Below the pieces are notes generated by a model that saw only the letters and a list, made by a program, of their open reading frames with translations, had not been told where the DNA came from and did not search any database. 42,421 bases of DNA from Dehalococcoidia bacterium (lineage in GTDB: Bacteria; Chloroflexota; Dehalococcoidia; Dehalococcoidales; S120), in the NCBI GenBank assembly GCA_011192075.1, contig DUER01000136.1:7763-50183 (forward strand). The letters run 5' to 3'. Made by a program: the position numbers and the translations under genes. Shown here piece after piece: positions 1-42,421 of the stretch; within the stretch, counting starts at the first letter, position 1, and the number at the start of each line of letters is the position of its first letter.

Positions 1-41
1 AATTCAAAGCTAACCATATAGGAATTGTTTTCTCAAATTCG

Positions 42-833
42 TTATAGTATTTTATTCTCTCTCAACTTCAGAGCTAGATTCTCGGCTGCTTCCTCCGGAC
101 TTTCGCCCTCTACAATTTCAACCTTAACCTCATGAACGGGAATAAATAGCTTAAGTATATTGGCTCGTCTCTCCTGGGATGGCTCAACCTCCAGGTCTTG
201 AGCATTCCAGACAGTGAACTGCTTCTTTTGTGCTTCCATAACCGCCTTCATAGTAGGCGAGCGAAGGTCACCAATCTCATTACTAGTGGTGACCAGGGCT
301 GGTATTGAGGTCTCAATTACTTCATAGCCATCTGATACTACTCGCTCTACTCTCACCTTCCCATCGCCAATTTCCACCTTCTGAGCCACCGTAATACTCG
401 GGATTCCCAGAATCTCGGCGATTCCTGAGCCTACCTGACCCGCATCCGTATCTGCTGCCTGCCTGCCGCATAGGATAAGGTCATATTTTCCTAGCTTCTT
501 TATCGCAGCGGCCAGTATGTAAGCTGCAGAGTAACTATCAAGGTCTTCAAAAGCATCGTCCTCTAGGAGAACCAGCTCATTAGCACCCACAGCCAAAGAT
601 TTTTTCACTACTGGTCTAGCTAACTGTCGTCCCATACTTATCACGGTTATCTTGGTAGGTTGAGTGTCCTTTATCCTGAGAGCAGCCTCCAGCGCGTTCT
701 CATCATTAGGATTCAACACCGGCGGTGTACCTTTGGGCGGGACGGCTCGTTTTGCCTCAGGATCGATTTTAAAAGCTGAGACAGGAGCCTCTGGGTCAAG
801 TATTTGCTTCATACAGACGATTATATCTGTCAT
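42..833 (-). CDS. etfB: Electron transfer flavoprotein beta subunit
   Basis: 263-aa ORF; N-terminus MTDIIVCMKQILDPEAP and the motif LILCGRQAADTDAGQVGSGIAEILGIP are typical of EtfB. Confidence 0.92.
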   Translation of the reverse strand: MTDIIVCMKQILDPEAPVSAFKIDPEAKRAVPPKGTPPVLNPNDENALEAALRIKDTQPTKITVISMGRQLARPVVKKSLAVGANELVLLEDDAFEDLDSYSAAYILAAAIKKLGKYDLILCGRQAADTDAGQVGSGIAEILGIPSITVAQKVEIGDGKVRVERVVSDGYEVIETSIPALVTTSNEIGDLRSPTMKAVMEAQKKQFTVWNAQDLEVEPSQERRANILKLFIPVHEVKVEIVEGESPEEAAENLALKLRENKIL

Positions 834-887
834 TCCTGCTTCCTTTCTACTCCTTACTCAGGGTAAGCACCCCTTTTGGCGAGTATT

Positions 888-917
888 ATAATAGCACAAC
901 TGCCGGCTCCTTTTCAA
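888..917 (-). promoter_or_regulatory. Putative sigma70 promoter for etfB
   Basis: On the minus strand TTGAAA - 18 nt - TATTAT, about 55 nt upstream of the etfB start. Confidence 0.35.
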
Positions 918-939
918 TCACTGGCTTCTATTTAGGAAG

Positions 940-968
940 TTGACGTTCTAATGATTACATACTAAAAT
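940..968 (+). promoter_or_regulatory. Putative sigma70 promoter for bioY
   Basis: TTGACG - 17 nt - TAAAAT, about 60 nt upstream of the bioY ATG. Confidence 0.5.
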
Positions 969-1027
969 AAGGCTGCCGTGAGAATTAGTTCTGAACGGCT
1001 TGTAACAGCTAAGAAAGGAGATAAAGT

Positions 1028-1693
1028 ATGGCGGTAAGTACTTGGAGTAGATGGCAAATGGCACGATACAACGCCTACCGATGGCGATATGAACTGATCC
1101 TAACCAAGAAGATTGCTCTGGCATTAGGCATGGCATGTGTGGTCGGGCTGGCCGCTCAGCTACGGTTTCCTCTTCCTTGGACACCGGTACCAATTACCGG
1201 CCAGACCTTTGCGGTATTGCTGGCTGGTGTTCTTCTTGGCCGGTGGTGGGGAGGTATAAGCTTGACGATATATGTCGGGCTTGGGGCAGCCGGGTTACCC
1301 TGGTTCAATGGTGGGACAGGGGGTGTGGGCATTCTAGCTGGACCCACGGGGGGTTATATCATTGGCTTTATCTTGACAGCCCTCTTTCTCGGGCATTTTA
1401 CCGATAAGTACATCAGGTCAAGAAGCTTCTTTAGTATGCTTGGCTTAATGCTGTTTGCTAATATTGTCTTAATCTATATCCCGGGATTGCTCCAACTCCA
1501 TCTCTGGTTGAGATTGGTCGGAGGGGAAGCTATCGGTTTCTACCAAGTTCTGGCTATGGGTTTTCTCCCCTTCATAATCGGTGATATAGTTAAGGCTGTT
1601 GCTGCGGCAGCTATAACACGGGGGATAACGCCCAAGAAGGCCTATAACGGAGAGGTAGATAAAGATAAATGGGCAAGCTGGCGTATCCCTTGA
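1028..1693 (+). CDS. bioY: Biotin transporter BioY (S component)
   Basis: RFPLPWTPVPITGQTFAVLLAGVLLGRWWGG is the BioY signature; multi-TM; SD GAAAGGAGA upstream. Confidence 0.9.
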   Translation: MAVSTWSRWQMARYNAYRWRYELILTKKIALALGMACVVGLAAQLRFPLPWTPVPITGQTFAVLLAGVLLGRWWGGISLTIYVGLGAAGLPWFNGGTGGVGILAGPTGGYIIGFILTALFLGHFTDKYIRSRSFFSMLGLMLFANIVLIYIPGLLQLHLWLRLVGGEAIGFYQVLAMGFLPFIIGDIVKAVAAAAITRGITPKKAYNGEVDKDKWASWRIP

Positions 1694-1746
1694 AGGATAT
1701 GATATAGTTATAAAGTATATTGACTTAAGGAACACGAGGTTATAAC

Positions 1747-2010
1747 TTGGATAAAGAAAAGAAGGTAGACATCATAAGTAAATTTGGGCTTAGTAAAGGA
1801 GACACAGGCTCGACTGAGGTGCAGGTAGCTCTGTTTACAGAGAGGATAAATCAATTAACGGGGCACATGGTGGCTAATCGGCATGATTACCACACACAGC
1901 GCAGCTTACTCAAGCTTGTAGGACAAAGGAAAAGGCTACTAGCGTACCTAAGTAAACAGGATGTAGCCCGATATCATAACCTAATTGCTAGGCTCGGTTT
2001 ACGCAAGTAA
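1747..2010 (+). CDS. rpsO: 30S ribosomal protein S15
   Basis: TTG start; FGLSKGDTGSTEVQVALFTERINQLTGHM and RLLAYLSKQDVARYHNLIARLGLRK are S15 hallmarks. Confidence 0.97.
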   Translation: MDKEKKVDIISKFGLSKGDTGSTEVQVALFTERINQLTGHMVANRHDYHTQRSLLKLVGQRKRLLAYLSKQDVARYHNLIARLGLRK

Positions 2011-2028
2011 AGCCTTCAATAGGGAGGG

Positions 2029-4209
2029 GTGTTATTGATAGATTCTCAATCGTTTGAGTGTGAGCTTGGGGGTAGAAGTCTCATTATAGGTACAGGAAAG
2101 CTTGCCGGGCAGGCCAGTGGAGCAGTAACTATTCACTATGGAGATACTGTGATTCTGGTTACTGCTTGTATCAGTAATGAGCCACGAGAAGGGGTGGATT
2201 TTTTGCCACTAACTGTTGACTATGAGGAAAGATTATATGCGGTTGGTAAAATCCCAGGGGGATTTATCAGGAGGGAAGGGCGTCCTACCCAGGAGGCGAC
2301 CTTAGCTTGTCGGCTTAGTGACCGCCCAGTACGTCCGCTCCTGCCCAAGACCTGGCGAAATGATATTCAGCTGGTGATTACTGTCCTTTCTGCCGACCGG
2401 GAAAATGACCCCAGCGTCTTAGCGGTCATTGGTTGCTCTGCTGTCCTATCAATATCAGAAGTACCATTCGATGGTCCCGTAAGTGCGGTTCGTGTTGGCT
2501 ATATTAATGACGGGTTAGTATTAAATCCAACACTAGCCCAACTGGAGTATAGCCTGCTTGACCTTATTGTGACTAGTACCAAGCAAGCGATAGTAATGGT
2601 GGAGGCAGGAGCTCGAGAGGTTACGGAAGATACTGTTATCCAGGCAATCAAATTTGGTCATGAGGCAAACCAAGACATTATTAAGCTCCAGGAAGAGCTT
2701 CAGCAGGCATGTGGCAAGCCTAAGATAGAAGCACCTGTTAGAGAAGTTAACCCTGAGGTAGCTCCAGCAATTTCACCACTAGTTGACGGAAGACTAAGCC
2801 ATGTCCTAAGCCTAACCGAAAAGCAATCACGGGAGCAGTCATTCAGCGAATTAAGGAAGGAAGTAGTCGAGAGTCTAGGTAAGTCATTCGCCACAGAAGA
2901 CATACTTTCTGCTTTTGAGAATAGGGTTAAAGCTGAGGTAAGAAGCAATATTCTTGATAAGGCACAGCGTATGGGTGGTCGTGGACTGACAGAGGTTCGC
3001 CCTCTTACCTGTGAAGTAGGACTTCTACCTCGTACCCATGGCTCAGGACTATTCACTCGTGGTGAAACACAAGTACTGACAATTACTACTCTGGGTTCTG
3101 TCGGAAAGGAACAGCCGCTTGATGGATTGGGTATAGAGGAGTCTAAACGCTTCATGCATCACTATAATTTCCCTCCCTTCTCCACTGGTGAGGTGAAACG
3201 TATGGGTACTACGGGGCGTCGTGAGATTGGGCATGGTGCTCTGGCGGAACGGGCTATTCTACCAGTACTACCTGATGCTGAAGATTTCCCCTATACTATT
3301 CGCCTTGTCTCGGAGGTTCTGAGTTCCAGCGGCAGCACATCTATGGCCAGCGTTTGTGCTAGCAGTTTATCCCTAATGGATGCCGGAATACCTGTAAAGA
3401 GAACAGTAGCTGGAATAGCTATGGGTTTGATAACTGGTGATAAGGGTAACTATGCCATCCTCACCGATATTGAGGGTGTAGAAGATGCCTACGGTGATAT
3501 GGACTTTAAGGTAGCTGGTACTACAGAAGGCATCACTGCGCTACAAATGGATATTAAGCTCAAGAGCATAGACCTTGAAATTCTGGAAAAGGCATTAGAC
3601 CAAGCCCGAGAAGCTCGCTTATTTATCTTGGAGGTAATGGGGCAGACTATCAATGCCAGTCGGCCTGAGCTAAGTCGATACGCACCTCAAATGATTAAAA
3701 TAACGATTGACCCTGATAAGATTGGCAGTGTGATAGGTGCTGGAGGCAAAACAATCAGGTCAATTATTGAACAAACTAAAGCCACTATTGATATTGGGAA
3801 TGATGGTACAGTGATTATCGGTTCGCCTGATAAGGAAGCAGCTCAGAGGGCCATCGAGATTATCGAGGCTTTAACTAAGGAAGTGGAAGTTGGGAGTATC
3901 CATACCGGGAAAGTAACGCGTCTGATGAGCTTCGGCGCTATGGTAGAGATCCTTCCCGGCAAAGAAGGACTGGTTCACGTTAGTGAGCTTGCTGAACATC
4001 GGGTATCCAGTGTTGAGGATGTAGTTAAAGTAGGTGATGAGATTACAGTCAAAGTAATTGGAATTGATAATCTGGGCAGGGTAAACCTATCACGACGGGC
4101 TGTGTTTGAAAAGCTGCCTCGGGAGCCCGGTGATAGAATGAATGATTCACAGACTGCAGACTACCCGTTTAGGACACAGCGTGAGTCTCGCTCCCCTAGA
4201 AATAAGTGA
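2029..4209 (+). CDS. pnp: Polyribonucleotide nucleotidyltransferase (PNPase)
   Basis: 726 aa; RNase PH repeats, KH domain (KIGSVIGAGGKTIRSI) and S1 domain (GKVTRLMSFGAMVEILPGKEGLVHVSEL); directly after rpsO; GTG start. Confidence 0.97.
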   Translation: MLLIDSQSFECELGGRSLIIGTGKLAGQASGAVTIHYGDTVILVTACISNEPREGVDFLPLTVDYEERLYAVGKIPGGFIRREGRPTQEATLACRLSDRPVRPLLPKTWRNDIQLVITVLSADRENDPSVLAVIGCSAVLSISEVPFDGPVSAVRVGYINDGLVLNPTLAQLEYSLLDLIVTSTKQAIVMVEAGAREVTEDTVIQAIKFGHEANQDIIKLQEELQQACGKPKIEAPVREVNPEVAPAISPLVDGRLSHVLSLTEKQSREQSFSELRKEVVESLGKSFATEDILSAFENRVKAEVRSNILDKAQRMGGRGLTEVRPLTCEVGLLPRTHGSGLFTRGETQVLTITTLGSVGKEQPLDGLGIEESKRFMHHYNFPPFSTGEVKRMGTTGRREIGHGALAERAILPVLPDAEDFPYTIRLVSEVLSSSGSTSMASVCASSLSLMDAGIPVKRTVAGIAMGLITGDKGNYAILTDIEGVEDAYGDMDFKVAGTTEGITALQMDIKLKSIDLEILEKALDQAREARLFILEVMGQTINASRPELSRYAPQMIKITIDPDKIGSVIGAGGKTIRSIIEQTKATIDIGNDGTVIIGSPDKEAAQRAIEIIEALTKEVEVGSIHTGKVTRLMSFGAMVEILPGKEGLVHVSELAEHRVSSVEDVVKVGDEITVKVIGIDNLGRVNLSRRAVFEKLPREPGDRMNDSQTADYPFRTQRESRSPRNK

Positions 4210-4228
4210 CCATGGACAGAGGTAAACA

Positions 4229-4288
4229 ATGGAAAAGGAGGTCACTTTGACAGAAGGGCTGGCTCGTACAGAAGAAGTTGAGTCATGA
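4229..4288 (+). other. Short upstream ORF (19 codons from ATG, or 13 codons from TTG at 4247) overlapping the dapB start
   Basis: ATGGAAAAGGAGGTCACTTTGACAGAAGGG...GAGTCATGA; strong SD AAGGAGG before the TTG; its stop overlaps the dapB ATG (ATGA). Confidence 0.35.
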
Positions 4289-5079
4289 AGCCAATAAGGG
4301 TAGTAGTTCATGGTGCATTAGGTAGGATGGGACGAGAGATAGTTAATGCCTTATGCCATGAACCTGAAATACAATTAGTAGGCGCTGTAGAATTGCAGGT
4401 CTCTGATGATTACCTGACTCTACCTGATAACTCTGGTGCAGTGCCCTTTTCCTCCGACTTGGGCTATATCCTCACCAGCTGCCAGCCTGATGTACTAGTA
4501 GATTTCACCATTCGAAAAGTTACTATGCCTGCAGTGCGTGCCGCCACTGAACATGGTGTTAACTTGGTAATAGGAACCACAGGGTTAACTGCCGATGAAC
4601 TTAATGAGATTGAACAACTAGTGCAAGCTCACCAGGTTGGGGCTATAGTAGCTCCAAATTTTGCTTTGGGAGCAATTCTCATGATACACCTAGCCAAGGT
4701 AGCCGCTAAGTACCTAGACTATGCCGAAATTATAGAGCTACACCACCACCTAAAAGCTGACGCTCCTTCAGGAACTGCCCTAACTACAGCCAAAGCAATG
4801 GTAACAGCCAGAGGTAAACCATTCTCTCGCCCCCCAGAACAAGGTAAGACCTCAGATAGCCGGGGAGAGCAAGTTGAAGGTATTACTATTCATAGCGTAC
4901 GTCTACCTGGTCTTCTAGCCCATCAAGAGGTACTGCTAGGCGGACCAGGGCAAACGCTAAGCATAAGACATGATACCATTAGCCGAGAATGCTTTATGCC
5001 GGGTGCTATACTAGCCATTAAGGAAGTAGTCAAGCGAAAAGGGTTAGTTTACGGTCTAGACAACCTGCTCGGTTTATAG
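4285..5079 (+). CDS. dapB: 4-hydroxy-tetrahydrodipicolinate reductase
   Basis: VVHGALGRMGREIVNAL nucleotide-binding motif; ELHHHLKADAPSGTALTTAKAM active-site motif. Confidence 0.95.
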   Translation: MKPIRVVVHGALGRMGREIVNALCHEPEIQLVGAVELQVSDDYLTLPDNSGAVPFSSDLGYILTSCQPDVLVDFTIRKVTMPAVRAATEHGVNLVIGTTGLTADELNEIEQLVQAHQVGAIVAPNFALGAILMIHLAKVAAKYLDYAEIIELHHHLKADAPSGTALTTAKAMVTARGKPFSRPPEQGKTSDSRGEQVEGITIHSVRLPGLLAHQEVLLGGPGQTLSIRHDTISRECFMPGAILAIKEVVKRKGLVYGLDNLLGL

Positions 5080-5087
5080 GAGGGAGG

Positions 5088-6164
5088 GTGATAAAGGGAT
5101 ACAGAGTGGCTATTGTTGGTGCTACCGGACTCGTCGGGCAGGAGTTCATCAAGGTTCTAGAGCAACATAACTTTCCTGTGACTTCAATCCGTCTTTTAAC
5201 CTCAGACCGTTCAGCAGGCAAAAAGCTATTTGTTAATCAACAGGAGATTAAGGTTGAAGAGACTGCACCTGAGTCCTTTCAGGAAATTGATATTGCCCTC
5301 TTCTCGGCTGGCACTGAGGTTAGTCGCCACTTCTCACCTATAGCCGCCCAATCAGGAGCTGTGGTCATTGATAATAGCTCTGCCTTTAGAATGGTAGCTG
5401 AAGTGCCCCTAGTAGTCCCTGAGGTCAATCCTGAAGATATTAAACAGCACAGAGGGATTATAGCTAATCCCAATTGCTCTACAATTCAGTTGGTAGTAGC
5501 TCTATACCCACTACATAAGGTTAACCCTATCAAACGCATTATTGTCGATACTTATCAGGCAGTGTCAGGTACCGGTTCTGCAGCAGTAGACGAACTAACA
5601 GTACAAGTCAGACAAGTGCTAGAGGGACAGGCCACTATTCCCCATGTTTACCCTCATCAGATAGCCTTTAATTTGCTACCCGAAATAGATGTTTTCTTGG
5701 ATAACGGCTATACTAAGGAAGAGTGGAAGCTGGTAGAAGAAACAAGGAAGATAATGCATGCTGAGGATATAGCTATTTCGGCTACCTGTGTGCGGGCCCC
5801 GGTATTTACAGGACACAGTGAGGCGATTCATGTTGAATTCTCCCAGCCAATGTCTCCCGAGGAAGCACGGCATATTCTTGCCCAGACACCGGGAGTTAGA
5901 ATATTAGATGACCCGGCTATTAGTCTTTATCCTCAGGCGTGGTCGGCAGTTGGTAGCGATGAGGTTCTTATCGGACGTATTCGTCGTGATACCTCTCACC
6001 CACATGGTTTGGCTATGTGGGTTGTAGCTGACAACTTACGCAAAGGGGCTGCCTTAAATGCAGTCCAGATTGCCAGAGAGATGATTAAAAGAAATTGGTT
6101 ACATCCGAGGGCGAAAAATGAAAAAATTAGGACAATTACTGACAGCTATGGTAACCCCCTTTAA
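5088..6164 (+). CDS. asd: Aspartate-semialdehyde dehydrogenase
   Basis: VAIVGATGLVGQEFIKVLEQHNFP; catalytic NPNCSTIQLVVAL; Asd C-terminus NLRKGAALNAVQIA. Confidence 0.96.
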   Translation: MIKGYRVAIVGATGLVGQEFIKVLEQHNFPVTSIRLLTSDRSAGKKLFVNQQEIKVEETAPESFQEIDIALFSAGTEVSRHFSPIAAQSGAVVIDNSSAFRMVAEVPLVVPEVNPEDIKQHRGIIANPNCSTIQLVVALYPLHKVNPIKRIIVDTYQAVSGTGSAAVDELTVQVRQVLEGQATIPHVYPHQIAFNLLPEIDVFLDNGYTKEEWKLVEETRKIMHAEDIAISATCVRAPVFTGHSEAIHVEFSQPMSPEEARHILAQTPGVRILDDPAISLYPQAWSAVGSDEVLIGRIRRDTSHPHGLAMWVVADNLRKGAALNAVQIAREMIKRNWLHPRAKNEKIRTITDSYGNPL

Positions 6165-7008
6165 TGAAGAAGGGGCAGTTGACTATGAACAGGCTAATAA
6201 GTTGGCCTTAGCCTTACTCAACTCAGGAAGTGAAGGCCTGGTGGTGGTGGGTACAACCGGAGAATCACCTACCCTTATCCGAGAGGAAGAACTACGCCTG
6301 TTCAGCGAGGTGAAATCAGCAGTAGACCAGCGAGGGGCAGTAATAGCTGGCACTGGTAGCAACAGCACGGCTGAGGCTCTAGAAACGACCAAAGAAGCAG
6401 AACGAATCGGGGTCGATGCTTGCCTATTAGTAGTCCCCTACTATAATAAACCTACCCAAGAAGGCTTATACCAACACTTCAAGACTATTGCTCAAAGCAC
6501 TAGCTTACCATGCATCCTTTATAATGTGCCGTCACGCACCGTTACTAACCTATCAGCAGAAACGATTATCAAACTAAGCCATATAGACAATATTATCGGG
6601 GTCAAGGAAGCCAGCGGTAACCTAGACCAAGTTTCTAATATTATCAATGGTGCCAAGGAAGGTTTCCTTGTCTGGAGTGGCAATGATAGTGATACCTTCC
6701 CCATACTAGCCCTGGGGGGCTATGGCATGATTAGTGTCGCCTCGCACTTGGTTGGTAACCAAATCAGACGAATGCTCGATAACGTTATCAGTGGTAAAGT
6801 GGAAGAAGCTGCCAGTACGCACCGTCACCTACTGCCCTTATTTAATGCCCTGTTTATTGTCTCCAACCCTATTCCAATTAAATATGCTCTTAACTATATC
6901 GGCTTTAATGTAGGTAAGCCACGCCTGCCTCTCACTGAGCTTGATGAAAAGTCAGCCGCTTTTATTAAAGACACGCTCAAAAACTATCAAATTGACCTGC
7001 CTCTATAA
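6118..7008 (+). CDS. dapA: 4-hydroxy-tetrahydrodipicolinate synthase
   Basis: TAMVTPFNEEGAVDYEQ, VVGTTGESPTL, YNVPSRTVTNLS, IIGVKEASGNL motifs. Confidence 0.97.
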   Translation: MKKLGQLLTAMVTPFNEEGAVDYEQANKLALALLNSGSEGLVVVGTTGESPTLIREEELRLFSEVKSAVDQRGAVIAGTGSNSTAEALETTKEAERIGVDACLLVVPYYNKPTQEGLYQHFKTIAQSTSLPCILYNVPSRTVTNLSAETIIKLSHIDNIIGVKEASGNLDQVSNIINGAKEGFLVWSGNDSDTFPILALGGYGMISVASHLVGNQIRRMLDNVISGKVEEAASTHRHLLPLFNALFIVSNPIPIKYALNYIGFNVGKPRLPLTELDEKSAAFIKDTLKNYQIDLPL

Positions 7009-7043
7009 TGAGAGGAAATCCCCAGCGCGCTGAAAGTATTACA

Positions 7044-8327
7044 CTAAAAGATAGGCGTCTTATAGATGTTTTCCTCCCGCCCTGGTCCTACGCAGATAAG
7101 GTTTACCGGGCAGGAGGTGAGCTCTTCCAGTCTGGCTATATACTGGCGAGCCTCGATAGGCAATTGTTCATACTGGCGAATGTGTCTGATGGAAGCTTGC
7201 CAGCCGGGTAGCTCCTCATAGATGGGTTGACACCGCTCTAAAGCAGCCACACTAGCTGGGAAATAATCAGTTTTGTCCCCGTCCAGTTCATAACCCACAC
7301 ATATCTTCAATTGAGCAAAACCATCAAGAATGTCAAGGCGGGTGACTACTATCCCGGTGAAGCCATTAATTCGGGTGCTAAACCGAGCCGCCACAGCATC
7401 AAACCAGCCACAGCGACGAGGTCTGCCGGTGGTAGTACCATACTCATGAGCCCGATCCCGAATCAAGTCACCGATTTCATCCTTCAGTTCAGTAGGCATG
7501 GGACCAGCCCCAACTCTGGTGCAGTAAGCCTTGAATACCCCTAGAGCACGATTAATTCTAAATGGGCTTAGACCGGCACCCAAACAGCTTCCTCCCACTA
7601 GCGGTGAAGAGGAGGTAGTGTAAGGATAGGTGCCAAAATCGGGGTCAAGTAAAGCTCCTTGCGCCCCCTCCAATAAAACTAGCTCTTCCCGGCTCAACGC
7701 TTCCTCCAGCATTGTGGCTGTCTCTCGAATATGGGGAGCCAGGCGCTCCCCATACCGGCAATACTTACCATATACTTCGTCCAACGGTAGGGGACTAACC
7801 CCATAAATTTTGGTCAGCATGATGTTCTTGTAATCGAGTATAAAGCGCAGCCGCTCCAGTAGCACTTCTTCATCTAAAAGGTCGCCAGTTCTAATACCTA
7901 ACCTAGCCACTTTATCAGCGAAGGCAGGGCCTATGCCCCTGCGTGTGGTACCTATTGCCTTTCCTGCCCGCGATTCCTCTTCCAAACCATCAAGAAGGAT
8001 GTGATAGGGCATAATCAGATGAGCCCGGTCACTAATAAATAGCCTAGTAGTATCTACGCCGCGCTGATTAAGCTGGTCTAACTCGTCAATTAACACAGCA
8101 GGGTTAATCACCACGCCATTACCAATGATACAAACAGCGTGGGGTGAAAAAATACCAACCGGAACGAGATGTAGTTTGAACTCACCATAGGGGTTAATCA
8201 CCGTATGCCCGGCATTATCACCACCGGAAAAACGGACGATTACCTGTGCTTCTTGAGCAAGTAGGTCAACCACCTTACCTTTCCCCTCGTCCCCCCATTG
8301 ACCTCCAATAATAGCAATAGTTGACAT
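7044..8327 (-). CDS. purA: Adenylosuccinate synthetase
   Basis: GGQWGDEGKGKVVDLLA, RFSGGDNAGHTV, GTTRRGIGPAFADK, GTTTGRPRRCGWFDAV. Confidence 0.97.
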   Translation of the reverse strand: MSTIAIIGGQWGDEGKGKVVDLLAQEAQVIVRFSGGDNAGHTVINPYGEFKLHLVPVGIFSPHAVCIIGNGVVINPAVLIDELDQLNQRGVDTTRLFISDRAHLIMPYHILLDGLEEESRAGKAIGTTRRGIGPAFADKVARLGIRTGDLLDEEVLLERLRFILDYKNIMLTKIYGVSPLPLDEVYGKYCRYGERLAPHIRETATMLEEALSREELVLLEGAQGALLDPDFGTYPYTTSSSPLVGGSCLGAGLSPFRINRALGVFKAYCTRVGAGPMPTELKDEIGDLIRDRAHEYGTTTGRPRRCGWFDAVAARFSTRINGFTGIVVTRLDILDGFAQLKICVGYELDGDKTDYFPASVAALERCQPIYEELPGWQASIRHIRQYEQLPIEARQYIARLEELTSCPVNLICVGPGREENIYKTPIF

Positions 8328-8641
8328 CAGTTCTCTTATATACTATTCTCTCGCCATATAGCTATTGCCCCAGTAGTGAAGTACCAATCCACTACCAGCA
8401 AACTCAATGACAAGGCCAATCACCACTACCCATTCCCAACCTATAACTTTGGAAATAATCCTGAATGTAACCTATAACAAAACTAGCGTCTTGCGAGAAC
8501 AGTCCTCCCACTATTTATAACATAAACACAGCTAGAAATAAACCGTTTCCTTAGCAGTTTTAGAGGGACTGCACTCCATTTAGGGAAATTGCCTTCCCCT
8601 TGTTAAGGAGGGGGGATAAGCTTAACATTTCTAGAAGCTGC

Positions 8642-9262
8642 TTATTTTTTTGTTTGTTGCCATACATGAACTAGCCTGTGTCCGACGGTGACAAAGCTGA
8701 ATACCACTATTATAAACAAGGCAATAACAATCTGGTTTACTAGCAGACCTACTACTAGCACAACAACCCTCTCGGCTCGAGTAAATAATCCCACTTGACA
8801 CTCCAAACCCATCGCTTCCGCTCTAGCCCTGATGTAGCTTACTAATGGTGAGACGAATAAGGCAATACCAACGAGTAAAATTGACCATTTCTTGGCAAGA
8901 AAAGTAAATAGAACCGACTGTTCTTCTACAAGTAAAAATAGGACTAAAACGCCCAGTAGCAGTGCTGCCTCAGATAAACGGTCAAGTGTGGAGTCAAGAA
9001 TGCCGCCGAAACGGGTAGTGCGATTAGTCCAACGAGCCAGAGCTCCATCCAGAATATCAAAAAAACCAGCAAAGAGCACCATTAGACCAGCAGCAAGAAG
9101 ATGTTCTGTAGCAATAAGTGCCGCAGCGCCAACAGTCACTAGGAAACCAAGCAAGGTTAGAGCATTGGGTGATATGGGCGTTGCAGCTAAAAGCTGCACT
9201 ACTGGTTCAGTAACTCGATAGGCTATGGTCTTACGAACTTGGGGCAATTTTACCATTGGCAC
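8642..9262 (-). CDS. CDP-alcohol phosphatidyltransferase family protein (candidate phosphatidylinositol-phosphate synthase)
   Basis: CDP-OH-P motif DGALARWTNRTTRFGGILDSTLDR; multi-TM; adjacent to a PimA-like GT and an inositol-phosphate synthase. Confidence 0.85.
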   Translation of the reverse strand: MPMVKLPQVRKTIAYRVTEPVVQLLAATPISPNALTLLGFLVTVGAAALIATEHLLAAGLMVLFAGFFDILDGALARWTNRTTRFGGILDSTLDRLSEAALLLGVLVLFLLVEEQSVLFTFLAKKWSILLVGIALFVSPLVSYIRARAEAMGLECQVGLFTRAERVVVLVVGLLVNQIVIALFIIVVFSFVTVGHRLVHVWQQTKK

Positions 9263-9303
9263 TGTTTCTCTGAGTTAGCATTACTTAACCTATCTTTTAC
9301 CTC

Positions 9304-10476
9304 TTAATTAGACCAAGCGGCAAGGCTTCCCATTTCGGGGTCAACCTGTGTAGCAGGTTGACTAAGCACCTTAACATAATAATTGTATACCCTTTGGGCA
9401 ATCTGCTGCCAGCTATAGTCTAGCGCTTTAGCTCTACCCTTAGCTCCCATCTGGTGACGGAGTAATTCGTCAGTCATAAGAGAAATTAGAGCCTGGGCTA
9501 AGCTTCTCTTATCTCTTGGTGGCACCAATAACCCCTCAACGCCGTGATTTACTACGGTGGCATAACCCGCTATATTCGAGGCAACAATTGGTTTACCAAT
9601 AGCCATGGCCTCAAGCAAAACTATACCAAAGCTTTCACCACTTGTAGCCGGGGCACAAAAAATATCAGCCGTTTTATAATATCTGGGTAGTTCGTCGTAG
9701 CCTACATGGCCAACAAAGACAACATCCTTTATACCTTTCCGCATAATGTGCTTTTCATACTTATTACGCAGCCTGGTGCCAGGACCCACTACAATAAGTC
9801 GGGAGTCAGGGACTTCTCTCTTAGCTTGCTGATAAGCCTCAAGAAGATAGTTCAAGCCCTTTCGTTTCTCCAGACGACCAACAAACAGGATATTCACCTT
9901 CCCATCACAGAATTCATCAATAGGCAATACATCGGGGGAAAAATGCTCTAAATCTACACCATTAGGGATAACCGTGTAGTATCCGGGTAGATGCCTGTTG
10001 GCGAACTCCATGGCTGGTTTAGATACAGCAATTCTGCCGTTAAGCTTGAGAAACCACCTCCTTAAAAAAATGGTGCTGATAGGCTTGCCAAAGTTATATG
10101 AAGGTTTGCCATCATGAGCATGAAAAGTACCCACATTCGCTGTTTGAGATAACCGTAGCACAGTAGTACATAACATTGGCATTAAAGGTTCGTGAAGGTG
10201 GATAATATCAAACTTTTCTGCATCAAGCACTGCCTTTATTGAAGAGGACAACCGAATCGATATGGTAACTCGACAAATAGAGCCGCCAGCTGGGATAGGT
10301 CGAGGTTTGCCTATAGGTATGAATCTATCGCCGAAACTGGAAACAGCTTTAGAGGCAGGGGCAATCACCTTCACCTCATGCCCCATCAGGCTAAGATAAT
10401 GCTCGAGACAAGAAATATGGTTGGTAACACCACCGGGGTAAGCAAAGTCATAGGGAGAAACCAATGCTATCTTCAT
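9304..10476 (-). CDS. GT4 glycosyltransferase, PimA-like (candidate phosphatidylinositol mannosyltransferase)
   Basis: SPYDFAYPGGVTNHISCLEHYL N-terminus; NILFVGRLEKRKGLNYLLEAY; CAPATSGESFGIVLLEAMAIGKPIVAS. Confidence 0.82.
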   Translation of the reverse strand: MKIALVSPYDFAYPGGVTNHISCLEHYLSLMGHEVKVIAPASKAVSSFGDRFIPIGKPRPIPAGGSICRVTISIRLSSSIKAVLDAEKFDIIHLHEPLMPMLCTTVLRLSQTANVGTFHAHDGKPSYNFGKPISTIFLRRWFLKLNGRIAVSKPAMEFANRHLPGYYTVIPNGVDLEHFSPDVLPIDEFCDGKVNILFVGRLEKRKGLNYLLEAYQQAKREVPDSRLIVVGPGTRLRNKYEKHIMRKGIKDVVFVGHVGYDELPRYYKTADIFCAPATSGESFGIVLLEAMAIGKPIVASNIAGYATVVNHGVEGLLVPPRDKRSLAQALISLMTDELLRHQMGAKGRAKALDYSWQQIAQRVYNYYVKVLSQPATQVDPEMGSLAAWSN

Positions 10477-10513
10477 AAGTTGCTGCCTAAAGCCTCCACC
10501 AACCTAACTTAGA

Positions 10514-11620
10514 CTATTTTTTAGAAGCATGGACTTTCTCTGCCACTGGCTGGGGAATAGAAATGAACTCTTCCACCATCCGACGAGCTTCATCATCAGT
10601 ATATTGAATAGCCGGTGATTTCATGAAGTAAGCAGAGGGGGCTATCAATGCTCCTTTGAGTCCACGGTCTAAGGCGAGTTTACTGCACCTTATAGCATCG
10701 ATAACTACCCCGGCTGAGTTAGGACTATCCCACACCTCAAGTTTTAGCTCCAGGTTCAGAGGAACATCGCCGAAGGTCTGTCCCTCCATCCTGATATGGC
10801 AAAACTTGCGGTCAGCCAGCCAGGGGACATAATCACTGGGACCGACATGGATATTATCAGAGCTAAGCTTATAATCCAGTTGAGAGGTAACTGCGGTAGT
10901 TTTAGATATTTTCTTAGACTCAAGGCGTTCCCGCTCTAACATATTATAGAAGTCAGTGTTACCACCAAAGTTCAATTGATAGGTTCGCTCCAGCCTAACC
11001 CCACGGTCCCTAAACAGTCTGGTAAGGACACGGTGGACAATAGTAGCTCCAACCTGGGATTTTATATCATCACCAATAACAGGAAGCCCCCTTTCAGTAA
11101 AGCGTTCCTGCCAGTACCTTTCTCGAGCAATAAAAACTGGGATACAGTTAATAAAACCACAGCCAGCGGCCAGCACCTGCTCAATGTACCACTTAGTTGC
11201 CTCTTCGCTCCCCACAGGCAGGTAGTTAATCACCACATCGGTTTGGGTTTCCTTAAGGATTTTAACTATATCAGCAGTTGGACCCGGTGCTTTCTCTATT
11301 ATTTGAGACAAATACTTACCCAGACCATCATGAGTCATACCCCGCTGAATTTTTACGCCTGTAGTTAGTACCTCACAAAATTTAAAGGTATTATTGGGCG
11401 GGGTAAAAATTGCCTGGGCTAAGTCTTTGCCCACCTTATTCTTATCAATATCAAAGGCAGCTACGAAATTGATATCGCTTATATGGTATCCCCCAAGATT
11501 AACATGCATAAGCCCAGGCACAAATTCAGTCTCCTTCGCCTTCTTATAGTAGTAAACACCTTGAATTAGCGAGGAGGCACAATTACCCACTCCTATTATG
11601 GCTACATTTATATTACCCAA
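10514..11620 (-). CDS. Inositol-3-phosphate synthase
   Basis: [89 protein letters not shown], typical of actinobacterial-type MIPS. Confidence 0.92.
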
Positions 11621-11732
11621 GATTTAACCTCCTTCCTTTGTAATAGTAGAAACCATTACAAGAGGCTTACTCAGTTATTCTAACTCATGTTAGTCCCAAC
11701 TATCAACCATTAACTTTCGTAAGAGGTAAAAA

Positions 11733-12110
11733 GTCTATGACTTTCATACGCACACTTCATTGAGCAACAGTGTCTATCACCAATTAAGTTAATCAGGCGT
11801 GCTTTAGTTAATAACTATCACGCTATTGCTCTTGCTGACCATATTACTACTGGTGAACTAAGCCATAATTAAGGAAGCAGCCAAAGTATGTACCTTAGCT
11901 CGGTCATACCGAAATATCTTCGCCATCCCCAGTCAAAAACTACCTGCATTCCGGCTCAGGCCATTACTGAAACCGCAAAAAGGCACAGAATGGGGGCTTG
12001 GATTACGCTAGTTCACGGCAAAATAACCCCCGTCTTTATTGAAAAAGACTCCACAGTCTAGCCCTACCCAAACCCCCAAGTTCACACTTTCGCCCAACCC
12101 TAATCTTCTA
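11733..12110 (+). pseudogene. Decayed PHP-domain (histidinol-phosphatase-like) phosphoesterase
   Basis: Reading across frames on + gives YDFHTHTSLS (frame from 11736), IKLIRRALVNNYHAIALADHITTGELSHN (frame from 11801), KEAAKVCTLARSYRNIFAIPS (from 11871) and CIPAQAITETAKRHRMGAWITLVHGKITP (from 11945), in collinear PHP-domain order but split by frameshifts and stops. Confidence 0.7.
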
Positions 12111-12138
12111 AGCCTACAAGGCATTTACTAGCTACTGA

Positions 12139-12279
12139 TTAGCCTTGACCAATTCTGAATACCTTAGTCCCACACACTGGGCAGACCCCCTTCGTGGCTG
12201 GTCTATTATTCTTCAGGGTAATCCGCTCAGGATTCTTTATCTCTACTTTATTCCTACACTTAAAACAATATGCTTGCAA
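12139..12279 (-). CDS. Small zinc-ribbon protein, DUF5679-like (46 aa, not in ORF track)
   Basis: TTG start with SD AAAGGAGGTGA; translation (M)LQAYCFKCRNKVEIKNPERITLKNNRPATKGVCPVCGTKVFRIGQG has two CxxC pairs. Confidence 0.82.
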   Translation of the reverse strand: MQAYCFKCRNKVEIKNPERITLKNNRPATKGVCPVCGTKVFRIGQG

Positions 12280-12357
12280 CCTGCGTCACCTCCTTTAAAA
12301 ATAGAGCGTGTCTACTGCCTCAGTTCACTTTCGAATTTGGCTTTGGTATTACTCTGT

Positions 12358-12978
12358 TTACTTAATAATTGGTCCCCCAATCGACAGCTTGGGCGCCTGA
12401 TAAACTGTGTTGGTGATAAAGGCAGTTGAGAGGTAGATAACCATTATAGCCCAGATAAGGAAACAGTAACCAGATGCGTTCAATGGGAAGTCGCCAAAGG
12501 CTGTTCCGTTTATCAAACCTGCAGCCAAGAAGGCGAGTCCCACACCAAGCACAATAAACGCCAAGAATATGAGCCAGGAAACCTTGCCCACGCTGGGCAA
12601 AAACAAGAAAAATAATAGAGAGATGCCGGCGGCGAAAAATCCAGCGATACGTAGATCAGCCTGTAATATATCTGGTGCTCCTCCTAGGTTAGCAAAGGTC
12701 CAACCGACGTAAGCCAATATGGAGCCGAGGCCAAGGAATATGAGTGCCCCAAATACCATGTTAATTGAGCCCAACAGTATATCGCCTCTCCGCAGCGAGA
12801 TTACGCCCAGTGGCAAAGTAACTAAACCGCACATAATAAGGAAGATGCCCATGATTGGTATAGCTCCTGGGTTGAACCACCCCATTAACAGACCAAATAT
12901 GCCAATACAGGCTACGCCCACCATGTAAAGCACTGCTGGTGTTGCCATCGCCCATTGCGGGCCTTTTTCTTCAGCCAT
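12358..12978 (-). CDS. GPR1/FUN34/YaaH (SatP/AceTr)-like membrane protein, candidate acetate/succinate transporter
   Basis: 206 aa, about 6 TM; MAEEKGPQWAMATPAVLYMVGVACIGIFGLLMGWFNPGAIPIMG resembles the YaaH family; SD AAGGAGG upstream. Confidence 0.55.
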   Translation of the reverse strand: MAEEKGPQWAMATPAVLYMVGVACIGIFGLLMGWFNPGAIPIMGIFLIMCGLVTLPLGVISLRRGDILLGSINMVFGALIFLGLGSILAYVGWTFANLGGAPDILQADLRIAGFFAAGISLLFFLFLPSVGKVSWLIFLAFIVLGVGLAFLAAGLINGTAFGDFPLNASGYCFLIWAIMVIYLSTAFITNTVYQAPKLSIGGPIIK

Positions 12979-13145
12979 TTAAATCCTCCTTTTTTATATT
13001 TGAACTGGCTGCATACAGCATTTTACATTTAGCATCACCCCCTGCTCATAAATTGTCGGCTAGGGTGCTAGAATCTTCTACAATATTGGCTATTTCTACG
13101 CCAGCAATATGATTGCCCTTCTATTCCCTTTCTAAGTTAGCTTGA

Positions 13146-13174
13146 ACTATATCCCTTTATACCCAACTTGTCAA
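13146..13174 (-). promoter_or_regulatory. Sigma70-like promoter for the YaaH-like gene
   Basis: On the minus strand TTGACA - 17 nt - TATAGT. Confidence 0.6.
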
Positions 13175-13226
13175 GACTATTTAACCATTTATTGACTAAA
13201 ATAATAGAAATTTAGTAATTTAGTAG

Positions 13227-14138
13227 CTAGGGACCGGTTACAAAAACCTTCTCAGGTTGCCACTGCCCTCTTTCAGGGTTGAAACGCATCACACCTAAGA
13301 AGCGCCCATCACAGGTATAGACGCGGCAACGATTCTCAACGGAATGCCAGGCTGGACTGTTATCATTCTCCATAACTAAGGGACGCCCGTTCCTTATAGC
13401 TTGCCCTGTATCATCATTGACCACCATAGCCATCCAATGTGAGAGGATAATATCTACCGGATAAATAAAGTGTTGCCAGTAGCCGTAGTGAAAGGCATCC
13501 TCAAGTTGAGGTATTGAAACTGAGTCCCTTATATCAAAAAGGCTACATCTCGAACGAACTAGGCTCTTTAAATTAGCACCACAACCCAGAGCTTGCCCTA
13601 AATCATGAGCTAGTGAGCGGATATAGGTACCCTTACCACATTCTATTTCTATAGTGGCTACAGGCGGTCGCCAATCTATAAGCTCCAGACGATGGATTTT
13701 AATTAGCCGGCTTCGTGGTTCGACTTTAATGCCAGCCCGTGCCAATTGATAGAGTGGCTTACCGTGATGCTTTATCGCACTATATATTGGAGGGGTCTGC
13801 TGTATCGAACCGCGGAAAGGGGCGAGTGCCGACTCCAATTGTTCCTGGCTAATCCCAGAAGGGTCTTTCTTGAGGGTAATCTTGCCACTGGCATCATAGG
13901 TATCTGTAGCTACACCCAATTCAATCTGAGCCCGGTAAGCCTTGGTTGAATCGACTATAAATTCAATAACACGTGTCCCTTGACCAAGGCAGACGGGTAA
14001 AACACCTGTAGCTGTAGGGTCAAGAGTACCAGCATGCCCGACACGCTGCTCCCCACTCAGCCGTTTCACTATAGCTACAATACTAAAAGAAGTCTTACCC
14101 CAAGGTTTATTAATGTTTAGTATGCCATCCATAATCAA
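13227..14138 (-). CDS. truB: tRNA pseudouridine(55) synthase
   Basis: GILNINKPWGKTSFSIVAIVKRL; GHAGTLDPTATGVLPVCLGQGTR. Confidence 0.96.
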   Translation of the reverse strand: MIMDGILNINKPWGKTSFSIVAIVKRLSGEQRVGHAGTLDPTATGVLPVCLGQGTRVIEFIVDSTKAYRAQIELGVATDTYDASGKITLKKDPSGISQEQLESALAPFRGSIQQTPPIYSAIKHHGKPLYQLARAGIKVEPRSRLIKIHRLELIDWRPPVATIEIECGKGTYIRSLAHDLGQALGCGANLKSLVRSRCSLFDIRDSVSIPQLEDAFHYGYWQHFIYPVDIILSHWMAMVVNDDTGQAIRNGRPLVMENDNSPAWHSVENRCRVYTCDGRFLGVMRFNPERGQWQPEKVFVTGP

Positions 14139-14146
14139 CTCCTGTA

Positions 14147-14503
14147 CTAGTCAGGAGTATTATTGGTGTTAACTTGCTCAATAAGCTCTAGGAGGTGGGT
14201 TCCCTGCTTAATAGAATCATCCCATTGGAAGCTAAGTTCGGGAATACGTCGCAACTTTAGACGCCTAGCTAGCTCGTTACGTAGGAAACCTGAAGCAGCG
14301 GCTAGTCCGCTTAGCATCTCTTGCTTTTTTTCCTCACTGCTAATACAGCTTATAAATATCTTAGCATATCTCAGGTCGGGAGAAGCGGAAACCTCGGTTA
14401 CTGTAATAAAATCACCAAGTCGTGGATCTTTGACTTGGCGCTGAAGTAATTCACTAATTTCCCGGCGAATGAGATTATTCACCCGCTCAATACGATGTGC
14501 CAT
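14147..14503 (-). CDS. rbfA: Ribosome-binding factor A
   Basis: RIERVNNLIRREISELLQRQVKDPRLGDFITVTEVSASPDLRYAKIFIS; between infB and truB. Confidence 0.95.
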   Translation of the reverse strand: MAHRIERVNNLIRREISELLQRQVKDPRLGDFITVTEVSASPDLRYAKIFISCISSEEKKQEMLSGLAAASGFLRNELARRLKLRRIPELSFQWDDSIKQGTHLLELIEQVNTNNTPD

Positions 14504-14525
14504 AAATAGGCTCCATTAAAGATTA

Positions 14526-16337
14526 CTACCTCTTTTCCCTCCTGAAAAATTCCAGTATATCACCAACTTCAAAGTCACCAAAGTCTTTGATACCTACGCC
14601 GCACTCATAACCGCTAGCCACTTCCTTGATATCATCCTTAAAGCGTTTCAGACTGCTAACAACAGATTCACGCACCACTTGCTCCCCACGCCATACCCTA
14701 GCTGTGACCCCCAGACTCACCTTACCTTTGCTCACATAGACACCAGCTATCTTTTCCCTTTTACCACTGGTAAATATAGCCCGTACCTCAGCTTGCCCAT
14801 CGACAATCTCAACATAGGAAGGCTCCAACATGCCTTTAACCGCCTTACCTACATCGTCTACCAAATTGTAAATCACATCATAATGACGGATGCTTATTCC
14901 TTCTACATCAGCTAATCGCCGTGCCCCTGGTTCAGAACCAGTATTAAAACCAATAATAAGTCCCTTAGAAGCAATGGCTAACATAACATCACTCTCAGTA
15001 ATATTGCCAGTGCCACTATGGATAGCCCTAACCCGGACTTCCTCAGTTCCTAGCTGCTGCAGAGAACTTCTTATGGGGTCAATACTGCCTTGAACATCAA
15101 CTTTGAGAATAACATTAAGCTCTTTTACTCTGCCGGCAGCTATTTGGTCAAAGAGATTACTAAGGCTCACTGGTTTAGGTACTAGTGACGACTCAGTCTG
15201 TATCTCGGACTGACGCTTTTGTATTAAAGCCCGTGTTTGATGCTCACCAGCCACAGCAGCTAGCATATCTCCTACCTGAGGCACACTATCTAAGCCAAGG
15301 ATTTGAACGGGGGTAGCTGGCTCAGCTTTCCTCACCCGCTTACCCATATCATTAAACATAGCCTTTATCCTACCCCATGTAGTACCAATTACAACAGTGT
15401 CGCTAAGTCGTAAGGTTCCTGTCTGAACCAGTACTGTAGCCAACGGTCCCTTAGTCTTGTTCAAAGCCGCTTCAATAACTACCCCTGCTGCTGGTTGAGA
15501 AGGATTTGCCCTAAGGTTCTCCATCTCAGCCACGAGCAAAATGTTTTCTAACAGCTCAGAGATGCCTTCCTTCTCTTTAGCTGAAATCAGAACGCAAACT
15601 ACATCGCCTCCCCATTCTTCAATAAGCAAACCGGCATCAGCTAACTGTTGCTTAACCAGCTCAGGGTTAGCATTGGATTTATCAATTTTATTGATAGCCA
15701 CTACAATCGGCACTCCAGCTGCCCGGGCGTGGTCTATAGCTTCTAAAGTCTGTGGCATTACCCCATCGTCAGCAGCCACTACCAAAACAGTGGTGTCAGT
15801 TACCTGAGCTCCACGAGCTCGCATAGCAGTAAAGGCTTCATGACCCGGGGTATCCAAGAAAGTGACTTTCTGCCCATCGACCTCTACCTGATAGGCACCG
15901 ATGTGCTGGGTTATGCCCCCAGCTTCGGTAGCCATTACATTAGTCTGTCGAATAGCATCCAAAAGTCTGGTCTTGCCATGATTAACATGCCCCATAATGG
16001 TAACTACTGGAGGTCGCGGCTGCAGACCACCGAGTTCCTCATCCTGGAGTTGCTGGCGCCTTCCAATACCACCACTGGCCAACTTTCGAGGCTTCAGGCG
16101 TGCTTCATAACCAAAAGCGGCAGCTACCACTGCCGCTTTTTCATAGTCAATGACCTGGTTAATATTGGCCATAATACCATTCCTCATCAGTTGTTTAATA
16201 ATGGCTATAGCACTAACCAGTAAAAGTTCTGCTAATTGCCTCACACTTAAGGTTTGGGGGATTTCAATTAAGCGCACCCCCGGTGACGGAGCAGTATCAC
16301 TAACCGTCTCCCCTGTTGGTTCATTTGCCCTTACCAC
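14526..16337 (-). CDS. infB: Translation initiation factor IF-2 (short N-terminus)
   Basis: [54 protein letters not shown]. Confidence 0.97.
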
Positions 16338-16401
16338 TAATCCACTCCTTGTAGTAGGTCTTCCCCATATCTAAAGTGCTGAAAAGGTCTTTAAGGACTT
16401 T

Positions 16402-16674
16402 TCAACACAGCTTTTCAGCGGCCCTAAATAGCTGCTCCCTATTATCTTGGGTGATAGTAGTTCGCAAAGCATGCTTTAGTTGACTACCCTTTAGCCCAAT
16501 CTCCCAACACTCCAGGCACAAATAAGCACCACGTCCTGCCTTCTTGCCGCTACTGTCAACCTCTACGCTGCCATCAGAAATACGGACCAAGCGGATTAGC
16601 TCCCGCTTAGGCCTTACCTTACGACAAGCAACACAGGTGCGCTGAGGTATATGATTCCTAATATTCCTCATCAT
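16402..16674 (-). CDS. YlxR-family (DUF448) protein
   Basis: PQRTCVACRKVRPKRELIRLVR...GRGAYLCLECWE; between nusA and infB. Confidence 0.92.
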   Translation of the reverse strand: MMRNIRNHIPQRTCVACRKVRPKRELIRLVRISDGSVEVDSSGKKAGRGAYLCLECWEIGLKGSQLKHALRTTITQDNREQLFRAAEKLC

Positions 16675-18064
16675 CCATAGGAATTTCTGGCGTTCGGTGC
16701 CGTTTCTTTAGCTTGACGCCATCTTCAGCAGTTCTGTCGTGAGTGCCTTTCCTTTTCTTCCTTGGTTTAGCTTCAACTTTAGTCGGCATAGACACTGAAA
16801 TATCCTCGGCAAACCGAAGCTGAGGTTTTTCCGCTGTTAGCTGTGGTTCAAAAGAAACTAGCGAAGGAATAGGTGTAGTATCAAGAGCAGGTGAAGGCTC
16901 AGCTTCTTCTGCCCTAGCAGGCACTAAAACTGACTCTGTAGTAGCTAGCGTTTCAGATGGAACCTCCTCGCCCACTACGGTCTCTTCTCCAATCTCAGTT
17001 AAAAGCTCAGCTTCCGCCACTCTTTCTGCCTCAGCAACCGAGGCACTCTTAATGTCGATCCGCCATCCAGTGAGCTTAACCGCTAGTCTAACATTCTGCC
17101 CCTCTTTACCGATGGCTAATGAAAGCTGCCTATCAGGGATAACTACAGTAGCTATCTCCTCTCTATCATTCAGGTCAACACTTAATACCCGGGCTGGGCT
17201 AAGAGCATTAGCAATAAGAATAGAGGCGCCTGGATTCCACATAACGACATCAATCTTTTCACCATTTAACTCATTCACAATATTTTGTATTCTGATACCA
17301 CGCAATCCAACACAGCAACCAACTGGGTCAATGCCATCTTGGCGTGCAGCTACAGCTATTTTACTCCGAAATCCAGCTTCGCGGGCAATTGATTTTAACT
17401 CCACTAGCCCACTAAAAACCTCAGGGACTTCCAACTCGAAAAGTCGACGAAGTAAATCTGGGTGAGAACGCGATACTATTACCCGGGGCCCTCGGTTGGT
17501 CCGCACCACTTCCAAAAGGTAAACCTTAAGCCTTTGGCCTACTCGGTATCTCTCGTTGGGCACCTGCTCAACGGCGGGCAGTATTGCCTCTGTTCGACCC
17601 AAGTCAATAAATATCTGCCTAGACTCAATACGGTGCACCAACCCAGTGACAATATCGCCTTCTTTACCAGCATATTCCTCAAATATAGCGCTGTGCTCTG
17701 CTTCATGAAGACGCTGTAGAATAACCTGCTTTGCCGTTTGAGCAGCAATGCGCCCTGCGTTATGCGGGGTAGCTTCCACCTCAATAGTCTCATCAATCTG
17801 AATATCCGGTTTGACTCGGCGTGCCTCATCCAATGATATCTCGTAGCGACCATCCGAAGGCACCTCAACTACAGTTTTCTCAGCCCACACCTTGACCCCA
17901 CCGGTATTAGGATTAATCTTAACCCGAATATTCTGGTTAGCAGCAAAATTATCCTTTTTATAAGCTGATACCAGCGCTGCCTCTACCGCTCCAATAACTG
18001 TCTCCTTAGGCAGGTTTTTCTCAGCCGAGAGTTGGGTAATAGCGATGAGAAAATCACTCTTCAT
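16658..18064 (-). CDS. nusA: Transcription termination/antitermination protein NusA with a long low-complexity C-terminal tail
   Basis: S1/KH region: DPVGCCVGLRGIRIQNIVNELNGEKIDVVMW; PDRQLSLAIGKEGQNVRLAVKLTGWRIDIKS. Confidence 0.97.
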   Translation of the reverse strand: MKSDFLIAITQLSAEKNLPKETVIGAVEAALVSAYKKDNFAANQNIRVKINPNTGGVKVWAEKTVVEVPSDGRYEISLDEARRVKPDIQIDETIEVEATPHNAGRIAAQTAKQVILQRLHEAEHSAIFEEYAGKEGDIVTGLVHRIESRQIFIDLGRTEAILPAVEQVPNERYRVGQRLKVYLLEVVRTNRGPRVIVSRSHPDLLRRLFELEVPEVFSGLVELKSIAREAGFRSKIAVAARQDGIDPVGCCVGLRGIRIQNIVNELNGEKIDVVMWNPGASILIANALSPARVLSVDLNDREEIATVVIPDRQLSLAIGKEGQNVRLAVKLTGWRIDIKSASVAEAERVAEAELLTEIGEETVVGEEVPSETLATTESVLVPARAEEAEPSPALDTTPIPSLVSFEPQLTAEKPQLRFAEDISVSMPTKVEAKPRKKRKGTHDRTAEDGVKLKKRHRTPEIPMDDEEY

Positions 18065-18104
18065 CTCGGATTAAAATCTCCAATCCTCCTATTTCCCTAT
18101 ACAA

Positions 18105-18130
18105 CAAAAAAGTGGGAATAAAACCCACTT
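18105..18130 (-). terminator. Intrinsic terminator at the end of the nadB operon / nusA leader
   Basis: On the minus strand AAGTGGG-TTTTATT-CCCACTT followed by TTTTGTTGT: 7-bp perfect stem plus U-tract. Confidence 0.75.
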
Positions 18131-18382
18131 AACTACATAACCTTTTTATTTATTTAAGTATATCACAAGCAGGTTCAAGATGCAAGCTATGTCAAGAATA
18201 AGGTTACATTCAAAAGTTGAATTTTCCCAACTCACCCAGCTGTCAAGTAGGGGAGAGTTTTTTCTCAAGAGAGTTTCAGCCCATTTAGGGCATAAGTATT
18301 TTCTCTCGCAAACGAACACCCGCTAAGTTCTTGGACACCGTACACCACGGTATATGCCATCCAATCTCTATGTTCATGACCA

Positions 18383-19924
18383 TCACTTTACTAAGACGAT
18401 GTGCCGTTGCCACTGGGGTAAGCTGTGGGGGAAATCAGAGCGGAAATGAGCCCCTCGGCTCTCTTCCCTAAGCAAGGCTGCTTCGGTCACTAATCGACCG
18501 CATAATATCAGGTTGCTTAGCTCATAGGTAGGACGGTCTACAGGTTGGGGTAAGGACTTTTGCCAGGCAGCCATGATATCTGCTACCTGGGTCAGGCTTT
18601 CTATATCGCGTATGATACCTACTTTATCCCAGTGCAGTTGCTGCAAGGTGGAGAAGCTAGGTGCCGGCAAAACCTCAGGGACTTGCCTCCAGCTAAGCGA
18701 GTGGTGAACCTCAACACTTCTACTGACAGGAGGTGCCTTGGTCTCAGCTCCCTTTCCGATTCTCTCTATAATTCTCTTGCTGAATACGAGCACTTCAATC
18801 ATTGAGTTTGAGGCCAGCCGGTTTGCCCCATGGACGCCGGTGCAGGCAGTTTCACCAACGGCGAATAATCCAGCTATGTTGGTTTCACCCCAGATATTAG
18901 TCTTGGTACCGCCCATCATGTAATGGGCAGCCGGGGCTACTGGTACCAGACCTTTGGTGACATTTAGCCCATGGTCCAGGCAGAAGCGGTATATATGAGG
19001 AAACCGGGTAGTAGTAACCTTGTGCGGTAAATGGGTAGCATCAATGAAGACCCTATCTGAGCCTGTCCTTTCCATCTCATAGACAATGCTGCGAGCTACT
19101 ATATCCCGTGGTGCTAGGTCACCATCAGGTGTATAGTCAGGCATAAAGTGATGCCCTTCTGTATTGCGCAGTGTCCCCCCTTCACCCCTGACCGCTTCCG
19201 ATATAAGGAACGGAGTTACCCCAGGTAGGCGTAAAGCAGTAGGGTGAAACTGGAAAAACTCCATATCAATAATTTCAGCTCCAGCATTAAAGGCAAGAGC
19301 TACACCATCACCAGTGGCTATTTCCGAGTTAGTACTAAACTTATATAACTGTCCAGCACCCCCAGAAGCTAAAATTAGGGAGCGGCAGCCGAATTCCTCA
19401 ACAGAGCTGGTACGACAATCAAGGGCTCTTACCCCGCTAACTTGCTCCTTTTCTACCAGGATCTCAGTCGCCAGACAATCTTCAAGTACCTGGATTTTAG
19501 AATCATGCACCCTTTCACTTAGAGTAACTTCAATATGTTCACCAGTGGCATCACCACCAGCATGCAGGATACGGGGCACACTGTGAGCTGCCTCCATAGT
19601 GAGGGCAATCTCACCGTTAAGTGTGTCAAAAGGTACGCCAAAATTGACCAAATCAGTAATACGGTCAGAAGCCTCATCTACCAAAATACGCACTGCCTCT
19701 TCATCACATAGGCCGTCTCCAGCAGCTATGGTATCGTGAAAGTGGATCTCAGGTGAATCATTCTTGCTTATGGCGGCAGCAATACCCCCCTGGGCATGCC
19801 TAGTATTACAGTCTCCAATACTACCTTTGGTTATAATAAGCACACTCCCTTGCTCTTTAGCCAGTAAGGCAGTATAAAGCCCAGCAATACCGCTACCAAC
19901 AATAACATAGTCATATTGGTTCAT
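18383..19924 (-). CDS. nadB: L-aspartate oxidase
   Basis: YDYVIVGSGIAGLYTALLAKE; NTRHAQGGIAAAISKNDSPEIHFHDTIAAGDGLCDEEAV; MGGTKTNIWGETNIAGLFAVGETACTGVHGANRLASNS. Confidence 0.88.
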   Translation of the reverse strand: MNQYDYVIVGSGIAGLYTALLAKEQGSVLIITKGSIGDCNTRHAQGGIAAAISKNDSPEIHFHDTIAAGDGLCDEEAVRILVDEASDRITDLVNFGVPFDTLNGEIALTMEAAHSVPRILHAGGDATGEHIEVTLSERVHDSKIQVLEDCLATEILVEKEQVSGVRALDCRTSSVEEFGCRSLILASGGAGQLYKFSTNSEIATGDGVALAFNAGAEIIDMEFFQFHPTALRLPGVTPFLISEAVRGEGGTLRNTEGHHFMPDYTPDGDLAPRDIVARSIVYEMERTGSDRVFIDATHLPHKVTTTRFPHIYRFCLDHGLNVTKGLVPVAPAAHYMMGGTKTNIWGETNIAGLFAVGETACTGVHGANRLASNSMIEVLVFSKRIIERIGKGAETKAPPVSRSVEVHHSLSWRQVPEVLPAPSFSTLQQLHWDKVGIIRDIESLTQVADIMAAWQKSLPQPVDRPTYELSNLILCGRLVTEAALLREESRGAHFRSDFPHSLPQWQRHIVLVK

Positions 19925-20481
19925 TAGCTTTCGTCCACCCGGTATCTGGCTTTTCCCTCCTGATACAGGTCTCCACCATAAATATCATTTATCACAGTTA
20001 CTGGGAAATCTTCTACTTCTAGGCGACGAATTGCCTCCGCACCCAGCTCCTCGTAGGCTATTACCTCTGCTTTCTTGATACTCTTAGAGATGAGAGCGCC
20101 GGCACCACCTATGGCAGCAAAATACACCGCCTTGTATTTTTTCATGGTATCTTTCACCACTTGCGAGCGCATACCTTTGCCAATCATCCCTTTAAGCCCC
20201 TCGGCTATCAAGCAGGGTGAGTAGCTATCCATACGACCACTGGTAGTAGGCCCGGCAGACCCGATTGGTTGGCCTGGTTTAGCTGGGGAAGGTCCCATAA
20301 AGTATATCGTTTGCCCCATAATATCAAATGGCAGTGGCTTCCCTTGCTCCAGAGCCTCAACCATCCTCTTATGGGCAGCATCCCGCCCAACATACATAAT
20401 ACCAGTAAGCAAAACATTATCCCCAGCTTTAAGGTCTTGTAAAATTTCATCAGTTAACGGCAACGTAACCCTTTTAGTCAT
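19924..20481 (-). CDS. Class I fumarate hydratase (or tartrate dehydratase), beta/C-terminal subunit
   Basis: LTDEILQDLKAGDNVLLTGIMYVGRDAAHKRM; GPTTSGRMDSYSPCLIAEGLKGMIGKG. Confidence 0.92.
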   Translation of the reverse strand: MTKRVTLPLTDEILQDLKAGDNVLLTGIMYVGRDAAHKRMVEALEQGKPLPFDIMGQTIYFMGPSPAKPGQPIGSAGPTTSGRMDSYSPCLIAEGLKGMIGKGMRSQVVKDTMKKYKAVYFAAIGGAGALISKSIKKAEVIAYEELGAEAIRRLEVEDFPVTVINDIYGGDLYQEGKARYRVDES

Positions 20482-20494
20482 TATTATCCTTCTA

Positions 20495-21667
20495 TTAGAC
20501 TTTCAATCCTTTTAAAATATCTTGGGCAATAATGCTCCTCTGAAGTTCCAGTGCCAGCTCGGTGGCACTGGTGGCTAAAGCATGACGACATAACCTTTCC
20601 ATAGGCAGTCCACCCATATAGGGTGGTCCATTGAAAATGTGAGCCACTCTATCAGCAACACTGTGAACCATCTCGGTAGCGAATAGCTTCACCATAGCCG
20701 CTTGGCGGCGTATTGACTCCCCCTTGTCTGCCTTCCAGGCAGCTTCATAAACCATGAGTCTACAGGCATGAATGCCCATAGCTATATCAGCTAGTCCAGC
20801 TTCTATACTGGTCCGCCTGGAAATAAATTGCCCAAATGACTGCCAGGATTGAGCCTGTGTGGTTGATTCCTCAAGCAATCTTTGAGCGACCCCTACGCAT
20901 CTAGCCCCTCTTATCAGTCGCCTTGAGGGGAGCCATTTTTTACCTAAGTGGAAAGACTTCCCTTCCTGTCCCAATATATTTTCCGCTGGTACTAGACAGT
21001 GGTCAAACACCAGAGACATAGGTTCCCCGGTTTGAGATTGCCATCCTGTCTTTTCTTCACCACCGCTCACAGTAAATCCGGGAGTATCTTTATCCACCAA
21101 GAAGCAAGTTACCCCGTCCCTGAGTCCTTTATCCCCAGTGGCGGCGAAAACAACGGCAAAATAATCTTTGCCGACTCGGGAGAAGGACACCTTTTTACCA
21201 TTAAGAACGTAGTGTTTGCTTACCTTTTCTGCTTTCATCTCTATATTGGACAGACGGGCTGTCTTTTCTGGCTCCGTTAGTGCCAGATAGGCGTGCCTTT
21301 GCCGATGAAGCACTGGTAGAAAGTACTTTTCCTTCTGCTCAGCATCACAATCAAAAAGAATAGGAGTAACATCACCAAAATTGAAGGGGATAACCGTCTG
21401 AGCTAGCTCTTCTTCAACCAGGCAGTTACCGAAGGTGCTCAGACCAACGCCGCCAAGTTCCTCAGGCACGCCTACTCCCCACAACCCCATATCCCTAGCC
21501 ATCTTGACGAGTTTTTCTTCGGTATCTTCAGGTAGGAACATACGGGCATCGCTCAGGTCAGCCGCCCGTCCCAGAATATCCCTCTCCAGAGGCTTCAATT
21601 GGTCGTTGACAAAGGCTCTTACCAAACTCTGTACCATTTTTAGGTCTTCCGGTATCTCAAAATCCAT
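20495..21667 (-). CDS. Acyl-CoA dehydrogenase family protein
   Basis: ACAD fold motifs: WGVGVPEELGGVGLSTFGNCLVEEELAQ; YLALTEPEKTARLSNIEMKAEK; YVLNGKKVSFSR. Confidence 0.9.
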   Translation of the reverse strand: MDFEIPEDLKMVQSLVRAFVNDQLKPLERDILGRAADLSDARMFLPEDTEEKLVKMARDMGLWGVGVPEELGGVGLSTFGNCLVEEELAQTVIPFNFGDVTPILFDCDAEQKEKYFLPVLHRQRHAYLALTEPEKTARLSNIEMKAEKVSKHYVLNGKKVSFSRVGKDYFAVVFAATGDKGLRDGVTCFLVDKDTPGFTVSGGEEKTGWQSQTGEPMSLVFDHCLVPAENILGQEGKSFHLGKKWLPSRRLIRGARCVGVAQRLLEESTTQAQSWQSFGQFISRRTSIEAGLADIAMGIHACRLMVYEAAWKADKGESIRRQAAMVKLFATEMVHSVADRVAHIFNGPPYMGGLPMERLCRHALATSATELALELQRSIIAQDILKGLKV

Positions 21668-21688
21668 TTAACGCCTCTTCTAAGTAAG

Positions 21689-22141
21689 TTAACCTTGGTT
21701 GATAGCTTCCTCTAGAAATAGGTCCAAATCAAGCTCATCCTCATCGCCTATTCGTTGCTCCAGGCGGGACATAACCTCTACCATACGACGATTGACTACA
21801 TAGTTCTTAATAGTAGTGTCAACCTGAGGACAGACCAGAATGCAAGCACCACATTGGTCGCAGTCCTCGCCAACTATACTTTCCAGTGCCATTGAGGTGC
21901 GCTGTTCTGTCTTCTGGCGCCGAGATGGCTCCCGGAACAAAAAGGGACAGATATCTATGCAGTTGCCACAGCTAATACATTCCTTGTGCCCGCTAATGTC
22001 TTCAGTAATGTTTAACGCATGGCCGGGATTAAAGCCGCTGGAGAGGAGTCGGCACCGACCTACCGGCGGGCTTTTAGTATTTAAGATTTCGTTTAAGATA
22101 CCTTCAATTTCTTCAACATCTGTTTGAATACGCTGTGGCAT
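21689..22141 (-). CDS. 4Fe-4S dicluster ferredoxin-like protein
   Basis: CISCGNCIDICP and CDQCGACILVCP motifs. Confidence 0.85.
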   Translation of the reverse strand: MPQRIQTDVEEIEGILNEILNTKSPPVGRCRLLSSGFNPGHALNITEDISGHKECISCGNCIDICPFLFREPSRRQKTEQRTSMALESIVGEDCDQCGACILVCPQVDTTIKNYVVNRRMVEVMSRLEQRIGDEDELDLDLFLEEAINQG

Positions 22142-22157
22142 ATCTCTCTCCTCAATC

Positions 22158-23840
22158 TCAAGCTAATTTTACCTGACCAGCAGTCAACACCTGTCGACTG
22201 TACTCAGGCAAATAATCAGGCATACGCCTGGCGTAATCGGGTAGCAACAGTGGTGATATTGGTCGCGATTCGGCTATGCCCATCTGTTCCAGCTCCCTCT
22301 GCCATTGGCGCACATGCTCAAGCGTCAGCGAGCTTGGCTTTGCCTCCTTGGCGTACTGAGCGGCGGCTCTACCTGTCCTTCTTCCGAAAACAAATAAGTC
22401 CAGCGTTGAGTTACCAATAAGCCTGTTTCTGCCATGTACTCCTCCCTCGCATTCACCAGCGGCGAACAACCCGGGTACGGTAGTAGCTCCGTCAGTATTA
22501 ATCTTAATACCTCCATTCTGGTAATGTAGGGTAGGGTAGACTAACATAGGCTCCTTGGTTATATCAATATTGAAACGACCAAACTGACGAACCATGGCCG
22601 GTAATTCCCGGGTAATAGTCCCTTCTCCCCGTATAACATCAATCATTGGCGAATCTAGCCACAGACCAACTTGTCCAGTTGTTGTCTCTATGCCTTGGTG
22701 ACGCTCTTGGCATTCTCGAATAATGGCTGCGGCTACCACGTCCCGTGGCTCCAAAGGCATGATGAATTGTTCCCCATCAACATTAACTAGTTGTGCCCCT
22801 AGAGTTCTTACTTTTTCAGTAACCAATTGTCCCAGAATCTGTGTTGGGAAAGCAGCACCGGTGGGATGGTATTGCATGGTATCCATAAAAATTAGCTTAG
22901 CGCCGACCCGATAAGCTAACACCAGTCCATCAGCAGTAGCCCCATAGTGATTAGTGGTGGGAAAACTCTGGATGTGTAACCGCCCTATGCCACCCGTAGC
23001 CATAATCACAGATTTGGCCCGAACCAAGCTTAATTCATTAGTCTCCAGGTTTACCAATATGGCGCCCGCTATTTGCCCCTTATCATCCATTACTAGCTCT
23101 ATTATCGGTGAATATTCCAGATAATTTATATTCCTGTTCTTGATTTCATCACGCAGAACACGCATTTCCTCAAGGCCGGTATAATCTCGCGCTGAGTGTA
23201 ACCTCAATCTTGAGGCACCACCACCAGATAGTTCGTGCATAGTACCATCTGGTCTCTTGTCCCAGTTAACGCCTAATGTTTCCAGCCAGTTAATCACTGA
23301 GGGGGCATCTTTTACTAGCGCCTCTACCAATTCGGGGATATTAGTGAAGTGCCCCCCACCTATCGTATCTAAGTAATGAATAAACGGGGAATCACTGGGT
23401 CTATCGGCTGCCTGTGTCCCGGCTTGAGCGCCTACAGTATTGGCATCACCTAGGCGCAACTTTGTTATTAATAGAACATTAGCCCCATTTTCGCGGGCTA
23501 GAAGGACCGCCGATGCCCCAGCTCCCCCACCACCAATTACCAGTACATCGACATCATAATCAATCTTATCGAGGTCAATTTTATCGGGATTAATGCGGCT
23601 ATTTCCCTCAAGCAACTCAGCTACTTCGTTGGGAGTATAATCACCCTTATTGGGGCCCAGTAGTAACTGGCGCATAGTTCCAGCTACATAGTCAGGATGA
23701 TATTTCGGCAACAAAGGCGTTTTTTCTTCATCGCTGAGGCGAGGAAATGTCTCTTTTAACCGCTTCTCTCGGGTAGCCTCTACTTTGCGGATACTTTCTT
23801 CCATATAAGCAGGATACATTTTAGCTTTACTCCATTCCAA
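22158..23840 (-). CDS. Fumarate reductase/succinate dehydrogenase flavoprotein subunit
   Basis: DVLVIGGGGAGASAVLLARENGANVLLI; GLVLAYRVGAKLIFMDTMQYHPTGAA; GLFAAGECEGGVHGRNRLIGNSTLDLFVFGRRTGRAAA. Confidence 0.92.
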   Translation of the reverse strand: MEWSKAKMYPAYMEESIRKVEATREKRLKETFPRLSDEEKTPLLPKYHPDYVAGTMRQLLLGPNKGDYTPNEVAELLEGNSRINPDKIDLDKIDYDVDVLVIGGGGAGASAVLLARENGANVLLITKLRLGDANTVGAQAGTQAADRPSDSPFIHYLDTIGGGHFTNIPELVEALVKDAPSVINWLETLGVNWDKRPDGTMHELSGGGASRLRLHSARDYTGLEEMRVLRDEIKNRNINYLEYSPIIELVMDDKGQIAGAILVNLETNELSLVRAKSVIMATGGIGRLHIQSFPTTNHYGATADGLVLAYRVGAKLIFMDTMQYHPTGAAFPTQILGQLVTEKVRTLGAQLVNVDGEQFIMPLEPRDVVAAAIIRECQERHQGIETTTGQVGLWLDSPMIDVIRGEGTITRELPAMVRQFGRFNIDITKEPMLVYPTLHYQNGGIKINTDGATTVPGLFAAGECEGGVHGRNRLIGNSTLDLFVFGRRTGRAAAQYAKEAKPSSLTLEHVRQWQRELEQMGIAESRPISPLLLPDYARRMPDYLPEYSRQVLTAGQVKLA

Positions 23841-23841
23841 T

Positions 23842-24531
23842 TTAGTAAGCAGGTTCTATTTCACGCTCAGCATATAGACGGCGTAGCTTGCTCTCTTCCA
23901 TCTTTTTTAGTTCTTCTATTTCAGCATCAAATTTACCTGCCTCAATCTCAGCTATCCTATCCTCAAGGTGCTTGGAGGGAGGGGCAAGGTAACGACCATA
24001 CAAGCGCCGACATAAGATAGCTATATTATAGGGCACTATTCCCTGGGGACATCGGGCAGCACACAAACCACACATCACACAGTCAAAGGACTTATTGACT
24101 ACTTCTCGAATATCGCCTCGTAAAGCATCAGATATAAACCACATCACCTCAAGGTCCTGAGGGCAGGTTTTAGTGCAATTATTACAGCCAAAACACTCGA
24201 CCAGTTCTGGATAGAGGGAAAGCACTTGTTCCCCAGTCGACGCTATCTCCTCCAAATTATAAAGAGCCTTGGCAGCAGGAAAGAATGGTACCTGCACCAG
24301 GTACATATCTGGTTCAACAGTCTTCTGGCAGGCAAGGTCATATCTTAACTGAGAGTCGTTTTTAAAATTGTAAATGGTAGCGCAGGCACCACAAAATCCG
24401 GCACGGCACCCACAGCCCCGAATCATCCTGTAGCCGCAATATTCTAGTGCCATCAGGATAGTAAGCCCTTCGGGAACCTGATAGTGCTTACCCATGATGT
24501 AAATATTGACCATTCGAGCTGTTTCAGCCAT
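23842..24531 (-). CDS. Fumarate reductase/succinate dehydrogenase iron-sulfur subunit
   Basis: N-terminal 2Fe-2S domain (GCGCRAGFCGACATI...CQKTV) and two C-terminal clusters (CFGCNNCTKTCPQ, CVMCGLCAARCPQ). Confidence 0.88.
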   Translation of the reverse strand: MAETARMVNIYIMGKHYQVPEGLTILMALEYCGYRMIRGCGCRAGFCGACATIYNFKNDSQLRYDLACQKTVEPDMYLVQVPFFPAAKALYNLEEIASTGEQVLSLYPELVECFGCNNCTKTCPQDLEVMWFISDALRGDIREVVNKSFDCVMCGLCAARCPQGIVPYNIAILCRRLYGRYLAPPSKHLEDRIAEIEAGKFDAEIEELKKMEESKLRRLYAEREIEPAY

Positions 24532-24544
24532 TCTTCACCTCAAT

Positions 24545-25390
24545 TCAAAGAATTGCTTCTTTATGCCGAGCACCATGACATTGTAGGTTAACGGCTACTG
24601 GCAGGCTAGCGATATGGCTAGGAAAAACTTCGGCATGAACAGCCAGAGAAGTAATCCTGCCGCCATACCCCATTGGTCCAATGCCGAGATTATTGATTCG
24701 GTGCAAAATCTCCCTTTCCAATTCGACAACCTCAGCATCCGGATTGGGCTCGCCTACCTTACGTAATAACGCCCTTTTAGCCAGTAAAACAGCCTTTTCC
24801 GCTGTCCCCCCGATACCCACACCAACGATAACCGGGGGGCAAGGATTACCCCCTGCTTCATCGACAGCATTGACGATAAAATCTATCACTCCTTGTTGAC
24901 CACGCGCCGGGGTGAGCATAGCCAGGCGAGCTATGTTCTCGGCACCACCCCCCTTAGGCATTACCATGATTTTGAGCCTATCACCAGCGACAATATCAGT
25001 ATGAATGACCGCTGGTGTGTTATCCTTAGTATTCACCCTGCCTGAATAAGGCTGACCCACAATAGACTTGCGTAGGTAGCCCTCATTATACCCCTGCCCA
25101 ACTCCCTCATTCACAGCAGTGTAGAGGTCACCGCCAACAATGTGGGCATCCTGTCCCAGTTCCAGAAATACCACAGCGGTTCCAGTATCCTGACACAGAG
25201 GTATCCTTTCTTTAGCGGAAATACCTGCATTCTCTAATATCCTATCCAGCACCTCCCGCCCAACCGGAGATTCCTCGATCTCCCTTGCCTGCCTGAGGGA
25301 GGTTAACACATCATCGGGCAGAAAAAAATTAGCTTCCTGAAAAAGACGGGATATGGTCTTAGTTATTTCTTGTACCTCAATATCCCTCAT
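24545..25390 (-). CDS. Class I fumarate hydratase, alpha/N-terminal subunit
   Basis: IPLCQDTGTAVVFLELGQD; MPKGGGAENIARLAMLTPARG; GIGPMGYGGRITSLAVHAEVFPSHIASLPVAVNLQCHGARH. Confidence 0.93.
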   Translation of the reverse strand: MRDIEVQEITKTISRLFQEANFFLPDDVLTSLRQAREIEESPVGREVLDRILENAGISAKERIPLCQDTGTAVVFLELGQDAHIVGGDLYTAVNEGVGQGYNEGYLRKSIVGQPYSGRVNTKDNTPAVIHTDIVAGDRLKIMVMPKGGGAENIARLAMLTPARGQQGVIDFIVNAVDEAGGNPCPPVIVGVGIGGTAEKAVLLAKRALLRKVGEPNPDAEVVELEREILHRINNLGIGPMGYGGRITSLAVHAEVFPSHIASLPVAVNLQCHGARHKEAIL

Positions 25391-25423
25391 TGGTTAGCTT
25401 CCCCCCAAAAAGTAGGCGCGTAA

Positions 25424-26614
25424 CTAGACGCCTTGTGCCATCAATTCTCTGAGTTCGACTATCATTTCTGGTACGTCAATCTTCATAGGGCATCTTGTCT
25501 TGCACCGGCCACAAGTTAGACAGGTGAAAGCCATTGAAGCTGCCTTTTCCCTATTCTGGGTAATCATTGCTGCCCAGACAGCGCCGACACCGGCGAAATA
25601 CTTATCACCAAAATGCCCTGCGGTTACAGCAAAGACAGGACACTCATAGAGACAGCCACCACATCTCAGACAGTAGAGTGCTTGCCGTAGTATCGGATGC
25701 TTGGCTAAATCAGTCCTCCCATCATCCATAAAGATAACATGGAACTCTGCTGGTCCGTGGGCTCCATACGTAATTACCTTCTCAATGTCACCGGTTTTAC
25801 TTGGGCCCGACACCAGGCTTACATAGGAGGGAATAGTATAATTGGCATATCTCCAGGTTACCTCAGCAACCTTGTAGGCATCACCAAGGGTTTGTACCAG
25901 TTTTTCCATACCAACAAGGGCAATATAAACCGGTGGAGCACTGGTAGCCAGGCGAATATTCCCCTCATTCTCAATATGAAATAATGTTCCTGTATCGGCG
26001 GCAACCACATTGGCACCACTGATACCTATGTCTGCCTGAAAATATTTTTCCCGGAGCAACTTCCTGGCAGTTGCCACCAGTGTTTCTATATCCGGCGGGA
26101 GTTCCTGTCCCGTAATCCTGGAGAAAAGCTGGGCAACATCCTCTTTTGGAACGTGGACCGCCGGCGCCAGGATGTGCATGGGCTTTGAGCCCAATTTTTG
26201 AATGATAAACTCCCCTAGGTCGGTTTCATAGACTTCGTTACCCAGTGCCTCTAGGTACTCTCGTAATTCAATCTCCTCTCCGGTCATGCTTTTACCTTTG
26301 ACGATTAGTTTACTGCTCCCAACAAGTTCCCCGATGATATTCAGTGCGTCATCGGCTGTTTTAGCTATATAGGCTTTACCCTTGTTCTCCTCGATAGCTT
26401 CACATGCCTGTTGAGCAAGTTTCTCCATATCACCGATAGCTTTCTCCTTCATCTCCCTAACTTCTTCAGCCATCTTAATAGTGTGAGGGAATTTCTTCAG
26501 GGCATTATTGATATTTGCCCTATAGCTCTTAATTGCCCGCAATAAAGCAACTCGTATCTTCTCATCATGAACAGAATCCATTATTTCTTTCTTGTAATCG
26601 GTAAAAACAGACAT
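25424..26614 (-). CDS. LUD-domain/4Fe-4S protein, LutB-like
   Basis: ADTGTLFHIENEGNIRLATSAPPVYIALVGMEKLV is LutB/LUD-like; CLRCGGCLYECPVF and CLTCGRCKTRCPM Fe-S motifs. Start revised to ATG at 26614, just after the upstream stop. Confidence 0.85.
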   Translation of the reverse strand: MSVFTDYKKEIMDSVHDEKIRVALLRAIKSYRANINNALKKFPHTIKMAEEVREMKEKAIGDMEKLAQQACEAIEENKGKAYIAKTADDALNIIGELVGSSKLIVKGKSMTGEEIELREYLEALGNEVYETDLGEFIIQKLGSKPMHILAPAVHVPKEDVAQLFSRITGQELPPDIETLVATARKLLREKYFQADIGISGANVVAADTGTLFHIENEGNIRLATSAPPVYIALVGMEKLVQTLGDAYKVAEVTWRYANYTIPSYVSLVSGPSKTGDIEKVITYGAHGPAEFHVIFMDDGRTDLAKHPILRQALYCLRCGGCLYECPVFAVTAGHFGDKYFAGVGAVWAAMITQNREKAASMAFTCLTCGRCKTRCPMKIDVPEMIVELRELMAQGV

Positions 26615-26615
26615 T

Positions 26616-27629
26616 CTACACCCCCATAGCCATAGCCACGATTTGAGCCAGGTCAAGGACTTCTACGCTATCGACTTTCAGCTCTTTGAGTCCGTCCTTT
26701 AGCTGCATAATGCATCCCGGACAGTGAGTAACAATAATCTCGGCTCCAGTTTCAAGCAATTCCTTGGTTCTGTTCACGGCTAGAATCAGGCTCAACTCAG
26801 GGAAGACCGCTTCAAATCCGGCCCCACCACCACAGCATGTTGCCCACTCCCCATTGGTCCCATCAGTTTCTACAAGTTCAATACCCTTAATAGCCCTCAG
26901 TATTTGGCGCGGTTCTTCTATCAGTCCCAAGTAACGGGCAAGCTGACACGGGTCATGATAGGTAACCTTAACTTCCTTAGGGAATCGCAGTTCTCTGGAC
27001 TGGATACCTTCTAGTACAACCTCCAAAAAATGCTTCACTTCCAAATCATATCCCTCAACACACCTGGGCATTAGGGTACGGATGGTACAGGTACATGAGG
27101 GAACGATGCTAATAATTCGTTTTACCCCAGGGGATTTTAGCCTTTTATACACCTCCTGAGCATTTTTAGCAAACTCGCTTTGTAATCCAATATAGTGTAG
27201 CAGTCCTCCACAGCACGGCTCATCCTCAGCAAGATAGCCAAACTCAACCCCAAGGTTATGTAGCACTTTAACCGCATCCCTCAAGGGTTGGCCATCAGCA
27301 TCTCCACCCCTGACGGCAACCTTACGGTACATCCCAGCAAGGTCAAGCCCCAGCTTCTTTTGAAATCCGGCAAGACTCATTGGTAGTTCAACACCGACAG
27401 CACTTTTATCCATCTTTCGTATAAGAGACATCAAGGACTCAAGTTCACTACTATACTGATACCCGCACCCAGCAAAAAATATGGTTTCTCCCTTTTGGGG
27501 AAGGTTAAGGCCTTTAGCCCATTTTGCGCCTGACACCTTCGAGGCACCTAATATATTGTGCTTGGTGATAATATTATCTGCCATATAAACTAACCCTGGA
27601 GGAATCAGCCCTTTTGATTTTTTCTTCAT
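26616..27629 (-). CDS. CCG-domain Fe-S oxidoreductase, LutA/HdrD-like
   Basis: Two cysteine-rich domains: EPCCGGLL...CTCTIR, and CQLARYLGL...ATCCGGGAGF...THCPGCIMQL. Confidence 0.87.
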   Translation of the reverse strand: MKKKSKGLIPPGLVYMADNIITKHNILGASKVSGAKWAKGLNLPQKGETIFFAGCGYQYSSELESLMSLIRKMDKSAVGVELPMSLAGFQKKLGLDLAGMYRKVAVRGGDADGQPLRDAVKVLHNLGVEFGYLAEDEPCCGGLLHYIGLQSEFAKNAQEVYKRLKSPGVKRIISIVPSCTCTIRTLMPRCVEGYDLEVKHFLEVVLEGIQSRELRFPKEVKVTYHDPCQLARYLGLIEEPRQILRAIKGIELVETDGTNGEWATCCGGGAGFEAVFPELSLILAVNRTKELLETGAEIIVTHCPGCIMQLKDGLKELKVDSVEVLDLAQIVAMAMGV

Positions 27630-27666
27630 CGCTTATCTTACTCCGTTTACCCCATTAGATAAATCC

Positions 27667-28536
27667 TTACAGGTTCAGCAATTTGGCTATATCGCTAGGC
27701 TTCGCTGCCACCGGTACTCCAGCAGCAGTGAAGGTATCAATTTTAGATTTGGCTGTACCTACATTCCCCATAACTATTGCCCCAGCGTGCCCCATGCGTT
27801 TCTCTGGCGGGGCTAACCTCCCAGCAATATAGGCTACAACTGGCTTCGGATAATTTGTTTGCTTAATGTATCCAGCAGCCAATTCCTCAGCATTACCACC
27901 TATCTCACCTATCAGGACCACACCTTTTGTTGCTTCATCATCTTTGAACATTTCAAGCAGTTGAGTAAAACCTAGCCCCACGATAGGGTCGCCGCCTATA
28001 CCCACACACATGCTCTGACCCAAACCAGCATTAGTAACATGCCAGGCAATCTCATAGGTTAGAGTTCCGCTTCTGGAGGCGATGCCAACGATACCAGGCT
28101 TAAATACATGAGCTGGCATAATGCCAACTTTTACGCTGTGGGGAGGGCTTATAAATCCGGGTGTATTGGGGCCAACAATTGTTACGTCACCATTCTTATT
28201 GGCTTTGGCAATAAATTCAATGGTATCTTTTTGTGGGATACCTTCAGTAATAACTACCACTGTTTTTATGCCAGCATCAATGGCATTAAGGACGGCATCT
28301 CGGGTGAAAGGAGCGGGAACAAATATAATAGATGTGTCGGCATTATGATTATTGACTGCTTCAAAGACACGGTTATAAACGGGCACGTTCTGAACTTGCT
28401 GTCCCCCTTTACCTGGGGTAACACCAGCAACTATCCTTGTTCCGTAGCGTAGCATTAATGCCGTATGGAGTGTCCCTTCGCGTCCAGTTATACCCTGAAC
28501 TACAACTTTTGGGTCTTTATTTATAATGCTTGTCAA
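27667..28536 (-). CDS. sucD: Succinyl-CoA synthetase alpha subunit
   Basis: VVVQGITGREGTLHTALMLRYGTRIVAGVTPGKGG; GIASRSGTLTYEI; GHAGAIVMGNVGTAKSKIDTFTAAGVPVA. Confidence 0.95.
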   Translation of the reverse strand: MTSIINKDPKVVVQGITGREGTLHTALMLRYGTRIVAGVTPGKGGQQVQNVPVYNRVFEAVNNHNADTSIIFVPAPFTRDAVLNAIDAGIKTVVVITEGIPQKDTIEFIAKANKNGDVTIVGPNTPGFISPPHSVKVGIMPAHVFKPGIVGIASRSGTLTYEIAWHVTNAGLGQSMCVGIGGDPIVGLGFTQLLEMFKDDEATKGVVLIGEIGGNAEELAAGYIKQTNYPKPVVAYIAGRLAPPEKRMGHAGAIVMGNVGTAKSKIDTFTAAGVPVAAKPSDIAKLLNL

Positions 28537-28545
28537 GTTACTACC

Positions 28546-29673
28546 CTATAGTTTTAGAACTTCGGCTGCAGCCTCCTCCATATTGGGGTAGGTATTAATC
28601 CCAGCCTGATGCAAAATCCGAACTCCTTCTTCCTCGTTTGTCCCCATCAGTCTTACCGCTATAGGTTTTTTTATGCTGGACTCATTGAGCCCTTCAATAA
28701 TTCCTTGGGCGACTATATCGCATCTTGTTATTCCACCGAGAATATTGATTAGAATTACTCTTACCTCTGGTTTTGACATGACCAGAATAACTCCTCTTTT
28801 GATTATTTCTACTTGAGCACCACCACCTATATCTAAGAAGTTTCCTGGTCTGCCACCGAAAAGCTGAACCAAGTCTATAGTTGCCATAACCAATCCAGCA
28901 CCATTGCCAATGATACCTATATCCCCATCTAAGTCGACATAGGCTAGGTTTTGCTTCCTGGCTTCAGCTTCCCGAGGAGTATCTTCTCCTCTACGGAAGC
29001 TTTTTTCTCTAAATATGGGGTTTCTGAAAAGGGCATTATCATCCGCTACAAGTCTTGCGTCAGCAGCTATCAATTGGCCTGAAGGTGTCCTGACTAGAGG
29101 GTTTATCTCGACTAGCTCAGCATCATGTTCTAGAGCTATCTTATACAAGATGCTGATAACTGTAGCAAACTTACGGCGGTCGTTATCATTCATGCTGAAT
29201 GGGCTTAGCATGCTCACGGCATCGGCTATGCTGAAACCGACATCAGGGTCAACCCAGTACCGCAATATAGCATCTGGATTGGTCTGGGCTATTTCTTCAA
29301 TATCAACGCCGCCGCTAGTAGAGGCTAATACGACATGTTTCCTGGCATACCTGTCTATGGTTACTGAGGCATATAACTGCTCAACTATCTCTAGCTTTTC
29401 TTCAACTAATAAGCTGTCTACCCTATGTCCTTTTATGGTACTACCGATGAGGTCTGATGCAATTCTCCTAGCCTCTGTAGCATCACTGGCTACTCGTATG
29501 CCACCAGACTTGCCCCGACCTGATACCAATACCTGTGATTTTAATACTACCGGTTTACCTATTCCCCGGGCTATCCCTTCAGCTTCCTCCGAGTTATAAG
29601 CGCCATAACCTATGGGAATCGATATGCCGTTCCTTCTTAATAGGTCTTTGGCTTCATACTCAAAAAACTTCAA
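28546..29673 (-). CDS. sucC: Succinyl-CoA synthetase beta subunit
   Basis: FEYEAKDLLRRNGISIPIGY; DLDGDIGIIGNGAGLVMATIDLVQLFGGRPGNFLDIGGGA; ILINILGGITRCDIVAQGI. Confidence 0.95.
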   Translation of the reverse strand: MKFFEYEAKDLLRRNGISIPIGYGAYNSEEAEGIARGIGKPVVLKSQVLVSGRGKSGGIRVASDATEARRIASDLIGSTIKGHRVDSLLVEEKLEIVEQLYASVTIDRYARKHVVLASTSGGVDIEEIAQTNPDAILRYWVDPDVGFSIADAVSMLSPFSMNDNDRRKFATVISILYKIALEHDAELVEINPLVRTPSGQLIAADARLVADDNALFRNPIFREKSFRRGEDTPREAEARKQNLAYVDLDGDIGIIGNGAGLVMATIDLVQLFGGRPGNFLDIGGGAQVEIIKRGVILVMSKPEVRVILINILGGITRCDIVAQGIIEGLNESSIKKPIAVRLMGTNEEEGVRILHQAGINTYPNMEEAAAEVLKL

Positions 29674-29750
29674 TTTTCCCCTTTGATTATCTGAATTACC
29701 CCACCTGGTAGTGATATAGGCTTACCGATAGTCAACTTCTCTATGCTCTT

Positions 29751-29779
29751 AATCTAGCTCAAGCTGTCGGTCAACTCAA
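29751..29779 (-). promoter_or_regulatory. Possible internal promoter ahead of sucC
   Basis: On the minus strand TTGAGT - 17 nt - TAGATT in the 115-nt gap between mmdA and sucC. Confidence 0.3.
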
Positions 29780-29788
29780 ACTTAAAGG

Positions 29789-31363
29789 TTATGTGGGGAT
29801 AATGCCATGCTTCTTCTTCGGTCTTTCCTCCACCTTATCTATTGCCATTCCCAATGCTTGGATAAGCCTTAGCCTTGTTTCCACTGGCTTAATCACGTCA
29901 TCAACGTGTAGGTGCTCGGCGGCTCTATAAGGATTGGCAAATTCTCTTCTATATTCCTCTATCTTCTCCCGGAGCAGCTTTTCTTTATCCTCTGCCTCAG
30001 CTAGCTCTTTTCTATATATTATTTCGGCTGCTGCCTCTGCTCCCATCACGGCAAGTTCAGTGGTAGGCCAGCACAATACAGTATCAGCCCCTAAATCTTT
30101 ACTGCACATTCCGAGATAAGAGCCTCCGTATGCCTTTCTGATAGTGAGGGTTATCTTTGGTACAGTAGCCTCCGAATAGGCGTAAAGCATCTTGGCTCCG
30201 TGCCTAATTATTCCGCCCCACTCCTGGTCCGTTCCCGGGAGATAGCCAGGTACATCGACGAGGGTGATAATCGGTATATTAAAGGCATCACAGAACCTGA
30301 TAAACCTGGAAGCCTTGTCACAGGCATCGATATCCAGAGCTCCTGCCTTTGACATCGGTTGATTGGCTATTATACCCACTGACCACCCGTTCAATCTAGC
30401 AAAACAGGTAATGATATTAGTGGCGAACATGGGGAATAGCTCAAAATAATTTTTCTCCCCATCCTGCCTCTGGTCAAATACCCTCTCAATTATCGTATGC
30501 ATATCATATGACTTCCTCGGACTGCTAGGTACAATATCAAATAGCTCGGCGTCTATTCTGTCTGGGGGATCCCCCCAATTAACCCATGGTAGCTTATCTC
30601 TATTGCTTGATGGCAGGTAGCTTAGGAGTTCCCTTATACTTTGCAAGCACTCCGCCTCATTGTCCTCAGAGCGACTAACAACCCCTGCCTTTCTCTGCGC
30701 CACGGTGGCACCACCAAGCTCCTCCTCACTAATTTCTTGTCCCATTATCACCTTGACTACTCTCGGCCCAGTGATAAAGGCATAACTTATACCTTTAACC
30801 ATAAATATGAAGTCCATCAGTGCTGGAGAGTAGACTGCACCCCCAGCACATGGACCAATGATGGCACATACCTGGGGAACTACTCCAGAGGCTAATGTAT
30901 TTCTGTAGAAGATTTGACCATAGCCAGATAGAGCATCGACACCGTCCTGGATTCTGGCTCCTCCAGAATCATTTATGCCGATGATGGGGCATCCTGTCTT
31001 GATGGCACTGTCTATTATATTGCAAATCTTTTTGGCATGTACTTCTGATAGAGTTCCCCCGGCACTGGTGAAGTCCTGGGAGAAGATGTATACCTTTCTG
31101 CCATTAATTTCTCCGTATCCGGTGATTACAGCATCTGACGGTATCTCTGCACCGAGAGCAGTATTCCTGCTCTTAGCGAACAGGGCAATCTCGCGAAACG
31201 TCCCCTTATCCAGTAGCTGGTCAATTCGTTCGCGTGCCGTTAGCTTGCCTCGCTTTTTCTGCCTTTCCACACTTGCCGCACCGCCCATCTCCTTAATCTT
31301 TTGGCTACGCTCCTGTAACTGAGCCAGTAATTCGTCCTTTATTTGCTTATCTTCTTCTGCCAT
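29789..31363 (-). CDS. mmdA: Acyl-CoA carboxylase carboxyltransferase subunit (methylmalonyl-CoA decarboxylase alpha / propionyl-CoA carboxylase beta)
   Basis: KLTARERIDQLLDKGTFREI; DFTSAGGTLSEVHAKKI; GIIANQPMSKAGALDIDACDKASRFIRFCDAFNIPIITLVDVPGYLPG. Confidence 0.9.
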   Translation of the reverse strand: MAEEDKQIKDELLAQLQERSQKIKEMGGAASVERQKKRGKLTARERIDQLLDKGTFREIALFAKSRNTALGAEIPSDAVITGYGEINGRKVYIFSQDFTSAGGTLSEVHAKKICNIIDSAIKTGCPIIGINDSGGARIQDGVDALSGYGQIFYRNTLASGVVPQVCAIIGPCAGGAVYSPALMDFIFMVKGISYAFITGPRVVKVIMGQEISEEELGGATVAQRKAGVVSRSEDNEAECLQSIRELLSYLPSSNRDKLPWVNWGDPPDRIDAELFDIVPSSPRKSYDMHTIIERVFDQRQDGEKNYFELFPMFATNIITCFARLNGWSVGIIANQPMSKAGALDIDACDKASRFIRFCDAFNIPIITLVDVPGYLPGTDQEWGGIIRHGAKMLYAYSEATVPKITLTIRKAYGGSYLGMCSKDLGADTVLCWPTTELAVMGAEAAAEIIYRKELAEAEDKEKLLREKIEEYRREFANPYRAAEHLHVDDVIKPVETRLRLIQALGMAIDKVEERPKKKHGIIPT

Positions 31364-31768
31364 TTATTCCCTCGGCTCCACAATTTCGATTAAGGCTTTC
31401 GTCCCTTTAGGGTGTAGAAAGGCTATCTTGCTGTTTTCCACGCCAGTCCTTGGTTCCTCATCAACCAGTAGAATCCCCTTCTCCTTAAGTGTCTCTAGAG
31501 CACTTTGAATATCGCTAACCTCCAGAGCCAAGTGGTGCAGCCCTTCCCCCCTTCTTTCAATGTGCCTGGCAATTGCTCCCTCCGGATCAGTCGATTCTAT
31601 TAGCTCAATTTTAGTCTCGCCCACGGCGATAATAGCTGTTTTTGCCTTTTGCTCTGCTATAATTTCTATTCCTTTAACCTCTAGCCCTAGCACATCAGTG
31701 TATAGTTTCACTGCATCCTCAATGCTGTTCACAGCAATTCCAATATGGTTAATCTTCTTTATCATCAC
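31364..31768 (-). CDS. mce: Methylmalonyl-CoA epimerase
   Basis: [60 protein letters not shown]-like C-terminus. Confidence 0.93.
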
Positions 31769-32165
31769 TCTTCCTCAAATATGTTTCAATATACTGGACA
31801 ATCTCATCAAGAGATGTTCCTGGACCAAATATCTGGGCAATACCAGCCTCTCTTAACTTAGGAATATCCTTCTTGGGTATGATGCCACCGCCTATAACCA
31901 GAATATCGTTACCACCTTTCTCTCTAATGAGCTGCACTACCTTTGGGAATAAAGCCATATGGGCTCCAGACAAACAATCTAGACCAACTACATCTACAGC
32001 TTCTTGTATTGCCGCCTCAGCAATTTGCTCCGGTGTTAACCGCAACCCGAGATAAATTACCTCCATGCCAGCGTCTCTTAAGCCCCGGGCCACTACCTTA
32101 ACCCCCCTATCATGTCCATCGAGCCCAGGTTTAGCTATCAAGACTCGTATTTTCCTGTTGTGCAC
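31749..32165 (-). CDS. Methylmalonyl-CoA mutase, B12-binding subunit
   Basis: [43 protein letters not shown], with the DxHxxG cobalamin motif. Confidence 0.95.
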
Positions 32166-32182
32166 GGCAAACGCTCCTTAAT

Positions 32183-33802
32183 TTAAAGTATGCTTGGCTC
32201 TCGGTATTCTCCAAACATATCCCTTAGGGCATCACTTATTTCTCCTACAGTGGCATAAGCCTTAACTGCCTCAATCACCACTGGCATAATATTCTCGTCA
32301 CTGCTAGCTACATTGCGTACTCTATCCAGAACTTCGCTTACCTTTTGATTATCTCTTTCCTGCCTTAATCTCCTTAATCTCTCTATCTGCTTTTGCTCAA
32401 CCTCAATACCAATCTCCAGAGTCTCTAGTAAATGCTCTTCCTTTACCACAAACTTATTAACTCCAATGATGGCCTGTTCGCCAGAATCTACTGCCCTTTG
32501 ATAGTTATAGGCGGAGGTGGCAATTTCTTTTTGAATATATCCCTTCTCTATTGCCTTCAGGGCACCGCCCATTTTATCGATTTCACTAATATATGTCATC
32601 GCCTTATTCTCTATCTGGTCGGTTAACCATTCTACATAGTAAGAGCCTCCCAACGGGTCAACAGTATCTGCAGCACCGCTCTCATCGGCAATGATTTGCT
32701 GGGTTCTTAGGGCAACTTGTACCGCTTGCTCACTGGGTAAAGCCAGTGCCTCGTCAAATGAATTGGTGTGTAAAGATTGGCAACCTCCTAATACAGCAGC
32801 CAGAGCCTGCAAGGTTACTCTTACTATGTTGTTAAGTGGCTGCTGCTCAGTCAGCGTGAAGCCATCTGTTTGAATATGATACCTTAACATCATAGACCTG
32901 GGGTTCTTGGCCCCAAACCTCTCCTTCATTATCTTAGCCCACATACGACGCAGTGCTCTAAACTTGGCCACTTCTTCAAGAAAATTGGTGTAGGCAGCGA
33001 AGAAGAAGGAGAATCGTGGGGCAAAAGAATCAACCTCCATCCCCTTATCTATCATAGCCTGAACATAAGCAATTCCGTTGGCTAAAGTAAAGCCAGCTTC
33101 TTGAGCAGCGGTAGCACCAGCCTCTCGCATATGATAGCCACTGATACTTATCGAGTTCCATTGTGGCATATTCTGGGCGCAGTAAGAGCAAATGTCGGTG
33201 ACCAGACGCATAGATGCGGTTGGTCCAAATATATATGTGTTTCTGGCAATATATTCCTTTAATATATCGTTCTGCACGGTTCCCCTGAGTTTGCTCTTAT
33301 CTGCCCCCTGCTTCTCGGCAGCAGCAATATACATGGCCATTATAATTGGTGCCGTGGCGTTAATTGTCATTGATGTACTCACCTCAGCTAATGGAATACC
33401 GTCCCAAAGCCTCTCCATATCTTGGAGCGAGTCTATAGCGACACCGCATTTACCAATTTCTCCAATAGCAAGAGGATGGTCTGAATCGTATCCTTCCTGC
33501 GTAGGTAGATGAAAAGCAACACTAAACCCGGTTTGCCCCTGCTCGTATAAATACTTGTAGCGCTTATTCGTCTCCTCTACAGTAGCAAAGCCAGCATATT
33601 GGCGCATAGTCCATAATCTACCCCTATAGCCAGTGGGCATTATATGCCTGGTAAATGGATACTCCCCTGGAAGTCCAATCTCATCTTGCCTCAGCCCTTC
33701 CAAATCAGCCGGTGTATATACCCGATTAACCACAGTTCCATCAACAGTAGTCGTGAACGCCTTCTTTCTCTCGACCATCTCTTCAGTTTTGTTTTCGGGC
33801 AT
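32183..33802 (-). CDS. Methylmalonyl-CoA mutase, catalytic subunit
   Basis: [100 protein letters not shown]. Confidence 0.95.
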
Positions 33803-33841
33803 CTTGCTCTCCTCTAGCTTTCACGCCAATTATCGTACTTT

Positions 33842-33870
33842 ATTCTACCGCCCGATAGGGGTTTTGTCAA
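33842..33870 (-). promoter_or_regulatory. Sigma70-like promoter for the mutase/succinate/fumarate operon
   Basis: On the minus strand TTGACA - 17 nt - TAGAAT, about 40 nt upstream of the mutase start. Confidence 0.7.
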
Positions 33871-33911
33871 AGAATTTGTATCTAGCTTTAGTCTCGCTGT
33901 GGCCTCTATGG

Positions 33912-33917
33912 TATAAT
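33912..33917 (+). promoter_or_regulatory. Candidate -10 box for the corrinoid methyltransferase operon
   Basis: Perfect TATAAT about 45 nt upstream of the ATG at 33962; -35 is weak. Confidence 0.35.
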
Positions 33918-33961
33918 GACCCATAACACTATAGAAGCTATTATAAGGAGAAACTAAATTA

Positions 33962-34594
33962 ATGGCTGAGGACTTAGTTAAGACGATAGCAGATTTGCAT
34001 GAAGAAGAGGCTTTGAGGATAGTGGAGGAAAGACTGCGAGCTGGTGAAGATGCCTTCAAGATCCTAGAGGACAGCCGCAATGCTATGGAAATTGTGGGCA
34101 AGCGTTTTGAGAATAGAGAGTATTTCATTCCAGATCTCGTATATTCTGGAGAGATTTTGCAGGAGATAGCGGAAATAGTTAAGCCAAAGTTAACAGGGGC
34201 TAACGAGTTTGAGCGTCTGGATAAGGTTATCATAGGTACCGTAGCCGGAGATATACATGATATTGGCAAAAACATTGTAACTTTTATGCTGGATATCAAT
34301 GGTTTTGAAGTTTATGACCTTGGTGTGGATGTACCGGCACAGAAGTTTATTGAGAAAGCAGAGGAAACTCAAGCCAGGATAATAGGGTTAAGTGGACTGC
34401 TGACTCTAGCCTTTGAATCCATGAAGGAAACTATAGAAGTAATAAGGGGCACTGGTCTGAGGGATAAGGTGAAAATCATGATTGGCGGTGGTCAAATTAA
34501 CGATGAGGTGAGGAAGTATACCGGGGCTGATGCCTTTGGAACAGACGCAATGAGCGCAGTATTGCTAGTTAAAGACTGGGCAGGAGAGAAATGA
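33962..34594 (+). CDS. Corrinoid (B12-binding) methyl-carrier protein, MtbC/MtaC-like
   Basis: Helical cap domain plus IIGTVAGDIHDIGKNIVTFMLDINGFEVYDLGVDVPAQKFIEKA with the DxHxxG motif. Confidence 0.93.
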   Translation: MAEDLVKTIADLHEEEALRIVEERLRAGEDAFKILEDSRNAMEIVGKRFENREYFIPDLVYSGEILQEIAEIVKPKLTGANEFERLDKVIIGTVAGDIHDIGKNIVTFMLDINGFEVYDLGVDVPAQKFIEKAEETQARIIGLSGLLTLAFESMKETIEVIRGTGLRDKVKIMIGGGQINDEVRKYTGADAFGTDAMSAVLLVKDWAGEK

Positions 34595-35850
34595 TAGAGG
34601 AGAAAACACCTGAAGAGCTTTTACAGGAAAGAACCAAGAGGGTTGAAGATGCTGTCCAATTGAAAGTGCCAGACAGGGTTCCAGTAGCACCGAATTTTGG
34701 TTTTTTCTACGCCAAGTATGCTGGGATAACCCCTGAAGAAGCCCACTACGATTATGATAAATGGGCGATGGCAGTCAAAAAGACGGTTCTAGATTTCCAG
34801 CCAGATATGTTTGTAAGCCCGCGGATGATTCTACTTGCTCCAGGCCCTGTGCTTGATATGGTTGACTTTAAGCAAATTAAATGGCCCGGCCACGGAGTTT
34901 CCTCTAATCATTCGTTTCAGTTCGTTGAAGAGGAATACATGAAGGCAGAGGAATACGATGCCTTCATTGAAGACCCCTCCGATTATATAATAAGAACCTA
35001 TTTACCGCGTATATATGGAGTCGCCGAGCCCTTTAAAATGCTGCCTCCTCTCAGCTCAATGATGGTGGGATATGCCGCCGTGCATTTAACCGCCGCGCTT
35101 GCAAGACCGGAAGTTACTAATGCTATTGAGACCCTTTCCAAAGCGGGGGCTGAATCCCTGAGATGGCGCTCCATAATGGATTCTATCCACGAAGAGCTTG
35201 GCGGTATGGGTTTTCCCTCATGCGCTCAAGCAATTGCAGAAGCACCCTACGATGTGATTGGAGATTTCCTCAGGGGGACACGCGGGGTAATGCTGGATAT
35301 GTACCGAAGACCTGATAAACTCATTGAAGCTACCGAAAGAGTATTACCAATGCAACTCCAGGCTGCAGTGTTTATCGCCAAAAGGAGTGGAAATCCCAGA
35401 GTATTTATTCCACTCCATAAGGGCGCTGACGGCTTCATGTCCCTGGAGCAGTTTAAAACCTTCTATTGGCCCACTTTACATAAACTCATCACAGGGCTGA
35501 TTGATGAAGGGCTTACCCCCTGGCTATTTATTGAAGCGGATTACACGTCACGCCTGGAGACCATAAGGGATATACCTAAGGGAAAGGCTATATATCACTT
35601 TGAGCTTACGGACATCTTCAAAGCAAAGGAGGTCCTGGGCGACGTGGCATGTATCAGAGGTGGTGTGCCAAGCTCCCTGTTGTGTACCGGTGTACCTCAA
35701 GAAGTCAAGGACTGCTGCAAAAAACTCATTGATGTTGTTGGTAGGGGAGGGGGTTTTATCATGGATGCCGGATCAGTTATTGATGAGGCGAAACCGGAAA
35801 ATATAAGGGTAATGGTAGACTTCACCAAAGAATATGGTGTATACGGGTGA
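34591..35850 (+). CDS. Uroporphyrinogen decarboxylase-family (MtaA/CmuA-like) methyltransferase
   Basis: UroD-type fold motifs (GADGFMSLEQFKTFYWPTLHKLI; GGGFIMDAGSVIDEAKPENIRVMVDFTKEYGVY); 4-nt ATGA overlap with the corrinoid-protein gene. Confidence 0.82.
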   Translation: MIEEKTPEELLQERTKRVEDAVQLKVPDRVPVAPNFGFFYAKYAGITPEEAHYDYDKWAMAVKKTVLDFQPDMFVSPRMILLAPGPVLDMVDFKQIKWPGHGVSSNHSFQFVEEEYMKAEEYDAFIEDPSDYIIRTYLPRIYGVAEPFKMLPPLSSMMVGYAAVHLTAALARPEVTNAIETLSKAGAESLRWRSIMDSIHEELGGMGFPSCAQAIAEAPYDVIGDFLRGTRGVMLDMYRRPDKLIEATERVLPMQLQAAVFIAKRSGNPRVFIPLHKGADGFMSLEQFKTFYWPTLHKLITGLIDEGLTPWLFIEADYTSRLETIRDIPKGKAIYHFELTDIFKAKEVLGDVACIRGGVPSSLLCTGVPQEVKDCCKKLIDVVGRGGGFIMDAGSVIDEAKPENIRVMVDFTKEYGVYG

Positions 35851-35869
35851 GAAGTAAATAGGGAGTATT

Positions 35870-37717
35870 ATGCTTTATAAGATTGATTTCGAACCGCTGG
35901 GTCGGCGAGGACACTGCCCGGACGATAAGTCACTTTTGGATTGTGCACGCCAACTCGGTATAGGTATTCTTAGCGTATGCGGAGGCCAGGGAAAGTGCCA
36001 TTCCTGCAAGGTACAGGTTTTAACAGGAACCGTCTCAGAACCAACCTCTAGTGAGCAGGATGCATTTTCCTCTCAGGAATTGGAGGATGGCTACCGTTTA
36101 GCCTGCCAGACCTATCCACTCAGTGATTGCAAATTGCGTGTGCCATCCGAGTCAATGACTACCCTGCAACGAACTCAAGTGGAGGGGGTTGAGGTTGCCG
36201 TTCGTCCAAAGCCAACCGTTCATGCCTACCATGTCCAACTACCAACTCCATCCTTATCAGACCTGCGGGGCGATGCCGAACGTATGCTTGAGACACTACA
36301 CCACCAGCACCAGATACGCTGCAGCCATATTGACATTGATGTCTTGCGGGACATCTCACCGCAGCTGCGGTCATGGAAGTGGCAGGCTCAGGCTTCGGTT
36401 CGTAATAACGAAGTAGTGGCCCTTGGTCCCTGGCCCAGCCGCCAACTGGGGCTAGCCGTAGACTTAGGCACTACCAAAATTGCTAGCTATCTGGTTGATT
36501 TGAGTAATGGTCAGACTTTAGCTGCTAAAGCGGTTATGAATCCACAGATAAGCTATGGGGAAGATGTCATCAACCGTATCTATCAAGTCGTAAAGTCACC
36601 GGCTGACGGCACACGGCTACAGCAGCTAGCTGTGGAGGCAGTTAACCGGCTGATTGTTGAGCTATGTGAGACGGCTGATGCTGAAGCAGAGAAAATCGTC
36701 GAGGCGGTGATTGTGGGCAACACTGCCATGCACCATTTATTGCTACGTTTACCGGTGAATCAGCTAGCTTACTCTCCCTTCGTGCTGGCGGTTCGAGATG
36801 CCATGAATATCAAGTCTAGGGATATAGGCTTACATATTGCACCTGGAGCCTATGTACACCTGTTGCCCAACATTGCCGGCTTTGTCGGCGCCGACCACGT
36901 GGCGATGTTACTGGCTATTGAGGCTACGCAGGCTAAGGGAGTGGTGATAGCACTAGACATCGGTACCAATACCGAGGTCTCTTTACTAGATGATGATAAG
37001 ATAACCAGTGTCTCCTGTGCCTCTGGTCCTGCCTTTGAAGGAGGCCATATCAAGGATGGAATGCGGGCTGCCAGTGGCGCCATAGAACGATTGCGGGTGA
37101 CAGATAATCTCATTCAGTACCAGACCATTGATGGGATGCCCCCGATTGGGCTTTGCGGTTCAGGTGTGCTAGATGCCATGGCCCAACTATATCTGGTCGG
37201 AGTGCTAGATAAAGGTGGCAGGATGACGCAGAACCACCCCAGAGTGCGTGTGCGTAAAAAGCAACGAGAGTTCATCCTGGTCAGTGAGAAGGAACAAGAG
37301 GGGCGTCCGGCAATTACTATCACTCAACAGGATATACGAGAATTACAACTGGCTAAGGGGGCTATACGCACCGGTATCCAGGTACTCTTGGAAACAACGG
37401 GGCATTCTGAGGAAGAAATCGATCAGGTGGTCATCGCTGGAGCCTTTGGCACATACATCGATGTAGCCAGCGCAGTGACTATCGGTATGTTACCATCACT
37501 GCCTCTGACTCGCTTCCGGCAAGTAGGAAACGCTGCTGGCATGGGAGCCAAGCTGGCTTTAATCTCCCGTAGTAAGCGGACCGAGGCTCAGGCTATAGCT
37601 TCTCGAGTTCACTATATCGAATTAGCCACTGCTGCTAATTTCAATCCATCCTTTGTTCAAGCAAGTTATTTAGGACGGTATAGAATAACACACGGTAAGA
37701 GAAAGGAGATTGATTAA
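35870..37717 (+). CDS. Corrinoid reductive-activation ATPase (RACE/RamA-like, ASKHA domain with N-terminal 2Fe-2S)
   Basis: CGGQGKCHSCKVQVLTG 2Fe-2S motif; LGLAVDLGTTKIASYLVDLSNG; LDIGTNTEVSLLDDDKITSVSCASGPAFEGGHIKDGMRAASGAIE. Confidence 0.92.
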   Translation: MLYKIDFEPLGRRGHCPDDKSLLDCARQLGIGILSVCGGQGKCHSCKVQVLTGTVSEPTSSEQDAFSSQELEDGYRLACQTYPLSDCKLRVPSESMTTLQRTQVEGVEVAVRPKPTVHAYHVQLPTPSLSDLRGDAERMLETLHHQHQIRCSHIDIDVLRDISPQLRSWKWQAQASVRNNEVVALGPWPSRQLGLAVDLGTTKIASYLVDLSNGQTLAAKAVMNPQISYGEDVINRIYQVVKSPADGTRLQQLAVEAVNRLIVELCETADAEAEKIVEAVIVGNTAMHHLLLRLPVNQLAYSPFVLAVRDAMNIKSRDIGLHIAPGAYVHLLPNIAGFVGADHVAMLLAIEATQAKGVVIALDIGTNTEVSLLDDDKITSVSCASGPAFEGGHIKDGMRAASGAIERLRVTDNLIQYQTIDGMPPIGLCGSGVLDAMAQLYLVGVLDKGGRMTQNHPRVRVRKKQREFILVSEKEQEGRPAITITQQDIRELQLAKGAIRTGIQVLLETTGHSEEEIDQVVIAGAFGTYIDVASAVTIGMLPSLPLTRFRQVGNAAGMGAKLALISRSKRTEAQAIASRVHYIELATAANFNPSFVQASYLGRYRITHGKRKEID

Positions 37718-38571
37718 TGAGAACCAAGCTATCAAGTGCTACCAAGGAAGTAATTATTGGCGATGGACTGCCAACAGTGCTTATCGGTGAACGCATTAAT
37801 CCTACAGGTAAGAAGGAAATGGCAGAGACATTGAAGGTAGGTAATTTAGAGATTATCTGTAAGGTGGCTCTGGCTCAGGTGCAGGCTGGAGCGGATATTC
37901 TTGATGTCAACATTAATACATTCGGCGTAGATGAGGTTACCATGCTGCCCCAAGCCGTACAGGCAGTAATGGAGACGGTAGATGTGCCTCTATGCCTTGA
38001 CTGTACTAATCCCAAAGCCTTAGAAGCAGCGTTGAAGGTCTATAAGGGTAAGCCACTCATCAACTCAGTCAGCGGTGAAGAGCAATCCCTGGCTAAGATT
38101 TTACCTTTAGTCAGAGAATATGGGACAGCAGTCATTGGTCTGACACAAGACAGCGACGGCATACCGGGCGATTCGGAGCGGCGGGTAGCTATCGCTCAGA
38201 AGATTGTAGAACGAGCCGAGGCGGCAGGTATCCCTCGTGAGGACGTCATCATTGATTGCCTCTCCCTTGCCGTGGGAGCCGATACCAGAGCGGGGTTGGT
38301 AACTATTGATAGCATCCAGAGAATCAAAGCCGAACTGGGAGTGAACATGACACTGGGAGCCAGCAATATCTCCTTTGGTCTCCCTGACCGCAATTTGCTC
38401 AACAGCGCTTTCCTGGCTATCATCATTGCCGCAGGAGTTACTTGTCCTATTGTAGATACGGCTAAGGTACGCCCGATTGTTCTAGCCGCTGACTTAGTGT
38501 TGGGTCATGATAAGCGTGGGAGGCGTTACACTGAAGCCTACAGGCAACGCCAGGATGCTGGAAGCATATAA
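37717..38571 (+). CDS. Methyltetrahydrofolate:corrinoid methyltransferase (pterin-binding, AcsE/MtgA-like)
   Basis: LIGERINPTGKKEMAETL; QAGADILDVNINTFGVDE; LINSVSGEEQSLAKILPLVREYGTAVIGLT; TLGASNISFGLPDRNLLNSAFL. Confidence 0.93.
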   Translation: MRTKLSSATKEVIIGDGLPTVLIGERINPTGKKEMAETLKVGNLEIICKVALAQVQAGADILDVNINTFGVDEVTMLPQAVQAVMETVDVPLCLDCTNPKALEAALKVYKGKPLINSVSGEEQSLAKILPLVREYGTAVIGLTQDSDGIPGDSERRVAIAQKIVERAEAAGIPREDVIIDCLSLAVGADTRAGLVTIDSIQRIKAELGVNMTLGASNISFGLPDRNLLNSAFLAIIIAAGVTCPIVDTAKVRPIVLAADLVLGHDKRGRRYTEAYRQRQDAGSI

Positions 38572-38610
38572 CTTAGGTGTGAAGTAAGCTTAGTTGCTCC
38601 GCTTGAGCAA

Positions 38611-39258
38611 TTACGGAAACCAATTGGGCTTCTTCGGAGTAAGAATGAAATCATAGTAGGTCACACTCATACCAGGCGCATTCCATTTGCCGCGAGGTAG
38701 AGCCGACTCATTAAATTCATTCACCTCAGAGATGCCAACATTTATATGGCCACCAAAGTAACTATTCACGTACCTCGGCTTTCGGTCCCGTGTTCCAAAA
38801 GGTCTTGCCCCAAAATTGTATAGCCCCTCACTTTGCACCGTATGTCTTGCCGCTGGGCCACCATCTATAAGCTCTTTGTTAAATTTTATCCTTGCCCTTT
38901 TTACTGCGATTACATCGCCCATCTGACTCCAGCATTTTCTGAAAATATTTTCCAAAGCTTCCGCTTGCTGTACATTTGCCTTGTCATCGATGAAAATAAT
39001 ACACTTCCAAGGAGACCGTTCTGGTTGGGGGAATGGCGAGGGCGAGTTAAAGGCGTATAGTACTACCAAACCACCCAGGTCTATATTGCCATAGTATCCC
39101 TGCCTTACATTGAACGTCCATACACCCTCGCATTCGCTTCGACCTTGATGAAACTGCGCCTGAAGCGGGGAGCCCCAAACAGCTGGACACACTGGCGGTG
39201 AGGTACAGCCTTCTACACAGTCTCCGCTTACCATCCACTCAAATTTTTCTTCTGCCAT
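38611..39258 (-). CDS. DUF1326-like protein
   Basis: FEWMVSGDCVEGCTSPPVCPAVWGSPLQ... resembles the WxxxGDYxExCxCxxxCPC-type start of DUF1326 proteins; SD AGAGGG. Confidence 0.55.
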   Translation of the reverse strand: MAEEKFEWMVSGDCVEGCTSPPVCPAVWGSPLQAQFHQGRSECEGVWTFNVRQGYYGNIDLGGLVVLYAFNSPSPFPQPERSPWKCIIFIDDKANVQQAEALENIFRKCWSQMGDVIAVKRARIKFNKELIDGGPAARHTVQSEGLYNFGARPFGTRDRKPRYVNSYFGGHINVGISEVNEFNESALPRGKWNAPGMSVTYYDFILTPKKPNWFP

Positions 39259-39425
39259 AATTAAGACCCTCTTTTATGATATAACATTCTATAAACCAGC
39301 TATGATATTTTGAGCAGCAAAATTGAGCGCTTCGTCAATCATCGAGAATGAATCGCATGTATTCGATTGGAGACAGGTTAGCCTCCTTGACACAAAGGTT
39401 GCATTGGCTTTGTTTTAGGGTATGT

Positions 39426-39441
39426 CATTATGGCCATAATG
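39426..39441. repeat. Perfect 16-bp palindrome CATTATGGCCATAATG
   Basis: Sequence equals its own reverse complement; intergenic. Confidence 0.9.
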
Positions 39442-39639
39442 TCAACGAATTGAATCCGTTTTCTAACAGGGTAGGGAGTTGATATTATCTACTCAAGATT
39501 GAGATGCTAAACCTAAGTCAGGGTGTCATTTAAGATCGAATTTACTAATTACTATTTTCATTATCCAACAACAAGTCATAAGGTGAAATTTCAAGAACTA
39601 GCACGTTTTTCACCTCTCGTTATCCCAGAGAGTAAGGCA

Positions 39640-39668
39640 TTGACAATACCCTAGTCGGGAAGTAGACT
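39640..39668 (+). promoter_or_regulatory. Sigma70-like promoter
   Basis: TTGACA - 17 nt - TAGACT, upstream of the membrane-protein reading frame at 39697. Confidence 0.5.
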
Positions 39669-39696
39669 TGCCCTAGTATAATCTAGGAGAATAATA

Positions 39697-40077
39697 ATGC
39701 GAGGTAGCTTCTTTACAGCACGCTGGAACAATATAATATCAATAGCTCTTGGAATTGTGGCTTTGTTATTTATAATGGTATCTCTAACTGTTGGAGTTAG
39801 CATTGGTAGCTTTATTGGTCTTGTTGTTATTGTGGGTAGTACCTGAATATTTAATGAAACGCATAGTGCTGTGCGGTTCGCACGTACCAAATGGAAGATA
39901 AAAAGATTCACCCATCCTGTTGAAATAGTTAGTAGGGTACTGAGTGTTTGTTATATAGCAATTGTTATGCTTACTTTTTACGAAGTTATCGGGTATACGA
40001 CAGGTTTCTTGGCGCTTGTATTTTTTATCCTAATAAAGGTACCACTTTATATTCGTCGGAATACCGTATTAGTATAA
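39697..40077 (+). pseudogene. Small membrane protein interrupted by an in-frame TGA at 39844-39846
   Basis: MRGSFFTARWNNIISIALGIVALLFIMVSLTVGVSIGSFIGLVVIVGST-[TGA]-IFNETHSAVRFARTKWKIKRFTHPVEIVSRVLSVCYIAIVMLTFYEVIGYTTGFLALVFFILIKVPLYIRRNTVLV; both halves share one frame. Confidence 0.65.
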
Positions 40078-40219
40078 ACATCTAGCCCTATTCTCCCATG
40101 CAAGTGTTTTTAACATAAATTGAAGACCTATTGCCAACCCCCTTTTACAAACTTATTGGTTAGATTGTGGTAAACTACACGTAAAATGGCTGGATCAAAG
40201 TACATTAGGAGGAATACTT

Positions 40220-40267
40220 ATAAAAGCAATTGTATGCACAAAATACGGACCACCGGATGTGCTTGAA
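40220..40267 (+). pseudogene. 5' remnant of a zinc-type MDR alcohol dehydrogenase/quinone oxidoreductase
   Basis: After SD TAGGAGGA: ATA-KAIVCTKYGPPDVLE, the classic MDR start (MKAIVCTKYGPPDVL), with ATA where ATG is expected; MDR similarity ends at about 40267. Confidence 0.65.
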
Positions 40268-40631
40268 CAACGAAGAAGCAATGAAAACGTATCCAGAAAA
40301 AGGGATACTGCTTTTAGATCTTGCCAGGTATCATATAATGACTGTGCAGAGAGATGAGAAACTAAAGGACATAGGGTTGCCATTGGCCGAAGAGGCAATC
40401 AATAGGTACCTTGACTCTGAGCCGATTCTGCTACTTAAAGCATATGCTTTAGGATGTTTAGCCAATATTAAATCGGGTATGGGTGATAATAAAGGAGCTG
40501 AAGAGCTAATAGAAAAAGCGAAAGCAATAGACCCATATTTTTCAGAGGCTTTTGGGGTGCCGCCATTAATCCTTTTTGCAGAACCGGATGAGATTTCTCA
40601 TTACCACGCCTATTTTCTCAGGCCGTTTTAA
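40230..40631 (+). CDS. Small TPR-like hypothetical protein (start uncertain)
   Basis: 133-aa ORF with TPR-like LKAYALGCLANIKSGMGDNKGAEELIEKAKAIDP; its 5' end overlaps the MDR remnant. Confidence 0.5.
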   Translation: MYAQNTDHRMCLNNEEAMKTYPEKGILLLDLARYHIMTVQRDEKLKDIGLPLAEEAINRYLDSEPILLLKAYALGCLANIKSGMGDNKGAEELIEKAKAIDPYFSEAFGVPPLILFAEPDEISHYHAYFLRPF

Positions 40632-40658
40632 AAACATTTAAGCTTCCTTTTTAGGGTA

Positions 40659-40687
40659 TTGACAAATACTCGTATAAGAATTACATT
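40659..40687 (+). promoter_or_regulatory. Sigma70-like promoter for the repeat lipoprotein
   Basis: TTGACA - 17 nt - TACATT. Confidence 0.45.
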
Positions 40688-40803
40688 AAAGTCATAATAT
40701 GTGAAATGACCCTTGAATACACCATTAGTGACAAAGCAATGAGGGTCAAGATACTTCATTACGAATTGAAGCGGGAAATCCTAAGAGAAAAAAGGAGGAG
40801 TTC

Positions 40804-41670
40804 ATGAAGAAGATAATAGTAGCGGTACTTCTGGCATTGGGGCTGTTGAGTACGATGTCTCTGGTTGCTTGCGGATCCACGAAAACTCTTGTGAGTAACT
40901 TCTCTATGGGGGCAAGCCCGGCAGTTGAGGTTACAGTCGGTAATGGTAACGTGAGTCTTGTTGTGGCTCGAGAGGGCGAGATTATCGTGACGGCTGAATT
41001 GCAGAAGCCAGATAGTGTTGAGTACGAGACCTCCCAAGACGGTGACTTGATAACTGTAAACGCGAAGACCAGGTCTGGCAGCAGAGCAGACGTGACCGTG
41101 ACCGTACCTAGGAAGACTAGGTTCAAGGTATCAATCGGGAACGGGAATATGGAGGTAGCCGATGTGCAAGCATCAGGGCAAGCGAACATCGGCGACGGTA
41201 ATATTACGCTGAAAAATATGGCGGGCTCCTTCGACTTGACCGACGGCAACGGGTTGATATCGCTTGAGGGGATCAGGGGTGATGTCAAGGCGATTATTGG
41301 CAACGGGAACATCACACTGAGTGACACAGGGGGCTCCTTCGGCTTTATCAGCGGTAACGGGGACATCACGCTGAGTAACGTAACGGGCTTCTTCGACTTG
41401 ATCGGCGGTAACGGAGACATCAGATTTCAAGGAGAGCTGCCCCCTGGCGGCAACAATTCATTCGTTATAGGGAATGGGTCGGTCACGGTGGAACTTTCGG
41501 GCTCTACGAGTGTAGCTCTGGACCTTGAGATTGAGCAGGAGGGCAAGATTATATACGACCTGCCGGTGACGGTGAGCGAACAATCAGATTATCGACTGGT
41601 GGGGACTATCGGGAATGGTGAAGCGTCGCTGAGCGTCCGCACAGGCATGGGCGACATAACCATCAAATAA
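40804..41670 (+). CDS. Lipoprotein with DUF4097-like beta-repeat domain
   Basis: Signal peptide with lipobox LVAC; repeated IGNGNITL / SGNGDITLSNVTG / GGNGDIRF units; SD AAGGAGG. Confidence 0.8.
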   Translation: MKKIIVAVLLALGLLSTMSLVACGSTKTLVSNFSMGASPAVEVTVGNGNVSLVVAREGEIIVTAELQKPDSVEYETSQDGDLITVNAKTRSGSRADVTVTVPRKTRFKVSIGNGNMEVADVQASGQANIGDGNITLKNMAGSFDLTDGNGLISLEGIRGDVKAIIGNGNITLSDTGGSFGFISGNGDITLSNVTGFFDLIGGNGDIRFQGELPPGGNNSFVIGNGSVTVELSGSTSVALDLEIEQEGKIIYDLPVTVSEQSDYRLVGTIGNGEASLSVRTGMGDITIK

Positions 41671-41671
41671 G

Positions 41672-41824
41672 GTCGAGATACACAGCAATGGTACGGTAAA
41701 CCTGAGTAGCAAATTGGATACTAACCTTAGTGGTGCATTAAAAGTCACTTATAAAGGTAACCCAACTTTGGGTTAGATACATATTTCTGGCGGTTCAAAG
41801 ATTAATAAGGGACAGCGTTATTAA
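41672..41824 (+). pseudogene. GIN/DUF2807-like domain C-terminal remnant
   Basis: VEIHSNGTVNLSSKLDTNLSGALKVTYKGNPTLG-[TAG]-IHISGGSKINKGQRY-stop; out of frame with the upstream lipoprotein. Confidence 0.55.
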
Positions 41825-41846
41825 TTCGTTAATTTGATTATCATTC

Positions 41847-41876
41847 GGGGAGCCCAAAAAGGACTCCCCTTCTTCT
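41847..41876 (+). terminator. Intrinsic terminator
   Basis: GGGGAGcCC-AAAAA-GGaCTCCCC followed by TTCTTCTTT. Confidence 0.75.
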
Positions 41877-42013
41877 TTGCAGATTCAAACCCTGTATTCA
41901 TAACATAAATTATGAACACAAGACTTAGTCAATAGGTTCCCCTAGTTCAAAAGGTTCCTTTTTACCACACTTAATATTCTGACCTTTTGGTACACATGTG
42001 ATTGTTTGTGGCA

Positions 42014-42043
42014 TTGACACTCAACGGGTAGGCTGTCTACAAT
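42014..42043 (+). promoter_or_regulatory. Sigma70-like promoter for the ABC transporter
   Basis: TTGACA - 18 nt - TACAAT, about 44 nt upstream of the ATG at 42087. Confidence 0.5.
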
Positions 42044-42086
42044 AGTTGAAATTGTAAATCCCAACCAGCATGAAAGGTGAATGCAT

Positions 42087-42421
42087 ATGACTGAAAGCAC
42101 AAAAGGCAATGGTTTTGCCATTCAAACATTCAGTATTTCCAGGAAATTCGGGAATTCTATAGCTGTAGATGGCATAGACCTATCCATTAAGGAAGGAGAA
42201 TTGTTTTCATTGCTGGGACCAAATGGCGCCGGTAAAACAACCACTATCAAGATGCTGTGCTGTCTGCTCAGACCGAGCAGTGGTACAGCCACTATCATGG
42301 GTCATGATATTCAAAAGGATCCCATAGCAGTGAAAAAAGTGATAGACGTCTCGCCACAGGAGACAGCAATAGCCGAGCATCTTAATGCCCGGGAGAACCT
42401 GAGCTTGATGGGGGGGATACA
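42087..42421 (+). CDS. ABC transporter ATP-binding protein (truncated by window end)
   Basis: ISRKFGNSIAVDGIDLSIKEGELFSLLGPNGAGKTTTIKMLCCLLRPSSGTATIMGHDI, with Walker A GPNGAGKTT. Absent from the ORF track because no stop lies in the window. Confidence 0.93.
   Translation, partial: MTESTKGNGFAIQTFSISRKFGNSIAVDGIDLSIKEGELFSLLGPNGAGKTTTIKMLCCLLRPSSGTATIMGHDIQKDPIAVKKVIDVSPQETAIAEHLNARENLSLMGGI

Follow-up and report, generated by a model that had tools for sequence, protein, structure and literature searches.

The Mtv system of Moorella thermoacetica (MtvB/MtvC/MtvA), which acts on vanillate, combines a UroD-family substrate:corrinoid methyltransferase (MT1) with a separate corrinoid protein (CP) and a methyl-tetrahydrofolate (THF) methyltransferase (MT2), while its activator is encoded elsewhere in the genome (PMC13391211). 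In the Cdm chloromethane system of Acetobacterium dehalogenans, MT1 (CdmB, PDB 9rui), CP and MT2 are encoded together as cdmBCA without an activator, and CdmB does not cleave methoxy-aromatics, so a close relative of O-demethylases can lose ether activity (PMC13222342). The Mto methoxydotrophic system of Methermicoccus and Archaeoglobus has a single cluster for CP, a UroD-type MT1, activator and MT2 and is described with linked transporters and a proposed transfer to tetrahydromethanopterin (PMC8630106, PMC8359953). The window analyzed here, a 42,421-nucleotide stretch of DNA from a Dehalococcoidia bacterium, encodes an operon that shares MT1, CP and MT2 with all of these systems and, like Mto but unlike Mtv and Cdm, includes the activator; in contrast to Mto, it carries no transporter of its own, nor a regulator. 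We interpret the operon as a corrinoid O-demethylase feeding methyl-THF, with methoxylated aromatics as the likeliest donor, and assign this statement as a whole a probability of roughly 0.58. Our main additions are the placement of its MT1 beside MtvB, the residue differences from CdmB and the occurrence of this branch in a culturable organism, where it can be tested.

The operon consists of four ORFs on the + strand at positions 33962-38571 in the order CP, UroD-family MT1, activator and MT2 (Table 1). The initial annotation had described four tightly packed genes in an MT-I/CP/AE/MT-II layout; ORF coordinates bear out the packing, with an ATGA overlap between the CP and UroD genes, a TAATG overlap between the activator and MT2 genes and a gap of 19 nt between the UroD and activator genes, and Pfam, NCBIfam and motif analyses agree with the layout for all four proteins. 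Because the operon is flanked by a divergent methylmalonyl-CoA mutase operon beginning at 33802 and a convergent DUF1326 gene with its end at 38611, no further neighbor is obviously part of it. A scan for sigma-70 promoters and terminators gave no signal above chance, including in the divergent intergenic region. The same CP-UroD-activator-MT2 order is found in Chloroflexi RBG_13_51_36 (L061). The architecture of the operon is ordinary and its machinery is of a known kind.

Table 1. Features of the corrinoid methyltransferase operon, with positions counted from the first letter of the window.
Feature	Position	Strand	Length	Basis
Corrinoid (B12-binding) protein CP, methyl carrier	33962..34594	+	210 aa	Pfam, DIHDIG, 4jgi
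UroD-family substrate:corrinoid methyltransferase MT1, substrate-choosing part	34591..35850	+	419 aa	Pfam URO-D, CdmB/MtvB likeness, tree, cavity residues, AlphaFold2 model
ATP-dependent corrinoid activator, RACo/AE type, N-terminal 2Fe-2S domain	35870..37717	+	615 aa	Pfam, 3zyy, motifs
Methyl-corrinoid:tetrahydrofolate methyltransferase MT2	37717..38571	+	284 aa	PRK07535, 4o0q/4o1e/4o1f, MeTr pterin residues
Divergent intergenic region, expected place of operon promoter	33803..33961	.		ORF coordinates

The hallmarks of an acetogen-type corrinoid methyltransferase system are all present: a separate CP, a RACo/AE activator, a methyl-THF-binding MT2 and THF/Wood-Ljungdahl genes in the host. The CP comprises the helical and Rossmann B12 domains (Pfam B12-binding_2 and B12-binding) with an intact DxHxxG motif (DIHDIG) at residue 97, and its best solved relative is 4jgi, a cobalamin protein from Desulfitobacterium hafniense that belongs to a putative O-demethylase (PMC3727330). 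The activator matches Pfam Fer2, RACo_linker, Raco_middle and RACo_C_ter, retains an intact CX5CX2C motif at residue 37 and intact ASKHA DLGTT/DIGTN motifs and aligns with RACo 3zyy at an E-value of 3e-110. MT2 matches Pfam Pterin_bind and scores 276 bits against PRK07535 (cut-off 259). Its best solved relatives are 4o0q, 4o1e and 4o1f, with an E-value of 1e-44 to MtgA-type 4o1e/4o1f, and its residues D95, N116, D180 and N217 are the equivalents of D75, N96, D160 and N199, the four pterin-binding residues of Moorella MeTr. The window activator and MT2 thus resemble RACo 3zyy and MtgA-type 4o1e/4o1f in sequence, although their partners differ.

MT1 belongs to the UroD family (Pfam URO-D, 56.5 bits, cut-off 23.9) and is distinct from HemE and from coenzyme M-type methyltransferases. 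Its closest solved relative is CdmB (E = 6e-41), and a profile of the MT1 family finds CdmB at 7e-78, HemE at 5e-8 and MtaA at 1.5e-4. We therefore reject a HemE identity on the basis of these profile values and of residues; an MtaA, MtbA or CmuA identity is likewise rejected, given a TIGR01463 score of 23 bits (cut-off 235), together with residues. At the alignment position of MT1 residue Glu315, several outgroup rows of MtaA/HemE-like proteins (L149, L136, L150, L161) carry Cys. With Glu315 in place of the thiol-zinc Cys of the H-x-C motif, a coenzyme M-type thiol-zinc site is not expected in MT1. An AlphaFold2 model of the protein has a pLDDT of 96, and a fold search with it recovers only the general UroD/MetE fold, CdmB being absent among the matches listed, so the search does not choose between substrates. 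Full-length identity is 35-36% to both Moorella MtvB paralogues, which are 79% identical to each other, and identity to CdmB is 26%.

MT1 homologues are widespread, and the window protein falls within a well-supported clade separate from MtvB and CdmB. A scan of named genomes identified homologues with 32-65% identity at 66 loci in Dehalococcoidia, Desulfobacterales and other 'Deltaproteobacteria', Lokiarchaeota, Anaerolineae, Rhodospirillaceae, Acidobacteriota, Actinomycetota and Bacillota, many of them from Dehalococcoidales. In a maximum-likelihood tree with MtvB as the characterized O-demethylase reference, window MT1 lies within a 28-row clade (support 99/97) apart from the clade of MtvB and CdmB, and it is consequently not classed as an MtvB orthologue. 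Members of the window clade come from Dehalococcoidia, Desulfobacterales, Lokiarchaeota, Rhodospirillaceae and Bacillota. The best tree places CdmB on the MtvB side; AU tests returned p values of 0.29 and 0.19, the latter for CdmB grouped with the window clade. Our literature search found no experimentally tested member of the window clade. Two loci in Dehalococcoidia-type genomes show at least 5 tandem UroD-family ORFs, some seemingly broken, behind a single CP (L070:5824-12955 and L072:5887-12775).

The clade extends to the culturable acetogen M. thermoacetica, whose genome we recognized from complete (100%) identity to the solved M. thermoacetica MeTr and whose two mtv clusters we then inspected. 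A third UroD protein in this organism, located within the second mtv cluster, is 50% identical to window MT1, groups in the same clade and shares every cavity residue with it. By gene order it is probably Mothe_c12980, named 'mtaB2' in PMC13391211, which reports no function for it; the other M. thermoacetica gene names, taken from the same paper, are likewise probable assignments by order. Unlike window MT1, it has an MFS transporter on one side and a group of DUF1638, GntR and CP genes on the other. The substrate of the branch could be settled in M. thermoacetica and the result then extended to uncultured bacteria and Asgard archaea.

The putative substrate cavity of MT1 closely matches that of MtvB and differs from that of CdmB. 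Across 96 full-length MT1 relatives, Q110, Y122, D236, H276, E315, R321, D341 and C354 are near-invariant. MtvB is identical to window MT1 at Q110, E113, E115, M117, Y122, D236, H276, F291-Y292-W293, E315, D341, K346 and C354, the main exception being R321, which is Tyr in MtvB. CdmB departs from the window family at nine conserved positions (Q110, E113, E115, M117, H276, Y292, E315, R321 and D341). This pattern favors an ether-type donor over a haloalkane, as far as a donor can be predicted from residues.

The gene neighborhoods of several homologues point to methoxylated aromatics. The second mtv cluster of M. thermoacetica reads MT2, MtvB, CP, MFS transporter, window-clade homologue, DUF1638 gene, GntR and CP, and in Desulfofundulus australicus a homologue, CP and an MFS transporter are followed by a second UroD protein, which groups on the MtvB side of the tree, and then by MT2, an unnamed protein and GntR. 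At L084, from a Rhodospirillaceae genome, CP and two MT1 homologues stand directly after a VanA_C Rieske gene and metF; an unnamed gene, the activator and MT2 come next. Other neighborhoods are more varied: several Dehalococcoidia homologues adjoin Liv-type importers, one adjoins a TRAP transporter and an amidohydrolase (L046) and others adjoin an NCS1 nucleobase-type permease (L048, L073, L099). At one locus, a reductive-dehalogenase-like gene (L047:4796-5974; TIGR02486, 235 bits, cut-off 160) lies 24 nt upstream of a 57%-identical MT1 homologue (6001-7254), both behind an XDH-type operon; no other examined locus has such a gene beside MT1. Given these mixed transporters and neighbors, the clade probably covers more than one donor. 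Among the 39 homologue loci whose flanking sequence is long enough, CP is adjacent in 26, MT2 in 15, the activator in seven and all three in five. For one locus (L057) we considered a glycolate/mandelate pathway and dropped the idea, since none of the neighboring TPP and FMN enzymes scored above the cut-off of a specific family. At 11 loci, MT1 or the activator adjoins a roughly 240-aa protein that has no Pfam match (L062:7339-8067 and homologues); on visual inspection this protein looks similar to methionine-synthase activation-type proteins, and it is absent from the window operon.

The activator and MT2 recur with different partners. Close MT2 orthologues (56-75% identity) are present in 41 of the 156 genomes of the order, and among the 20 loci whose gene context we inspected, the activator/MT2 pair accompanies a window-family MT1 (L188, L201, L205), an MttB-type MT1 (L193, L203) or a distant UroD protein (L191); at other loci it adjoins formate-THF ligase (L190) or a gene of roughly 535 aa that carries no label (L192, L198, L204). 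Activator and MT2 appear to be a common outlet toward THF, with the CP/MT1 pair as the variable part, and their reuse with different MT1 types supports a catabolic direction. Tentatively, the window clade may represent a widespread class of corrinoid MT1 enzymes, still to be tested, with its own methyl donor or donors in sediment Dehalococcoidia, Asgard archaea, marine Rhodospirillaceae and Moorella, coupled in the window order to an activator/MT2 pair that would act as an interchangeable exit module for MttB-type enzymes as well.

The host genome provides an outlet for the methyl-THF made by MT2. The assembly (1.7 Mb, 187 contigs, 84% complete, estimated contamination 1.6%) contains the Wood-Ljungdahl genes acsB (1079 bits, cut-off 800), acsC, an acsE-like gene, metF, cdhA, cdhC and formate-THF ligase. 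Neither of the two findings that the initial annotation had named as refuting its reading, clustering of the UroD protein with true HemE and absence of THF/Wood-Ljungdahl genes, is borne out. The assembly also contains eight UbiD-family stretches and a class I benzoyl-CoA-reductase-like cluster of two HGD-D subunits and two ASKHA ATPases below NCBIfam cut-offs (L219; G000:C159:5448-9759), which would fit an organism handling aromatic acids. The same assembly encodes a bacterial-type acsB (708 aa; L011, G000:C124) and an archaeal-type cdhA/cdhC/CdhD-family cluster (L012, G000:C26), a co-occurrence that reflects either a true double set or contamination. Within the order, one genome has the same DNA as a MAG listed at NCBI under Dehalococcoidia and another the same DNA as a MAG listed under Deltaproteobacteria, the latter label being probably wrong. 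The host has three more corrinoid systems (L013, L014, L015; G000:C35, C72, C114), made up of two pairs of CP and UroD genes together with two MttB-type genes that have a CP gene behind them.

Uncultured Dehalococcoidia are common in sediments and their diet is largely guessed. A complete methyl-harvesting operon together with the Wood-Ljungdahl pathway represents a concrete, testable energy source for these bacteria. The protein families, motifs, operon organization and host methyl-THF pathway form the observed basis for reading the locus as an O-demethylase. Methyl transfer between a donor and THF via CP is nearly certain; from the combined evidence we infer a methoxy compound as donor and a catabolic direction. 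In the proposed mechanism, the activator would use ATP and low-potential electrons to reduce CP to Co(I), and MT1 would present an O-methyl donor, likeliest a methoxylated aromatic and perhaps a methoxybenzoate-like acid. Attack of Co(I) on the methyl carbon would yield CH3-Co(III) and release the phenol, with H276 and E315 possibly assisting as acid or metal ligands. MT2 would then move the methyl group from CH3-Co(III) to THF, and the resulting methyl-THF would enter the Wood-Ljungdahl pathway.

The UroD-family protein is the only candidate for a substrate-specific enzyme, as the initial annotation had held; with MT1 outside the clade of MtvB and CdmB, its methyl donor, then left undefined, is formally a prediction. 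Aryl methyl ethers, named at that stage as one possibility, gain support from the MtvB-like cavity residues and gene neighborhoods, short of proof. The same machinery could act on a donor other than an aryl methyl ether, such as an aliphatic methoxy acid, an N-methyl heterocycle or a methylated sulfide. The separation of the MT1 clade from MtvB, the NCS1 permeases or XDH-type operon beside some branches and the conserved Arg321, which hints at another recognition group, are consistent with such a donor. Nevertheless, we regard it as rather unlikely, because the remaining conserved cavity pattern is that of MtvB, Glu315 in place of the thiol-zinc Cys argues against thiol chemistry and the nearest characterized O-demethylase neighbors suggest methoxy compounds.

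A Cdm-type system dehalogenating a haloalkane such as chloromethane appears improbable. CdmB is the best solved relative of MT1, the AU test leaves room for grouping it with the window clade and the close homologue downstream of the reductive-dehalogenase-like gene would suit such a role; however, identity to CdmB is low, CdmB differs at the family-conserved positions listed above, including the His276 and Glu315 equivalents, and the Liv-type, MFS and TRAP importers beside many homologues would be needless for a gas. Very improbable is a biosynthetic direction, in which methyl-THF would pass via MT2 and CP to an acceptor, as in methionine synthesis from split parts, with the UroD protein as final transferase. 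Both MT2 and CP resemble MetH domains (TIGR02082, 148 and 116 bits, respectively), and the host genome, at 84% completeness, yielded no MetE catalytic domain. Against this, Glu315 replaces the thiol-zinc Cys in the UroD protein, activator/MT2 pairs occur with MttB-type MT1s and once by formate-THF ligase, as expected for methyl entry, and the MT1 family includes a neighbor of MtvB. The O-demethylase reading thus remains our preferred one.

The contig that holds the window also carries, upstream of it, a tandem run of four FAD_binding_4 oxidase-like ORFs (L016, G000:C42:8-5892), and similar oxidases occur near MT1 homologues at four other loci (L052, L056, L065, L070).
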